Source: Candidatus Tectimicrobiota bacterium
GTDB lineage: Bacteria; JACPUC01
Direction: 5' to 3'
DNA: 64,000 bases
Assembly: GCA_016192455.1 (NCBI GenBank)
Contig: JACPUC010000026.1
Coordinates: forward strand, 1 to 64,000
Every line of letters starts with the position of its first letter. Position 1 is the stretch's first letter. The notes under the pieces were generated by a model. The model had not been told where the DNA came from and ran no database searches. It worked only from the letters and a program-made list of their open reading frames with translations. Positions 1 to 64,000 of this stretch are shown in pieces. Position numbers and translations under genes: made by a program.

Positions 1-724
<724 letters not shown>

Positions 725-847
725 TTTCGAACATGCAGAGATTGACCTGTGCCACCCAAAAGCGGGTGAACCCAGGACGTATGTCGTCTCAACAGCCGAA
801 GCCATTGAACCGACAGGGCCTACACGCCCGTCAAGCACGCTATTCAG

Positions 848-860
848 TTTTCAAAGAGCA
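848..860 (-). promoter_or_regulatory. rRNA leader boxA antitermination element
   Basis: The minus strand reads TGCTCTTTGAAAA, very close to the boxA consensus TGCTCTTTAACAA of bacterial rRNA leaders. It lies between the rRNA promoter and the 16S 5' end, where the Nus-factor antitermination complex loads on the nascent rRNA. Confidence 0.75.
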
Positions 861-886
861 GGAAGCCACATTCGTGCTTATTACTT

Positions 887-914
887 AGTATAACCACCAG
901 CGTCAACGTGTCAA
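887..914 (-). promoter_or_regulatory. rRNA operon promoter
   Basis: On the minus strand a perfect -35 TTGACA (909-914) is followed by a 16-base spacer and -10 TATACT (887-892). This near-consensus housekeeping-sigma promoter sits about 165 bases upstream of mature 16S, leaving room for a leader with boxA. Confidence 0.8.
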
Positions 915-1468
915 GGGGAAAAGACCCCCTCCCCATCCCCTTCGCCCGAAGCGGATGGGACTCTGTTGGGTGGTGGAACTAGTATCTACACCTCTGACGG
1001 TGGGATTGCAAGCCCAAAATGCGATTTTTTTCCGCCAGGGAAATTTTTCTTCGCCACGGCCTGGGTGGCGCCTCCCGGCGACCTCCCGAAACGCCCGGGC
1101 GCAGGCCCATCACCGCCCTTCCTAAAATCTCCGTAACCTCTTGTCTTTCAATCGCTCGGACCGCAACTCCGGAGTCGCCGGCAGTCTCTCCGAGGCCCAC
1201 CCCGCCTGCCGACTCTCCAGGTTGCCAAGCCGGCAGGCCCTCACTGCTGCGCGACCCGCCGCCGCTGGACTTGTTGCCCAGCGCGGGGCTGCAGCAGGCA
1301 TTCATCCTGTCGCGGAGACCTTCCCTGACCATCCCCCCCTGACCATCCCCGAGCGGCTGCGCGTCGCTGCCTCGGCAGGCATGCTGAGCAGCAACCGCCC
1401 CCGCAGGCCAAGTTCGGCGCCGACGGCCGCGGCGCGGCTGGACCCACCGTGGAGGACGAGGCGCCAGT
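915..1468. other. Intergenic stretch between rRNA promoter and fur
   Basis: About 550 bases with overlapping ORFs on both strands (for example 979..1332 and 1019..1342). Their translations are Arg/Pro-rich with no recognisable motif or ribosome-binding site, so I read them as GC-rich noise. I see no RNA gene or clear terminator here. Confidence 0.5.
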
Positions 1469-1933
1469 TCACCCCGCGTGGGCGTTGCCCGATTGCGGCG
1501 CGGACGGCCCCCCGGCCTGGCAGGAGGCGCAAACGCCGTACAGCTCCATCTTGTGATCGGTGATCTTGAAGCCTTCGCGGTCGGCGACCTGATGCTGGAG
1601 GCGTTCGATGCCTTTATCGAAGAACTCGAGGATTGCCCCGCATCTGGTGCAGATCATATGATCGTGGTGCTGACGCACCGCCTCGTAGCGCGTTTCACCA
1701 TTGCTGAAGTGCTGCTCGACCGCCAAGCCGGAGTTGGCCACCAAGCGCATGGTGCGGTACACCGTCGCCAAGCCGATCCCCGGATGCTGCACGCGCAAGC
1801 GCTGGTACAGCTCATCGATGCTGATATGCCCGCTCGCATCCAGGAAGGCTTCAAGCACCGCCAGCCGCTGCCTGGTGAACTTCAACTTGCGGGTCGAGAT
1901 ATAGCGCTTAAACAGGGTGCGTTCATGCCGCAT
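1469..1933 (-). CDS. fur: Fur-family metal-responsive transcriptional regulator
   Basis: This 154-residue protein has the Fur layout: an N-terminal winged helix (KFTRQRLAVLEAFL, with a recognition region around GIGLATVYRTMRL) and then a dimerisation and metal-binding domain. The metal-ligand motif HHDHMICTRCG is visible near residues 88-100, and a second CxxC (CASC) near the C-terminus would complete a structural zinc site. The ORF track starts 24 codons upstream. I prefer the ATG at 1933 because AGGAGAGGG lies just before it and the extra N-terminus has no family counterpart. Fur proteins usually repress iron-uptake genes, but PerR/Zur-type specificity cannot be excluded. No obvious target gene is adjacent. 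Confidence 0.92.
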   Translation of the reverse strand: MRHERTLFKRYISTRKLKFTRQRLAVLEAFLDASGHISIDELYQRLRVQHPGIGLATVYRTMRLVANSGLAVEQHFSNGETRYEAVRQHHDHMICTRCGAILEFFDKGIERLQHQVADREGFKITDHKMELYGVCASCQAGGPSAPQSGNAHAG

Positions 1934-1953
1934 ACAAGCCCTCTCCTGGGCTG

Positions 1954-1983
1954 AGTATAACTCATCAGGGGGGGCAACGACAA
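1954..1983 (-). promoter_or_regulatory. Possible fur promoter
   Basis: The minus strand shows TTGTCG (1978-1983), an 18-base spacer and TATACT (1954-1959), about 20 bases upstream of the chosen fur start. The -10 is strong and the -35 weak. The implied transcript start would fall at the edge of the ribosome-binding site, so the leader would be very short. Confidence 0.4.
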
Positions 1984-2247
1984 CCGCGGGCTTGACGCCG
2001 GGCACGGCCTGTCATTCAGCCGGCCGGCCCCTCCAGGGGCTCGCGGCGCGCTCCGAGAAGCCCGCGCGGGCGCCGGACCGGAAGGACCGCCGAGCTGGTT
2101 CATCCACCTGCCGGAGGTTCGGGGGCAGCGCTCCGGGTGCGTTTCGAGCTGCCTGACTCCCTGGAAGAAGGTACGCTGCCGAACCTGAGTTATTGGCAGG
2201 ACCAGGCATCTCTGCAACGTGGTACAAGAAGCGAAAGGGGGCGCCAG

Positions 2248-2469
2248 GTGCCATGCACCGCTACCGTCACACTACGCCTCGAGCTTGTCGATCGCGGCAA
2301 TCGCAGTGCGGAGGAGTATCGGCAGCACCTGGAGACGGAGGTGCTGCGTCACCTTGTCATGCTGCGCGGTTGGCTGGAGGGACGGCGCATCTACTTCGCC
2401 AACCCGCATCCCTCCCTGCGCATCGAAATCGAGGAGGCAGGCCAGGAGGCGGCGAACGAGGGGGGCTGA
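2248..2469 (+). CDS. Small protein of unknown function
   Basis: I do not recognise this 73-residue protein. The ORF track opens it at 2137, but the coding-like part begins at a GTG at 2248, preceded at seven bases by AAAGGGG. The sequence looks structured (LELVDRGNRSAEEYRQHLE, then a helix and IYFANPHPSLRIEIEEA), with charged helices and an amphipathic end. It ends 14 bases before the convergent ridA gene. The alternative is that it is an accidental ORF; composition and ribosome-binding site favour a real gene. Confidence 0.5.
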   Translation: MPCTATVTLRLELVDRGNRSAEEYRQHLETEVLRHLVMLRGWLEGRRIYFANPHPSLRIEIEEAGQEAANEGG

Positions 2470-2482
2470 GCCGCAGGATCTC

Positions 2483-2893
2483 TCAGGTGTCGAGCGCGGC
2501 GATCGCCTCCACTTCAATGAGGTAATCGGGATACGCCAGGCTGGTGACCACGAGGAGGGTATGAGGTGGGTAGGCGCCGCTGGGGTAGTACTCTTGAAAC
2601 AGCTCGTGGCGCAGGCGTGCGAACTTCTTCACGTACGCGTAGTGGGTGAGGTAGGTGCGGAACTGCACGACGTTGGTAAAATCGGCCCCCTCCGCATGCA
2701 ACACAGCGGCCAGATTGGCGAAGACCTGACGGGCCTGCGCTTCAAAGTCGTGCTTCCCCACTAGAACCCCGTTGGCGTCCAAGGGCACTTGACCAGAAAT
2801 GATGAGCAAGCTGCCGCGCGTCACGCGAACGGCATGGGAGTAATCGCTTCGGGGAGGGGCGATCCCCGGCGCTTGCACAACTCGCTTCTCCAT
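2483..2893 (-). CDS. RidA/YjgF/YER057c/UK114-family protein
   Basis: The 136-residue product matches the RidA family in length and pattern: SHAVRVTRGSLLIISGQVPLD near the start, QARQVFANLAAVLHAEGADFTNVVQFRTYLT in the middle and AYPDYLIEVEAIAAL at the end. Family members are trimeric and usually hydrolyse reactive enamine/imine intermediates released by PLP enzymes. The catalytic Arg typical of true RidA appears as the R of QFRTYL; subgroup assignment needs alignment. The start at 2893 is chosen over the longer ORF because GGGGAG precedes it and the extension (IPPGNAGKG...) is not family-like. No operon partner is evident. Confidence 0.85.
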   Translation of the reverse strand: MEKRVVQAPGIAPPRSDYSHAVRVTRGSLLIISGQVPLDANGVLVGKHDFEAQARQVFANLAAVLHAEGADFTNVVQFRTYLTHYAYVKKFARLRHELFQEYYPSGAYPPHTLLVVTSLAYPDYLIEVEAIAALDT

Positions 2894-3612
2894 GCGACTC
2901 CCCTTTCCCGGCCAGCGCCTTAGCACCGGCGGCAAGCGTGTCCGTAGTGTCCCTTTTCCGGCATTCCCAGGCGGAATCAACCGGCATCGTGAGGCGTATC
3001 CGTGATGGGGACCGCACCTCCCCTCTACCCCTCGTCCGCCTCACCGCAGAGATACCACAGATCTGCTGGTTTCGCCCAGCGGGGTGGCGCCGAACGTCTC
3101 CTGGCGCGTCTCTCCGAAGCTCAGCGAACGATGGGCAGGAGGGACCGGGGAACTCTTTTTCGCGCCGCAGGAACAGCTTGAACTTATCTTAACTTGCGAG
3201 GACGAACCACTTGTGGCATAAATGATTTTCGTCTCGATTGGTTGCGCCGGGGGGAACAGGCAAGGAAACGGGTCCCCTCTTGGACCTGGAGGGGAACGGA
3301 AGCTCTCCGCAGCCTCTTGTCGGTTTATCAAACGCTGGGCGCGAGACTGCTCCATGCCACTCATTGACCGCATCGCTCGGCGGTTTGCCCGATAGCCGCC
3401 GAGGACGTCAAGGACATGGCTGGACCTTTGCGGTATGCAGCCCCTAGTTTCCCGCCGTGCGTTCTCCCCCTGGGAAGAAGCGGCAGAGGCGTGCGCGCGC
3501 AAGGCGCTTCCTCGCCTGCTGCTCCTGGAGGGTAAGGAGTGCCTCCTTCACTGCGCGCTGGCCGGCCGAGTGGGAAAGCTGCGCCTCGCAGGTGGATCGC
3601 AGAGGAAGCGTG
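2894..3612. other. Intergenic region, no recognised feature
   Basis: About 720 bases between the ridA start and the next plausible gene. It contains an AT-richer patch around 3180-3240. ORFs on both strands are low-complexity and lack ribosome-binding sites. A weak plus-strand promoter-like pair (TTGCGA, 17 bases, CATAAA) can be drawn near 3197-3225, but nothing firm supports it. Confidence 0.4.
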
Positions 3613-3885
3613 ATGGGAAAGGTGATCGATGCGGCAAATCGCTTCAGGCGCGGTTGCAGCAACTGTGCTGAGCTGACGGTTCGAGACAAGGTGCCTTACT
3701 GCCGGGCGGAGATGCAGGCGGCCCTGGCGGCCAGGCTGCCAGTCACGCCCCTGTTTGGCGATGAGAGTTATAGCTGTGGCGACCGCTACCTCCCGAAGCA
3801 CCTGGAGCGCAGACGGCATCAGCGCCGCACGCAGGAGAGGAAACGAAACCTGTCGATGGGATCACCAGGCGAGCCCCGGTGCTGA
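3613..3885 (+). CDS. Small cysteine-containing protein of unknown function
   Basis: A 90-residue reading frame with four cysteines in the order CSNC, YC, SCG. The spacing could hold a metal ion, but I do not recognise the family. It opens with ATG at 3613 after GGAAGCG, a modest ribosome-binding site. The C-terminal third is very Arg-rich (ERRRHQRRTQERKR). It lies 115 bases upstream of the coiled-coil gene on the same strand and could be co-transcribed with it. An accidental ORF remains possible. Confidence 0.45.
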   Translation: MGKVIDAANRFRRGCSNCAELTVRDKVPYCRAEMQAALAARLPVTPLFGDESYSCGDRYLPKHLERRRHQRRTQERKRNLSMGSPGEPRC

Positions 3886-4000
3886 GCACAATCCGCCGGC
3901 GGCGCCGCGTCAGCCGCCGGGCCAATTTGCCTGTGCCACGGGGCCTGCAGCGACACCACACCGCGTTCCCTATGCTGGAGCATCCAAGAGGAGTGGGGGT

Positions 4001-4828
4001 ATGACCAGAGAGGGCACTGAACACCTCGACGAGGTCCGGCTCCAAAAACTTGCCCGCAACAAGGAGCGCTTCGCCAGGTTCTGCAGCACAATCGTCGACC
4101 TTCAGGTCTCGATCCGGGATCTCAAGCAGGAATGTGCCGATCTCGAAGAGCAGATCGCCGTTGTGAATCAGGAGATCGCCCGCCACACCACCGACTACCA
4201 GGGGCTTTCGCCGCTGCTCGATGATCTCACCAGGATGTTCGAGGACGCGAAGAGCGGCATCGGCGTGGAGGGGGAACCGCATCGCGACGATGACGGGGGG
4301 AGGAGGTCTCAACGCCGCGCCTCCAAGACGGCGGCATCCCCGCGTGAGGATCAGCAGCGACACCCACCTGGACCGGTGTCGCCACGCCGCACAGCAGCCG
4401 CCCCGAGTGCGGAGTCGGCAAGCCGGGCCTCGGAATCGGCGGCAGGAGAGGGACTGCTGCCGATGGCAGAGCTCGATGATATCAGCAGCGAAACCGCGCA
4501 CGTGGCGGATGATGCCGAGAAACCACGCAGTTCCGAACGCCCTCCTGGGCGCACCACACCCTCCCGCGCCGCCGACAAGCCGTGGCTGCGCGCCGCGGAA
4601 CACGCCCGGCGCCTGCGCGAGCAGTCCGAAACCGTGAAGGCCGACCAAAGCCCGCCGAAGCCGATTCAGCCGATTGTCGACGAGGCGGTCGCCGACACTC
4701 CTGAGGCTGAAGAAAAAAGCGAGGACTTCGATATCGGCCGGGCCTTGAAGCACTTCAACCAGGATGCCAACAAGAAGAATCGCAGTCTGCTCAACAAGGT
4801 CTTCGGCAAGAAGCAATTTGACGTATGA
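4001..4828 (+). CDS. Coiled-coil protein with disordered middle, unknown function
   Basis: The 275-residue product has an N-terminal helical/coiled-coil part (about residues 8-75, with VSIRDLKQECADLEEQIAVV). A long Pro/Ser/Arg/Ala-rich, probably disordered section follows (about 85-220), then a short charged C-terminal segment (FDIGRALKHFNQDANKKNRS). There is no signal peptide or membrane segment. The start at 4001 follows AGGAGTGGGGGT; the track's earlier start at 3755 adds low-complexity sequence that overlaps the upstream small ORF in another frame. Its stop overlaps the cutA start (ATGA), so the two are probably translationally coupled. I do not recognise a family. Confidence 0.75.
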   Translation: MTREGTEHLDEVRLQKLARNKERFARFCSTIVDLQVSIRDLKQECADLEEQIAVVNQEIARHTTDYQGLSPLLDDLTRMFEDAKSGIGVEGEPHRDDDGGRRSQRRASKTAASPREDQQRHPPGPVSPRRTAAAPSAESASRASESAAGEGLLPMAELDDISSETAHVADDAEKPRSSERPPGRTTPSRAADKPWLRAAEHARRLREQSETVKADQSPPKPIQPIVDEAVADTPEAEEKSEDFDIGRALKHFNQDANKKNRSLLNKVFGKKQFDV

Positions 4829-5178
4829 GCCCCGAGGCCTCTCGGCACGTCGTCGTCTACGTTACCTGCGGCTCGCAGCAGGAGGCCAGCCGCATCGCGC
4901 ACGACCTCGTGGAGCAGAGGCTAATCGCCTGCGCCAACGTCGTGCCCGGCATCACCTCGGTGTACCGCTGGGAGGGGACCGTTCACACCGATCCCGAAGT
5001 TCTCCTCATCGCCAAGACACGCCGCGATCTCTTTGAGGCGATCACCCGCCGCGTCCGGGACCTGCACTCGTACGACCTTCCGGAGATCATTGCCCTGCCC
5101 CTGGAGGCCGGCCTCCCCGGCTACCTGCAGTGGATCGATGACGCCTGCCGCCGCCCCGAGTCGCCGTCATCGCCCTGA
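4825..5178 (+). CDS. cutA: CutA1 divalent-ion tolerance-like protein
   Basis: 117 residues, the usual CutA1 size. Family landmarks are VVYVTCGSQQEASRIAHDLVE, the ACANVVPGITSVYRWEG core, and the C-terminal HSYDLPEIIALP motif with GLPGYLQWI. CutA1 forms very stable cytoplasmic trimers resembling PII proteins; in E. coli it is linked to copper and divalent-metal tolerance, but its biochemical role remains unsettled. It overlaps the upstream coiled-coil gene by four bases. A strong inverted repeat follows the stop codon within ten bases. Confidence 0.95.
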   Translation: MSPEASRHVVVYVTCGSQQEASRIAHDLVEQRLIACANVVPGITSVYRWEGTVHTDPEVLLIAKTRRDLFEAITRRVRDLHSYDLPEIIALPLEAGLPGYLQWIDDACRRPESPSSP

Positions 5179-5185
5179 CCCGGAG

Positions 5186-5207
5186 GCGCTCCCGGCAGAG
5201 GGAGCGC
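5186..5207 (+). terminator. Hairpin after cutA (terminator-like, no T-run)
   Basis: GCGCTCCC and GGGAGCGC form a perfect 8-bp stem around a 6-base loop, starting eight bases after the cutA stop. No U-tract follows, so it may act as a 3'-end stabiliser or Rho-assisted terminator rather than a classic intrinsic terminator. Confidence 0.5.
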
Positions 5208-5416
5208 GGCGCGCGCTCAGCCAGGCCATCCATCCATGTCGCCAACAAGCCAGGGCAAGCAGGGTGGACTCCATGCCGCTCTTCCCTCCGTGGCGTATCC
5301 TCTCCAGGCTGCCGGCGCGGAGTTGACCACATCCTCCCACCTGGCATTCCCATCCCGAACTGCCTACAATCACTACAGGTGACGCCGCGAAATTTTCCGA
5401 GGAGAAGGATCACAGC

Positions 5417-7687
5417 ATGACGACCATGAACCTCGAGATGATCGAGAGGGCGTACGCCGAGGTTCCGCAGCGGCTCGCCGGCGCGCGGGCGCTACTGCGC
5501 CGCCCGCTGACCTACGCCGAGAAGGTGCTCTACGCGCATGCCTGGGCGCCGCCGAGCACGCCGTGCCAGCGGGGCGTGGACTACGTGGACTTTCGTCCCG
5601 ACCGCGTCGCCATGCAGGATGCCACCGCCCAGATGGCGCTGCTGCAGTTCATCAGCGCCGGCATCCCGCGCGTGGCCGCACCCACGACGGTGCATTGCGA
5701 CCATCTCATCCAGGCCGAGCACGGCGCCGCCCGCGACCTGCTGGCCGCCGCCGACGCCAACCGCGAGGTGTACGAGTTCCTCGCCTCGGTGTCGCGCAAG
5801 TACGGCATCGGCTTCTGGAAGCCGGGCGCCGGCATCATCCACCAGGTGGTGCTGGAGAACTACGCCTTCCCCGGCGGCATGATGATCGGCACCGATTCGC
5901 ACACGCCGAACGCCGGCGGCCTGGGGATGCTGGCGATCGGCGTCGGCGGCGCCGACGCGGTGGACGTGATGTCGGGCCTGCCGTGGGAGCTGAAGTTCCC
6001 CACTCTCATCGGCGTGCGGCTCACCGGCGCCCTGAGCGGCTGGACCTCCCCGAAGGACGTGATCCTGGCCCTGGCCGGCATCCTCACCGTGAAGGGGGGC
6101 ACGGGCGCCATCGTGGAGTACTTCGGCGACGGCTGCCGCTCCATCTCCGCCACCGGCAAGGGAACCATCTGCAACATGGGGGCGGAGATCGGCGCCACCG
6201 CTTCGGTCTTCCCCTACGACGCCAAGATGCAGGCCTACCTGAAGGCAACGGGCCGCGCCGACGTGGCGGCCCTGGCGGACGCCGTCGCCGAGCACCTGCG
6301 GGCCGACCCGGAAGTCGAGGCCGAGGCGGAGCGCTTCTTCGACAAGGTCATCCACATCGACCTCAGCAGCCTCGAGCCCCACATCAACGGCCCCTTCTCA
6401 CCCGATCGCGCCCATCCCCTGTCGAAGTTCGCCCAGGCCGTGCGGCAGAACGGCTGGCCCGACGAGCTGCGCGCGGCGCTCATCGGCTCGTGCACGAATT
6501 CGAGCTACGAGGATATCGACCGCGTCGCCGCGCTGGCCCGGCAAGCCAAGGCGGCGGGCCTGAAGACCCGCGCCCAGCTCATCATCACGCCGGGCTCCGA
6601 GCAGGTGCGCGCCACCATCGAACGCGATGGCCAGCTTGCGCTCCTGCGGGAGATCGGCGCCAGCGTGCTTGCCAATGCCTGCGGGCCATGCATCGGCCAG
6701 TGGACGCGCCACGACGTGCAGAAAGGGGAGGCGAACTCGATCGTCACCTCCTTCAACCGCAACTTCAGCGGCCGCAACGACGGCAACCCCAACACGCACG
6801 CCTTCGTCGCCAGCCCCGAGACGGTGGCGGCCCTGGCCTTGGCGGGGCGGTTGACGTTCGACTTTCGACGCGACACCCTGCGCCTGGAGGATGGTAGGCA
6901 GGTGCGGCTGGAGCCGCCCAGCGGCGAGGAACTGCCGGAGAAAGGATTCCTGCCCGACCCGGAAGGCTTCGCGCCGCCCGCGGAGGATGGCGCCGAGGTG
7001 AAGATCGTCGTCGATCCGAAGAGCGAGCGGCTGCAGCTCCTGGCGCCGTTCGCGCCGCCCAGGGCGGAGGAGTTCGCGGACCTGGCGGTGCTCCTGAAGG
7101 CAAAGGGCAAGTGCACCACCGACCACATCTCCATGGCCGGGCCCTGGCTGCGCTACCGGGGCCACCTCGACAACATCTCGAACAACCTCCTCATCGGCGC
7201 CACGAACGCCTTCACCAGCGCCACGAACAAGGCGAAGAACCAGCTCGCCGGCGCCTACGACGAGGTGCCGCGGGTGGCGCGCGCCTACAAGGCGGCGAAC
7301 CTGGGGTGGGTGGTCATCGGCGACGAGAACTACGGCGAAGGCTCCAGCCGCGAGCACGCCGCCATGGAGCCGCGCTACCTCGGCGGCAAGGCGATCATCG
7401 TCAAGTCCTTCGCCCGCATCCACGAGGCGAACCTGAAGAAGCAGGGCCTCCTGCCGCTGACCTTCGCCGAGCCGGCGGACTACGAGAAGGTGCGCGAGGA
7501 TGACCGCGTCAGCCTGAACCTGGCCGAGCTGGCCCCCGGCGCGCCGCTGACGATGACCCTGAAGCACAAGGACGGCGCCGTGGAGAGGGTGCGGCTCAAC
7601 CACACCCTGAACGCCCAACAGATCGACTGGTTCCGCGCGGGAAGCGCGCTGAACGCGGTGCGGGGGAAGAGCGCGGGGGGGGAGTGA
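5417..7687 (+). CDS. Aconitate hydratase
   Basis: The 756-residue enzyme interconverts citrate and isocitrate in the TCA cycle. It has the three-domain aconitase core plus the C-terminal swivel domain in one chain, resembling the mitochondrial-type aconitase rather than AcnB. Visible landmarks are the first [4Fe-4S] ligand in [11 protein letters not shown] (about residue 358), the ligand pair in [11 protein letters not shown] (about 421-424), the active-site region [13 protein letters not shown], and the swivel-domain signature [19 protein letters not shown]. The start follows AGGAGAAGG. It stands alone, convergent with the peptidase gene downstream. A possible -10 (TACAAT, 5365-5370) precedes it without a good -35. 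Confidence 0.96.
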
Positions 7688-7699
7688 CGCAGGGTTGGT

Positions 7700-8698
7700 T
7701 CAATTCGGGCTGCGCCCGGGCGCCGCGAGCTCGCGCCCGGCAACCTTGGCGGCGATCTTGGGGAGACTGTGGAGCACGGTCTCCCCGATTATCTGCAGGC
7801 TCTTCGCGCTGAGCTTGTCGAGGGTGTCGTGGGGGGTGTGCCAGAAGGGGCCGGGAGAGGACGCGCCGCCGTAGGTGAAGTCGAGGAGATCGAGGGCGGG
7901 GATGCCGGCGGCGAGGAAGGGGATGTGGTCGTCCTCCACCTCCATGCTGGGACCGCTGAAGGCCGCGGCGTGTCCCAGCTCCGCGGCGCTCCGCCAGACG
8001 AGATCGCGCAGCCAGGGGGTCGAGCGGCGCTCGCGCACCACGTCGAGCCGCGCGTCGCCGATCATGTCCAGGTTGATCATCGCTTGCAGCGCGTCCGGGG
8101 GAAGTCCGTCGCCCGCCAGGCGCCCGCGCTTCAGCTCCTCGACGAAGTGGCGGCTGCCATAGAGGGAGTCGGTGGGGCTCCAGTTCAGGAGCGCCTCTTC
8201 ACCGTCGAAGAAGAGGAACCAGGCGGTCGCGGGGCGTTCCTCCGGGCGGCGCCGCGCCAGCACCCGCGCCAGCTCGAGCAAAACGCCGACCGCGGAGGCG
8301 CTGTCATTGGCGCCGACGAAGCGGAAATTCAAGAAGAGCTTGGACTCGTAGTGGGCGCCAAAGCCAATGGCCTCCGGCCGCTCTCCCGGCAGGACGGCGA
8401 GGAGGTTCACCATCGGTTTCGGTCCCAGCGGCGTGCGCGCCGTGAAGGGCTGCTCGCGCACCGCCAGGCCGAGGGACCGCAGCTCGGCGCGGAGGTAGGC
8501 CCTCGTCTGGGTCAGGGCTTCCGAGCCTACCGGGCGGGGGCCGAAGCTCACGATGCGCTCGACGTGCCGCATGGCGCGCTCGCCCTCGAAGCCGAGTCGG
8601 GCTCCTGCTGCCGGGAGCGATCCCTCCTGCGTGCCGCAGGCGGCAAGCAGAGGCACCGCGAAGACGAGGACGATCCCTACGAAGAGGCGTGAGCGCAT
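7700..8698 (-). CDS. M28-family metallopeptidase / glutaminyl-cyclase-like lipoprotein
   Basis: 332 residues beginning with a lipoprotein signal peptide (hydrophobic stretch then LLAAC, a good lipobox), so the mature protein is likely anchored in the envelope. The domain shows the M28 zinc-site order: GFGAHYES, GANDSASAVGVLLELA, FFDGEEAL, NLDMIGD and FWHTPHDTLDKLS. This matches aminopeptidases and the related glutaminyl-peptide cyclotransferases; the LFFDGEEAL and HTPHDTLD contexts lean toward the cyclase-like subgroup, but activity cannot be decided from sequence alone. It is convergent with aconitase (12 bases between stops). Confidence 0.88.
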   Translation of the reverse strand: MRSRLFVGIVLVFAVPLLAACGTQEGSLPAAGARLGFEGERAMRHVERIVSFGPRPVGSEALTQTRAYLRAELRSLGLAVREQPFTARTPLGPKPMVNLLAVLPGERPEAIGFGAHYESKLFLNFRFVGANDSASAVGVLLELARVLARRRPEERPATAWFLFFDGEEALLNWSPTDSLYGSRHFVEELKRGRLAGDGLPPDALQAMINLDMIGDARLDVVRERRSTPWLRDLVWRSAAELGHAAAFSGPSMEVEDDHIPFLAAGIPALDLLDFTYGGASSPGPFWHTPHDTLDKLSAKSLQIIGETVLHSLPKIAAKVAGRELAAPGRSPN

Positions 8699-8823
8699 CG
8701 TTCAGCTCGGTTTCCGAGAGGAGCACGGCGCTGAAGTCCGCGGCATCCGGCGGACGTCACGGTGTGGGGTCTCAGCGTAGCAGCTTCGAATGGCCGCCCA
8801 CCGCCGGCTCCCGGCGGCGGCCC

Positions 8824-11058
8824 TCACTCGCCGCCAAGCGTGGTCGCGTACCAGGCGCCCCGCTCCGTGAGCGCATAACCCCGCGGCGCGCGGCGCAGCA
8901 GCCCCTGCCTGGCCTCCATCTCATGCAGGAGCCGTCCCAGGTTCACTTCGCTACGCTCCTCCGCCAGGAGCGCCTGCAGGGCCGCCTCGTCGCAGCCCGC
9001 TCCGCCAGCCTCCGCTTGCTCCCCAGCCGCTTCCGCGAGCCGCGCCAGGTGCGCAAGAATCCGCCTCTCCGCCCGCGCATAAGGGTGGGAGGCATCCTTG
9101 AGCCTGCGCAGGAGGAGGCGCAGCGCCTCCTCTCCGGCGGCGTCGAGCAGCCGCGCCAGCTCCGCCGCGCCGCGTACGTTCACGCCGGTCTTCTCCTCGG
9201 TGCCGGAGTTGCGCGCGAAGACGCCGACCAGCAGGCGCTCCGCTGCATCATGGACGCCGAGGTAGAGCATGTCCGGCTCTTCGGGGAACTCGAGGCGGCG
9301 CACCGTGCACGGCTCTTGCGGCCGCTCGAGGCGCAGCCCTTCCGCGAGCTGCCGGCGCAGCAGCTCCTCGACCGCCACCCACGCCGGCGAGCCGCGCTGG
9401 AACTCGGCCTTGCGCGTGTAGTAGGCGTAGAACGTGCGCTTGTGACCCGGCGCGAAGGGGTGCGCCAGGAGCGCCGGACGCCGGCGCGGCTCGCAGTCGC
9501 GCAGCAGCCGCTGAGTGGCGGCGAAGGTGTTGATGGCGCTCTTCAAGCCGTTGCCGAGGAAGACCGGCAGCTCGCGGCCGTCCAGGCAGCGCGCGACTCC
9601 GGCGGTGATGCAGTGCCCTGTCTCCTCGCTGCCGATCGCGAAGGGAATCGCCCCCGGCTGCAGAAGCGCCGCCGGCGCCGCTTTAGCCGCGATTTGCGTC
9701 AGAAGCCGACTGAGGCGGGCGCCATCCACGTCCGGGTCTGTAGTGAGGGCGTCGGCGAGCCGGCAAAGCTCCACCAGCTCCCAAACAGGCTGGTCGGGTT
9801 TCGCGGCCTCGGCCATAGCCCGCAGGTAGGCACGCCAGGCGCGCAGGAGGAGCCACTTGTCCCCCACCCCCGTGAGCGCCGTCGAGAAGCCGAGCGCGGC
9901 GGCATGGTGCGCCGCGTTCAGATCGCTCTCCACGGTGTTGACGAAGAGGGCGCCGCGCCACGCTTCGCCATGGCGGCGCAGGTAGGCCGCCTGGTGGCAG
10001 GCGATCTCATCGCCGGAGAGCACCAGGAGGCGATCTTGAACGGCGTCATACTCGACGGCGTAGAAGCGGTCGCCGTCGGCATCGAAGACCGCCGCCGCCA
10101 CGCGCACCTCCCCGGCCTGCACCGCGGCACGTCGTTGCCGCCCCTCCGCGAAGAGACGCCGCAGGGCCTCGTGCTTGGCGAACGGCCCCTCCGCCTCGTG
10201 CACCATCGCCGCGGTGATGATCGCTGTACCTTCCAGGTCGGCGACGCCGCTGTTCAGGTTCACCTCGCCGCACAGACTGGTGTTGACGGGGATGACCTGC
10301 GCGCCCAGCTCCGCCAGGATCGGCGCCGCCAACTCGGAGAGGGCGCCGTTGGCGGTATCGACGACGAGGACCAGGTTGCGGAGCTCGTCGGGCACGGCAG
10401 GAGCATCACCGTCAAGCCAGGAGTTGCGGGGATCGAGGCAGAACCGGCGGAAGACCTCGACCGCCTCGGCATGCTCATCGAGGTAGTCGCCAATGCAGGT
10501 GAGCGCCGCCACCGCATCGTTGGAAGCGCCGCAGACGGCCTTAGTCAGGCGGCGATCATCGGCGGGGAAGAGCTTCAGTCCCTGCGCCGCAAGGAAGAGC
10601 TTGATGCCGTTCTGGTCCGGGCCGTTGTGCGAGGCGGTGATGACGATGGCGCCGGCGGCGTTGCGCGCCACCATGTAGAGCGCCACCGCCGGCGTCGGCA
10701 GAATGCCCACATCCACGACTGCGGCTCCCGCCTTGCGCACGCCCGCAAGCACCGCCTCGACGAAGCGCCGCGACGGGTCGCGGGGATCGTAACCCACCAC
10801 GATCGCGTCGCCGCGCCGCGCCGCGCCCGACTCGATGAGGGAGGCGACGTGGCAATAGCAGTAAAACTCCATGAACTGTTCGGTGATGAGGTCGCGCTCG
10901 AGGTAGGCCCGCAGCGGTGTCAGGCCGCCGACGCGCGGATCGCCGCCGAGCGCCGTTTGCCGGCGAATGCCGTCGGTTCCCTGCAGCCGGTCGACGGGGA
11001 GCCGAGGCTCGGCCCCCGCCTGCTGCGCGCTCGCTGTGTCGGTCCTGCGCTGCATCAT
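8824..11058 (-). CDS. Phosphohexomutase family protein with a C-terminal extension
   Basis: About 744 residues, much longer than the usual 450-550 of phosphoglucomutase/phosphomannomutase. All four functional loops are present in order: the phosphoserine loop ITASHNGPDQNGIKLF (about residue 139), the metal loop DADGDRFYAVEYD (about 326), the sugar loop GSEETGH (about 479) and the phosphate loop NSGTEEKTGVNVRG (about 620). The extra length is spread through the core plus a roughly 100-residue C-terminus that looks like a winged helix (LLHEMEARQGLLRRAPRGYALTERG). The start is uncertain; ATGs at 11058 or 11106 are both possible, and I chose 11058 for its GAGGG. Substrate is unknown. Confidence 0.88.
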   Translation of the reverse strand: MMQRRTDTASAQQAGAEPRLPVDRLQGTDGIRRQTALGGDPRVGGLTPLRAYLERDLITEQFMEFYCYCHVASLIESGAARRGDAIVVGYDPRDPSRRFVEAVLAGVRKAGAAVVDVGILPTPAVALYMVARNAAGAIVITASHNGPDQNGIKLFLAAQGLKLFPADDRRLTKAVCGASNDAVAALTCIGDYLDEHAEAVEVFRRFCLDPRNSWLDGDAPAVPDELRNLVLVVDTANGALSELAAPILAELGAQVIPVNTSLCGEVNLNSGVADLEGTAIITAAMVHEAEGPFAKHEALRRLFAEGRQRRAAVQAGEVRVAAAVFDADGDRFYAVEYDAVQDRLLVLSGDEIACHQAAYLRRHGEAWRGALFVNTVESDLNAAHHAAALGFSTALTGVGDKWLLLRAWRAYLRAMAEAAKPDQPVWELVELCRLADALTTDPDVDGARLSRLLTQIAAKAAPAALLQPGAIPFAIGSEETGHCITAGVARCLDGRELPVFLGNGLKSAINTFAATQRLLRDCEPRRRPALLAHPFAPGHKRTFYAYYTRKAEFQRGSPAWVAVEELLRRQLAEGLRLERPQEPCTVRRLEFPEEPDMLYLGVHDAAERLLVGVFARNSGTEEKTGVNVRGAAELARLLDAAGEEALRLLLRRLKDASHPYARAERRILAHLARLAEAAGEQAEAGGAGCDEAALQALLAEERSEVNLGRLLHEMEARQGLLRRAPRGYALTERGAWYATTLGGE

Positions 11059-11276
11059 CCCGCGCGCCCTCGGAAGCTTGACGGAGCAAGGGTGAGCTTC
11101 TATCATAGCCCCGCGTAAAGGGGTTCGCAAAACCGCCCAGCGCGTTTGCGTGCAGTTGCGTCTCTGTCAAGAAACCTGGCGCCCGGCGTGCGCCGGAGCG
11201 TGCTGGATGGGAATGGCGGGGTGACGCGGGGTCGCCGGCTTCGCGCTCGTTCCCGGCCAGCGAAAGGGGATCGCGT

Positions 11277-11942
11277 ATGGTGATGAATGGGAACGAATTC
11301 TACGAGTACCTCGACAAACATACCTTCGAGCTGCGCATGGCGTGCATTGAGCACCCCCTCGTCGAAGGCATCTGCAAGGGCACGCTGCCGGTCGAGAAGG
11401 TGTGGGACTTCACGGAGTACAACTACTATCAAGTCATCGAGACCTGCGACCGCATCCTGAACCGCGCCCGCAACGCCCCGACGCAGGAGATCCGCAACCT
11501 CTTCATCGAGCACTGCACCGAGGAGCTGGGGCATCCCGAGCTGGCCTTGCAGTGCATCGCCGAGCTGGGGGGCGACGCGCGGGCCGTCCTCAGCCGCCCT
11601 CCCACCTTCGAGCTGGAAGGCATGACGAACTGGCTCTGGAGGTTGTCGCAGGAGCGTCCCTACATCATCAACGCGGCGAACTCGATGTTCTGCCTCGAGG
11701 GCATCCTGGAGGCGCACTGCATCAAGATGGTGCAGGCGCTGTCGAAACACTACGGCGCCACTGCGAAGGCGATTCAGTACTGGGAGGTTCATATCGAAGC
11801 GGATGAGAAGCATACGCAGAATGCCAAGCGCCTCCTGAGCACCTATGCCACGACCGAGGCAATCCAGGAGGAGTGCCTGCGCACCGCGGTGCGGACATGC
11901 CAGTACACGAAGCTCGCCATGGACAGCTACGAGCACCGCTAG
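11277..11942 (+). CDS. Haem-oxygenase-fold protein (TenA/PqqC/diiron-oxidase superfamily)
   Basis: The 221-residue, all-helical protein resembles the TENA/PqqC/haem-oxygenase-like superfamily. Potential metal ligands occur as E/H pairs in EHCTEELGHPELALQ (about residue 80) and HIEADEKHTQNAK (about 172), with another acidic/His helix near MACIEHPLVEGI. That pattern is like the haem-oxygenase-like diiron oxidases, in which three helices supply Glu/Asp/His ligands. It is not a clear thiaminase TenA. The ATG at 11277 follows AAAGGGG. A strong terminator lies 53 bases after the stop, so it is probably monocistronic. It is divergent from the phosphohexomutase gene. Confidence 0.7.
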   Translation: MVMNGNEFYEYLDKHTFELRMACIEHPLVEGICKGTLPVEKVWDFTEYNYYQVIETCDRILNRARNAPTQEIRNLFIEHCTEELGHPELALQCIAELGGDARAVLSRPPTFELEGMTNWLWRLSQERPYIINAANSMFCLEGILEAHCIKMVQALSKHYGATAKAIQYWEVHIEADEKHTQNAKRLLSTYATTEAIQEECLRTAVRTCQYTKLAMDSYEHR

Positions 11943-11995
11943 GGAGCGCCGCGCCGGCGCGGGGCGAGCACCTGCCGCGTTGAGGGAGCGCCGGA

Positions 11996-12028
11996 AGCGC
12001 GGGCCATGCTGGTCCGCGCTTTCTTTCT
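11996..12028 (+). terminator. Rho-independent terminator
   Basis: AGCGCGGGCC and GGTCCGCGCT form a 10-bp stem with one G-T wobble around the loop ATGCT, followed directly by TTCTTTCT. It ends the haem-oxygenase-fold gene transcript. Confidence 0.85.
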
Positions 12029-12076
12029 GACTCGGCATGCCGCGCCAGGTCGGTCGGTAACGATTACGAGGTGACC

Positions 12077-12253
12077 ATGAGCCGCCTACTCTACGGATTG
12101 GCCCTGCTGAGCGTTGGGCTGCTGCTGCTCACCCTGTTCATGGGGCTGCAGGTCTCGGAAGGCACGCTGTCGGGCGAGACCCACATGGTTGTCGCCATCC
12201 TCGCCGCCGCCCTGTCGATCGTCACCCACTTCCTGTCGCTGCGGTACTACTGA
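12077..12253 (+). CDS. Small two-helix membrane protein
   Basis: 58 residues made almost entirely of two hydrophobic segments (about 3-24 and 36-54) separated by a short polar turn (SEGTLSGETH). I recognise no family. The ORF track begins at a GTG two codons earlier; that GTG is part of the GAGGTG ribosome-binding site, so the ATG at 12077 is the likely start. It is the first gene of a plus-strand run with the nitroreductase and the dehydrogenase, although a 100-base gap follows. Confidence 0.7.
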   Translation: MSRLLYGLALLSVGLLLLTLFMGLQVSEGTLSGETHMVVAILAAALSIVTHFLSLRYY

Positions 12254-12353
12254 CGCGGCGCGGGGAGCGGAACGGCGCCGCGGTGGTGGGCCGCGGCGTG
12301 GCGCCACGCCGGCAGGGTCGCCGCGGCCTTGCCCGTTTGGAAGGAGCACTACG

Positions 12354-12902
12354 ATGAGCGTCCTGGAGTGTATCCGCACGCGACGGGCGATTCGTGACTT
12401 CGAGGAGCGCCAGGTCCCGGAGGAGGTGCTGCGGGCGATCCTGGAGGCGGGCCGCCTGGCTCCCAGCGCCCGCAACACCCAACCCTGGGAGTTCATCGTC
12501 ATCCGCGCGCCGGAACGCCTAACGCAGCTCAGCCGGCTCACGAGCACGGGGCCGCACCTGACCAAGGCGCCGCTGGCCGTTGCCGTGGCGATGCTGAAAG
12601 CGCGGTACCCCGAGGTGGACGCCGCGCGCGCCATCCAGAACATGATCCTGGTGGCCTGGGAGCACGGCGTCGGCTCGTGCTGGATCGGCAACTGGGACGC
12701 TGAGAAAGCGAAGGCGCTCCTCGGCCTGCCGGCAGACAGCCTCCTCATCGCCGTGGTCCCCTTCGGCTACCCGCGCGAAGGCACCAGAGTGGCGCGGAAG
12801 AAACAGCGGCGGCCGCTCCACACCCTCGTGCACCGCGAGGCGTACGGGACTCCTTACTACAAAGAGGGAGCCGGCGCGGGCACGCCGCGAGGTGGGTCAT
12901 GA
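12354..12902 (+). CDS. Nitroreductase-family flavoprotein
   Basis: The 182-residue product has the FMN-binding start of the family (CIRTRRAIRDFEERQVPEE, then AGRLAPSARNTQPWEFIVI), the middle GVGSCWIGNW segment and the C-terminal VPFGYP motif. These cytoplasmic homodimers use NAD(P)H and FMN to reduce nitro-aromatics, quinones or other electron-poor substrates; the physiological substrate here is unknown. It is on the short side for the family. The ATG at 12354 follows AAGGAG at seven bases; the longer track ORF starts inside the upstream membrane-protein gene. The stop overlaps the next gene (ATGA). Confidence 0.92.
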   Translation: MSVLECIRTRRAIRDFEERQVPEEVLRAILEAGRLAPSARNTQPWEFIVIRAPERLTQLSRLTSTGPHLTKAPLAVAVAMLKARYPEVDAARAIQNMILVAWEHGVGSCWIGNWDAEKAKALLGLPADSLLIAVVPFGYPREGTRVARKKQRRPLHTLVHREAYGTPYYKEGAGAGTPRGGS

Positions 12903-13816
12903 GCGCGAAGGAACGGATCGGCTTCATCGGCACTGGCATCATGGGCGAGCCGATGGCGCGCAACCTCCTGAAGGCGGGCTACGACCTCTGCGTCTTCAAC
13001 CGCAGCCGCGAGAAGCTCCAAGGACTGCTGGCGGCGGGGGCGCGCGAAGGCCGCAGCCCGACGGACGTCGCCAGGCAGAGCGACGTCGTCATCACCATCG
13101 TCACTGACACCCCGGACGTCGACCAAGTCCTCTTCGGGACGCAGGGGGATGACGACGGCGTGGCGAGCGGCGCCGCCGCCGGCACGGTGGTCATCGACAT
13201 GAGCACGATCGCCCCGGAGGCCACGCGGCGGTTCGCGGCGCGCCTGCGACAGCGCGGCATCGATATGCTCGACGCACCGGTGAGCGGCGGCGACGTGGGC
13301 GCCCGCCAGGGCACCCTGACGATCATGGTCGGCGGCGAGGCCGAGGTGGTGCAGCGCTGCCTGCCGATCCTGCGGGTCTTGGGATCGCGCATCACGCACG
13401 TGGGGCCATCGGGGGCCGGCCAGACAGTGAAACTCTGCAACCAGATTCTCTGCGCCGTCAACTTGGTGGCGGTGTGCGAAGCCCTCGCCGTGGCGAAACA
13501 GGCCGGCCTCGATCTTGCCACCTTCCTGCACGTGGTGACCGGCGGCGCGGCGAATTCCTGGTCCTTGGAGCATCTCGGGCCGAAGATCGCCGCCGGCGAC
13601 CTGCAGCCGGGCTTCATGGTGCGCTTGATGCAGAAGGACCTCGCCATTGCCCTGCAGGCGGCGAAGGAGCTGCGCGTGCCCCTGCCGGGCACCGCCCTCG
13701 CCCAGCAGCTCCTGCGCGGCGTCGAGGCGCTCGAGGGTCAGAAGCTTGGCACCCAGGCCATGATCCTGACCTTCGAGAAGCTCGGCAACTTCCAGATGCA
13801 GGAGCCTCCACGCTGA
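12899..13816 (+). CDS. NAD(P)-dependent beta-hydroxyacid dehydrogenase
   Basis: 305 residues, typical for 3-hydroxyisobutyrate / tartronate-semialdehyde / GLYR-type dehydrogenases. The Rossmann motif is GFIGTGIMGEPMARNLLKAG, the substrate-binding region is DAPVSGGDVGARQGTLTIMVGG, and the catalytic lysine lies in GAGQTVKLCNQ. Enzymes of this family oxidise short beta-hydroxy acids or reduce the matching semialdehydes; specificity is not readable. It is coupled to the nitroreductase by a four-base overlap, suggesting both act on related intermediates, though that is inference. Confidence 0.92.
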   Translation: MSAKERIGFIGTGIMGEPMARNLLKAGYDLCVFNRSREKLQGLLAAGAREGRSPTDVARQSDVVITIVTDTPDVDQVLFGTQGDDDGVASGAAAGTVVIDMSTIAPEATRRFAARLRQRGIDMLDAPVSGGDVGARQGTLTIMVGGEAEVVQRCLPILRVLGSRITHVGPSGAGQTVKLCNQILCAVNLVAVCEALAVAKQAGLDLATFLHVVTGGAANSWSLEHLGPKIAAGDLQPGFMVRLMQKDLAIALQAAKELRVPLPGTALAQQLLRGVEALEGQKLGTQAMILTFEKLGNFQMQEPPR

Positions 13817-14052
13817 TGTGCTCCCTGCCGTGAGCGCGTGCGGTCAATCACCCCGCGCCCGCACGACGCCGCGCCCGCACCCCCCCAACGCCTCTCCCGC
13901 CGCCGCAGTTGATGCTGCCGGAGCCTGGCCCACGGCGGCTACCCCGCGCCGGGCCTGACGGCTCCGCGTGGCTTGGGCATGGTTCTTGCTTTCGATGAGC
14001 GGAGAAGCTCAAGCGGTGCCCGTCAAGGAGCACGAGCAGGAGGCACGACGCG

Positions 14053-14613
14053 ATGGCCGAGAACGCCGCACCCAACTGGGAGTGGTTTGACGACTGGGTC
14101 AAGAACCTGGAATTCGAGGCAGGCGGTGCGTCCCCCCCGGGTCCCGCCGCAATGCCCTCCACGGAAGGGCGCCCGGCGGAGGGAGCGGCGACGCCGCCAG
14201 AACGCCGACAGCCCCTCACCTTGGAATGGTTGCTGGGCGATGCGACTGGCTGGGGGGAGTCTGCCGCCAGGTCGCACCCGCTCGAGGTGAGAGTCTGCAT
14301 GGATGCCGCCGGGCCCTGCTTTCTGTCCTACGTCCCGCGCCTCCTGCGGTTGAGGACCACCCAAGCCGGCGCCAGGTTCCAGGAGGCGGATTTCCTGCAC
14401 GCCGAGTATCTTCCAGCCTTTACGCCGCTGGGCCCCGGCAACCCCGCCGCGGACAACGGCGAGCTTGGCGCCCTTTCCGCCCCGCCACGGCGTGCCTCCG
14501 CCGCGCAGTCCCGCGCCCTGGCCCGCATCCGCGGCTTCGTGCGCCGTATGCTGCGCCTCGATCCGCAGGCGCAGCGGCCCGATGCTGCGTCACCGAGTGA
14601 TCCCTACGCCTGA
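14053..14613 (+). CDS. Hypothetical protein
   Basis: I do not recognise this 186-residue protein. It starts with an acidic, Trp-rich segment (NWEWFDDWVKNLEF), has Pro/Ala/Glu-rich probably disordered stretches, a middle block with TLEWLLGDATGW, and an Arg-rich helical C-terminus (ARIRGFVRRMLRLD). There is no signal peptide or membrane segment. A strong ribosome-binding site (AGGAGGC) precedes the ATG, supporting a real gene. It lies between an ordinary metabolic pair and the AT-richer DUF4062 island. Confidence 0.7.
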   Translation: MAENAAPNWEWFDDWVKNLEFEAGGASPPGPAAMPSTEGRPAEGAATPPERRQPLTLEWLLGDATGWGESAARSHPLEVRVCMDAAGPCFLSYVPRLLRLRTTQAGARFQEADFLHAEYLPAFTPLGPGNPAADNGELGALSAPPRRASAAQSRALARIRGFVRRMLRLDPQAQRPDAASPSDPYA

Positions 14614-14885
14614 GAAGCGGCCAATCCGCCGCCCACTGGCAAGAGCGCGGCGGCCTGATCCCGCCCATGCCAAAGCGTATCTTATCCCTGGGTTGTTTCA
14701 CGCTGGTAATGTTCCAGCCTGCCGGTAGAAGAAACAAAGCCTGAGGAGGAGCATACCCCAACAGGAATAACGTTGTTGTACAGTAACGGGCAGTACAGAG
14801 TGGAGCCAGTATATTGCTGCTGCACAATGACAGGAAACTCAATCACGCGTGCCCGCGCTTCCCGATGGCTAGCGGAGCGACTTAA

Positions 14886-15746
14886 TCAGGCAGTTTCTTC
14901 CCTTGCCAACTTATCCGCCATTTCATAGCCATAATTTGTTACCTGATAGACCCGACCATGCATATTTTTGTCCCTGAGAAGATTCTCTTTACAAAGCTCA
15001 TCGAGGGCATCATCCCATCGCGCCTCAGATCGCGGATCCTGGGGTGAGACAATGTTCCTACCATTGGTTTTGATTATGAGTCCCCCCATCGTCTTAGACC
15101 TGATTACTATTCCGTCTACATCCTTCGCCGCCTCGATTAGAAGCCACTTGGCTGCGTCCGACAACAACGGTAGTGCAGGGGGTGAGACCACGATTGTTCC
15201 GCCGGCAGAGTTGTTTCCAAGATGTTCTGGAGCACCAGCGAAATCGCGAATCACTGTCTGAGCGAGCTGCCGATCGAACTTCTTCCGGAATTCCTCAGCC
15301 GTGTCATATTTGTCGATTAATCCGTTCGACTCACACCACTCCTTGAATTCCTGGAGGGCACTGTACTGTTGGTAATCAACTTGATCTGGAGTGACTCGCG
15401 CTGAAGAGAAGTAGATCATTGTTGGCTTTTTCAAGTTGAGGTGCCTTTTTATCTCTTCAACGGTTCCACTTGGAGACGAACCTGTGGGGCTCCCAAGGCG
15501 GGTCCAAAAGGCAGCCACGAGTAAATCGCAATCGGCAAGAACTTGCTTGTTGATTACATCCTGTGCCTGGCCTTCCATGGAAGGAGCAGAGTGGGTCTCC
15601 CACCCAACAGGCATCAGGACTATCTTCTTGTCCTCCGAGTTGATTGAGTTCCAATGGTGAATGACATCTCTGATAATCCGCCGCTCTTCACTTACGTCAC
15701 TCGGCGAGGCTATCATCACTTTGTAAACCTTAGCGTTGTAAGACAC
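14886..15746 (-). CDS. DUF4062-domain protein, possible defence or signalling gene
   Basis: 286 residues. The N-terminal 120 residues match the DUF4062 pattern (KVYKVMIASPSDVSEERRII, then a second strand with VLMPVGWETH and ADCDLLVAAFWTRLGSPTG). This Rossmann-like domain often occurs at the start of STAND NTPases and other conflict-related proteins. The C-terminal 90 residues look like a winged-helix module (DALDELCKENLL...VYQVTNYGYEMADKL). No NTPase domain is present. The start is taken as GTG 15746 because GGGAGGAGG sits seven bases upstream; the track's ATG at 15767 lies just upstream of that site. Base composition is clearly more AT-rich than its neighbours, a sign of transfer. Confidence 0.75.
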   Translation of the reverse strand: MSYNAKVYKVMIASPSDVSEERRIIRDVIHHWNSINSEDKKIVLMPVGWETHSAPSMEGQAQDVINKQVLADCDLLVAAFWTRLGSPTGSSPSGTVEEIKRHLNLKKPTMIYFSSARVTPDQVDYQQYSALQEFKEWCESNGLIDKYDTAEEFRKKFDRQLAQTVIRDFAGAPEHLGNNSAGGTIVVSPPALPLLSDAAKWLLIEAAKDVDGIVIRSKTMGGLIIKTNGRNIVSPQDPRSEARWDDALDELCKENLLRDKNMHGRVYQVTNYGYEMADKLAREETA

Positions 15747-15823
15747 TCGAAATCCTCCTCCCTGCATGATGCTAACTATGGGTTCTCTTGTTTCGTAATA
15801 GACCCTGAATCATCTTCTCATCC

Positions 15824-15852
15824 AGCATAAGATTCCATGATTTTACCAGCAA
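15824..15852 (-). promoter_or_regulatory. Possible promoter of the DUF4062 gene
   Basis: On the minus strand TTGCTG (15847-15852), a 17-base spacer and TATGCT (15824-15829) lie about 80 bases upstream of the GTG start. Each hexamer matches the sigma-70 consensus at four or five positions. Confidence 0.45.
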
Positions 15853-16414
15853 AGAAACTTGGTCGGTTGATTTGAGAAAATAGACTCACAGCCAACCGTC
15901 GCAACAGCGAACTCCTCTCCCTCCATCTCGCATCCTCACGGGCTTACCCAAAAACTCCTCACTTGCACTATTGCCACTTCCATTCTCGGATTTCAAGTAT
16001 TTTTTTGCTTATGTGCAAAACAGCATCGTACCTGTCACACTGCTCAGCCACGGAAACTTTACTGCCACAACCAGTGCTAGCTTTGCTCTTAACGCCTTCG
16101 CCTCCTCCCCTTCTGACTTCCCGCCAGCCGCCCCCCCTTCGCAGGACGGCGCGGCGCCGCCGCAATTGCAAGCCGAGTCGTCTTCTGGCACACTAGCCGC
16201 GGCCTCCCATGGCTGGCCCCGGCAGAGCGTCCTGCCGCGGGGTTGACGGCGCGGCGGCATGCCACCCGACTCGACGCCGCCCAGCCGCCGGAGTCCCTGG
16301 GAGACCGAGGCCGCGCTCGTGGCAGGACGCTCTCCGGCGGCCGCGGAAGAGGGTGGCGCGGGGTGCGGCAGGCGTGGTCTGCAACGGCACACCCGGGCCG
16401 GCCCGCGCGGCGCA
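15853..16414. other. Intergenic, transition out of the AT-richer island
   Basis: About 560 bases. The first half stays AT-rich like the DUF4062 gene; GC content rises abruptly after about 16080. ORFs here (15963..16246 and minus-strand shadows) lack ribosome-binding sites and recognisable motifs. I see no integrase, tRNA or terminal repeats that would mark an element boundary. Confidence 0.45.
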
Positions 16415-17929
16415 ATGGAAGCATCCCCGTTGACCGGCTCTCCCGACATCCACAGCCGCTCCGCCGCCTTCCCCGCCGACCTGCCGGGCGACCTCGAAGG
16501 CGAAGCGCCTCCCGCAACCTCGCCGGTGGCAGCCGCTCCGCACCGCCTCTTCTGGTTGCTGGCGATGGTCGGCAGCGGCGCCATCCTGCTGCCGCTCAAC
16601 ACCTCCATGCTCGGTCTGGCGCTGCCGCGCATCATGGACGACTTCGGCGTCAGCGTCTCCGCCGCCACCTGGTTGATGATCAGCTACATGATCACCGTCT
16701 CGGCCACGCAGCCGCTGGCGGGGCGCCTGGGCGATAAGTTCGGGCATCAGCGTATCTTCAATGTAGGGATGATCTGCTTCGCGGCGGCATCGGTGGTCTG
16801 CGCGCGTGCCCCAAGCTTTTCGACGCTCATCCTGGGGCGGGTGCTGCAAGGCATCTGCGCCGCGGCGCTGTTGCCGAACGGCTTCACGCTGGTGCGCTAC
16901 CACACCGCGGCGAACCAGCGCGGCAGGGCGATCGGCTTCATCGGCGGCATCTCGGGCACCTCGGCCGCCTTCGCGCCGGCCGTGGGCGGGCTGCTCGTGG
17001 CGTTCTTCAGTTGGCAGGCGATCTTCTGGATCAATGTGCCGATCGTCCTCCTGGGCTTGGTCATCGCCACCCTCATCGTCGGCAAGGTCTCAACCCCGCG
17101 CGACCCGCATCCCCGTTTCGATCACCTGGGGAGTCTCCTCCTGGCGGCCTTCGCCGTCAGCCTCACCCTCGCCATCAGCTTGCAGGGACGGTCAGGCCTG
17201 CCGCCGCTGCTTGGCCTCTGGCTGGGGCTGGGGTCGGCGGTCAGCCTGGGGCTCTTCCTCTGGCATGAGCAGCGCGCGGTGGCTCCCTTCCTGCACCTGT
17301 CGCTCTTCCGCATCCGCACCTACGTGGCGGCGACCTTCTGCTCCTGCTTCCTCAACCTCACCACCTTCGGCATCATCTTCATGAACCCCCTCATTCTTCA
17401 GCAAGTCCTAGGGTATACTCCGGGAGAAGCCGGGACGCTGCTGCTGGCGTTCTCCGGCGTCATCGCCATTGCGGCGCCGCTGGGCGGCACCCTCAGCGAT
17501 CGCTTCGGCCGGCGCCTGCTGCCGACCATCGGGCTGGTTCTCTTCATGTTCGGCAATCTCCTCTACTTCGCGGTTGACGCCGCCAGCGGCATGGCGCTCT
17601 TCCTCCTCTGCTTCGTCATTACCGGCGCCGGCTTTGGCCTGGCGTTCGCCGTGCTCCAGACCGCGGCGCTGGAAGCCTCGCCGCCGGAGCACTCCGGCGT
17701 GGCCACCGGGGTCTACCTGATGGCCCGCTACGTCGGTGGCGCGGTGGGCGTCAGCATCGTCAGCGGTGCCACGATCCAGGCCACCGGCAGCGCCTTGATG
17801 CCCTCCTTTCACCGCGCCATCGCCTTGCTCATCATCTTCACCATCCCGGCGTTGGCGCTGGCGCTGGTCATCCGGCCCCGCTTCGACCTGACGCGGCTGC
17901 CGGCTGGGTCTCCCGCCCAGGCTCGCTAG
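16415..17929 (+). CDS. MFS drug:H+ antiporter, DHA2 (14-TM) type
   Basis: About 504 residues with 14 predicted membrane segments, the size of EmrB/QacA-type multidrug exporters. Visible features are the first helix region GAILLPLNTSMLGLALPRIM, the cytoplasmic loop motif AGRLGDKFGHQRIFN (motif A), GRVLQGICAAALLPNG and the GGTLSDRFGRRLLP repeat of motif A in the second half. The start is uncertain: the track ORF begins at 16259, but the N-terminal 50 residues look like noise, so the ATG at 16415 is used. It is closely similar to the next gene and is probably its tandem paralogue. Substrate cannot be inferred. Confidence 0.88.
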   Translation: MEASPLTGSPDIHSRSAAFPADLPGDLEGEAPPATSPVAAAPHRLFWLLAMVGSGAILLPLNTSMLGLALPRIMDDFGVSVSAATWLMISYMITVSATQPLAGRLGDKFGHQRIFNVGMICFAAASVVCARAPSFSTLILGRVLQGICAAALLPNGFTLVRYHTAANQRGRAIGFIGGISGTSAAFAPAVGGLLVAFFSWQAIFWINVPIVLLGLVIATLIVGKVSTPRDPHPRFDHLGSLLLAAFAVSLTLAISLQGRSGLPPLLGLWLGLGSAVSLGLFLWHEQRAVAPFLHLSLFRIRTYVAATFCSCFLNLTTFGIIFMNPLILQQVLGYTPGEAGTLLLAFSGVIAIAAPLGGTLSDRFGRRLLPTIGLVLFMFGNLLYFAVDAASGMALFLLCFVITGAGFGLAFAVLQTAALEASPPEHSGVATGVYLMARYVGGAVGVSIVSGATIQATGSALMPSFHRAIALLIIFTIPALALALVIRPRFDLTRLPAGSPAQAR

Positions 17930-18102
17930 CCGGAGAGCGACCCGAAACCTGCCGCGGCAGTTTGGCCGCGGGCAGCCGCTCAGTCGGCGGGCGGCGAGGG
18001 GCGCGGCGATCTTAAGCCTTGCCGCGGCGGAGCGGTTGCGACGCCGCCTTCCAACGCCACGGGGATCCCCATCTCCTCCCCGCAGAGGAGGAGGGGAGCA
18101 CG

Positions 18103-19620
18103 TTGTCGAGGCGCGGCCGGCAGGAGCGGCGCGCCGCGGACGCCGGGCCCTCCCGAACCAACGAGGCACCGAGCGTGGCAGACGAATCGCCCAGTGAACC
18201 GGGAACCACCGTCGGAGCCTCCGCCGGGCCCGGCAAACCGCTTGGCTTGGCGCTCCTCGTCGGCATGGCTGTCAGCGGCACGATCCTCATGCCGCTCAAC
18301 ACCACGATGTTGGCGCTTGCCCTGCCGCGCGTCATGGCGGACCTCGACATCCAGGTGTCGGCGGCGGGCTGGCTGATGACCGCCTACCTCATCACCGGAG
18401 CCGCCACGCTTGCCATCAGCGGGCGCCTCGGCGACATGTACGGGCAGCAGCGCGTCTTCAACCTCGGCCTCATCACCTTCGCCGCCGCCTCCATGGTCTG
18501 CGCCCTGGCCCCCAACTTCGTGATCCTGCTGGTGGGGCGCATCCTCCAGGGCGCCACAGGCTCCGCCATCGTCCCCAACGGTTTCGCGCTGGTACGCTAC
18601 GGTTCCGCACCGCGCCAGCGCGGCCGCGCCTTTGGCTTCGTCACCTGCTCCAACGCCACGGCGGCAACCGTCGCGCCCGCCCTCGGCGGGTTCATCGTGG
18701 AGGCGTTCAACTGGCAGGCAATCTTCCTGCTGAACCTGGGGTTTGTCACCCTGAGCCTCATGCTTGGCAGCCTTGCCGCCGGCCGCTTATCGACGCCGCG
18801 CGATGCGGGCACGCGCCTCGATAACCTCGGCAGCACGCTGCTGGCGGCGTTCAGCATCAGCCTCGCCATCGCCATCAGCATCCGAGGCGGAGGGCAGACG
18901 CCCGCCGGGCTGCCGCCCTTGCTCATCGCCATCGCAGTCCTCAGCTTCCTCCTCTTCCTCGTGCAGGAGCACCGGGCCCGCGTGCCGCTGGTGCGCCTGG
19001 CCCTGCTGCGCATCCGCAACTTTCTGGCCGCCACCCTCTGCTCGAGCTTCCTGAACCTCACGATGTATGGGTTTTACCTCCTCATCCCCTTGATCCTCCA
19101 AGACATCCTCGGCTACAGCCCCACCGGCGCCGGCGTCATGATGCTGCTCTTCACCGGCGCCATGGCTCTGGCCGCGCCGTTCGGCGGCAGTTTGAGTGAT
19201 CGTGTCGGGCGTCGCCTCATTCCCATCCTGGGGCTCTCGACGCTGGCAGTCAGCGGCCTCTTCTTCCTGGGGATCGAGGCCGGGGCAAGCCCGACCTACG
19301 TGCTCGCCTGCTTCCTGGGCATCGGCGCGGGCTCCGGCATGACCTTCCCGGTGCTGCAGACGGCCTCCCTGGAGGCCGCGCCGCCGGAGCACACCGGGGT
19401 CGCCTCGGGGGTGTACTTCACGGCACGCTACCTGGGGGGATCGATCGGCACCAGCATCATCAGCCGCACCACCCACGGCGTGGCGCCCGGCGCCCTCCTG
19501 CCTGCCTATCGCCTGGCGCTCGTCTACCTCATCATTTGCGCGGGCGTCGCGGTCTTCCTGGCGGCCGCGCTGCGGCCGCGCTTCGATGCCTCGGTGTGGC
19601 GCCCCGCGGGGCGGAGGTGA
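18103..19620 (+). CDS. MFS drug:H+ antiporter, DHA2 type (paralogue of upstream gene)
   Basis: About 505 residues if translation starts at TTG 18103, which follows GGAGGAGGGGAG at an ideal distance; the track's ATG at 18019 has no such signal. The same landmarks as the upstream transporter occur at the same positions: SGTILMPLNTTMLALALPRV, SGRLGDMYGQQRVFN, GRILQGATGSAIVPNG and GGSLSDRVGRRLIP. The two proteins align along their full length by eye, so they look like a tandem duplication that has diverged. 14 membrane segments are expected. No regulator sits beside the pair. Confidence 0.88.
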   Translation: MSRRGRQERRAADAGPSRTNEAPSVADESPSEPGTTVGASAGPGKPLGLALLVGMAVSGTILMPLNTTMLALALPRVMADLDIQVSAAGWLMTAYLITGAATLAISGRLGDMYGQQRVFNLGLITFAAASMVCALAPNFVILLVGRILQGATGSAIVPNGFALVRYGSAPRQRGRAFGFVTCSNATAATVAPALGGFIVEAFNWQAIFLLNLGFVTLSLMLGSLAAGRLSTPRDAGTRLDNLGSTLLAAFSISLAIAISIRGGGQTPAGLPPLLIAIAVLSFLLFLVQEHRARVPLVRLALLRIRNFLAATLCSSFLNLTMYGFYLLIPLILQDILGYSPTGAGVMMLLFTGAMALAAPFGGSLSDRVGRRLIPILGLSTLAVSGLFFLGIEAGASPTYVLACFLGIGAGSGMTFPVLQTASLEAAPPEHTGVASGVYFTARYLGGSIGTSIISRTTHGVAPGALLPAYRLALVYLIICAGVAVFLAAALRPRFDASVWRPAGRR

Positions 19621-19816
19621 ACCGGCCGCAGTATCCCCGGCATTTTTGCACGGCAGGGCGACGCGCGGCCTCGCCGCAAGCGCCTGCCGCATGGCGCGGC
19701 GGAATACCGCCGGTTTGGCGAGCGGCGGGCGAGGCCACGGCAGGCACGCTGCCGGGGCGTCATGGCGCCGCGCACCGTTACGGACCCAAGCCCCTGGTAC
19801 AGCTCGGAGATCCCCT

Positions 19817-21118
19817 ATGCAGGCACAGCGACGCGTCTTCTATGGCTGGTACGTCGTGGCGGTCTCCTTTCTGACCATGGGCATCAGCGTGGGACTGTGG
19901 TACGGCTACTCCGTCTTCTTCGTGGCCCTCATCAAGGAGTTTGGGCAAAGCCGCGGGGTCACGGCGGGCGCCGGCGCCTTCAACGCCGTGGTCGCCATGG
20001 CAGTGATGCCGTTCATCGGGCGCCTCTTCGATCGCCTCGGGTCGCGCCGCATGCTGCCGGCGGGGGCGGGCGTTCTCGCCCTGGCGCTGCTCCTCAGCTC
20101 GGCGGCAGGCTCGATCTGGCAGTTCTACCTCACCTACGGCGTTCTCGGCGGCATTGGCTTCATTGCCCTCGGCTTCGTGCCTCATACGGCTCTCATCAGC
20201 AACTGGTTCCACCGCAAGGTCGGTCTGGCGCTGGGGGTGGCCTTCTCCGGGGTGGGGGTGGGCACCGCCACGGTCGTGCCGCTCTGCCAATACCTCATCG
20301 ACCTCTGGGGCTGGCGAACGACCATGGCGATCCTGGGGGGCGTCATCCTCCTCGTCCTGGCGCCCCTCACCGCCTTGGTGCAGGTGCCACGACCGGAAGA
20401 CCTCGGCTTGCAGCCGGATGGCCAGGCACCCGCTACGGCTCTGGAACGCGGCGCCCCGGCCCAGCCTCAGGCGCACGCCGCCTCCAGCCGCGCCCCCGCC
20501 GCATGGACGCTCCAACGCGCCGTCGGCGAGCCGCGCTTCTGGAGTCTCTTCGTCGTGCTCGTCGGCGGGGGCTACGCCTTGCAGGCGGTGCAGACCCACC
20601 ACGTGGCGCTGCTCACCGACGTGGGAATACCGGCCCTCAAGGCGGCGCTCCTGTTCAGCGTGCTGTCGATCTCCCGCATGGCCGGGCAGCTCTTCTGGGG
20701 CGCCCTCTCGGATCGGCTCGACCGCACCACGGCGTACAGCTTCAGCTCGTTGAGCTTCATTCTGGGCATCGTCCTCCTCATGTTCGTGCGCACCCCCCCG
20801 TCGCTCGCCCTTATCTACGGCTACGCCATCCTCTTCGGTTTCGGCTCCGGCGCCCTCAGTTCGATCCCCTCCGCGATGTCGGCCGATCTCTTTCGGGGCG
20901 GCCACTTCGGCCTCATCTTCGGCGTGCTCGATACTGGCTTCCAGCTCGGCACGGGCGCCGGAAGCTGGGTGAGCGGCCTGCTCTTCGACGCGTTCCAGAA
21001 CTACCAGCTTGCGCTCGGCCTTGCGGCATGCGGCGTCCTGGTCTCCTGCCTAAGCGGTTGGATCGTCACGCTGCCACGACGGTGGGCGCGCTCCCCCTCG
21101 CAGGAAGAAGCGGCATGA
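19817..21118 (+). CDS. MFS transporter, oxalate/formate antiporter-like
   Basis: 433 residues with about 12 membrane segments. The opening RRVFYGWYVVAVSFLTMGIS and the motif-A-like GRLFDRLGSRRMLP are typical of the OxlT/monocarboxylate-type MFS branch, different from the two DHA2 genes upstream. A long loop rich in Pro/Ala lies between helices 6 and 7 (about residues 190-235). The start at 19817 removes a low-complexity N-terminus present in the track ORF. Its stop codon overlaps the start of the GND-Y repeat gene (ATGA), so the transporter and the secreted protein are co-translated; a carboxylate-like substrate is a guess from family. Confidence 0.85.
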   Translation: MQAQRRVFYGWYVVAVSFLTMGISVGLWYGYSVFFVALIKEFGQSRGVTAGAGAFNAVVAMAVMPFIGRLFDRLGSRRMLPAGAGVLALALLLSSAAGSIWQFYLTYGVLGGIGFIALGFVPHTALISNWFHRKVGLALGVAFSGVGVGTATVVPLCQYLIDLWGWRTTMAILGGVILLVLAPLTALVQVPRPEDLGLQPDGQAPATALERGAPAQPQAHAASSRAPAAWTLQRAVGEPRFWSLFVVLVGGGYALQAVQTHHVALLTDVGIPALKAALLFSVLSISRMAGQLFWGALSDRLDRTTAYSFSSLSFILGIVLLMFVRTPPSLALIYGYAILFGFGSGALSSIPSAMSADLFRGGHFGLIFGVLDTGFQLGTGAGSWVSGLLFDAFQNYQLALGLAACGVLVSCLSGWIVTLPRRWARSPSQEEAA

Positions 21119-23109
21119 CCTCCCTCCGTCACGCTGCCCTGGCCATGGCGCTCCTCCTTGGCTGCCTGCCGGCCGGCTCTCCGCCGGCGTTTGCCCAGGC
21201 GGCGAAGGAGGCCGCCGCGGCTCCCTACCGCGACACCGGAAACTTCGCCGAGGACCTCAAAGCCTTCCTGACGGCGCGCGGCGTCATGCCTGCTTATGAG
21301 AAGCTCAGCCGGGCGCTCGACCAGGTCTACCGGCGTCAGAGCCCCAGCAGCGAGTACGCCAAGACGAGCTACTTGCTGCGACGCGTGGCCGCGGCCTTCA
21401 CCGACCCCGTCTCCCTCGATCAGGAGGCCCGCCGCACGGACCTGGCGCTGCGCCGCGCCGCCGGGACGCTTCCCGGAACGGCGCAGGAGATCCTCCGTGT
21501 CGCGGCGGATCACCTGGACTTGGCGGTCGAACGACAAGCCCCACCGCCGCCGTTCCCTGATCCCCTGACCGCGGAGGCGCTCTTCGATTACTTCGAGCTC
21601 CTTTTCGCGCGCGCCCGCGGCGTCACGCGGGCAGCCTTCTCCGCGCTCTCCGACTCGGAGCGCGCTTTCCTGCGCCGCCACGCCGCCGAGCTTGCGGCGC
21701 GCTTCGTTGGGCATCTCTACGTCAACGCGTCGGCCCCCCGCGACGTCGCCAGCCGCAACCTGGCGCTCCTCAAGCTCACCGAGAAGCTCAGCTACGACTC
21801 GCTCCTGCGCGCCGCGCTCGACCTTGCGGCGGGGATCGATGGCAAGCTGCTGGCAGCCTTGCGCCAGGGCGTAGCGGCGGCTTCTCCGCCGGCGCCGCGA
21901 CCAGGTCTCAGTGGCGACGTCCTCGCCGTGCGCGAGACGGAGTACGGCCTCTTCGTGCTGGGAGGCCCCGGCCCCACGAGGTACGATGAGGATGCGGCGC
22001 TGATCATCGACCTGGGCGGCGATGACTGGTACGCGAACAACGCCGGCGCCTCGATCTCCGCCGCCCAGGCGCATGCCGTGCTCCTCGACCTTGCCGGCGA
22101 CGACCACTACATGGCGCCCGCCGGCAGCCCCGGCGCGCCGCGCCTCGCCAGCCAGGGGAGCGGCGTCTTCGGAGTGGGCCTGCTCTTCGACCTGGCGGGG
22201 AACGACACCTATCGCGGCGGGCGTTTCGCGCAGGGGAGCGGTCATTTCGGCGTGGGGGTCCTCTTTGATGGCGGGGGGAACGACACTTACGAGGCGGAGG
22301 AGTATGCGCAAGGAAGCGGCGTTGTCGGCATCGGCCTGCTCATCGATGCCGCCGGCAACGACGCCTACGCCGCGAAGCTCTTCGCGCAGGGCTTCGGCGC
22401 CGTGAAGGGGTTTGGCGGCCTCATCGAGCTAGGCGGGGATGACCGCTACCTGGCGGGGCAGGCGCACCCGAGCGCCTGGCGCCACACCGACAGCCACGCC
22501 AGCATGGCCCAGGGCTTCGGCATCGGCCACCGTGGGCTGACGACGGGCGGGATCGGCGTGCTGCTCGACGCGGCGGGAAACGATCGCTACACCTGCGAGG
22601 AGATCTGTCAGGGCGGAGGGTACTTCCTCAGCCTGGGGATGCTCCTCGACGGCAGCGGCGATGATCAGTATGACGCCACGATCTACGCCCTTGGTTTCGG
22701 CCTCCACTCCGCGGCCGGCATCCTCATCGATGCGGCAGGCAACGACCGTTACCGGGTGACGAAGCGCAACTCCCAGGGGGACGCCTGGGACGCCGCCGTG
22801 GGCATCTTCATTGATGAGCGCGGCGACGACCACCATGAGGCGAACGTCTTCGGGCAGGGGGCGGGAGCGCAGAACGGCTTCGGCGCCTTTCTCGACCGCG
22901 CCGGTTCGGACACCTACGTGGGGGTGGCGGTGCGCGGCTACGCCGGCGGCAACTGGTACGGCACCGACGAGGAGGGCGGCCCCACGCGCGGAGCCGCCAG
23001 CATCGGCTTCTTCTTCGACGGCGGCGGAGCGCGCGACCTCTACCATGGGCCGGGAGACGACGACCGCACCACCGTCCGCCCCGACCTGACGATCTTCATC
23101 GACCAGTGA
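21115..23109 (+). CDS. Secreted protein with twelve GND-Y repeats, unknown function
   Basis: 664 residues. A Sec-type signal peptide (ALAMALLLGCLPAGS...AFA) is followed by a mainly helical domain to about residue 290. Twelve imperfect repeats of roughly 26 residues then run to the end. The unit reads approximately G-[ILV]-[LF]-[ILF]-D-x-x-G-[ND]-D-x-Y-x5-[FY]-x-Q-G-x-G; clear copies are FDLAGNDTYRGGRFAQGSG, FDGGGNDTYEAEEYAQGSG and IDAAGNDAYAAKLFAQGFG. The Gly-Asn/Asp-Asp pattern recalls RTX calcium-binding rolls but the period is different. A beta-helix or beta-roll is likely. The gene overlaps both neighbours by four bases. I know no assigned function. Confidence 0.8.
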   Translation: MTSLRHAALAMALLLGCLPAGSPPAFAQAAKEAAAAPYRDTGNFAEDLKAFLTARGVMPAYEKLSRALDQVYRRQSPSSEYAKTSYLLRRVAAAFTDPVSLDQEARRTDLALRRAAGTLPGTAQEILRVAADHLDLAVERQAPPPPFPDPLTAEALFDYFELLFARARGVTRAAFSALSDSERAFLRRHAAELAARFVGHLYVNASAPRDVASRNLALLKLTEKLSYDSLLRAALDLAAGIDGKLLAALRQGVAAASPPAPRPGLSGDVLAVRETEYGLFVLGGPGPTRYDEDAALIIDLGGDDWYANNAGASISAAQAHAVLLDLAGDDHYMAPAGSPGAPRLASQGSGVFGVGLLFDLAGNDTYRGGRFAQGSGHFGVGVLFDGGGNDTYEAEEYAQGSGVVGIGLLIDAAGNDAYAAKLFAQGFGAVKGFGGLIELGGDDRYLAGQAHPSAWRHTDSHASMAQGFGIGHRGLTTGGIGVLLDAAGNDRYTCEEICQGGGYFLSLGMLLDGSGDDQYDATIYALGFGLHSAAGILIDAAGNDRYRVTKRNSQGDAWDAAVGIFIDERGDDHHEANVFGQGAGAQNGFGAFLDRAGSDTYVGVAVRGYAGGNWYGTDEEGGPTRGAASIGFFFDGGGARDLYHGPGDDDRTTVRPDLTIFIDQ

Positions 23110-24167
23110 GCGCCCGCACCATGGCACGAACATCCCGCCCGCGGGCACGACATGCCGGTCCGCGGCTCCCCCCATGGCCTCGCGGAACCGTGCGCCGCCG
23201 GCCTCCCTGGCTGCGTTCCTGCCTGAGCTGGCTGCTGATCAGCGGAGTCCTTGCGGGAGCGGCGGCGGCGAGCCACGCGCAGGGGCGCCGTGCAGAGTAC
23301 GCCCCCGCCTCGGTCGGGGAGGAGATGATCCTTGTGCCAGCCGGCCCCTTCGCCATGGGAAGCGACGCCGGCGAGGCGAACGAGGCGCCGCTGCGCCGCG
23401 TCACGCTCGCTGCCTTCCGCATCGACCGCCTGGAGACGACGAACGCCGAGTTCGCTGCCTTCGTGCTCGTAACCGGCCACCGGACCAGCGCCGAGGAGCG
23501 CGGCTGGGGCTGGGTCTGGACCGATCGTTGGCGGCGCGTGGACGGCGCCGACTGGCGCCACCCCCACGGACCCGCCAGCACCATCGCCGGCCTCGCCACC
23601 CACCCGGTCGTGCAGGTGAGCTGGCATGACGCGCGCGCCTACTGCGCCTGGCGCGGCAAGCGCCTGCCGAGCGAGGCGGAGTGGGAGAAGGCGGCCCGCG
23701 GGGCAATCCAAGAGACTGGAAAGGAGAATGAGGCGCTGGAGCGCGCCGAGGTCCAGCGCTACCCGTGGGGTGCGGCCTCGCCGCGCGCCGCCGGCATGCA
23801 GCGCGCAAATTACGGCAGCGACGCTTGCTGCCGCCCGGACGAGAGTGACGGGCACCTCACCACCGCCCCGGTGGGGAGCTACCCGCGCGGGACCTCGCCC
23901 TACGGCGTCCTCGACATGGCGGGGAATGTCTGGGAGTGGACGGAGGACTGGTACCATCCCGCCGCCTACCGCAGTCTGCCCGACCTCAACCCCGTGATGC
24001 GGGCGCCTTCCGGCGAGAAGGTGATCCGCGGCGGCGGCTGGGGGAACGACGCGTACGGCCTGCGCCTCACTTACCGCCACATGAACGACCCCTCCTTCTC
24101 CCTCGACATGGTGGGGATTCGCTGCGCCGCGGATGCCGAGCCCCCGGCGTCTCGCGCGCTTCCGTGA
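23106..24167 (+). CDS. Secreted SUMF1/FGE-domain protein lacking the FGE cysteines
   Basis: 353 residues from GTG 23106, overlapping the upstream stop (GTGA). An Arg-rich N-terminus and a hydrophobic stretch ending ASHAQ suggest export. The rest is one sulfatase-modifying-factor domain: ILVPAGPFAMGSD, FRIDRLETTNAEFAAFV, VSWHDARAYCAWRGKRLPSEAEWEKAARG, YGVLDMAGNVWEWTEDWY and VIRGGGWGNDAYGLRLTYRH. True formylglycine-generating enzymes carry two catalytic cysteines just after RGGS; here the segment has none. It is therefore more likely a non-catalytic or differently acting member. Co-translation with the GND-Y protein suggests they work together in the envelope. Confidence 0.85.
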   Translation: MSARTMARTSRPRARHAGPRLPPWPRGTVRRRPPWLRSCLSWLLISGVLAGAAAASHAQGRRAEYAPASVGEEMILVPAGPFAMGSDAGEANEAPLRRVTLAAFRIDRLETTNAEFAAFVLVTGHRTSAEERGWGWVWTDRWRRVDGADWRHPHGPASTIAGLATHPVVQVSWHDARAYCAWRGKRLPSEAEWEKAARGAIQETGKENEALERAEVQRYPWGAASPRAAGMQRANYGSDACCRPDESDGHLTTAPVGSYPRGTSPYGVLDMAGNVWEWTEDWYHPAAYRSLPDLNPVMRAPSGEKVIRGGGWGNDAYGLRLTYRHMNDPSFSLDMVGIRCAADAEPPASRALP

Positions 24168-24309
24168 CGCCCGCGCGCGCTCCTCATTCAGAACGATGCT
24201 GGACGGTCCCCGCGCGCCAGCGGTCAGGCGGAGGACTCCATCAGCTTCTCTCGCCGGCAAGGTTCTTTGGAGTTTCAGGAGGGCGGGAAAGGGCCGAGCC
24301 ACCGGCAGG

Positions 24310-25059
24310 TTACTGGCCAGGCTTGGAGAACGACCTGAGAAAAGCGATGAGCCCCTTCACCGCCGCCTCGTCGAGCTGGGCGCCGAAGGGGGCCATGGTG
24401 GCGTAACCGAGGCGCTCGATGCTGGCGGTCTTGCCGTGGGTGACCATGTCGATGAGGTAGCGGCGGCTGAAGCGGCTCATGTCTTGACGGTCGTTGAAAT
24501 CGGTGGGAGGCGGCTGGAGGCCGGAGGCGAGCGGGCTGTCGCCGCCGCCAAGCATACCGTGGCACGAGGCGCAGAAACGCCTGTAGACCGGCATCGCGCC
24601 GCTGCTCAGCATGACTGCCTCGCCGCCGCTTCCTCCCCGCTCGGCGAGGCTCTCCACCATGTCGGCAAGGGCTGTGATCTCGTTGCTCGAGAGCACATCC
24701 TCGAACGCCGGCATCGAGTTCGAGGAGAGCCCGGTGCTATCACCGCGGCGCAGCACCGCTAATTTGCCGCTGCGGATGACGTCGGCCAGGTAGGCATCCG
24801 TGAAGCGAGCCATGAAGCGGGCGTTGGTGAAGTCGGTCGGCCGCGGCATGAGGCCCGGCGCCGCCGGACCCTTGCCGTCCCCCTTCTCGCCGTGGCAGGT
24901 GGCGCAGAGGGCCGCATAGGTCTTCTGAAGACTCTCCGCCGTCGGGGTCGTTTCCGCCCGCGCGACGCCGGCGCCCGCGGTGCTCAGGCACGCCAGTAGA
25001 CCCAGCAGCACGATCCAGCCTCGTGGTGGCGCGCTCCTTACCCACAGGCTCCCGTGCAC
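24310..25059 (-). CDS. Diheme c-type cytochrome
   Basis: 249 residues from GTG 25059, which follows AGGGGGG and lies eight bases after the upstream stop. A hydrophobic signal segment (IVLLGLLACLSTAGAG...ARA) targets it to the periplasm. Two cytochrome c domains each carry CxxCH: CATCHGEKGDGKGPAAPGL and CASCHGMLGGGDSPLASGL. Probable distal Met ligands are in NSMPAFEDVLS and ATMAPFGAQLD. The track ORF runs upstream through the LarA-like gene in the wrong frame; that part is a shadow. It is the third gene of a minus-strand operon with the ferredoxin and LarA-like genes. Confidence 0.9.
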   Translation of the reverse strand: MHGSLWVRSAPPRGWIVLLGLLACLSTAGAGVARAETTPTAESLQKTYAALCATCHGEKGDGKGPAAPGLMPRPTDFTNARFMARFTDAYLADVIRSGKLAVLRRGDSTGLSSNSMPAFEDVLSSNEITALADMVESLAERGGSGGEAVMLSSGAMPVYRRFCASCHGMLGGGDSPLASGLQPPPTDFNDRQDMSRFSRRYLIDMVTHGKTASIERLGYATMAPFGAQLDEAAVKGLIAFLRSFSKPGQ

Positions 25060-25067
25060 AGGCCCCC

Positions 25068-26528
25068 CTATGCCACCGCCGCGAGGATGTCGCGGCTCAT
25101 GCCGCGCTGCGCCAGCCACTTCGGCAGCAACTCCTGCTCGACGCGCCGGATGACCCGCGGCGCGGCCCGACGAAGGTACGCGGCCAGCGACTCCGAGACG
25201 TTCATCCCCATGCTGGCGCCGTCGAAGATGATCACCTTGTCGGTCTTGGCGGTGCGGTAGGCGAAGTCCATCGCCGTTTCCAGCGTGTCGGCGATCATGG
25301 CGTGCTTCATGTACTCCATGTTCTGCGGGTCGCGGTTGAAGAGGTCCGCCTGCTCGCGCCCGACGACGATCGTCGGCGTGTTCTTCGAGAAGAAGACGCA
25401 GGGGTAACCGCCGAAGGCGTAGTTGTGCACCACCATCTTCAGCGCCGGGTTCACCGGCGGGATGTCCGGCAGCAGCTTCTTGCCGCTGCGCGTGTAGTAG
25501 GACTCGGTGTAGAAGGTGTACGGCGGCAGCGGCACGTCGAGGTCGAAGAGGTCCACGTTGGCGTCGATCATGTTGGCGTAAATGGTGCCGCCGGCAAAGA
25601 CGTAGGGGATGGGCCCGGGGAAGTCGAGGATGCAGATGCACTCGTCGATCTCGCCGAAGAGGTTGACGAGCTTGCTGTAGTACTTCAGCCCTATGGCGTT
25701 GACGCGTTCATCGATGGCGTAGAGGTTATTCTCGGCATCAACGCTGAGGATGCCGTAGGGCGACATCTGCAGGAAGACGGCGAAGGCGAACTTCTTCTGC
25801 ACGAAATCGCTGTCGAAGATGGCGCGGGCGACGAAGTTCGAGGCGCGGGGGCCGAGGTTCTGATGGTAGCACGAGCGCGTCTCGATGCGCGCGTACGACA
25901 TGCCGAAGGGCTTCACGGCGCGGTCGAGCTGGCGGTGGAAGTGGATCTCGCGCACGTCGCTGTTGTGCGTGTGCACGATCCAGTCGGCGTTGTAGGCCTG
26001 CGCCAGGCCGTAGAGGCGGCCGATCACCGTGTCGATGGCAACGCCGCGGTCGATGGGGCTGATGTTCGTCGCCTGGCCTTCGAAGTAGTCATCCAGGCCG
26101 TGCAGCTTGATGTACTCCTCGGACTCGCGGAAGCGCAGGCCGACGCCGGCGCGCAGGCGCACCTTGCGCGTGCCGGTGCGCTCGATGATGACGTCGCGCA
26201 GGGTGCGCAGCATTTCCGCATAGGGACCGCCCCCCAGCAGCGTGAAGCCGTGGTGCGAGGCCAGGAGGTTCACCGTGTGCCCCGGCTTGATCATGCCGAG
26301 GTCGACGTTCTCCAAGGCGCGCACGGTCGCCTCGCGGATGGCCGCCAGGCCGTCGCGGCCGTCCCCTTCGCTGCGCGGGTAGATGACCGGCGGCGCTTCG
26401 GGGAAGAGCTCGGCGATGCCGACCGAGGTGATCCCCGGCAGCTCGCAGCCCCGCATCTTGACCAGGGCCGGATCAATGCCGTACTGCGACTTGCGGGGCT
26501 TTGCCGGCGGCAAGGGTTGGCGTGTCAT
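25068..26528 (-). CDS. LarA-like (lactate racemase superfamily) protein, divergent
   Basis: 486 residues. I align it by eye with LarA: RAGVGLRFRESEEYIKLHG matches the GFHRPSTHEELVNKYG region, EIHFHRQLDRAVKPFG matches the ESHFFAGFSGGRKSVLPG region, and the end TLETAMDFAYRTAKTDKVII matches TLDEAMEKAYAREGQAAKV. In LarA the first region holds a catalytic His that is Arg here, while the second-region His and a Lys at the expected place remain. So the nickel-pincer chemistry may be altered or the family assignment distant. The ATG at 26528 follows AGAGGGGG and lies two bases after the ferredoxin stop; the cytochrome gene follows by eight bases. Cytoplasmic, no signal peptide. Confidence 0.55.
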   Translation of the reverse strand: MTRQPLPPAKPRKSQYGIDPALVKMRGCELPGITSVGIAELFPEAPPVIYPRSEGDGRDGLAAIREATVRALENVDLGMIKPGHTVNLLASHHGFTLLGGGPYAEMLRTLRDVIIERTGTRKVRLRAGVGLRFRESEEYIKLHGLDDYFEGQATNISPIDRGVAIDTVIGRLYGLAQAYNADWIVHTHNSDVREIHFHRQLDRAVKPFGMSYARIETRSCYHQNLGPRASNFVARAIFDSDFVQKKFAFAVFLQMSPYGILSVDAENNLYAIDERVNAIGLKYYSKLVNLFGEIDECICILDFPGPIPYVFAGGTIYANMIDANVDLFDLDVPLPPYTFYTESYYTRSGKKLLPDIPPVNPALKMVVHNYAFGGYPCVFFSKNTPTIVVGREQADLFNRDPQNMEYMKHAMIADTLETAMDFAYRTAKTDKVIIFDGASMGMNVSESLAAYLRRAAPRVIRRVEQELLPKWLAQRGMSRDILAAVA

Positions 26529-26530
26529 GG

Positions 26531-27145
26531 TTAGACCCCCTCTCGGCTGGCGCGCAGCGTTTGGTTCAGCAGCGCCAGGTCCTCTTCGAAGCGGAACCGC
26601 GGGTGCTGCTCCCGAACCGCCTGCGGAATTTCCCAGGCGGTGATGCAGTCGGAGTACCACTGGTAGCCTTTGCCCGGTGGCTTGCCGAAGTCGCGTCCGG
26701 CGGCGCGGAGCATGCGCATCATCGGCTGGCAGCACTCCACGCCGCAGCCGGTCAAGGTGCCGGTGAGGCGGGAAAGGTCGCCGGGGTTTTGCGCCCCCTC
26801 GAGCACCGCCGCTGCCAGCTCGTCGGCGCGTGTGCCGGTGCAGAAGCAGACGATCTGCTCCGGGTTGATCTTGGCCCGGGCGCAGAGCGCCTCGATCTCC
26901 TCCCGGTTGTACTTGCCGGCGTCGAGGCCGATGGTGTACGGCTCCACGGGCACCATGTCGATGCAGCGCTCCGGGCAGCGCTGCTCGCAGTTCCAGCAGC
27001 CAGGACAGTGCGTCTCGTCGATGACCGGCAGCAGACGGTCTCGTTTCTCCATCGTAATCGCCAGGGTCGGGCAGACGTGGGCGCAGATGGCGCAGCCCGT
27101 ACATTCATCCGCCCGCACTTTGGCTACCAGATTGACCACACGCAT
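26531..27145 (-). CDS. Ferredoxin with two [4Fe-4S] motifs plus BFD-like [2Fe-2S] domain
   Basis: 204 residues. The N-terminal part has two cluster-binding cysteine sets, CTGCAICAHVCP (about 16-27) and CPGCWNCEQRCP (about 48-59), typical of bacterial 2x[4Fe-4S] ferredoxins. The middle part contains VCFCTGTRADEL and, about 30 residues later, TGCGVECCQP. That CxC...CxxxC arrangement is like the BFD-type [2Fe-2S] domain found in electron-transfer proteins and nitrite-reductase partners. The C-terminal 50 residues are unfamiliar. The ATG at 27145 follows GGGGAG; the track's longer start lacks this. First gene of the minus-strand operon and the likely electron carrier for its partners. Confidence 0.85.
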   Translation of the reverse strand: MRVVNLVAKVRADECTGCAICAHVCPTLAITMEKRDRLLPVIDETHCPGCWNCEQRCPERCIDMVPVEPYTIGLDAGKYNREEIEALCARAKINPEQIVCFCTGTRADELAAAVLEGAQNPGDLSRLTGTLTGCGVECCQPMMRMLRAAGRDFGKPPGKGYQWYSDCITAWEIPQAVREQHPRFRFEEDLALLNQTLRASREGV

Positions 27146-27230
27146 GCTGATCTCCCCTTGAACGCCGGGTTGGGAGAACACCTCGCTAGAGTGAGTGACT
27201 TCCTCGGCTACTCCCCCGACTTGCATCAGG

Positions 27231-27270
27231 GGGGAGAGTTTCGATCTCGATAGAGTCTGAAACTCTCTCC
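27231..27270. promoter_or_regulatory. Inverted repeat in the divergent intergenic region
   Basis: GGGGAGAGTTTC (27231-27242) and GAAACTCTCTCC (27259-27270) are inverted with one mismatch across a 16-base spacer. It lies about 85 bases upstream of the ferredoxin start in the 390-base divergent region, so it could be an operator or an RNA hairpin. It has no T-run. Confidence 0.4.
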
Positions 27271-27376
27271 TTCTCCCATCGTAGGAGGAGCACCCACGCC
27301 TACCCGCAATCTACAAAGCGGCGCCTGAAAACTCAAGCTGCAATTGTTGCTGCCTGCAGCAGCGGCTGCGTGGCAA

Positions 27377-27405
27377 TTGACAGCGGGCGCAAGAATTGCT
27401 CTCAT
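27377..27405 (+). promoter_or_regulatory. Candidate promoter for the amidase-grdE-grdB operon
   Basis: A perfect TTGACA (27377-27382), a 17-base spacer and TCTCAT (27400-27405) lie about 130 bases upstream of the isochorismatase-fold gene. The -35 is consensus; the -10 matches at four positions. Confidence 0.5.
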
Positions 27406-27535
27406 AGGCGGAGGTCGTCCCGAGGGGCGCCGCGGCAGGGCTCGTGCTTGCCCCAGGCGGAGGCGAGTGGAGAGCCACGAACGTATGGGAAGCTGGGACG
27501 AGAGCCAGCCCCATCATGCAGGCGGGAGGAGAGCC

Positions 27536-28174
27536 ATGAAGCCGGAAGATATCTATGCCCGCTTTGGGATCGGCACGCAGCGCGTTGGTTTCGGCAACAC
27601 GCCGGCCATCCTCGTCATTGACATGCAGCGCGACTTCTTCGACGAGAACGCCTCCACCGGCGGCGTGGAGACGGCGGCCCACGGCCCCATCGCCAAGCTC
27701 CTCGAGGCGGCGCGCACCGCCGGCGTCCACGTCATCTACACCCAGCAGGGGCACCGCGACGACATGGCCGACGGACCCCGCTGGGTCGACAAGTTCCCCG
27801 GCTTGAAGCGCGGCGGCCTGCGCACCGGCAGCACGGGCGCGCAGATCGTCCACGAGCTGGCGCCGCAGCAGGGGGACTACGTGGTTGAGAAGCGCCGCCC
27901 TAGCGGCTTTTTCCAGACCGACCTCGACCTCTACCTGCGCTCCCTCGGCGTGGATACGGTCATCGTCACCGGCTGCACCACCAGCGGCTGCGTGCGGGCG
28001 ACGGCGGTGGACGCCTTCTCGTACAACTACCGCGTCATCGTGCCGCGCGAGTGCGTCGCCGACCGCGCCCCGGAGCCGACCGAGGCGAACCTCTTCGACA
28101 TCAACATGAAGTACGGCGACGTGCTAAAGCTTGCTGAGGTGCTCGACTACCTGAAGGCCCTCAAGAAGAGCTAA
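27536..28174 (+). CDS. Isochorismatase-fold hydrolase (cysteine amidase type)
   Basis: 212 residues. The cysteine-hydrolase triad is visible: Asp in AILVIDMQRDFF (about residue 27), Lys in VEKRRPSGFFQTDLDLYLRS (about 120) and the nucleophile Cys in IVTGCTTSGCVRATAVDA (about 150-155). This superfamily includes N-carbamoylsarcosine amidase, nicotinamidase, ureidoacrylate amidase and isochorismatase. The CTTSGCVRA motif is shared with N-carbamoylsarcosine amidase but also with many uncharacterised members. The ATG follows GGGAGGAG. It is the first gene before the GrdE-like and GrdB-like genes; an amidase releasing an amine or acid for the reductase is a reasonable but unproven idea. Confidence 0.88.
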   Translation: MKPEDIYARFGIGTQRVGFGNTPAILVIDMQRDFFDENASTGGVETAAHGPIAKLLEAARTAGVHVIYTQQGHRDDMADGPRWVDKFPGLKRGGLRTGSTGAQIVHELAPQQGDYVVEKRRPSGFFQTDLDLYLRSLGVDTVIVTGCTTSGCVRATAVDAFSYNYRVIVPRECVADRAPEPTEANLFDINMKYGDVLKLAEVLDYLKALKKS

Positions 28175-28223
28175 GGCGTCCGGCGCGACATCACAGCGGC
28201 GCGCGCCCACCGAGGAAGGCGCG

Positions 28224-29492
28224 GTGAGACTGGAGCTGCACCACCACCAAGTCAGCGGCATCAGCTTCGGCGAGGCGACCGGGCTCGGCGCCGGAATGCT
28301 GACGATCAACCGCGAGGAGCTGAGCGCGCTGCTGTTGGCCGACGAGCGCCTTGCGGCGGTCTCCTTCGACCTCGCCGCGCCCGGCGAGGACTGCCGGATC
28401 ATCCAGGTCTGGGATGTGGTCGAGGCGCGCTACCGCGGCGACGGCGCGAACTTCCCCGGCATCCTGGGACCAATCGAGGCGGTGGGACGCGGCGTGACGC
28501 ATACCCTGAAAGGGATGGGCGTCGTCATCACCAATCCCTCGTCCAGGGGACCGGAGGCGAAGGTGATCGACATGGCCGGCCTGGGCGCCGAGTGGGGACT
28601 CTACGGCCGGCTGCATCACCTCGTCGTGCAGCCGCAACCCGCCCCCGGCCTGCCGGCCCCGGAGCTCCTCTACGCCCTGCGCAAGGCCCAGGTGGCCGCC
28701 GCTGTTTACCTGGCGCGGGCAGCCGCCGCCGCGCGCGCCGATGAAGTCGAGGTGTTCGACCTGCCCCCCCTCGGCAGCCGCCCCGACGCGGACTCCGGCC
28801 TGCCGCGCGTCGCCTACGTCTTCCAGATTCACTCCCACCAGCGCCCCACCGAGGACGCCGAGCCGGTCCTCTACGGCAACAACGTGCGCAACTTCCTGCC
28901 GACCATCCTGCACCCCAACGAGGTGCTCGACGGCGCCCTGGTGCGCTCGTACTACCGCAAGGGGTTCGAGACCTACACGGTGCAGAACCACCCGATCATC
29001 AGGGAGATGTACGCGCGCCACGGCAAGGAGCTGGAGTTCGCCGGCGTCGTCGCCACGGTGGCGCACCAGACCGAGCCGGAACGCCTGCAGAGCGCGGCGA
29101 TGGCGGCGAACCTGGTGGCCGAGGTGCTGGGCGCGAACGGCGCGGTGCTCACCAAGACCGGCGGCGGCGCGCCGCACATCGACATGGCGCAGATTGCCGA
29201 ACTGCTCGAAGCACGCGGCGTGGCGACGGTGATGATGGCCATGGACATGTCGGTTGACGGCAGCGCGGAGGGGGGCTCGCTCTTCAGCTTCCCCGGCGCC
29301 GACGCCATCGTCAACTACGGCTTTTCCCCCTCGCCCCTGGCGCTCCCCCCCGCCGCGCGCATCATCGGCGGAGCGCCGGAGACGCTCGTTTACGGCCGCC
29401 CGGCCAGCGGCGCCATCGAGGTCGATCTCGAGGTCCTCGCCGGCGCCGAGAACCCCATCGGCGCCAACCGCGTCATGGCGGCGCACTATTGA
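28224..29492 (+). CDS. GrdE-like protein (glycine/sarcosine/betaine reductase component B alpha/beta family) without pyruvoyl cysteine
   Basis: 422 residues from GTG 28224 after GAGGAAGG. The whole protein follows the GrdE proprotein: MRLELHHHQVSGISFGEATG, LTINREELSALLL, DLAAPGEDCRIIQVWDVVEARY, QNHPIIREMYARHGKELEF, LGANGAVLTKTGGG and NPIGANRVMAAHY. In known reductases this chain is cut at an internal cysteine that becomes the pyruvoyl group binding the substrate amine. Here the only cysteine is near residue 56, and the region that should hold the pyruvoyl cysteine reads GVVATVAHQTEPERLQ. So it probably stays uncleaved and without the cofactor. It is followed by the GrdB-like selenoprotein gene after a repeat element. 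Confidence 0.85.
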   Translation: MRLELHHHQVSGISFGEATGLGAGMLTINREELSALLLADERLAAVSFDLAAPGEDCRIIQVWDVVEARYRGDGANFPGILGPIEAVGRGVTHTLKGMGVVITNPSSRGPEAKVIDMAGLGAEWGLYGRLHHLVVQPQPAPGLPAPELLYALRKAQVAAAVYLARAAAAARADEVEVFDLPPLGSRPDADSGLPRVAYVFQIHSHQRPTEDAEPVLYGNNVRNFLPTILHPNEVLDGALVRSYYRKGFETYTVQNHPIIREMYARHGKELEFAGVVATVAHQTEPERLQSAAMAANLVAEVLGANGAVLTKTGGGAPHIDMAQIAELLEARGVATVMMAMDMSVDGSAEGGSLFSFPGADAIVNYGFSPSPLALPPAARIIGGAPETLVYGRPASGAIEVDLEVLAGAENPIGANRVMAAHY

Positions 29493-29544
29493 GCGGTGCG
29501 CATTGACGTGGCGCGTCGAGCAGCAGGCTGATTTTTTCTTTGGT

Positions 29545-29636
29545 GGGGAATCATTGATCCCCCACACCCCCTCTCCGCGCGAGCTGCACAGCAGCTCGCG
29601 TAGTCGGGGTGCGCGAGGGGACGAGGTTCCCTCGCA
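29545..29636. repeat. Intergenic palindromic repeat, copy A
   Basis: This 92-base block recurs, about 80 percent identical by eye, at 60959-61052. It contains TCATTGATCCCCCACACCCC, an inner hairpin (GCGAGCTG with CAGCTCGC) and GGGGTGCGCGAGGGG...CCCTCGCA. It lies between the grdE-like and grdB-like genes, which are otherwise expected to be adjacent. Confidence 0.75.
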
Positions 29637-29667
29637 GACAAAAAACGATCTCCCGAAAGGCCGCACC

Positions 29668-31008
29668 ATGGCAGGCCCTTTGCGCATCGTTCACTACCTC
29701 AACCAGTTCTTCGGGCAGCTCGGCGGCGAGGAGGCGGCGGGCGCGGCGCCGCAAGCGCGCGACGGCGCCATCGGGCCGGGGCTGGCGATCGTGAAGCTGC
29801 TGGAACAGCGGCGCTGCGAAAGCGGCGAACTTGCGGCCGAAGTGGTCGGCACGGTCATCTGCGGCGACAACTACTTCATCGAGACGCCGACCGCCGGCGA
29901 CGAGGTCTTTGCGCTCATCGCCCCCTATCGCCCGCGGCTCCTCATCGCCGGGCCGGCGTTCAACGCGGGGCGCTACGGCATCGCCTGCGCGGCGGTCTGC
30001 AAGATGATCGGCGACAAGCTCGGCATCCCCGCAGTCACCGGCATGCACGAGGAGAACCCCGGCGTCGACATGTACCGCCGGGACGTCGTCATCGTGCGCA
30101 GCGGCGCGAGCGCCCGCGCCATGCTCCCCACGATGGAGCGCATGTTGACGGTGGCGCTGAAGCTGGTGCGCGGCGAAGCGCTCGCTCCGGCCCGCCTGGA
30201 GGGCACCTTCGCCCAGGGCCGCGTGCGCAACGAGCTGGCCGCCGAGACCGGCGCGCGGCGCGCCGTCGCCATGCTCCTAGCCAAGCTGCGCGGTGAAACG
30301 CCGACCACGGAGCTGGAGCTGCCGCGCTTCGAGAAGGTGCGTCCGGCGCCCGCCATCGTGGACCTCACGACCGCCACCATCGCTCTGGTGACGGACGGCG
30401 GCCTCGTCCCCCTGGGAAACCCCGACGGCATCGAGTCCATCTCGGCGACGAAGTTCGGCGTCTACGACATCGGCGGCGCCGAGCGTCTCGAAGCGTCGCG
30501 CTACGAGTCAGTGCACCGCGGCTACGACGTGCGCTACGTGAACGCCGACCCCCAGCGCCTGCTGCCGGTGGATGTGCTGCGCGAGCTGGAGCGCGACAAG
30601 CGCATCGGCAGGCTGCACCCGCGCTTCTACTCGACGACCGGCGTCGCCACGACGCTGCGCAACAGCCGCGCCCTCGGTGCCGCCATGGCGGAGCGCCTGC
30701 GATCGGAGGGGGTGCAGGCGGTCATCCTCACCTCGACGTGAGGCACGAGCACCCGCTGCGGCGCAGCGATCGCCAAGGAACTCGAACGCGCCGGCCTGCC
30801 GACGGCGCAGGTCTGCACCATGACGCCGGTGGCCAAGACCGTCGGCTCGCCGCGCATTGTTCCCGCCGCCGGCATCGTCCACCCGCTGGGCAACGCCCAG
30901 GCCACGCCGGAGGCTGAGCAGAAGCTGCGGCGCGACATCATCCGGCGCGCTCTCCAGGCCCTGCAAGCCGACGTGACGGAGAGCACCGTCTTTCCCGCGC
31001 AGAGCTAG
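29668..31008 (+). CDS. GrdB-like selenoprotein (component B gamma family), TGA read as selenocysteine
   Basis: 447 codons, 446 residues, with an in-frame TGA at 30739-30741 as codon 358. The track stops there and lists the rest as a separate ORF (30820..31008), but the frame continues without another stop to TAG 31006. The protein matches GrdB along its length: IVHYLNQFFGQLGGEE, VGTVICGDNYFIE, LIAGPAFNAGRYGIACAAV, GIPAVTGMHEENPGVDMYRR, then VQAVILTSTUGTSTRCGAAI and MTPVAKTVGSPRIVPAAGI. Canonical GrdB has U in TSTUGTCTRCGA at nearly the same position (about 350 of 436). One change is the Cys three residues after U, which is Ser here; the later Cys is kept. A hairpin follows the TGA. In known reductases this Sec attacks the substrate carbon. 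Start follows AAAGG. Confidence 0.9.
30739..30768 (+). promoter_or_regulatory. Selenocysteine UGA and candidate bacterial SECIS hairpin
   Basis: Twelve bases after TGA, CGCTGC and GCAGCG form a perfect 6-bp stem (30754-30768) closed by the triloop GGC, with a G as the first loop base. In E. coli fdhF the minimal SELB-binding hairpin starts about 11 bases after UGA and needs a G near the start of the loop, so position and apex fit. Confidence 0.65.
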
Positions 31009-31105
31009 CGCCCCCTCGCCGGGAGGGCCGCGCCCGCCGCAGCAGAGCCCGCCGCCGGCAGGTTGCGGGGATCGCCGGCGCCCTCCTCGTTGAGAACCAG
31101 CCTGC

Positions 31106-32305
31106 ATGAGCACCTTCCGTCTCCTCCACACTTCCGACGTGCACCTCGACACCTCCTTCTCCGGCTCCGGCTTCAGCACCAGCCAGGGACAGGCCCTGCG
31201 CGCCCACATCCGCCGAACGTTCCTGGGGATCATTGAGCTGGCCCTGAAGGAGGACGTGCAGGCGCTGCTCATCGCCGGCGACCTCTACGAAGCCGACCGC
31301 GTCACGCCCGACACGGTGAAGTTCCTCGACAGCCAGTTTCGCCGCCTCGGGGAGCGTCCCGTCGTCATTGCGCCGGGCAATCATGATCCCTGCACGCCAA
31401 CGTCGCCCTACCGGCAGCATGATTGGCCCGCGAACGTGCGCATCTTCCACAGCGACGAGCCGGCCTGCTTCGATCTCGGCCTGGCACAGGTGCACGGCCT
31501 CGCCCACCTGCACGCTGACGAGCGGCGCAACCTGATGCAGCGCCTGCGCGCTGCATCCGGCCCAGCCTTGCAACTCGCCCTCCTGCACGCCTCCGACACG
31601 CGCTTCGACTTTGCCGCCAAACAGCGGTACGCCCCCTTCCATCCCGACGACCTGGCGGGGCGCGGCTTCCACTACATTGCCCTGGGACACTACCACCGCT
31701 GCTACCGCGTTGACGCACCCCTGGGGGGCGGGACGGCGCTGCTTGGCGTCGCCGCAGTGGACGCGGCGCAGTCGATGAGCGCCGCCTGGTACTGCGGCTG
31801 CCCACAGGCGCGCGGCTTTGATGAGCCGGAGGACTGCTCCTGCCTCCTCGTTACCCTGCATGATGAGGGGAGCGCGCCGCGCGTCGAGGTCCGGCAGCAG
31901 CCCACAGGCGGCAAGCGCTTCCTCTCCGGCGAGCTTGACTGCACGAGCCACGACCACAGCGCGGCGCTCATCGCCGCCATCCGCGCTTGGATCATGGAGC
32001 GCCAGGCGGGCGACGATGCAGTGCGGCTGCGCTTGACCGGCGAGCAGTCCCCCACGCTGCGCCTGGAGCTGCACGGCATCCTCGAACAGTGCCGCGACGC
32101 CGCCTTTGCCCTGAAGCTCGTCAACACCCTGCGGCCCGCCTACGACCTCGAGGCCCTGGCGGAGGAGGACTCGCTGCGCGGCGCCTTCGTGCGCACCCTG
32201 CGGGAGCGGCTCGCCGGCGCGGAGGATGAGGAGCGGCCCCTGATCGAGCGGGCCTTGCAGTTCGGGCTCGACGCCTTTGCCGACCGCGAGCTGGTGATCC
32301 CATGA
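31106..32305 (+). CDS. YhaO/SbcD-like DNA-repair metallophosphoesterase
   Basis: 399 residues with the five calcineurin-like phosphoesterase motifs of Mre11/SbcD nucleases: LLHTSDVHLDT, IAGDLYEAD, IAPGNHDP, LALLHAS and ALGHYHR. The N-terminal 240 residues are the nuclease domain; the remainder is a capping region with no family-wide motif. It is coupled to the YhaN-like ATPase gene by a four-base overlap, the same pairing as SbcD-SbcC or YhaO-YhaN, so the two products probably form one DNA-end-processing complex. The start ATG at 31106 lacks a strong ribosome-binding site. Confidence 0.9.
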   Translation: MSTFRLLHTSDVHLDTSFSGSGFSTSQGQALRAHIRRTFLGIIELALKEDVQALLIAGDLYEADRVTPDTVKFLDSQFRRLGERPVVIAPGNHDPCTPTSPYRQHDWPANVRIFHSDEPACFDLGLAQVHGLAHLHADERRNLMQRLRAASGPALQLALLHASDTRFDFAAKQRYAPFHPDDLAGRGFHYIALGHYHRCYRVDAPLGGGTALLGVAAVDAAQSMSAAWYCGCPQARGFDEPEDCSCLLVTLHDEGSAPRVEVRQQPTGGKRFLSGELDCTSHDHSAALIAAIRAWIMERQAGDDAVRLRLTGEQSPTLRLELHGILEQCRDAAFALKLVNTLRPAYDLEALAEEDSLRGAFVRTLRERLAGAEDEERPLIERALQFGLDAFADRELVIP

Positions 32306-34860
32306 TCATCACGGCGCTCGACATCGATGGCTTCGGCTGCCTCCTGAAGCGCAGCTTCACGTTCGGCCCCGGCCTCAATCTCGTGCACGGCCCGAACGAG
32401 AGCGGTAAGTCAACCCTGCAGGCGTGCATCGGCGCGCTCCTCTACGGCTTGAAACGGGTCGACACCAAGGTGACCAAGTACGAGGATGCCTACGAGCGCT
32501 TCCTGCCCTGGAATGCCGAGGTTCGCTACGGCGCCCGCCTGCAGTATGAGCTGGCGCAGGGAAGCCGCTTCGAGGTGTTCCGCGTCTTCACGCAGGAGCG
32601 CGAGGAGTGTCTCCTCACCGATCTCCAGAGCGGCCGCAACGTGACCTCCTCGTTCAAGGTGGCCAAAAACCGCGAGCGCCTCTTCGCGCAGGACCACCTC
32701 GGCGTCTCGAAGACGGTCTTCCTTTCCACGGCGTTCATCACCCAGACCTCGCTGCGACGGATCGGCGAGGAGAATGCAGGGACGCACCTCCTCGACAAGC
32801 TCCAGCGCATCGCCGGGGACAGCACCGCGAGCAGCGAGCTGCGGCGCGCCCAGCAGCGCCTGCAGAAAGCCCTTGACGACATCGGCACCGAGCGGACCTG
32901 GGTGCGCGGCCTGGGGGCGGCGCAGGATCGGCAGGCGGCGCTCGAGAAGGAGCTGGACGAGCTGCGGCGGCGCCGCGACGCGCTGGCGGTCGATCAGCAG
33001 CGGCGCGACGGGCTACGCGGCTCGCTGACAACACTGCAGCGCCAGGCCCGGGAGAATCGGGGTGAACAGGAACGCCGACGCGCCGCCCTGGCGCTGAAAC
33101 GCTGCCGGCAAGCACTTGAACACCAGCGGCAGCGCGACAACCTGACGGAGGAGATCAACGGGCTTCGGAGCGTCGAAGGGTTCCCAGCTCACCGGCGCGA
33201 TTTGATCCGCGAGCGCCGGCAGCACCTCGCCCACCTCGCCGAGGAGCAGCGCCGCGCGGAGGAGCAGCTAACTGCGGCACGCGAGACCGTCGAAGCAAGC
33301 GCGCGCGAGCTCGGCGCCTACCCCGGCTTCGAGCAGCTCCCCGAGGACGCCTCCCAGCGGCTCGCCAACCTGCAAGGGCAGTGGGAGTCACAGGCGGACA
33401 ACGTCGAGAAGCTGCCGCGCGCCATTCCCGCCAATGGGGAGGTGCGCGAGGCTCTCCTGCATCGGGCGGCGCGCTGCGAGTGGCAGCGGAAGACGGCTCG
33501 GCGCCGGCAGGTGCGCTGGCGGATGCGCGGCGCCACCGCGGGTCTGCTGATGCTTATCTGCCTTGCCCTCCCTGTCGTCATGGCGGCCAAGTTCGAGCTG
33601 TGGATGGTGCTGGCAAGCCTGTTCGCGCTCATCACGGGCCTCGCCCTCCTCACCGCGCGCGGCGCCGGCGTCGAAGCGAGCCGCAACGGCGCGGCGCTGC
33701 AACAGCTCCAGGAGTGGCTTGCGATCGTGGAGCGGTTGGACGCCTGCCTCGGCCAGTTCACGACCCTCACGGCGCCGCTCGGCCGTGAGGTAACGTATCG
33801 AACCTTCGCAGTCGAGGCCACAACCCTCATCGAGCGCCTGAAGGAGTACGAGGCTCGGCGGCGGGCGCAGCGTGATGCCGAGAAGGAGGCGCAGCGCCTG
33901 CGGGGCGAGGTAGAGCGGCTCGACGAGGAGATGCAGAAGGTTCAAGGAGTGCTCACGGCCTTCCTCCAGGAGGCCGGCGTCACGACGGTTGCGGAGTTTG
34001 AGGAAGGAGCCGAGCGTGCCGGCAGGCGCGAACACCTGCAACGGCAACTCACGACCGAGGAGAACCTGCTGGCGGAGTCGCTGGGGAACGAGGACCTGGA
34101 GACCCTGCGCGCGCGGGCCACGGCGGTTCCCGTGGAGCTCCTCGACGGCATCCTCGCAAACTCGCCGCAGCTCTCCCAGGCCGACATCGAGGCCGGCGAG
34201 GCGGCGTGCCGCAATGTCGATGGCGAGGTTGCCGGCGTGCAGGCCGAGCTGCAAGGCATCGAGGGAGAAATCCGGCGGGCGCTCGAGGGCTGCCGCGACC
34301 TGGCGGTCGTCGAGGAAGAGCTGCAGGAGGCGGCGGCGGAGGTAGCGCGCCTGACCTTCAACCGCCAGGCCCTGGAGGTGGCCAAGGGTGCGATGCAGGC
34401 CGCGGCGGACGAGTTCCACGGCCGCATCCAGCCCGAGCTGCAGCGCGCCGTCGGCAGGCTGGCGCAGCGCAGCACGCGGGGTCGCTACTCCGACCTCCTC
34501 GTGGGGGACGACGATTTCCAGCTCCAGGTGCGGGCGCCCGAGCGTGGCAGCTACGTGCCCAGCGACTGGCTCAGCTCCGGCACGGCGGACCTCCTGCCGC
34601 TGCTGCTGCGGCTCGCCCTCGTCGAGGTCTTCGCCCGCGAGGGAGAACCGCTCCCCATCTTCCTTGACGAGGTGTGCGTGAACCTTGACCCGCAACGCTT
34701 CGACGCCTGCCTCGAACTCCTTCTGGAGACGGCGCGGCGGCACCAGCTCTTCTACCTCACCTGCCACGAGGAGCACGCCAAGCGGCTGGCGCCCCTCGCG
34801 GCCACGACCACCGCGCTTGAAGCTCCGCCCGCGGCAGAGCCGAAGAGCGTGCGAGGATGA
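32302..34860 (+). CDS. YhaN-like SMC/Rad50-type ATPase with membrane segments
   Basis: 852 residues. Walker A is GPNESGKSTLQA (about residue 36) in an N-terminal SbcC/Rad50-like half domain, and the C-terminal half has FLDEVCVNLDPQRFD (Walker B/D-loop). Between them lie long charged coiled coils (about 190-390 and 480-720) interrupted near residues 409-450 by two hydrophobic segments (AGLLMLICLALPVVMAA and MVLASLFALITGLALL). B. subtilis YhaN shares this unusual membrane hairpin in the coil, distinguishing it from SbcC, whose coil tip carries a zinc hook. It overlaps both the upstream nuclease gene and the downstream PaaK-like gene by four bases. Confidence 0.88.
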   Translation: MIITALDIDGFGCLLKRSFTFGPGLNLVHGPNESGKSTLQACIGALLYGLKRVDTKVTKYEDAYERFLPWNAEVRYGARLQYELAQGSRFEVFRVFTQEREECLLTDLQSGRNVTSSFKVAKNRERLFAQDHLGVSKTVFLSTAFITQTSLRRIGEENAGTHLLDKLQRIAGDSTASSELRRAQQRLQKALDDIGTERTWVRGLGAAQDRQAALEKELDELRRRRDALAVDQQRRDGLRGSLTTLQRQARENRGEQERRRAALALKRCRQALEHQRQRDNLTEEINGLRSVEGFPAHRRDLIRERRQHLAHLAEEQRRAEEQLTAARETVEASARELGAYPGFEQLPEDASQRLANLQGQWESQADNVEKLPRAIPANGEVREALLHRAARCEWQRKTARRRQVRWRMRGATAGLLMLICLALPVVMAAKFELWMVLASLFALITGLALLTARGAGVEASRNGAALQQLQEWLAIVERLDACLGQFTTLTAPLGREVTYRTFAVEATTLIERLKEYEARRRAQRDAEKEAQRLRGEVERLDEEMQKVQGVLTAFLQEAGVTTVAEFEEGAERAGRREHLQRQLTTEENLLAESLGNEDLETLRARATAVPVELLDGILANSPQLSQADIEAGEAACRNVDGEVAGVQAELQGIEGEIRRALEGCRDLAVVEEELQEAAAEVARLTFNRQALEVAKGAMQAAADEFHGRIQPELQRAVGRLAQRSTRGRYSDLLVGDDDFQLQVRAPERGSYVPSDWLSSGTADLLPLLLRLALVEVFAREGEPLPIFLDEVCVNLDPQRFDACLELLLETARRHQLFYLTCHEEHAKRLAPLAATTTALEAPPAAEPKSVRG

Positions 34861-35963
34861 CGCAGGTGCAGCTCCCACCAGCAGCCGACCAGAGGAGCGC
34901 GCGCGACGGGGCCCCGCTGCGCGCCCGCCAACTGCTGAAGCTGCGCCGCCAGCTCCTCTACCTGCAAAACCACTCCCCCGTCTATCGGCCCCTCCTGGAG
35001 CGCGCCGGCCTGAGCTGGAGGACGCTCGATGACGTGGAGGAGCTGCGCCGGCTGCCGCTGACGACCTTCGAGGATCTGCGCGCCCGCCAGCTTGCGGCGC
35101 CATCCCCGGACGCGGCCGCCTCCGGCGTGAGCATCGCGGCGGTCCCCACGCCTCTGCCGACCGGCGACCTGACCACCTGCCCGGCGGAGCGCGTGCGGCG
35201 CATCTACCCCGCGCCGCTGCCGGCAGGCGGGAGCTGCTTCTTCGGCGTCAGCGACCGCGACCTGAGCCTCTGGGTGCGCCTCGCCAGGGAGGCGCTGCTG
35301 GACCGGGGGATGCGGCAGGGAGAGCGCGTCCTGCACCTGGCGCTGTCGCGCCATGCCGCCCTTGACGCGGCGCTCCTCGCCCTCGAGGAGATCGGGGCGG
35401 TCGGCATTCTTGCCAACCTGGAGGAGATGTCCAGCCTGGTCGAGGAGGGTCGGCTAGACGCCGTGTGCGCGCCGGTCTCCTGCGCAATGCAGGTGGAAGA
35501 GGCGCTGCGCTCCTGTGAAGTGAAGCGGGGCGGGGCGCGCCTGGCCCGCTACTACGTCGGCGACCTGGGAGACCCAGCCGCGTGGCCGGGCGAGGATGAG
35601 CCGTGGGGCAGCAAGGAGCGCCGCGACCAGGCTGCGAAGCGCGCCGACACCGCCGGGCACGCCGGGGCGGCGCTGCTCGTCGGCGTGCCGGGCATCGCGC
35701 CGGTGCTCTTGGCAAGCTGCCCCAACCACGCCGGCTTTCATGAGGACGCCGGTGAGTACTGCTTCAGCGAGATCATCAACCCCGAGAGCGGCGAGGCGCT
35801 GCCGTGGCAGGACGGCAGCCGCGGCGAGCTCGTCCTCACGCCGCTGGAGCGCGAATGCACGCCGCTGCTGCGCCTGCGCACGGGCGTCGTCGTGCAGCTC
35901 CACACCGGCCCCTGCGCCTGCGGGCGGTCGAGCGTCCGTCTGGCGCCGGCCGATGTTTCCTGA
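34857..35963 (+). CDS. PaaK-like adenylate-forming family protein with degenerate active site
   Basis: 368 residues related to phenylacetate-CoA ligases: an N-terminal LLYLQNHSPVYRPLLERAGL and LPLTTFEDLRA, a mid-region WVRLAREALLDRGMRQGERV, and near the C-terminus RGELVLTPLERECTPLLRLRTG followed by TGPCACGRSSVRL. The ATP-binding SSGTTGKPT loop expected after RVRRIY is replaced by PLPAGGSCFFG. The catalytic Asp of RTGDL is Val. The protein is also shorter than the usual 430 residues. It is therefore probably not an active ligase, yet it is kept in frame and coupled (ATGA) to the YhaN gene. A regulatory or structural role is possible. Confidence 0.75.
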   Translation: MTQVQLPPAADQRSARDGAPLRARQLLKLRRQLLYLQNHSPVYRPLLERAGLSWRTLDDVEELRRLPLTTFEDLRARQLAAPSPDAAASGVSIAAVPTPLPTGDLTTCPAERVRRIYPAPLPAGGSCFFGVSDRDLSLWVRLAREALLDRGMRQGERVLHLALSRHAALDAALLALEEIGAVGILANLEEMSSLVEEGRLDAVCAPVSCAMQVEEALRSCEVKRGGARLARYYVGDLGDPAAWPGEDEPWGSKERRDQAAKRADTAGHAGAALLVGVPGIAPVLLASCPNHAGFHEDAGEYCFSEIINPESGEALPWQDGSRGELVLTPLERECTPLLRLRTGVVVQLHTGPCACGRSSVRLAPADVS

Positions 35964-36038
35964 AGGCGCCGCCGGACGCGCGGGCAGGCGGACCTTCACG
36001 GGGCGGTGCGCGTGCTGCGGAGTGACGGGAGAGGCGTG

Positions 36039-37133
36039 ATGCGGATGGCGCGCGCGGCGGTGCTCGAGGAGTACGGGCGGCTGGTGCTGCGGTCCTTCCC
36101 CGTTCCCGACCCCGGCCCCGAAGAGGCGCTGCTGCGCGTCGAGCTGGCGGGCGTCTGCGGCACCGACCCAAAGGTCTTTCACGGCCAGCTTTGCCAGGCG
36201 GAGCTACCGATCATCCTGGGGCACGAGATTCTCGGCCGCATCGAGGCGATCGGCGAGGCGGCGGCGGAGCGCACCGGCGTCGGTGTCGGCGACCGCGTCA
36301 CCGTCGAGGCAAGCGTCGGCTGCGGCGCCTGCGCACTCTGCCGGCGGGGCGCGCCGCGCTTCTGCCGCCGGGTCATCGACTACGGGGTCAGGATCTCCGC
36401 CGCCCGCCCGCCGCACCTCCTGGGGGCCTTCGCGGAGTACCTCTTCCTGCTGCCCCACACCAGCATGCACAAGATTCCCGACGACCTCCCCGCCCGCGGC
36501 GCCGTGATGCTGAACGCGGTGCTGTCGAACGGCATCCAGTGGGTGAAGCTGCAGGGAGGCGCGCGGCCCGGTGACGCGGTGGTGATTCAGGGGGCCGGCC
36601 AGCAGGCGCTGGCGTGCACCATCGCCGCGAAGGAGTGCGGCGCCGCGCCGATTGTCGTGTGCGGGCTGCGCCGCGATGCGGAACGCCTGGCTTTGGCGCG
36701 GGAGTTCGGGGCGGACGCCACGGTCATTGCCGAGGAGGAGAACCTGGCGGGCCTCGTCGCCGACCTCACGCATGGCGAAGGGGCGGACCTGGTGGTGGAG
36801 GTGACCGGCGACCCTGCCGCCCTCGCCGCCGCCCTCCACCTCCTGCGCCCGCAGGGAACCCTGGTGCACGCCGGCGTCACCGGCGACGGCGTCCTCACGC
36901 AGCTTCCCCTCGATGTCGTCCTCTTCAAGGAGCTGCGCATTCAGGGCGTCTTCAGCAAGGGAAGCGAGGCGATCCTGGCGGCGATCGACCTCCTCGCCAG
37001 CCGCAGGTATGCCGTCGAGCGCATGATCAGCCGCGTCTACCCGCTGGCGGAGGCCGAGACCGCCGTGCGCGCGGCCGGCAACGAGCTGCCGGATTTCTAC
37101 CCGATCAAGGTGGCGGTTGATCCGTGGTTGTAA
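36039..37133 (+). CDS. Zinc-dependent alcohol dehydrogenase family (MDR) enzyme
   Basis: 364 residues. Catalytic zinc ligands are in ELAGVCGTDPKVFHG and LGHEILGRIEAIG (GHE motif), and the structural zinc lobe is VEASVGCGACALCRRGAPRFC with four Cys. The NAD(P)-binding fold is VVIQGAGQQALACTIAAKECG, where the usual GxGxxG reads GAGQQA. Threonine-dehydrogenase-like and sorbitol-dehydrogenase-like enzymes share this pattern; substrate is unknown. The ATG at 36039 follows GGGAGAGG; the track's GTG at 36006 does not. It is the last gene of the plus-strand run beginning with the YhaO gene. Confidence 0.9.
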   Translation: MRMARAAVLEEYGRLVLRSFPVPDPGPEEALLRVELAGVCGTDPKVFHGQLCQAELPIILGHEILGRIEAIGEAAAERTGVGVGDRVTVEASVGCGACALCRRGAPRFCRRVIDYGVRISAARPPHLLGAFAEYLFLLPHTSMHKIPDDLPARGAVMLNAVLSNGIQWVKLQGGARPGDAVVIQGAGQQALACTIAAKECGAAPIVVCGLRRDAERLALAREFGADATVIAEEENLAGLVADLTHGEGADLVVEVTGDPAALAAALHLLRPQGTLVHAGVTGDGVLTQLPLDVVLFKELRIQGVFSKGSEAILAAIDLLASRRYAVERMISRVYPLAEAETAVRAAGNELPDFYPIKVAVDPWL

Positions 37134-37256
37134 CGGCTGCGGCACGCGGGAGGTCGGCGGCGCACGGCCGCGCTGCATGGCTGCGCAGCCGGGGCGGAGA
37201 ACGGCGCCCGATGCGGCAGGACGACGGGGGGGAAGCCGAAACAGTGATCCGGGAAC

Positions 37257-37725
37257 GAGCGAAAGAGCACCGGAGGAGGTCGTAAGCCGAGTTCTGTGCC
37301 GTGGCGACCCACGGTGATGGTCATTCCTCTGGGACGGCCGTTGCCGACCGCCTCTAGCGACCTACCCGAAGGCATCGGGCGAGCAGCCCTCAAGCGCCTT
37401 CCTATTTGGTCTTGCTCCGGGTGGGGTTTGCCGAGCTACCGGTGTCGCCACCGGTACTGGTGAGCTCTTACCTCACCGTTTCACCCTTGCCTGCCAACCG
37501 CGCCGCGACGCTGATCTTGCGATCAGTCGCCCCGTGCGCCTCCGAAGAGTCGCACGAGGCTTGACGTCGCAGGGCGTGCATCGGCGGTCTGTTCTCTGTG
37601 GCACTTTCCTTAGGGTCGCCCCCACTGGGTGTTACCCAGCACCCTGCTCTGTGGAGCTCGGACTTTCCTCCCGCGCCCGAGCCGGGCGCGAGCGACCATC
37701 TGGCCTGCTCCGGTGCTTTCCGCTC
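37257..37725 (-). ncRNA. rnpB: RNase P RNA, bacterial type A-like
   Basis: The minus strand carries the universal landmarks of the catalytic RNA of RNase P: GGAGGAAAGTCCGAGCTCC near the 5' end, CAGGGTGCTGGGTAACACCCAGTGGGGGCGACC, AAGGAAAGTGCCACAGA, and at the 3' end CAGAACTCGGCTTACGACC. The ends are set by a long P1 helix: GAGCGGAAAGCACCGGAG at the 5' side pairs with CTCCGGTGCTCTTTCGCTC at the 3' side. At about 469 bases it is somewhat longer than common type A RNAs. ORFs listed across it are spurious. Confidence 0.95.
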
Positions 37726-37913
37726 TCAGCCTCCTCTCCATGTCTGCTGAAGCAACCACCACTGGCTTGCCGACGCCGACCCAGGCGCGGCCTTCCGCTC
37801 CCTCAAGTAAAGATGGTCACCCTCCCAGCCGACCGCCACCCCGGAGGCGCGGGCGCCCTCCACCCCGTCGCCAGGGCGCGAGCTTTTCGGTCGCCGCCCG
37901 GCGCCCTGCCACG

Positions 37914-38624
37914 CTATGAAGCCCGCTCGTCGATGGCGCGATTCGCCAGGGCATCGGCGTGCGAGTTCTCCCAGCGCCGCACGTGGCGGATGTGGAAGCT
38001 CCGGAACTTCGCGGCCAGCTTGACCGCACGCTCGTAAAGCGGCCGCAGCTTCGCATTCTTCACCCGGTAGATGCCGTTCATCTGGTGACAGAGGAGCTCC
38101 GAGTCGCTGCGCACCTCGAGGCGAGCCACGCCGCGCTCAAGCGCCGCTTCAAGTCCATCCAGGAGCGCCTGGTACTCGGCGATGTTATTCGTCGCCCTTC
38201 CCAGGTAGCGGCAGTGCTCGTGCGCCACGAGGCCGGAGGGATCGAAGAGGACGGCGCCGCTGCCGGCCGGCCCCGGATTGCCGCGCGACGCGCCATCGGT
38301 GTGGAGCGTGTAGACGAGGCGGCGATCGAGGCGCGCGGGCGCGCTCTGCCGTTCCGGCGAGCGCGGCGACGCCTCGGAGACATCGCCACGCGTGCCGGCT
38401 GGCTGCCTTTCGCCCCCTGCCGTTCCTTCCCCCGCGCCGCTCTTGGGGGGCTTCCAGCGTCCGGCGGTTGCCGCGGCTTGGCGCAGCACCTGCCGCAGAT
38501 CGGCCTTCGAAAGCTCAGGGAACGCCGCCAGGACCGGCGCCACCTCCAACTCCTCGGCGAGCATCGCCAGGGCACGCTGCGCCAGCTTCGGATCAAGGCT
38601 ACGCGTCGCCAAGGAGACCCCCAA
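37914..38624 (-). CDS. rnhA: Ribonuclease HI with N-terminal extension
   Basis: 236 residues; the C-terminal 135 form the RNase H domain. Catalytic acidic residues lie in YTLHTDGASRGNPGPAGSGA (first Asp), NNIAEYQALLDGL (Glu), LEVRSDSELL (Asp) and NSHADALANRAID (last Asp). This short form, with no basic protrusion, resembles archaeal/actinobacterial-type RNase HI. The first 100 residues form a helical head plus a Pro/Gly/Ser linker. It degrades RNA in RNA-DNA hybrids. The start is uncertain (TTG 38624 or TTG 38612; GGGGG precedes the latter). It follows the zinc-ribbon gene on the same strand by 64 bases. Confidence 0.9.
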   Translation of the reverse strand: MGVSLATRSLDPKLAQRALAMLAEELEVAPVLAAFPELSKADLRQVLRQAAATAGRWKPPKSGAGEGTAGGERQPAGTRGDVSEASPRSPERQSAPARLDRRLVYTLHTDGASRGNPGPAGSGAVLFDPSGLVAHEHCRYLGRATNNIAEYQALLDGLEAALERGVARLEVRSDSELLCHQMNGIYRVKNAKLRPLYERAVKLAAKFRSFHIRHVRRWENSHADALANRAIDERAS

Positions 38625-38688
38625 GCACTAGAGAGAAGAACAGCGTCACATGCGGCCGCCACGCCGTCGGCAGGCAGTTGCCCGTTCC

Positions 38689-39414
38689 CTAGGCAGGGCC
38701 GGAAGGCTGCGGCTCCCGGTAGTAAAGGATGCGGCTGCAGTGGGGGCAGGTGGCGAGGCTGTTGTTGTGGCGAATCTCCTGCACGAACTGCGGCGGCAGG
38801 CTCATGTGACAGGCGAGGCAGCGCTCGCCTTCGATCTGCACGACGGTAACGCCTGGACGTTTGGCGCGTATCTTGTCGTAGGTTCGGAGCCACGCCTCCT
38901 CGATCACGGCCAGCAGGGCGGCGCGCTCGGTCTCCGCCCCGGAGGAGGCGGCGGCGAGTCCCGCAAACTCCTCTTGCTTCACCCGCACCTGGCGCTCCAG
39001 GCTCGCGGTGGTGCGCTGCATCTCCTCGCGCAACGCCGCCACTTGCGCCTGCATCTCCTCAACCCGCTCGAGATGCTCGAGAATCTTCGTCTCCAGCTCG
39101 GAGCGATGGTTCTTCAGGTAGTCGATCTCGGCCAGGGTGGCGCGGTACTCCTCGTTGGTCTTGCAGGAGAGCAGGCGTCCCTGGGTCTTCCCCAGGCGCG
39201 CGCCCGCGTCCCGCTCGTCCAACTCGAACTGCCGCAGGGCCTTCTGGGTTGCGGCAAACTCCGCTTCCGCCGCCTGCAAGCGTTGCTGGTGCTCGGCGGC
39301 CTGGCGATGCAGGTGTTCGATCTTCAGGGGAATGTCCACGTGAGCGCGATGCAGTCGCTGCAGACGCTCGTCAACACTCTGGAGCTCAATGAGCTTGGCG
39401 AGATTGATGTCCAT
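38689..39414 (-). CDS. Coiled-coil protein with C-terminal C4 zinc ribbon
   Basis: 241 residues. A long helical coil (about 10-170, with LQSVDERLQRLHRAHVD and many Glu/Arg heptads) precedes a zinc-ribbon domain with two CxxC pairs: CLACHMSLPPQF and CPHCSRILYY. This is the widespread C4-type zinc-ribbon family (DUF164-like), often next to RNase H or Nif3-type genes; it is thought to bind nucleic acid but its exact role is unknown. The ATG at 39414 starts the conserved MDINLAKLIELQSVD segment; the track's extra 44 residues run into the tRNA side and look unreal. Confidence 0.85.
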   Translation of the reverse strand: MDINLAKLIELQSVDERLQRLHRAHVDIPLKIEHLHRQAAEHQQRLQAAEAEFAATQKALRQFELDERDAGARLGKTQGRLLSCKTNEEYRATLAEIDYLKNHRSELETKILEHLERVEEMQAQVAALREEMQRTTASLERQVRVKQEEFAGLAAASSGAETERAALLAVIEEAWLRTYDKIRAKRPGVTVVQIEGERCLACHMSLPPQFVQEIRHNNSLATCPHCSRILYYREPQPSGPA

Positions 39415-39534
39415 GGACAGGCCCTCGGGCGTACATCTCCCCGCTTCGGGCCGGCCATGGCGGCGGGCCCTCAAGTCGGCGGCTGGGGAAAGATGTGGCG
39501 GGGAAAGCGACGCATGTTGGGCTAAGCGTGAACC

Positions 39535-39610
39535 TGGTGGGCCCACCTGGCTTCGAACCAGGGACCAACCGGTTATGAGCCGGTGGCTCTGCCAACTGAG
39601 CTATGGGCCC
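39535..39610 (-). tRNA. tRNA with anticodon CAT (elongator Met or Ile2)
   Basis: The minus strand folds as a full cloverleaf: acceptor GGGCCCA/TGGGCCC, D-arm GCTCAGTTGGCAGAGC, anticodon arm ACCGG-CTCATAA-CCGGT, T-arm CTGGTTCGAAGCCAG, discriminator A and an encoded CCA. The G1-C72 pair and the missing GGG/CCC anticodon-stem pairs rule out the initiator. CAT may serve Met or, if lysidine-modified, Ile (AUA); I cannot decide between them. Confidence 0.95.
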
Positions 39611-39732
39611 GCCGCTCAACGTTCCGCGGCGCCTGAAGGGTCTCACTCGCTCCTCGAGGGGAGCGTTCGGCTCCCGGGCAGCGAACCATCCCCCTCACGG
39701 CCCCCCCGCGGGCCAAGCGCACCCTCCGGCTC

Positions 39733-41511
<1,779 letters not shown>

Positions 41512-42028
41512 GCGTCGCCGACCTCCCCTGGGAAACTCTTGAACATCAGCCCGAGATTCTGCTCCCTCCAGTGCGCTCGGCACTACCCGGCAACAACTTC
41601 AGCACCATGCTCCTCGGCTGCTCACAAAAAAGCGCCTCGACGAAGGAGCTCTCTACCGTCGCCGCCTGCCGCTCGCCACGCAACGACCTCTCTCAGCCGA
41701 TCACCAACCTCGTCAGCCTCCCTCCTCCAAGCGCTCCGGCCGCCGGCGATCTCCCGCCGCGGCAGACCCTCATCATCCCAGTCATCCCAGCCTTCTTCAA
41801 AAAGCCCCGTCCTGCGGCATGAGCGAAGTGCAGCGTCTTCCTGGCGGCTGCTTGCGGCGCGGCTCGAGAACGCCTCTCCCGGGGTGCGCTCGTCTGTCGC
41901 TGCGTGCCAGCGTGAGACGACAGGAGCGGCCCTTGCCCCCCAGGGCGCCGTTCTCCTCCCCGTCCCTTCGCCGGCGCCGGCGCCAGACGTGCATCAACCC
42001 CCGGCGGGGTATTCCGCTGCGCCGGGCG
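41512..42028. other. Intergenic between dnaG and rpoD
   Basis: About 520 bases, presumably holding the rpoD promoter and leader on the minus strand. ORFs such as 41571..41822 and 41819..42307 on the plus strand have no ribosome-binding site or motif and overlap the dnaG end. I found no confident promoter pair or terminator hairpin. Confidence 0.4.
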
Positions 42029-43825
42029 CTACGAAACGCTGGAATGCGGGCGCTTGCGCGCGCGCAACGCCATAGACTCCGCCCGAAGATCGAGAGCCTC
42101 CTGGCCGCGCCCAGCGCGTTCGGCCTCCTTCATGCGCGCAATAAGCTCTTTGGCCGCCACACCCTCCTGGCGACAGCGCAGATTCTTCGTGTGGTCAGCG
42201 ATCAACTCCTCAATGCTGGTGCCGGTTTCACCAATCGGCTGCAGCGCCAGGCTGGCTGCCATCCGGCGCAGGTCTTCAGCAGGGATTATTGGCAAGATTT
42301 CACGTAATTCAAGGGATTGCCCCAACTTTTCTTGATCAAACAGGAACGTTGCAAGCTTCTGGAACGGCGGCTCGCGAAAGGCCACACCCTGCAGAGCCTC
42401 TCGCACCTGAGGGATGCGCTCAGGAAACTGGAGCATGATGCTGAGGAGTTGACGTTCGGTGAACGAGCGGACATCTCGCCTCCCCATGTCGCCGCCACCC
42501 GGCGCGGGCTCCTCGTCCTTGCGGCTCTGCCGCCTCAGTTCGCGCATGATCGTGTCGCGGGGGACCTGGGTGCGATCCGCCAGGAGTGAGAGGTAGCTGC
42601 TGCGCGCCAGGTGGTCCTGCACCCTGCGGAGCGGCTCGAGAAGGTCGCGGATGACAGCGGTGCGCGCCTCGACCGAGGCCAGACCATGCTGCTCGATCGC
42701 CAGGGCGATGAGGAACTCGATGAGCGGCGGCGCCTGGGCCAGGACGCCTTCGAACGCCGCGCCTCCCGTCTTGCGGACAAAGCTGTCGGGATCCTCGCCG
42801 GCCGGGAGCTGCGCCACGCGCACCCGCAGGCCGTGCGTGAGGAAGAGGGTCTCGCCTCTTCCGGCGGCGCGACGGCCGGCGGGGTCGCCGTCGAAGGCCA
42901 CCACCACCTCCGGGGCGAAGCGCTGCAAGAGCCGCACATGCCCCTCGGTGAGGGCCGTGCCGCAGGTCGCCACCACCTGCCGCACGCCGGCCTGATGGCA
43001 ACTGAGGAGATCGAAATAGCCCTCCACGAGCACTGTTTGGCGGGCCCGGCGGATGCTCTCGCGCGCCTGGGCAAGGCCGTAGAGGAGCGCATACTTGCGA
43101 TAGATCGCCGTCTCCGGGGTGTTCAGGTACTTCGGCTGGTCGTCGCGGTTTTCGAGCAGTCGCCCTCCGAAGCCCACGGTGCGACCGTCGACGTCCTGAA
43201 TGGGAAAGATCAGCCGGTCGCGGAAGCGGTCGTAGTAGCCGCTGCCGGTGGCGCGCTCCTTCACCAGCCCGGCTTCCGCCAGCACCCGGGGGTCATACCC
43301 GCGGCCGCTGGCGAACCGCAAGAGGGCATCCCAGCTCTCCGGCGCGTAGCCGAGATGGAAGGACTCAATCGTCTCCTGCGTCATGCCGCGCCCTTGCAGG
43401 TAGGCCGCGGCCCTACCCGTTCCCCCCTGCTCGAGGAGCTGGCGATGGAAGAACTCCCGGGCCAGGTCGAGGCAGGCGAAGAGCTGCTGGCGGTGCTGCG
43501 TCTCGGCATCGCTCACCGGGGCGCGCCGCGAGGGGAGGCGCACGCCGTACCGCCGCGCCAGCACCTGGACGGCTTCGGGGAAGCTGATGTTGTTGATGAG
43601 CTGCAGGAACTTCAGGGCATCACCGCCGGCGCCGCAGCCGAAGCAGTAGAAGATGCCCTTCTCGCGGGTGACGGTAAATGAAGGGGTCTTCTCGCGATGG
43701 AAGGGGCAGAGGGCGCGGTGATTCTTGCCGCGCGCCTCGAGGCTAAGGTAGTCGCTGACGACCTCGACGATATCAGCCCGCTCGCGGAGCTGTTGGAGGA
43801 GGTCAGCGCTGGAACCCTGGGCCAT
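42029..43825 (-). CDS. dnaG: DNA primase
   Basis: 598 residues. The N-terminal CHC2 zinc domain is clear (CPFHREKTPSFTVTREKG and YCFGCGAGGDALKFL), followed by the RNA-polymerase core and the TOPRIM fold (VLVEGYFDLLSCHQAG, VVVAFDGDPAGRRAAGRG). The C-terminal third is the less conserved helicase-binding region. It makes RNA primers for replication. The ATG at 43825 opens the conserved start with GGAG upstream; the track ORF begins 115 codons earlier in Arg-rich noise. The position between mutS2 and rpoD matches the common rpsU-dnaG-rpoD macromolecular-synthesis arrangement. Confidence 0.97.
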   Translation of the reverse strand: MAQGSSADLLQQLRERADIVEVVSDYLSLEARGKNHRALCPFHREKTPSFTVTREKGIFYCFGCGAGGDALKFLQLINNISFPEAVQVLARRYGVRLPSRRAPVSDAETQHRQQLFACLDLAREFFHRQLLEQGGTGRAAAYLQGRGMTQETIESFHLGYAPESWDALLRFASGRGYDPRVLAEAGLVKERATGSGYYDRFRDRLIFPIQDVDGRTVGFGGRLLENRDDQPKYLNTPETAIYRKYALLYGLAQARESIRRARQTVLVEGYFDLLSCHQAGVRQVVATCGTALTEGHVRLLQRFAPEVVVAFDGDPAGRRAAGRGETLFLTHGLRVRVAQLPAGEDPDSFVRKTGGAAFEGVLAQAPPLIEFLIALAIEQHGLASVEARTAVIRDLLEPLRRVQDHLARSSYLSLLADRTQVPRDTIMRELRRQSRKDEEPAPGGGDMGRRDVRSFTERQLLSIMLQFPERIPQVREALQGVAFREPPFQKLATFLFDQEKLGQSLELREILPIIPAEDLRRMAASLALQPIGETGTSIEELIADHTKNLRCRQEGVAAKELIARMKEAERAGRGQEALDLRAESMALRARKRPHSSVS

Positions 43826-44012
43826 CGTCAGACTCCGACCAGTCACCCTGGCAGATCCGAGGTCGGCGCGCCGCGGCTCGCCCCTCGCCGAGCCGGCACC
43901 CAGCGGCGGACCCCTGCGAGAAGACGGTAGTGAGATTGAGTATGGAACGCTGCACCGAGAATCGCCACAGGGAAGACGCACAGACAGCGCCGCAGCGGCT
44001 CGAGAGGGACGC

Positions 44013-46454
44013 CTAGCGCAGCTCGGCGATGGTGGCGCCCGTCCCCCCCCGGGCATCGATCTCGGCATGGAAGGCGCGCACTTGGCGGTGACGGCGCAGG
44101 AACTCTCCGGTGGCCCGTCGCAATGCTCCGGTGCCCTTGCCGTGGATGATGCGCACATTCGCCAACCCACTTAGGATAGCACGGTCCAGGAATTGATCAA
44201 GGTTCGCGAGGGCCTCCTCGACGGTCTGCCCGATGAGGTTGATCTCGGCGCGCAAGGCGCTGCTGTCGACTTCCAGCGAGTACCCGGGAGCCGTGATAGG
44301 CTGGACCTCCCGCGCCTGCCGGGAAAGCGCGGCGGCACGCTGGCTCCCCTGGCGGACCTCCGCCGGGGGCGGCGCTGCGACGGAGGGCGCCGCGGGCGCA
44401 CGCCGGCGAACCGCCGCCTCGATCGACACCCGCAGCCGCCGCCCGGAGGCTTGCACGAGGAGGCTCCGGCCGCCCTCGTCGACGCGCTCGACGATGCCCC
44501 GCACGCCTCCCTGCCGCAGCTCCACCGTATCGCCGACGACGGGAGGCGTGGCGTCGAACTCGTCGGCGGCGGGCCCCGTCGGCTCGGGCGCGGCATACTC
44601 CGCCAGCGTCCCGCCGAGACTGCCGAAGACCTGCTCCGGGAAGCGCACCGGGCGGCCTGCCGCCGCCTCTTCGCGCAGCGTGTGGACCAGCTCCTCCACC
44701 TGACGCCTGGCCTGCTTGAGGAACTCGCCGCCTTCACGCTGCAGCTTGTCGCTCCAGGCGCGGCGCTCCTCGTCGAGGGCTGCGGCGCGCGCTTCGTCGT
44801 CGCGCCGCCGGCGCTCATAGGCCAGCCGCTGCTGCTCGAGCGCCTCCTGCTCGGTGGCGAGCGCGGCGCGGTCGCGGTGCACCGACTCCACCATCTCCTC
44901 GAAGGGGCTCTTCAAGCCCGTCAGCTCATGACGCGCCCGCTCCAGCACCGAGGCGGGAAACCCCAGCCGCTCGGCCACGGCAATGGCGTTGCTCTGCCCG
45001 GCGAAGCCGAGACGCAGGCGAAAGGTGGGCAGGAGCGTCTCCGCATCGAACTCCATCGAGGCGTTCTGCACGCCCGGCTGGAGATGGGCGTAGACCTTCA
45101 AGGGGTTGTGGTGCGTCGAGATGAGGGTGGGGACGCCGCGCCGGCGCAGCTCATCCGCCACCGCGATCGCCAGGGCCGCCCCCTCGGTCGGCTCGGTACC
45201 CGATCCCAGCTCATCGAGGAGGACGAGGGTTTTCGGCGTGGCCTGGTCGAGGATGAAGCGGAGTTGGCGGCAGTGCCCCGAGAAGGTGCTGAGGTTCTGC
45301 TGCAGGCTCTGCTCGTCGCCGATATCCAGGAAGAGGTCGTCCAGGGCCATGACGCTGCTCTCGGAAGCCGCCGGCAGCGGCAGACCGGCCAGCGCCATGG
45401 CATGGAGGAGGCCGACGGTCTTCAGCACCACCGTCTTGCCGCCGGTGTTCGGGCCGGTGATGATGAGGAGCGTCGTCGCTCCCCCGAGCTCGACATCCAG
45501 CGGCACCACGCCGGCGTCGCGCTTGCCGCCGCCGAGGAGGGGATGGCAGGCCCGCCGCAGGGAGCAGGAACCGTCGCGTCGGAACTCCGGCTCCGTCGCC
45601 TCGTGCTCGCTGGCCCACGCCGCGCGCGCGTACAGGCTGTCGAGCAGAGCCAAGCCGCCGATGCTGCGCAGGAGCTGCAGGCGCACCTCGGCCACGTCCA
45701 TCGTGAGTCGGCGCAGGATGCGCCGGATTTCGGTCTCCTCCTCGAGGGTCTGCTCGATGATGGCGTTGTTGAGGGGGAGGGCGATCTCAGGCTCGACGTA
45801 GAGCGTCGATCGGCTCGCCGACTGGTCGTGCACGAAGCCGCCCACGGCGCGCCGGTACGACGCCTTCAGGGGGATGACATAGCGCTGATTGCGGATGGTG
45901 ACGAAGGGCTCCTGGACGACGTCGCGCTGCGCCTCCATGAACTCACGCAGCAGATCGTTGATGCGCCGGCGGCTGTCGCGCAAACGCTGGCGCAGCATGC
46001 CGAGGCGCTCGCTGGCGCCGTCGCGCAGGTCGCCGTGCTCATCGATCGCCGAGACGATGCGCTGCTCCAGGCGGGGATTGCTGTAGAGGTCCTCGGCGGC
46101 GCGGCGCAGGAGGGGCAGAGAGACCTGACTCGCCGCCAGGTCCGCCGTGATGAGGCGGGCGATCCCCAGCACATGCGCGATGCTCCGCAGCACCAGGGGA
46201 TCGAGGATCACGCCCTCGATGCGCAGCCGTTCGAGGGAGGGCGTCACATCCTCGAACTGGCCGCAGCGGAACGCCAGCCCCTCATCCAGGTAGCGGCGCA
46301 TTTCCCGCACCATCGCAAGCTGCTCCGCCGCCCAGAGCGCCTCGCGCGGGAGCAAGCGGCGCACCGCGGCGGCTCCGACCTGCGACTGGGCATACGCGGC
46401 AACCTGCTCGAGGACCTGTTGGAATTCAAGAATCTCGAGGGTGTGGGGGTGCAT
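44013..46454 (-). CDS. mutS2: Endonuclease MutS2
   Basis: 813 residues. The core/lever domains occupy the first half without the mismatch-binding N-terminal domain of MutS. The ATPase shows LIITGPNTGGKTVVLKTVGL (Walker A), DIGDEQSLQQNLSTFSGH and TLVLLDELGSGTEPTEGAA (Walker B), and STHHNPLKVYA. A coiled-coil/KOW-like region follows, and the C-terminal Smr nuclease domain has INLIGQTVEEALANL and VRIIHGKGTGALRRA. MutS2 acts on branched DNA, suppressing recombination, and on collided ribosomes in Firmicutes. It lies between yqeY and dnaG on the same strand. Confidence 0.97.
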   Translation of the reverse strand: MHPHTLEILEFQQVLEQVAAYAQSQVGAAAVRRLLPREALWAAEQLAMVREMRRYLDEGLAFRCGQFEDVTPSLERLRIEGVILDPLVLRSIAHVLGIARLITADLAASQVSLPLLRRAAEDLYSNPRLEQRIVSAIDEHGDLRDGASERLGMLRQRLRDSRRRINDLLREFMEAQRDVVQEPFVTIRNQRYVIPLKASYRRAVGGFVHDQSASRSTLYVEPEIALPLNNAIIEQTLEEETEIRRILRRLTMDVAEVRLQLLRSIGGLALLDSLYARAAWASEHEATEPEFRRDGSCSLRRACHPLLGGGKRDAGVVPLDVELGGATTLLIITGPNTGGKTVVLKTVGLLHAMALAGLPLPAASESSVMALDDLFLDIGDEQSLQQNLSTFSGHCRQLRFILDQATPKTLVLLDELGSGTEPTEGAALAIAVADELRRRGVPTLISTHHNPLKVYAHLQPGVQNASMEFDAETLLPTFRLRLGFAGQSNAIAVAERLGFPASVLERARHELTGLKSPFEEMVESVHRDRAALATEQEALEQQRLAYERRRRDDEARAAALDEERRAWSDKLQREGGEFLKQARRQVEELVHTLREEAAAGRPVRFPEQVFGSLGGTLAEYAAPEPTGPAADEFDATPPVVGDTVELRQGGVRGIVERVDEGGRSLLVQASGRRLRVSIEAAVRRRAPAAPSVAAPPPAEVRQGSQRAAALSRQAREVQPITAPGYSLEVDSSALRAEINLIGQTVEEALANLDQFLDRAILSGLANVRIIHGKGTGALRRATGEFLRRHRQVRAFHAEIDARGGTGATIAELR

Positions 46455-46712
46455 GCCTGGAAATCAACCGGGGTTGCAGGCCGTGGGATCGACAGCCTGG
46501 CGACCGAGAGCGCCGGGAGGCGCGGCGTGCGTGGAGACCGGCGATCCTACCACGGCACCTCAGCTCCGTCGTCAAACCTCGCACCTCAGGCACCTGCTCC
46601 CTGGCCGCGGCCGTTGAAGACAAGCGGGAGAGCCGGGAGATGCAGGCCGAGGCACGAAGTGGGAAGCAGCACCCCTGCTTCCCACCTCCAGAGCAACGCA
46701 CTCGACAGACTT

Positions 46713-47156
46713 TCAGGAGAGCATCTCGCGCGCCAGGCGACTCACCATCTCGCCAGCGGCCTGGCCCTTCAGCCGAGCCATCACCTGCTTCATCACCTTG
46801 CCAAGGTCCTTCGGACCGCTGGCGCCGGTCTCGGCAATGGCCGCCTGGATGTACGGTCGCACCTCCTCTTCGCCGAGCTGCGGCGGCAGGTAGGCGCTCA
46901 GAATGCCCAGCTCCTGGGTTTCCTTCTCCACCAAGTCGGCTCTGCCACCCTCCTCGAAGTACTTGATCGACTCGCGGCGCTGCTTGATGCTCGAGGTGAT
47001 GACCGCCAGGACCTCCTCGTCGGTAAGCTCGCGGCGAAGCTCGATCTCCCGGTTCTTGATGGCTGCCTGCAGCAACCGCACAACCGAGAGCTTCACCTTG
47101 TCGGCAGCTTTCAAGGATGTCGTCAGGTCAGTCCGCAAGCGCTCCTTCAAGGCCAT
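46713..47156 (-). CDS. yqeY: GatB/YqeY domain protein
   Basis: 147 residues, the standard YqeY length. Landmarks are LKERLRTDLTTSLKAADKVK, LSVVRLLQAAIKNREIEL, DEEVLAVITSSIKQRRES, LSAYLPPQL and the C-terminal LGKVMKQVMARLKGQAAG. The C-terminal domain resembles the tRNA-binding tail of GatB, but the function of free-standing YqeY is not established. Two ATGs, at 47162 and 47156, are possible; 47156 gives the conserved MALKERL start. It follows rpsU by 30 bases on the same strand. Confidence 0.95.
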   Translation of the reverse strand: MALKERLRTDLTTSLKAADKVKLSVVRLLQAAIKNREIELRRELTDEEVLAVITSSIKQRRESIKYFEEGGRADLVEKETQELGILSAYLPPQLGEEEVRPYIQAAIAETGASGPKDLGKVMKQVMARLKGQAAGEMVSRLAREMLS

Positions 47157-47186
47157 GGACATCTCTCGGGCAGGCGGCACCGCCTG

Positions 47187-47381
47187 TCATTCCTCAAGCT
47201 CCATCATCTTGAGCATTTTCTTCCGCGCCGCCAAGAGTTTGCGCTTGCGACGCACGCTGGGCTTCTCGTAATGCTCGCGCTTGCGGATTTCCGAGAGGAT
47301 GCCGGCCTTCTCACACTGCTTCTTGAATCGCTTCAACGCATTCTCAAACGGCTCGTTCTCTTTCACCTTCACGCCTGGCAC
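47187..47381 (-). CDS. rpsU: 30S ribosomal protein S21
   Basis: 64 residues, very basic, with the S21 signature [24 protein letters not shown] followed by [16 protein letters not shown]21 joins the small subunit late and helps initiation. It heads the rpsU-yqeY-mutS2-dnaG run. Confidence 0.97.
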
Positions 47382-47556
47382 GAATATCAGCCTCCTTCAC
47401 TGCCATGTCGGTTAGGGTTGCATTGCCTTGAGTGAATAAGAAACGACACTCTTGAAACTCAGCGGTTCCCACCGCCCACCGGGCCGCTGCGGACGAGATT
47501 CCGCTCCCCCTGGATAGCGCAAATCACCGCGACGATGCAGATGAAGACAAAACGTT

Positions 47557-47585
47557 AGGCTACGCCGCTGCGGGGTATCTGTCAA
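47557..47585 (-). promoter_or_regulatory. Candidate promoter of the rpsU operon
   Basis: On the minus strand a perfect TTGACA (47580-47585), a 17-base spacer and TAGCCT (47557-47562) lie about 175 bases upstream of rpsU. The -10 is weak but in register. The rest of the 385-base region between rpsU and the thiolase end shows no gene I can support. Confidence 0.5.
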
Positions 47586-47766
47586 GGAGATTCTCTCCCT
47601 TTGGCGGCACCCTCTCCTCCCGCCTATCCACGCCTTGGCGTCGTAGGCGCCGTCCTGCTCATGGGGAAGGCAACCTCCCTGAATTCGCCAGGGTCGCCCC
47701 CGGCCCATTCACCGGTCGGCAGTCCCTCCCGCCGACGCCGGCTCTCCCCGGTGTACGCCCGAGGTT

Positions 47767-48933
47767 TCAGCGTTGCAGGATGTGGATCGTGGTGGCGAGA
47801 GCATCGCCCTGGACGTTGCCACCCTGGCAATGCGTCAGGCCCACCCTCGCGCCGTCAACCTGCCGACCCTGCGCTTCGCCGCGAAGCTGCCACACCACCT
47901 CGGCGATCTGGGCCAGGCCGGTGGCGCCCACGGGATGTCCCTTCGCCAGCAGCCCGCCGCTCGGGTTCACCGGTACCCGTCCCCCCAAGGCGGTGGCGCC
48001 GCTCTCGATGAGACGGCCCCCCTCTCCCGGCGCGCAGAAGCCGAGGTCCTCATAGTGGCAAAGCTCGGCCACGCTGAAGCAGTCGTGCACCTCGGCAAGG
48101 TCGATCTCCTCCGGCCCTACGCCGGCCTGCTCGTAAGCCTGAGCCGCAGCCCGCTGCGTCGACTCGAAACCGACATACTCGCGATCCTCGCGGAAGAGCC
48201 CGGAGGTGAGGGCGGAAGCGGCGACGCGGATGGCGGGGCGGCCGCCGCGCCTGGCCACGTCGGCGCTGCAGAGGATCGCCGCCGCCGCGCCGTCGCCGAT
48301 CGGGCAGCAGTGCAGGAGCGTCAGCGGATCGCTGATCATCGGCGAGGCGGCGATCTCCTCCAGGGTGATCTCGTTGCGGTACTGGGCCCGCGGGTTGAGC
48401 GCCCCGTGGCGGTGATTCTTGATAGCGACGCGGGCGCACTGCTCGATGCTCTCGCCATACACCGCCATGCGGCGCCGCGCCAGCATGGCGTAGATGCCCG
48501 GGAAGACGAGGCCCAGAGCCGCCTCCATCTCCATGTCTCCCGCCGAGGCCAGCGCCGTGGTTACCTCCGCGGTCGTCCCCTCGGTAAGCTTCTCGACGCC
48601 GATGGCGAAGGCCACGTCGTAGAGGCCGGAGCCCACGGCGATCCACGCCTCCCGAAAGGCCACCGAGCCGCTCGAGCAGGCGTTCTCAACCTTCGTGACC
48701 GGGATGCCGGCAATGCCGATCTCGCGCAGGATGATCTGCCCGAGGCCCGCTTCCTGGCCACTCAGCAGCCCGCCGGCGAGGTTGCCGCAGTAGGCCACCT
48801 GCACCTCGCTCGGCTTCATGCCGGCATCCGCCAGGGCATCCCAGCACGCATCCGCGCCCAGCTCCCGCAGGCTCCTGGCGCGAAACTTGCCGAACGGCGT
48901 CATCCCCACGCCCAGCACCATCACCTCTCGCAT
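47767..48933 (-). CDS. Thiolase family protein (acetyl-CoA acetyltransferase / SCP-x type)
   Basis: 388 residues. The nucleophilic Cys is in VENACSSGSVAFREA (about residue 86), and the C-terminal active-site motifs are LLAKGHPVGATGLAQ and THCQGGNVQGDA, where the usual CxG Cys is in HCQGG. Such non-classical thiolases, paired with an OB-fold/zinc-ribbon partner as here, act in CoA-ester breakdown and in steroid-like side-chain degradation in some bacteria. The ATG at 48933 follows AGAGGTGG; the track's earlier start lacks family match. It lies 107 bases after its DUF35 partner on the same strand. Confidence 0.92.
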   Translation of the reverse strand: MREVMVLGVGMTPFGKFRARSLRELGADACWDALADAGMKPSEVQVAYCGNLAGGLLSGQEAGLGQIILREIGIAGIPVTKVENACSSGSVAFREAWIAVGSGLYDVAFAIGVEKLTEGTTAEVTTALASAGDMEMEAALGLVFPGIYAMLARRRMAVYGESIEQCARVAIKNHRHGALNPRAQYRNEITLEEIAASPMISDPLTLLHCCPIGDGAAAAILCSADVARRGGRPAIRVAASALTSGLFREDREYVGFESTQRAAAQAYEQAGVGPEEIDLAEVHDCFSVAELCHYEDLGFCAPGEGGRLIESGATALGGRVPVNPSGGLLAKGHPVGATGLAQIAEVVWQLRGEAQGRQVDGARVGLTHCQGGNVQGDALATTIHILQR

Positions 48934-49039
48934 TGGACCCACCTCTGACGGGGACGGCACCGCCGCGGTCCCCGATCTTTCCTGCCGGCTGCGGCCCGAG
49001 TCGCCGCGGGCGCGGCCCCCCTTCCTGGCCCGACGCCGC

Positions 49040-49462
49040 TCAAGCGCGGCGCGCGCCGGTCGGCACGGGCACGAAGCGGTAGCCGAGAACGCGGCGTCCT
49101 AACCGGTCACGCTTGTAGGGAGCAAGCTCCAGCTCCACCGTTTGGCCGATCTGCAGTGCCTCGAGATCACCTCCCAGCAGGGCGAACACCCGCAGCCCTT
49201 CGGGAAGATCAACATACCCGAAGGCGTACGGCGTCTCATAGCCTACCGGCGGGACGCGGACGACCGTAAAGGTGTACAGCTTGCCGCGGCGAGAGAGCGG
49301 CAGACGCTCCACCGTGCCGCTCGAAAAGCAGGCCACGCAGCGCGTGCGCCAGGGGAAGCGCACGGCTCCGCAGACCGTACAGCGCCCGCCGATGAGGTAC
49401 GGGGGCGCATTGTCGGGAGCCGCAAAGAGACCTTCACGCACCGGAACCAGTTCCGCTTCCAT
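49040..49462 (-). CDS. OB-fold/zinc-ribbon protein (DUF35 family), thiolase partner
   Basis: 140 residues. A rubredoxin-like zinc ribbon (CTVCGAVRFPWRTRCVAC, two CxxC pairs) is followed by an OB-fold that binds CoA esters (GKLYTFTVVRVPPVGYETPY, ALLGGDLEALQIGQTVEL). Family members form complexes with thiolases or hydratases and help channel acyl-CoA. The ATG at 49462 follows GAGGAGAG. Its position directly upstream of the thiolase gene strongly implies a two-subunit enzyme. Confidence 0.92.
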   Translation of the reverse strand: MEAELVPVREGLFAAPDNAPPYLIGGRCTVCGAVRFPWRTRCVACFSSGTVERLPLSRRGKLYTFTVVRVPPVGYETPYAFGYVDLPEGLRVFALLGGDLEALQIGQTVELELAPYKRDRLGRRVLGYRFVPVPTGARRA

Positions 49463-49752
49463 GGCTCTCCTCGGCTCCCGACCACGGACCCAGCCCGCGC
49501 CCCGCGGCAGCCGCGCAGTGGCAGCCTCTTCCCAGTCACCGTTACCGCCGGCGCCGCTCGCCGCCCAAACCGCCGGCATGGCTCCGCATCGGACGGACTG
49601 CTCCAGCATAGCGTTACGCCTGCGGCGACGCAACTCCCCCGGCGACCGGGTAGGGAGCGGCTGAAGCGGTTCCCCATGGGCCTTCGGCCCACCCGCAAGC
49701 TCATGAAAATAAGCAGACACTTCTTTCTCGGCAGGGTTCCATCCCATCGGCC

Positions 49753-49780
49753 GTAGGGGCGGTTCGCGAACCGCCCCTAC
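49753..49780. repeat. 28-bp perfect palindrome
   Basis: GTAGGGGCGGTTCG followed immediately by its exact inverse CGAACCGCCCCTAC. It is flanked on both sides by CCATCGGC, a short direct repeat. Similar GTAGGGGCGG palindromes are scattered in many environmental bacterial genomes, so this is probably a dispersed repeat unit or terminator-like hairpin. Confidence 0.75.
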
Positions 49781-49868
49781 CATCGGCATACAAGAAACCG
49801 TTGAGGCACGCGGATCTCGGTGTGCCTCCGTGTCCATCTGTGGTTCCTTCCCCTGCCTTCTCTGCGTT

Positions 49869-49914
49869 CTCTGCGTCTCTGCGGTGCAATCATTTGAACC
49901 GCAGAGGCGCAGAG
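49869..49914. repeat. 17-bp inverted repeat of the CTCTGCG type
   Basis: CTCTGCGTCTCTGCGGT (49869-49885) and ACCGCAGAGGCGCAGAG (49898-49914) are inverted with one mismatch around a 12-base loop. It is preceded by further TCTCTGCGTT units, so the whole is a compact repeat cluster. Confidence 0.7.
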
Positions 49915-50119
49915 AGCACCGAAGTGGAGGAGACTAGCCGCACGAGCGTCAGCTTCATCATCGCGCAACATCAACCACGTACGCGCCTCTTTTCGAAAGC
50001 AGGGTGCGGCGCGGCTGGGAATCCGCATGGCGCCGCGCCTCTTCCACGCAGCGCATCGCCCTCCCCAGCTCCCCTCGGGCCGCTGCCGCCTCTCTGCCCT
50101 CGCCCTGCCCTGGCTCCTC

Positions 50120-51121
50120 TCATCCCCTCCAGTACTCCGCCGGCTGCATGGTGATCCGGTTGCGCTGCGTGCCGATCTGCTCAATCGTTCCCTCGATGAT
50201 ATCGCCATCCTTCAGGAAGGCGCCAAAGGCGGCGGCATTCCCCGCCGGCGAGCCGGTGGCGATGATATCCCCGGGCTCCAGCGTGCAGAGGCGCGAGATG
50301 CCCGCAATGATCTGCGGGATGGAGAAGAGCATCTCCGCGGTGCTGGCGCTCTGGCGCACCTCGCCGTTCACCTTCAGGCTGAGGGAGAGCGCGTGCGGAT
50401 CGAACCCCGCCTCGGGAATGAGGAGGTAGGGACCGAGGGGACCGAACGTGTCCTGGCCCTTCATGCCCAGCCAGTCCACGCGCCCCTCCGCGGGGAGGTA
50501 GGAACGGTCGGAGATGTTGTTGATGATCGTGTACGCGCCCACGTGGTCGTAGGCGCGCGCCACAGGGATATGCCGTCCCGCCCGCCCGACGACCACGGCA
50601 AGCTCCAGCTCGTAGTCGAGCTTCTCAACCCAGGGGGGAATGATGATGGGGCTGTAAGGGCCGGTGATACAGGTCGGCGGTTTCTGGAAGGCAAAGAAAC
50701 GGCCCGCGCGCATGCTCTCCCCCGGCTTCAAGGTGCGATCCACCTCCTCGGCGTGGAGGGCGTAGTTGCGCGCCATGCCAAACACCTTGCGCGGCTGAGG
50801 AACGGGTGGCAGGAAGGTGAGACCCTTGGGATCAAGGAGGACGCTCTGGTTCTCGAACATGGTGCGGTCGGCGCCGAGCCTTTGCTCGCGGGCCAGGGCG
50901 CCCTCGATGACCACCTGCGTCAGCCGCCGCGTCTCGTCATCAGCTTGCAGGAAAGCGACCGGATCGGGCGGCAGCTCACGGCCGGCCACGCTGATGCGGT
51001 CCACCGGGCTGATGCCCCCCTCCATCGTGAAGGCATAGGCGAGCACGAGGTCGAGAATCTTCCCCTGCAGCTCGACGCCCAGCCGCATCCTGCCCGTGTG
51101 CGTGAACAGGCATAACCGCAT
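50120..51121 (-). CDS. Fumarylacetoacetate hydrolase (FAH) family protein
   Basis: 333 residues. The N-terminal 70 residues are the small variable domain; the FAH fold starts at VFGMARNYALHAEEVD. Metal ligands are expected in VEKLDYELELAVVVGRAG (ExE) and near GRVDWLGMKGQDTFGPLGPYL (Asp). The C-terminal LEPGDIIATGSPAGNAAAFG and LKDGDIIEGTIEQIG complete the pattern. The family covers hydrolases, hydratases and decarboxylases acting on C-C bonds or keto-enol acids in aromatic degradation; which reaction applies here is unknown. GTG 51124 or ATG 51121 are both possible starts. A second FAH gene begins beyond the window end. Confidence 0.92.
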   Translation of the reverse strand: MRLCLFTHTGRMRLGVELQGKILDLVLAYAFTMEGGISPVDRISVAGRELPPDPVAFLQADDETRRLTQVVIEGALAREQRLGADRTMFENQSVLLDPKGLTFLPPVPQPRKVFGMARNYALHAEEVDRTLKPGESMRAGRFFAFQKPPTCITGPYSPIIIPPWVEKLDYELELAVVVGRAGRHIPVARAYDHVGAYTIINNISDRSYLPAEGRVDWLGMKGQDTFGPLGPYLLIPEAGFDPHALSLSLKVNGEVRQSASTAEMLFSIPQIIAGISRLCTLEPGDIIATGSPAGNAAAFGAFLKDGDIIEGTIEQIGTQRNRITMQPAEYWRG

Positions 51122-51223
51122 CACCCCCGCCGTCTCCTTGCACCCGCCACCTGGGGGCCGGCGATCCTCGCGGCCGACGCGCTGGCGCCGCCCCGCTTTC
51201 GAGCGCGGCGCCCCTCACGCTCG

Positions 51224-51499
51224 CTAGGCTTGGTCACGCGCGGCTTGCTGGAGGGTCTGCTTCACCAGGCTCTTGATGATCTCCAGGTGCTGGCGCAGGG
51301 TGGCGATATCCGGCGCTCCCTGCGCGGGGTCGCCGATGTGCCGGTAGTAGACATCAAGCTGCCCGAGGAGCACCTGGCAGTCGACCAGATGATCGATCGC
51401 CAAGGCGAGAGGGCCGCGCACCTGGCCGTACTGGAAGCAGTAGTCGTCGTACTTGTCTGTATCGAAGAGGGCAGGTCGACCTTTTGAATCGTTGGTCAT
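51224..51499 (-). CDS. Small helical protein of unknown function
   Basis: 91 residues starting MTNDSKGRPALFDTDKYDDY at ATG 51499, after AAAGGTGG. The rest is helical (LALAIDHLVDCQVLLGQLDVYY, then LRQHLEIIKSLVKQTLQQAA). I recognise no domain; it has no signal peptide. The track extends it upstream to 51685 through the parS-like palindrome, giving the MFHVEH string that commonly appears when parS sites are mistranslated, so that extension is not real. Confidence 0.65.
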   Translation of the reverse strand: MTNDSKGRPALFDTDKYDDYCFQYGQVRGPLALAIDHLVDCQVLLGQLDVYYRHIGDPAQGAPDIATLRQHLEIIKSLVKQTLQQAARDQA

Positions 51500-51561
51500 G
51501 GAGCCACCTTTGGCAGAACGGGGAGGTGAGGCGCCGCGCCCTCCCGCTCCTTGCCCGCGAG

Positions 51562-51661
51562 GGTGCAACCTGTACGTGCGCGCGAAGGCGGGAGATTTTT
51601 CCCCATGTTCCACGTGGAACATTGCTTCAGGTGCAACCTGTACGTAGGCGCGAAGGCGGGA
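51562..51661. repeat. Pair of 32-bp direct repeats flanking a parS-like palindrome
   Basis: GGTGCAACCTGTACGT-N2-GCGCGAAGGCGGGA occurs at 51562-51593 and again at 51630-51661, identical except for two bases. The copies are 36 bases apart and the 18-bp palindrome lies between them. No gene occupies 51500-51784. Confidence 0.8.
51605..51622. other. parS-like centromere site (ParB binding)
   Basis: ATGTTCCACGTGGAACAT is an 18-bp perfect palindrome. Its inner 16 bases, TGTTCCACGTGGAACA, match the widely conserved chromosomal parS consensus TGTTTCACGTGAAACA with symmetric changes seen in known parS sites. ParB would load here for chromosome segregation. parS sites cluster near the replication origin; no parA/parB genes are in this window. 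Confidence 0.75.
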
Positions 51662-51784
51662 AGAGGATCGAGGCCCCCTCACCAAACGGGCAACTTTGCA
51701 CGCCTGCGCAAAAGGCCTCTCTTCCTGCCCCCACCTCCTCCCACCCCGGCAAGGAGGCAGGGAAAGGGCTTGCGGGGCGCGAGC

Positions 51785-52333
51785 CTAACGCGTAAATGGC
51801 TCGGAGGCTCGCTGGGGATTCGCCTGGAGACCCCCGGGGGAGGGAGGGAGCGGCCGCGCGGCCGCCGGCTTCGGCGGCTCGATCTGGACCAGGTTCGCGT
51901 GCCGCATCCACGCGTCACGAAAGGCGGAGGGGTCGTCCAGGTAGCGGTTGAGCCGCGGCAGCATGGTCTCGAGGCTTACAGCATGGACGCGGCAGAACTC
52001 CTCGATCGTCTGCGAGGGATTGAGCGTCGCCGCGATGGCGCCGTCCGGCAGGCAGCTCAGGAGGAGATCCCGCACCCCAGGTTCCATCTCCATCGCCTCC
52101 ACCAGCGTAGTCTCGCGGCGGCACTGCAGCTCGCCGAAACGCCGCCTGAGATCGCGTCCCACCTGTTGGACGCGCCGCTCCAAGCGCGTGAGGCTCTCCT
52201 GCTGGCGCATCAGGGTGGGGGACAACGAGCGGTGCAGCTCATCCACGCGGCGCGCCTGCGCACGACCGCGGACGAAGGCGAGCAGCGCCACGCACAGCCC
52301 GACCAGGCTCAGGATGAAGGTGATCGTCAGCAT
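51785..52333 (-). CDS. Membrane-anchored coiled-coil protein, unknown function
   Basis: 182 residues. One N-terminal membrane segment (ITFILSLVGLCVALLAFV) is followed by an Arg-rich coiled coil (about 22-75). A region (about 80-130, with DLLLSCLPDGAIAATLN and EEFCRVHAVSLETMLPRLN) faintly recalls the DUF1858 pattern. The C-terminus is Pro-rich and likely disordered. I do not recognise the full protein. It is next to the parS-like site but nothing links it to segregation. Confidence 0.65.
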   Translation of the reverse strand: MLTITFILSLVGLCVALLAFVRGRAQARRVDELHRSLSPTLMRQQESLTRLERRVQQVGRDLRRRFGELQCRRETTLVEAMEMEPGVRDLLLSCLPDGAIAATLNPSQTIEEFCRVHAVSLETMLPRLNRYLDDPSAFRDAWMRHANLVQIEPPKPAAARPLPPSPGGLQANPQRASEPFTR

Positions 52334-52547
52334 CGTTCCTCCGTCTCAGCCGCCCCCCGCGAGTGCTCCCGGCAAGCCCTTCCAAGGGTGCCTGGCCTGG
52401 TCTCGGAGAGGGCGGGAATTCCACTTCCCCCGCGGCGCAACCCGCCGGCGCCCCGCCGCGCCCGCGGTCCTGGGCCGCCCAGCGCCACAGCCCGTGCAAC
52501 CACCGGCGCCGCCCTCTTCCGCTCGCCGCAGCGCGCCGCCTCGCCGC

Positions 52548-53585
52548 CTACGCGGTCACCAGCCGCGGCAGCGAGGCTGCGATGCCGCGCACCGTGTAGA
52601 GCGATTCAATCTCGCCCCTGCAGTTGTACCAACAGGCCGTGCAGGTGTTCCCCCGCTGCTTCTCGGCCAGCGCCGCGAAGAGATCCCGGGCGCTATGGGT
52701 ATGGATGTTGCCCACCGGATCATTGAGGTTCTCGACGCAGATGGAGACGTTCCCATAGTGATCGATATTGAAGAATGACTTGCCGGCACGACAGTTCCGC
52801 ACTCCCTGCCGCAGGGCGAGATCAAACTTTTCGAGGAAGATCGGGTTGGAGAGGAAGTTGGGGTAGCGGCGCTTCAGGCCAAGCAGGTAGGAGCTCACCT
52901 CGCCGCGATGGAGGAAGCGCGCCTCGCCGGTCTTCATCATGCCGTACGGCTGGATCATGAAGCCGGCCTGGTGCGCTGCGGCCAGCTTGATGAGGTCCTC
53001 AACCTCGCTGATATTCTGATCGTTGAGGACGGTGATGAGATTCACCTGCTGGTGCGCTGCGCAGCGCGCCTCCGAGAAACTGCGCAAGGCGCGGACGGCG
53101 CGCTCGAAGGCCCCCTGTTTGCCGCGGTAGGCGTCATGCTTCTCCGGGGTGGCGAAGTCGATCGACACGCTCGCCCCCCACAGTCCCGCCTCGTAGAGCC
53201 GCCGCGCCCGCTCCGGCGTGACCAGCCAGCCGTTTGTCGTCAGCAGCGGAAAATGGTAGGCGCTCAGCGCCTCGACAATCGCCTCGAGGTCCTGGCGGAT
53301 GAACGGCTCCCCGCCGGCCAGGGAGATCATGAACGAGCCAAGCTTGGCGAGCTTTTGCCCGGCTGAGCGGAAGCCTGCGGGAGAAGTCTCTTTCGAGCGA
53401 TCGACGGGAAAGCTCCAGTAATCGCAAAAGACGCATTCGAAGTTGCAGAGGTAGGTCACCTGCCAGGATATCCAGACCGGGCGGCCTTGCGCATAAGCCC
53501 GTAGGAGGGCGGCCTTCTTCTTCCACGTCGAGCGCTGCTCCTTTTTCAGCTTGCGCTCCTCCGCCTGCCGGGGCAGCAGCCTCAT
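52548..53585 (-). CDS. Radical SAM protein with SPASM-like C-terminus
   Basis: 345 residues. The radical SAM cluster motif is CNFECVFCDYW (CxxxCxxC, about residue 48), with the downstream GGEP motif in SLAGGEPFIRQDLE. After the partial TIM barrel, a C-terminal cysteine-rich part (NCRAGKSFFNIDHYGNVSICVEN, then CTACWYNC) resembles a SPASM/twitch auxiliary cluster domain. Related enzymes modify peptides or act in cofactor/lipid biosynthesis such as hopanoid or haem d1 pathways; no precursor peptide or partner is obvious here. The N-terminus (about 30 residues) is unusually Lys/Arg-rich. The ATG at 53585 follows GAGGAGG; the longer track ORF is a shadow. Confidence 0.88.
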   Translation of the reverse strand: MRLLPRQAEERKLKKEQRSTWKKKAALLRAYAQGRPVWISWQVTYLCNFECVFCDYWSFPVDRSKETSPAGFRSAGQKLAKLGSFMISLAGGEPFIRQDLEAIVEALSAYHFPLLTTNGWLVTPERARRLYEAGLWGASVSIDFATPEKHDAYRGKQGAFERAVRALRSFSEARCAAHQQVNLITVLNDQNISEVEDLIKLAAAHQAGFMIQPYGMMKTGEARFLHRGEVSSYLLGLKRRYPNFLSNPIFLEKFDLALRQGVRNCRAGKSFFNIDHYGNVSICVENLNDPVGNIHTHSARDLFAALAEKQRGNTCTACWYNCRGEIESLYTVRGIAASLPRLVTA

Positions 53586-53986
53586 CCCTGCCTCCTCTCT
53601 ATTGATTCCCCCGCGCCCTGGATGCCCCAGCGCCGTGGAGAGGGATAGTCGCCTGCCAAGGAGAGACTGCCTCGCCTTGGGAACTCCGCAGCTCATCCCG
53701 CCCTGCTCCCGAGTGCAGAGCAAGAGGACTTGTTCCAAGACATATTGTTCCAAGTTTGCGTCCGGAGCGCAAGTCCCCACCTGCACGGAGCGAAACCGGG
53801 AGCGCCTCCAGAGCCTGCGCGCCGCCAGGAGCTGCCGTAGAAACAGAAAGGGCGAGCCCGTCCCTGAACCGACGGCCCGCCCTCGCAGCGAAGTCCTCGC
53901 TGCAATAACCAATGAATATTCCCTGGGCAGAGGGAAGGCTGGAGAGGCTCCCCTTCCAGTTCGCCTCTCGCCGCTGCCGCAACTCC
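53586..53986. other. Intergenic, no gene supported
   Basis: About 400 bases between the radical SAM start and the cold-shock gene end. ORFs here (53551..53997, 53693..53905) have no motif. A weak hairpin follows the cold-shock stop codon, but there is no T-run. Confidence 0.4.
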
Positions 53987-54187
53987 TTACGCGATGATCG
54001 ACATCTGGGCTGCCCGTGGCCCCTTGTCGCCCTGCTCCACCTGGAACTCCAGTTCGTCGCCCTCCTCGAGGGAGTCGAAGGATCCCGGCGGCAAGGCCGA
54101 CGAGTGGAAAAAGATCTCTCGACCGTCTTCCGCCCTGACAAAACCAAAGCCGCGATTCCGAACGAGCTTCTTCACGACACCTTTCAC
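53987..54187 (-). CDS. Cold-shock-domain protein
   Basis: 66 residues from GTG 54187 after AAGGAGAG. The five-strand nucleic-acid-binding fold is clear: GVVKKLVRNRGFGFVRAEDG with the RNP1-like RGFGFV, REIFFHSSAL (RNP2-like), then a C-terminal strand EFQVEQGDKGPRAAQMSII. It departs from the usual KWFN motif (here KKLVRN), so RNA affinity may differ. CspA-type proteins melt RNA structures and act as chaperones. The long leader (about 100 bases) fits the family. Confidence 0.93.
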   Translation of the reverse strand: MKGVVKKLVRNRGFGFVRAEDGREIFFHSSALPPGSFDSLEEGDELEFQVEQGDKGPRAAQMSIIA

Positions 54188-54296
54188 GCACTCTCTCCTT
54201 ACCGAGGACAAAAAAACCGCCGGGCCACTGGTTGTAAGCCTCTGCGGTCCACCACGCAGACCTTCCCTTCGGTAGGCTGCATTCTGTCTTCTGTTG

Positions 54297-54325
54297 AGTA
54301 TGGTCCGCCACGGGACGTTTGTCAA
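54297..54325 (-). promoter_or_regulatory. Promoter of the cold-shock gene
   Basis: On the minus strand TTGACA (54320-54325), a 17-base spacer and CATACT (54297-54302), a near-perfect sigma-70 promoter. It leaves a leader of about 100 bases before the GTG start, as seen in many cspA-type genes whose leader RNA responds to temperature. Confidence 0.75.
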
Positions 54326-54479
54326 GTAAAAGGAATGCCAGCCTGAGATAAGGACGAGAGAATCCGCACCACCTCTCGGCTCGAAGGCCGGCACTCATCC
54401 TCGGGAGTCCACCGTCCAGGAGCTGGTTGCATTATTATGATACATAGGGGCGGAAACTCGTGCTCTCTATGCTCCAATG

Positions 54480-54517
54480 TGAGACAAATACTCTCTGCCG
54501 CCCTAAAGTTTGTCTCA
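54480..54517. promoter_or_regulatory. Inverted repeat TGAGACAAA-N20-TTTGTCTCA
   Basis: TGAGACAAA (54480-54488) and TTTGTCTCA (54509-54517) are exact inverse copies around a 20-base spacer in the 630-base gap between the divergent cold-shock and dehydratase-like genes. The shape suits a dimeric regulator. The rest of the gap is AT-richer and shows no supported gene. Confidence 0.45.
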
Positions 54518-54820
54518 TTTCGGTACAGAGAAGCTCGCCCCCTGCCTCGCTTCGCACTTTAAGGCATGCCACGAAAGCTCTCCAGAAGACCTCCGGGGAT
54601 TCCCGAAAAGCCGTTGAACTTCAATACATTACGTGATCCCCTCCGGCTCATCCCCAAGGCATTTGCAGAGGCGTGCCGGCGCTCCACGTCGCTGTGCCGC
54701 TGGCATGCTGTTTGCTCAGAAACAGGAGCGCATGTCCCGTCGGCGAGCGATAGTATCGTGCCTCTTGTCAATCCCGAAGACACCGAGTCAACCTCGGCTT
54801 GCAGATTAGAAGGTGCCCGC

Positions 54821-56704
54821 ATGGGAGATCACCCCTCCATCCAGCCAGCCGCCGGCGCCGTGGAGGCCGCGACATTGCCGCGCGGCCAACTTCCTGCCTG
54901 CCGCGATCTGTCTGTGGCCGCACAGGCAGGCGGTGGCGCAGGCAGGTTGCTGGAGGATTCAGAAAGTAGGTACGCAATCCCTCCGGGCCTCGACACCGGC
55001 CTGGTCTCCGAAGCCGCCATCCGCGGCAGGCTCGAGGGTGAGCGCCGGCGCCTGGAGGAGGAGGCCGGCTTGAAGCAGCGCTTCACGGCGCACTTCAAGC
55101 GGCCCGACGAGGCCCCCTTCACCAAGGCCGAGCGGGAGCAGGTGACGCTCCTCTTCGGCGGCCTGACCATCAAGCACGAGTTCCTCATCCACGGGGCCTT
55201 GCACGGGCTGGGGTATCGCAACCAGATTCTGCCCACGCCGACCGTGGCCTCCTTCCAGCTCGGCAAGGAGTACGGCAACAACGGGCAATGCAACCCAACC
55301 TACTTCACGGTCGGGAACCTCGTCAAGCACCTGCAGCACCTGCGGGACGTCGAAAAGGTCCCCGCCGAGGAGATCAAGCGGAACTACGTCTACCTGACGG
55401 CCGGCGCCTGCGGTCCGTGCCGCTTCGGCATGTACGAGGCGGAATACCGCCTGGCGCTGCGCAACGCCGGCTTCGATGGCTTCCGCGTCATCCTCTTCCA
55501 GCAGTCCGGCGGGCTGAACCAAGTCGAGGCCGAGGCCGGCCTCGAAATGAACATGAACTTCTTCACGGGCCTGCTCAGCGCCTTCAACCTCGGCGACCTC
55601 GTCAATGAGATCTGCAACCAGATTCGTCCCTACGAGGTTGAAGATGGGGCGACGCAGGCGGCCCTTGATTGGTCCCTCCACTACCTGCACGACGTGCTGC
55701 GCCGCAAGCGCTGCTACGAACTGGGCACGCGGCTGCGCCGTTTGCTGGAAGGCGCGCCGAAGCTGGCGGAGATTGTCGAAGGAATCGGCAAGCTCATGGC
55801 GCAGCTTCGCGCCACCGACCTCACCGACGCCCTGCGCGTGGTGGGCGAGCGCTTCAATGAGATCGAGATTGACCGTCTGCGCGTCAAGCCGCTCACCAAG
55901 ATTACCGGCGAGTTCTGGGCCCAGACCACCGAAGGCGACGGCAACTTCAACATGTTCCGCTTCCTCGAGCGCGAGGGCTCAGAAGTGCTGGTGGAGCCGG
56001 TGGCGACGTGGATCACCTACATGCTGCACCAGGCCCGCCAGAGCCTTGACGACCGCCGCGGTCTGGACGATGCCGCGCAGCTCAGGCAGCGCCCGGGGTT
56101 GCGCCCACGCCTGCGCGGCGCCTGGGAGTACCGCCGCGACGCGGCGCTGCTGAGCCTCGCCGGCCGCCTCTTCCAGCGCGAGTATGACCGCTTGCGCCGC
56201 GCCCTCGGCGGCACCGGTCACGAACTCGTCTGCCAGCGCCAGATGCAGCGCCTTGGCCACCCTTTTTACAACTCTCGCGCCAGCGGCGGCGAAGGGCACC
56301 TCGAGGTCGCCAAAAACATCTACTACAGCAACAAGGACCTCGCCCACTTCGTGCTCTCGCTGAAGCCCTTCGGCTGCATGCCGAGCACGCAGAGCGACGG
56401 CGCCCAGTCGGCGGTCGTGTCGCTGTACAAGGACATGCTCTTCCTCCCTATCGAGACTTCCGGCGAAGGGGAGATCAACGCCCAAAGCCGCGTGCAAATG
56501 GCCCTGGGCGAGGCGAAGGCGAAGGCGAAGGCCGAGTTCGCCCGGGTCCGCGAGGAGATTCCGTTCACCCTCGACGAGGTGCGCGCCTACGTGAACCGCC
56601 ATGACGAGCTGCGCCGGCCGCTCTCCAGGGTGCCGCGCCACCCCGGCGTCATCGGCACGGCGGCGAACTTCCTCAAGCATGTCGCTGAGCGCATGGCGGC
56701 GTAG
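54821..56704 (+). CDS. 2-hydroxyacyl-CoA dehydratase D-component-like protein
   Basis: 627 residues from ATG 54821 after GAAGGTG; the longer track ORF adds noise. Cysteines that could hold iron-sulfur clusters occur in GQCNPTYFTVGNL, TAGACGPCRFGMYEAEY and LKPFGCMPSTQSDG, within an HgdB/BcrB-like framework. A Lys/Ala-rich helix (LGEAKAKAKAEFARVRE) and a Trp-free C-terminus follow. In many anaerobes this protein and the activase downstream exist as a fused or paired two-protein system of unknown reaction, distinct from true 2-hydroxyglutaryl-CoA dehydratase. The gene is 168 bases upstream of the activase and surely belongs with it. Confidence 0.8.
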   Translation: MGDHPSIQPAAGAVEAATLPRGQLPACRDLSVAAQAGGGAGRLLEDSESRYAIPPGLDTGLVSEAAIRGRLEGERRRLEEEAGLKQRFTAHFKRPDEAPFTKAEREQVTLLFGGLTIKHEFLIHGALHGLGYRNQILPTPTVASFQLGKEYGNNGQCNPTYFTVGNLVKHLQHLRDVEKVPAEEIKRNYVYLTAGACGPCRFGMYEAEYRLALRNAGFDGFRVILFQQSGGLNQVEAEAGLEMNMNFFTGLLSAFNLGDLVNEICNQIRPYEVEDGATQAALDWSLHYLHDVLRRKRCYELGTRLRRLLEGAPKLAEIVEGIGKLMAQLRATDLTDALRVVGERFNEIEIDRLRVKPLTKITGEFWAQTTEGDGNFNMFRFLEREGSEVLVEPVATWITYMLHQARQSLDDRRGLDDAAQLRQRPGLRPRLRGAWEYRRDAALLSLAGRLFQREYDRLRRALGGTGHELVCQRQMQRLGHPFYNSRASGGEGHLEVAKNIYYSNKDLAHFVLSLKPFGCMPSTQSDGAQSAVVSLYKDMLFLPIETSGEGEINAQSRVQMALGEAKAKAKAEFARVREEIPFTLDEVRAYVNRHDELRRPLSRVPRHPGVIGTAANFLKHVAERMAA

Positions 56705-56872
56705 CACCCGACGCAGCCCGCCGACCGGCGCCGAGACCTGTTCGCGAGACATCCCTGGCGTCGCCGCCCTTCGAGCCGGGTCTGTGGAGGCGGGGCTTGC
56801 CCCGCCCGCGCGTCGCGTTCGCAAGACATCCCCGGGCGCGCCCTTCGAGCTGGGGATCGCAAGGTTGTCCAC

Positions 56873-60574
<3,702 letters not shown>

Positions 60575-60607
60575 ACCCGACGCCGCATCCTCGCCCGGGA
60601 AGCCAGC

Positions 60608-60892
60608 ATGTTCCTGCGAGCCGACAAGGTGATGTTTGAGATTTACCGCGAGGCAAGCTACGCCGCCCGCTACCACGTCGTCTACTACACCGATCTCGAC
60701 GAGCAGCAGCGCGACCGCGAGGTCAACCGGGCCCTCGCCGGCGATCATTTCACCAGCGGCTTCATCAGCAACCACCGCAAGGAGGAGGCAAAACAGATCA
60801 TCGCCGCCTTCGTGGCGCGGCTGAACGAAGCCGAGCCTCTCCAAACGGCGCAGCTCGCTGAAGCCCTGGCGGGGTTTCTCGCCCCCGTGTAG
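60608..60892 (+). CDS. Small protein downstream of the activase, unknown function
   Basis: 94 residues with a mixed helical, Tyr-rich sequence (VMFEIYREASYAARYHVVYYTD, then a long C-terminal helix). No family is recognised. It is 33 bases after the activase stop on the same strand, with GGGAAG before its ATG, so it is probably the last gene of the same operon. Confidence 0.65.
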   Translation: MFLRADKVMFEIYREASYAARYHVVYYTDLDEQQRDREVNRALAGDHFTSGFISNHRKEEAKQIIAAFVARLNEAEPLQTAQLAEALAGFLAPV

Positions 60893-60958
60893 CCTCTTGT
60901 TCCCAACACAGCCCCTCGGCATCCTGCGTAAACAGCAAAGCCCGAGAACGTTTGTCCT

Positions 60959-61052
60959 GGGGGATCATTGATCCCCCACACCCCCTCCTTACGCGAGTGC
61001 GCATGGCGCACTCGCGGGGACGGGGTGCGCGAGGGGGCATTGCTCCCTCGCA
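60959..61052. repeat. Intergenic palindromic repeat, copy B
   Basis: This 94-base block matches copy A at 29545-29636: GGGGGATCATTGATCCCCC (an outer palindrome), CACACCCCCTC, an inner hairpin GCGAGTGCGC with GCGCACTCGC, then CGGGGTGCGCGAGGG...CCCTCGCA. The inner arms differ from copy A but keep pairing, which suggests selection on the fold. Confidence 0.75.
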
Positions 61053-61101
61053 TCCTTCCCTTTCAAACGCCAAGACAATCCGTTGAGCGCTCGGCGCGGC
61101 G

Positions 61102-61893
61102 TTACCGCCTCGTCAGGCGGGTCATGCCGAGGTGCCAGTGGATGAGGCGGTTGGAGGCGAGTCGGAAGAGGAAGTTGAAGAGGTAGCCGATGCCGCCCAG
61201 GATGATGATGCCGGCGAACATATCGAGGACGCGCATCTTGCGTTGCGCGTTGAGGATGAAGAAGCCGATGCCGTTCATGCCGCCGATCATCTCGGAGATG
61301 ACCATGAGGATGAGCGAGGTGGCCACGCTGATGCGCAGCCCGGTGACGATGACCGGCAGCGCCGCGGGCAGGATCACGTAGCGCAGGAGCTGCATCGGCG
61401 AGGCGCCGAGGGTGCGCGCCGTGTGCACGAGGACGGCGTCGATGCCGCGCACGCCGTCGATGGTGTTGAGGAGGATCGGCCAGACGCAGGCGAGGAAGAT
61501 GATGAAGACCTTCATCTGCCAGCCCAGCCCCAGGAAGAGGATGATCACCGGGATGAGGGCTACGATCGGCATGGGGCGCAGCATCTCCATGAACGGCTCG
61601 ACGACCTCGTAGACGACGCGGTAGTAGCCCATGACGATGCCCAGGCTGATGGCGAAGAGTGCCGCGATGAGGTAGGCCGAGAGGCTGCGCGCCAAGCTGA
61701 TCGCCACCTGCGCCAGGATGTCGCCGGCCGTCAGCAGCTTGCCAAGGTACGTCAGGATCAAGCTGACGCGCGGGAAGAGGAGGGTGTTGACCATCTCGGC
61801 GCGCGCCAGGACCTCCCACAGGGCGAGGAGCCCCAGCAAGAAGAGGTAGCCCCACAGCCGCGACTCCGCTTGCAGTCGCCCCGGCCCCCTCAT
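61102..61893 (-). CDS. ABC transporter permease, NitT/TauT (SsuC) type
   Basis: 263 residues with about six membrane segments and the binding-protein-dependent permease signature TLGASPMQLLRYVILPAALP. The start ATG at 61893 overlaps the upstream permease stop (ATGA); the track's 11-residue extension is dropped. It follows the sister permease and the ATPase on the minus strand, so all three form one importer. Substrates of this class include sulfonates, nitrate, cyanate, riboflavin precursors and aromatic acids; nothing here decides. Confidence 0.92.
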   Translation of the reverse strand: MRGPGRLQAESRLWGYLFLLGLLALWEVLARAEMVNTLLFPRVSLILTYLGKLLTAGDILAQVAISLARSLSAYLIAALFAISLGIVMGYYRVVYEVVEPFMEMLRPMPIVALIPVIILFLGLGWQMKVFIIFLACVWPILLNTIDGVRGIDAVLVHTARTLGASPMQLLRYVILPAALPVIVTGLRISVATSLILMVISEMIGGMNGIGFFILNAQRKMRVLDMFAGIIILGGIGYLFNFLFRLASNRLIHWHLGMTRLTRR

Positions 61894-62666
61894 CGCGCCT
61901 CCCGCTTCTTCGAGCCGTAGTACCACGCCATCGCCCGGCCTTCCAGGGAGACGAACGTCTTATTGAGCAGGTAGCCGAGCAGCGCCAGCACCAGCACCGC
62001 GCCGAACATCTCGGCCACCTCGAAGTTGCGCGCCGTCTCCAAGATGTAGAAACCGATGCCATCCACCGCCGCGATCATCTCCGAGGTGACGACCAGGATG
62101 AGCGCGATTCCCAGGCTGATGCGCAGGCCCGTCACCATCTGCGGCGAGGCCGCGCGCAGGATGACCTTCAGGAGGAGTTGCCGCTCGCTGGCGCCGAAAG
62201 TGTGCGCCGTGTGGATGAGGACCGGCTCGGCGCCGCGCACGCCGTCGATGGTGTTGAGGAGGATCGGCCAGGTGCAGGCGTAGACGGTGATGGCGATGCG
62301 CATGCTCTCGTCAATGCCAAAGATGAGGATGGCAATGGGGATCATCGCCGGCGTGGGGAGGGGGCGGAGCAGCTCGATCGGCGGCTCGAAGAGGTGGAAG
62401 AGCCAGCGCCAGCGACCCAGCAGAACCCCGCCGGTCAAGCCGATGAAGGCCGCCAGGGCGTAGGCTTTCAGGAACGTTGCAAGGCTCGACCCGAGGTGGC
62501 GCGGGAGCTCGCCCTGGGCGATGCTCTGCACCGCGGTAGGGAAGATGAGCGACAGGGGCGGGAAGAATTCCGTCAGCTCCGGGTTTCCGCGCGCTCCCAG
62601 CTCCCAGGCAGCGACGCAGAGGGCGAAGAGGAGCGTTCGGAGCAGGTAGACCCACAGCTTCCTCAT
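61890..62666 (-). CDS. ABC transporter permease, NitT/TauT type
   Basis: 258 residues with a leading membrane segment (LWVYLLRTLLFALCVAAWEL) and about six in total. The permease EAA-like loop is HTFGASERQLLLKVILRAASP. It is similar to the next permease (both share TWPILLNTIDGVRG / VWPILLNTIDGVRG), so the transporter is a heterodimer of duplicated permeases. It overlaps its partner by four bases and lies 58 bases after the ATPase gene. Confidence 0.93.
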   Translation of the reverse strand: MRKLWVYLLRTLLFALCVAAWELGARGNPELTEFFPPLSLIFPTAVQSIAQGELPRHLGSSLATFLKAYALAAFIGLTGGVLLGRWRWLFHLFEPPIELLRPLPTPAMIPIAILIFGIDESMRIAITVYACTWPILLNTIDGVRGAEPVLIHTAHTFGASERQLLLKVILRAASPQMVTGLRISLGIALILVVTSEMIAAVDGIGFYILETARNFEVAEMFGAVLVLALLGYLLNKTFVSLEGRAMAWYYGSKKREAR

Positions 62667-62724
62667 CCCTGCTGCTCCGGCATCTCGCCCATCCCTCCCG
62701 CCCGCACCGCGAACCTTCCGCTCC

Positions 62725-63513
62725 CTACGCCGGGCTCTGCTCGGAGAAGGTGCGCATCATCTCGTAGATGCGCGTGCGATGCTCGACGAACTCCGGATGA
62801 CTGCGGGTGCGCACCTGGTCGCGCGGGCGGCGCAGCCCGACGGCGCGCTCCTCGACAATCTCGCTCGGCCGCCGACCGCTTACCAGAACACGGTCCGAGA
62901 GGTAGATCGCTTCATCGATGTCGTGCGTCACGAAGAGGATCGTGATGGCGAACTCCTGCCACAGCATGAGCAGGGAGTCTTCCAGCTCGAAGCGCATCTG
63001 CGCATCCACGGAGCCGAACGGCTCGTCCATGAGGAGAATTTCAGGCTTGCAGGCCAGCGCCCGGGCGATGGCAACGCGCTGCTGCATGCCGCCGGAGAGT
63101 TCCCAGGGGTAACGCCCGGCGAAGTCGCTCAAGCCGACGACCTTCAGGAGACGCTCGAGGTGGTGGCGATTGCCCTCTGGAAATGTCAGCTTCTTGATCT
63201 CCAGCCCGAAGGAGATGTTCTGCAGCACCGTGCGCCACGGCATCAGTGACTTGTTGTACTCCTGGAAGACCAGGATGAGGTTATCCGGTGGCCCCGCCAC
63301 CGCTTGGCCGTCCAGCAGCACCACACCTTGCGAGGGGCGCAGCAGCCCGGCGAGGCACATGAGCATCGTCGTCTTGCCGCAGCCGCTCGGTCCGACGAGG
63401 GAGATGAACTCACCCTGATTGACCGAGAAGCTGAGATCACGGATGGCGAGCACATCGCCCCGCTTCGCATCACGGTAGGTGTGCCGCAGGTTCCTGACCT
63501 CGAGCAACGGCAT
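62725..63513 (-). CDS. ABC transporter ATP-binding protein, NitT/TauT type
   Basis: 262 residues from ATG 63513 after AGGAG. Walker A is VGPSGCGKTTMLMCLAG, the signature LSGGMQQRVAIARALAC, Walker B EILLMDEPFGSVDAQMRFEL and the H-loop FVTHDIDEAIYLSDR. It energises the two permeases encoded downstream. No periplasmic substrate-binding protein gene is present in the window; the partial FAH gene upstream is on the same strand and its reading frame runs out of the window. Confidence 0.95.
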   Translation of the reverse strand: MPLLEVRNLRHTYRDAKRGDVLAIRDLSFSVNQGEFISLVGPSGCGKTTMLMCLAGLLRPSQGVVLLDGQAVAGPPDNLILVFQEYNKSLMPWRTVLQNISFGLEIKKLTFPEGNRHHLERLLKVVGLSDFAGRYPWELSGGMQQRVAIARALACKPEILLMDEPFGSVDAQMRFELEDSLLMLWQEFAITILFVTHDIDEAIYLSDRVLVSGRRPSEIVEERAVGLRRPRDQVRTRSHPEFVEHRTRIYEMMRTFSEQSPA

Positions 63514-63638
63514 CCGCATCTCCTGGCCGAGGGCCGCTTCCGAGAGGGTGGGGGAGGGCAAGGACCCCCCACAACAACCCCCCAGCCAATTTCATCTCCG
63601 CCGCATCGAACTACTCTCATGGCGAGGCCGGCGACAGG

Positions 63639-64000
63639 TCACCAGGGCGCGCCGCTGACGGGGTTCTCCAAGGTGCCGATCTTCTCCACCACCACCTGCA
63701 CCACATCGCCGGGTTTCAGGAAGATCGGCGGATTGCGCATGCCGCCGACCCCCTCAGGCGTGCCGGTGGAGATGACGTCACCCGGCTCCAGGGTGAACCG
63801 CTCGCTGATGAAGGAGACGATTCGGTCAATGGGAAAGATCATCTGACGGGTGTTGGAGTCCTGTATCGCCATGCCGTTGAGGAAGCCCTGAATCCTGAGG
63901 TTCTGCGGCTCCCCGACCTCATCCTTCGTCACCAGCCACGGGCCCAGCGGGGCGAAGGTGTCGAGCGACTTGTTGAGGAGCCACTGACCCCGCTCGCGGT
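63639..64000 (-). CDS. FAH family protein, C-terminal part (5' end beyond window)
   Basis: About 120 residues visible; the frame is open to the window end, and the track's start at 63932 is an internal Met. The sequence QWLLNKSLDTFAPLGPWLVT, then MIFPIDRIVSFISERFTLEPGDVISTGTPEGVG and LKPGDVVQVVVEKIGTLEN is a clear FAH-fold C-terminus, closer to the catechol-pathway hydratase/isomerase type than the FAH gene at 50120. It lies upstream of the ABC operon with a gap of 125 bases, suggesting the transporter may import a compound broken down by such an enzyme. Confidence 0.9.
   Translation of the reverse strand, partial: RERGQWLLNKSLDTFAPLGPWLVTKDEVGEPQNLRIQGFLNGMAIQDSNTRQMIFPIDRIVSFISERFTLEPGDVISTGTPEGVGGMRNPPIFLKPGDVVQVVVEKIGTLENPVSGAPW

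Follow-up and report, generated by a model that had tools for sequence, protein, structure and literature searches.

A GrdE-like protein without the pyruvoyl cysteine next to a selenocysteine-encoding grdB in a Candidatus Tectimicrobiota genome

The grdE–grdB locus and its genomic setting

The window, i.e., the whole stretch of 64,000 nucleotides analyzed here, carries a grdE-like gene separated by 175 nt from a downstream grdB-like selenoprotein gene, and, 49 nt before grdE and in the same orientation, an amidohydrolase gene (Table 1). With a GC3 of 0.92, the grdE-like reading frame is real, and its product belongs to the GrdE/PrdA family: in a Pfam profile search it matched PF09338 with 303 bits (cut-off 22.2) over positions 1–424 of 426. 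The protein has exactly one cysteine, as an initial annotation of this DNA had claimed, at residue 57 (previously given as about 56). This Cys57 is common to five of the nine other members of the clade formed by the window protein, its nearest relatives, and FarE of fluoroacetate reductase, and is replaced by Val in the other four. An AlphaFold2 model (pLDDT 87, pTM 0.90) had no usable fold match in the PDB with Foldseek (best E 7.5e-3, TM 0.20), and hence gave no structural template for the cleavage site. Searching the PDB by sequence for solved GrdE/PrdA relatives yielded one chance match (E 0.25) when the single sequence was used and no match when a profile was, and the window GrdB retrieved just a weak FabH match (E 0.03).

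Table 1 Features of the grdE–grdB locus, in window positions
Feature	Position	Strand	Basis
Isochorismatase-fold amidohydrolase	27530..28174	+	PF00857; PDB 26st 1.6e-38, 1nba 1e-35
grdE-like gene, 422 aa, GTG start; predicted component B alpha subunit of uncleaved type	28224..29492	+	intact ORF; PF09338 3.4e-90, full length
Cys57, sole Cys in window GrdE	28392..28394	+	residue count and clade alignment
Residues 236-254 (DGALVRSYYRKGFETYTVQ), homologous to the pyruvoyl cleavage site	28929..28985	+	alignments of 47, 100 and 67 sequences
Tyr244, position of the Cys in GrdE/PrdA	28953-28955	+	same alignments
Residues 274-289 (GVVATVAHQTEPERLQ, including GVVATVAHQ), previously taken for the cleavage site	29043..29090	+	alignment
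grdB-like selenoprotein gene, 446 aa, catalytic partner	29668-31008	+	PF07355 434.6 bits; TIGR01918 501 bits
TGA codon 358, selenocysteine (U358), motif TSTUGTSTRCG, UxxS not UxxC	30739..30741	+	homologue comparison; tRNA-Sec and SelB in genome
Possible SECIS hairpin, 6-bp stem, GGC loop	30754..30768	+	folding

The GrdB-like partner scored 501 bits against TIGR01918 (cut-off 65) and contains an in-frame TGA within a conserved STUG motif. Since the genome also encodes a tRNA-Sec (75.5 bits) and SelB (366 bits), selenocysteine (Sec) is the natural reading of codon 358, and the earlier statement that the partner keeps Sec holds. The codon is followed by 88 homologous residues, and the same TGA occurs in every readable homologue. 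The resolving Cys of the UxxC motif is absent from the window GrdB (UGTS), as it is from FarB and most of the window clade. A possible SECIS hairpin after the TGA was no more stable than shuffled sequence (z 0.1 to 0.9).

The gap between grdE and grdB contains an interspersed repeat (window 29544-29640), pieces of which turn up again at window 60958-61036, close to the tRNA-Sec locus (L014), within L012, and in the intergenic gap of a further grdE–grdB pair (L010 8976-9030). Short PrdB-like genes on contigs C30 and C25 (L011 6601-7539 and L012 6600-7487) each have one TGA at the Sec position, and are thus further candidate selenoproteins of this genome. Divergent from the amidohydrolase gene lies a gene for a 478-residue protein (window 25068-26504, minus strand) without Pfam or NCBIfam match; its neighbor (26534-27226) encodes a ferredoxin-like protein in which 4Fe-4S and BFD domains were recognized.

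The genome also encodes a TGA-containing GrdA (192.6 bits, contig C1) adjoined by GrdC (646 bits, cut-off 450), on another contig than the window grdE and grdB. In clade members L024, L025, L028, and L146, grdA and grdC lie beside grdE/grdB. GrdD was not found in the window genome with one query; this query matches other GrdDs at 46–57% identity, and an ordinary GrdD should therefore have been picked up, although the genome is 88% complete. At the grdA–grdC locus of contig C1 (L022 9818-11852), the two genes stand together without grdD, and the Cys-less clusters L024, L025, L030, L031, L139-L141, and L146 likewise have grdC and grdA and no grdD nearby. Given this absence near several Cys-less clusters and the negative search of the window genome, acetyl phosphate may not be what these systems finally produce.

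Loss of the site cysteine across the GrdE family

To place the cleavage site, the window GrdE was aligned with 99 homologues. The pyruvoyl Cys corresponds to residue 243 of homologue L034 (SGNC-VSACDKN), a numbering consistent with C. difficile GrdE, where the pyruvoyl peptide labelled by hydrazine starts at residue 242 (PMC9908766). In nearly all Cys-bearing members this Cys lies eight residues past the Asp of a nearly invariant Asp-Gly, with DGAIVSGNC-VSACDKNTTY as the typical site. In the window protein the site reads DGALVRSYYRKG, then, after a gap, TY: Tyr244 occupies the Cys column, the three residues directly past it are missing (as in most of the nearest relatives), and both the SGNC-VSAC cleavage motif and its spacing are gone. 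The initial annotation had placed the site about 30 residues too far downstream; its observation that the site has no Cys is nonetheless right at the correct position, and well above chance. Serine, which it had named as another residue able to form pyruvoyl, was absent from the site column across the 100 homologues.

The D-proline reductase PrdA/PrdB provides a more distant comparison. The PrdA site (DGCIHALTC) has a Cys at the same spacing, which aligns exactly with the GrdE Cys, so that Cys is the ancestral state; unlike the window protein, PrdA is a longer, processed proprotein, and PrdA/PrdB does not involve GrdA/GrdC chemistry. In L149, L150, and L152, the PrdD/PrdE-like genes are broken into two ORFs, and the break falls exactly at the cleavage site, the first ORF ending in ...YRDGAIRAMT and the next starting with MGIGPSTKE...

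We next asked how common this loss is. The homologue set combined 47 loci from named genomes with whole-genome finds, giving 100 distinct GrdE-family proteins once duplicates were removed. Overall, 51 had the site Cys and 49 did not, the latter displaying Tyr (30), Trp (5), Phe (5), Arg (3), Thr (2), or single other residues. The 47 named loci were picked with patterns of the Cys-less paralogues of the window genome and are biased accordingly; a fairer figure comes from a sample of 395 genomes, where 12 of 21 proteins had the site Cys and 9 lacked it. All three GrdE paralogues of the window genome are Cys-less. The loss is thus no oddity of this locus and is shared by about half of the sampled relatives.

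The Sec codon, by comparison, was kept throughout: all 85 readable GrdB partners carried the Sec TGA, 37 beside a Cys-bearing GrdE and 48 beside a Cys-less one. The suggested constant pairing of Cys-less GrdE-like proteins with Sec-GrdB is thereby borne out for every readable pair in the sample (48/48). With GrdB Sec kept across the sample and the GrdE pyruvoyl Cys lost twice (see below), the two special residues of component B are separable, indicating that its Sec chemistry is independent of the GrdE pyruvoyl.

Two further arrangements were seen among these loci. In Pyramidobacter (L143), a Sec-containing FarB adjoins FarE, and upstream (5818-6636) there is a further GrdB-like C-terminal half, which has Cys at the Sec position. 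A Cys-less clade from clostridia and spirochaetes (SGNYVWPAFKVPTY; L053-L058, L061-L064, L066-L068, and L070) keeps both Sec and UxxC, and the member scanned (L055) fell under all NCBIfam substrate cut-offs, suggesting another uncharacterised specificity.

On a GrdE tree computed with the site columns omitted and rooted on PrdA, the Cys was lost at least twice, as the tree needs two changes. One loss affects a betaine clade (L100/L101/L128/L131) nested among Cys-bearing proteins and identified through the partner of L101, which scored 845 bits against GrdH (cut-off 775). The other lies at the base of a wholly Cys-less branch of 36 members (support 84/99), which holds the window protein, the other two paralogues, FarE (L143, 932.6 bits, cut-off 675), a clostridial Tyr clade, and proteins from Desulfovibrio piger and Entotheonella. 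Within this branch, the window clade (L024-L029, L121, L122) is sister to FarE, the two forming a set of ten rows with support 98/94. In an independent GrdB tree, a single branch (88/95) again set these ten rows apart from the others, and the window clade and FarB have UxxS in common in place of UxxC. The long branch of FarE calls for caution, as its sister position may in part be an artefact.

Relation to known component B systems

The combination of a Cys-less GrdE with a Sec-GrdB is a variant that has already been described: Leong et al. (2023) reported that FarE has no cysteines for pyruvoyl formation and, like GrdI, is not a pro-protein, and that CxxC is missing from FarB (PMC10838667). 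This account also bears on the initial premise that betaine reductase depends on a pyruvoyl group, which does not stand: the GrdI clade has Phe at the site and GrdH as its partner, in agreement with Leong et al. (PMC10838667). No paper on the window clade was found in the literature searched. The window pair adds a new, uncharacterised member to a Cys-less variant that is real but already known in part. What the present analysis contributes is the size of the Cys-less group, the count of two losses, the presence of Sec in every readable partner, and the placement of the window clade with FarE/FarB.

Among known systems, the fluoroacetate reductase FarE/FarB of Synergistota (PMC10838667; NCBIfam NF053623) shares with the window pair a Cys-less GrdE, a Sec-GrdB without the UxxC Cys, the sister position in both gene trees, and a function together with GrdA/GrdC, which for the window pair is predicted. 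The two probably differ in substrate, the operon partners FarA and FarC are not shared, and the window GrdE reaches 187 bits on the FarE model (cut-off 675) and 32% identity to FarE. The betaine reductase GrdI/GrdH similarly combines a Cys-less subunit that is not a pro-protein (Phe at the site in our sample) with a Sec-containing one, but GrdI lost its Cys separately, GrdH keeps UxxC, and the window GrdB reaches 455 on the GrdH model (cut-off 775). Finally, glycine reductase GrdE/GrdB and sarcosine reductase GrdG/GrdF have the same two-gene component B, the same STUG Sec motif, and GrdA/GrdC acting downstream, as predicted for the window pair, whereas the window pair has neither the Cys-derived pyruvoyl (SGNC-VSAC) nor UxxC.

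A predicted pyruvoyl-free component B and competing explanations

In glycine reductase, the carboxymethyl group of X-CH2-COO- is taken up by the GrdB Sec and handed to GrdA, and the acetyl thioester that results is passed to GrdC. We estimate a probability of roughly two in three that the window pair is an uncleaved, pyruvoyl-free component B passing the carboxymethyl group of X-CH2-COO- to GrdA without a pyruvoyl Schiff base. Under this reading, the GrdE subunit would stay uncleaved and carry no pyruvoyl group, the GrdB Sec would attack a small X-CH2-COO- compound at its alpha carbon and expel X, and the carboxymethyl group would move to selenoprotein A (GrdA), its reduction giving an acetyl thioester on GrdC. 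Binding of the substrate and activation of its leaving group would both proceed without a pyruvoyl imine, i.e., activation would come from elsewhere or be needless. The site without Cys or Ser, the Sec codon, GrdA and GrdC in the genome, and the sister position to FarE in the Cys-less branch are observed; the lack of GrdE cleavage, the carboxymethyl transfer, and the substrate class are inferred. Points that weigh against this reading are the long branch of FarE, the GrdD not found, the location of grdA and grdC on another contig, and the amidohydrolase as a hint at an amine substrate.

The initial annotation had proposed Sec chemistry without Schiff-base substrate binding. Its first half stands in a narrower form: with no pyruvoyl precursor, no Ser, and Sec kept, the chemistry would proceed without this particular pyruvoyl. 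Loss of Schiff-base binding as such need not follow: in Andreesen's model, as cited in PMC9908766, glycine binds a carbonyl in GrdB and the GrdE pyruvoyl is accessory. The two Cys-less groups whose substrates are known, GrdI and FarE, act on compounds unable to form an imine (betaine with its quaternary N, fluoroacetate with no N), so that betaine reductase and fluoroacetate reductase must likewise manage without one. Sec without pyruvoyl bears on an old open question, the role of the GrdE pyruvoyl, and the window clade offers predicted pyruvoyl-free proteins for a direct test, with compounds unable to form an imine as a guide to substrates.

Kinship with FarE points to a non-amine acid, opposite to the hint at an amine given by the amidohydrolase. 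Flanking transporters (TRAP, SSF, MFS) and enzymes vary across the window clade, and synteny indicates no consistent substrate. The amine side of this conflict underlies the alternative that survives best, which we nevertheless regard as unlikely: a reductase of sarcosine or a similar N-substituted glycine, in which the amidohydrolase would free sarcosine from N-carbamoylsarcosine for reduction by GrdEB, and any carbonyl needed would sit in GrdB, or none would be needed. The nearest solved relatives of the upstream gene product are N-carbamoylsarcosine amidohydrolases, two of which it matches over its full length, and a second Cys-less pair in the window genome comes after HyuA/HyuB hydantoinase-family genes. 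Together, HyuA/HyuB and the amidohydrolase would fit the route of Clostridium FS41 from N-methylhydantoin through N-carbamoylsarcosine to sarcosine and sarcosine reductase (PMC4417704). However, the amidohydrolase occurs beside no other clade member examined, its fold also includes maleamate and biuret amidases, and the scores of the window proteins fall far from the sarcosine models (GrdE 195 vs a GrdG cut-off of 780, GrdB 508 vs a GrdF cut-off of 800). The Ser of STUG, proposed as an alternative carbonyl (PMC10838667), is present in the window GrdB and would suit an amine reductase. As a general substitute for pyruvoyl, this Ser (converted to formylglycine) was rejected, being replaced by Ala, Gly, or Thr in 15 of 50 motifs beside a Cys-less GrdE.

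Less probable again is a FarBE-type reductive dehalogenase, with Sec displacing halide from a 2-haloacetate. The sister position to FarE (98/94), the grouping with FarB in the GrdB tree, and the common UxxS all favor it, as does an oxalate/formate-lactate type MFS transporter directly 3' of grdB in clade member L145, the subfamily reported for the transporter FarA (PMC10838667). Against this, the window GrdE is far from FarE in both model score (187 vs 675) and identity (32%), no radical-SAM FarC was seen beside the window pair, and the transporters of the clade differ.

Pyruvoyl groups can arise from Ser in other enzymes, and a carbonyl cofactor might be formed in GrdE at some other residue, or through the action of a different enzyme. 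Ser242 lies two residues ahead of the site, but its position varies within the clade (P, S, W, T, A, R), there is no clade-wide Cys, Ser, or Thr column nearby, and the SGNC-VSAC motif and its spacing are lost, making this reading improbable. A decaying, inactive copy, suggested by the missing cofactor residue, is the most improbable of all, as the residues that hardly vary across the family are retained, neither ORF is interrupted except by the Sec codon, and the Cys-less state is common to all three paralogues and the whole clade.

Beyond the uncleaved, pyruvoyl-free component B predicted for the window pair, a wider and tentative proposal is that a broad, largely unrecognised branch of pyruvoyl-free Sec reductases, spread over several phyla of bacteria from soil, groundwater, and sediment, might cleave the C-X bond of non-amine X-CH2-COO- compounds. 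FarBE would then be one tip of this branch and the window pair a separate specificity, its substrate possibly halogenated or otherwise non-amine.
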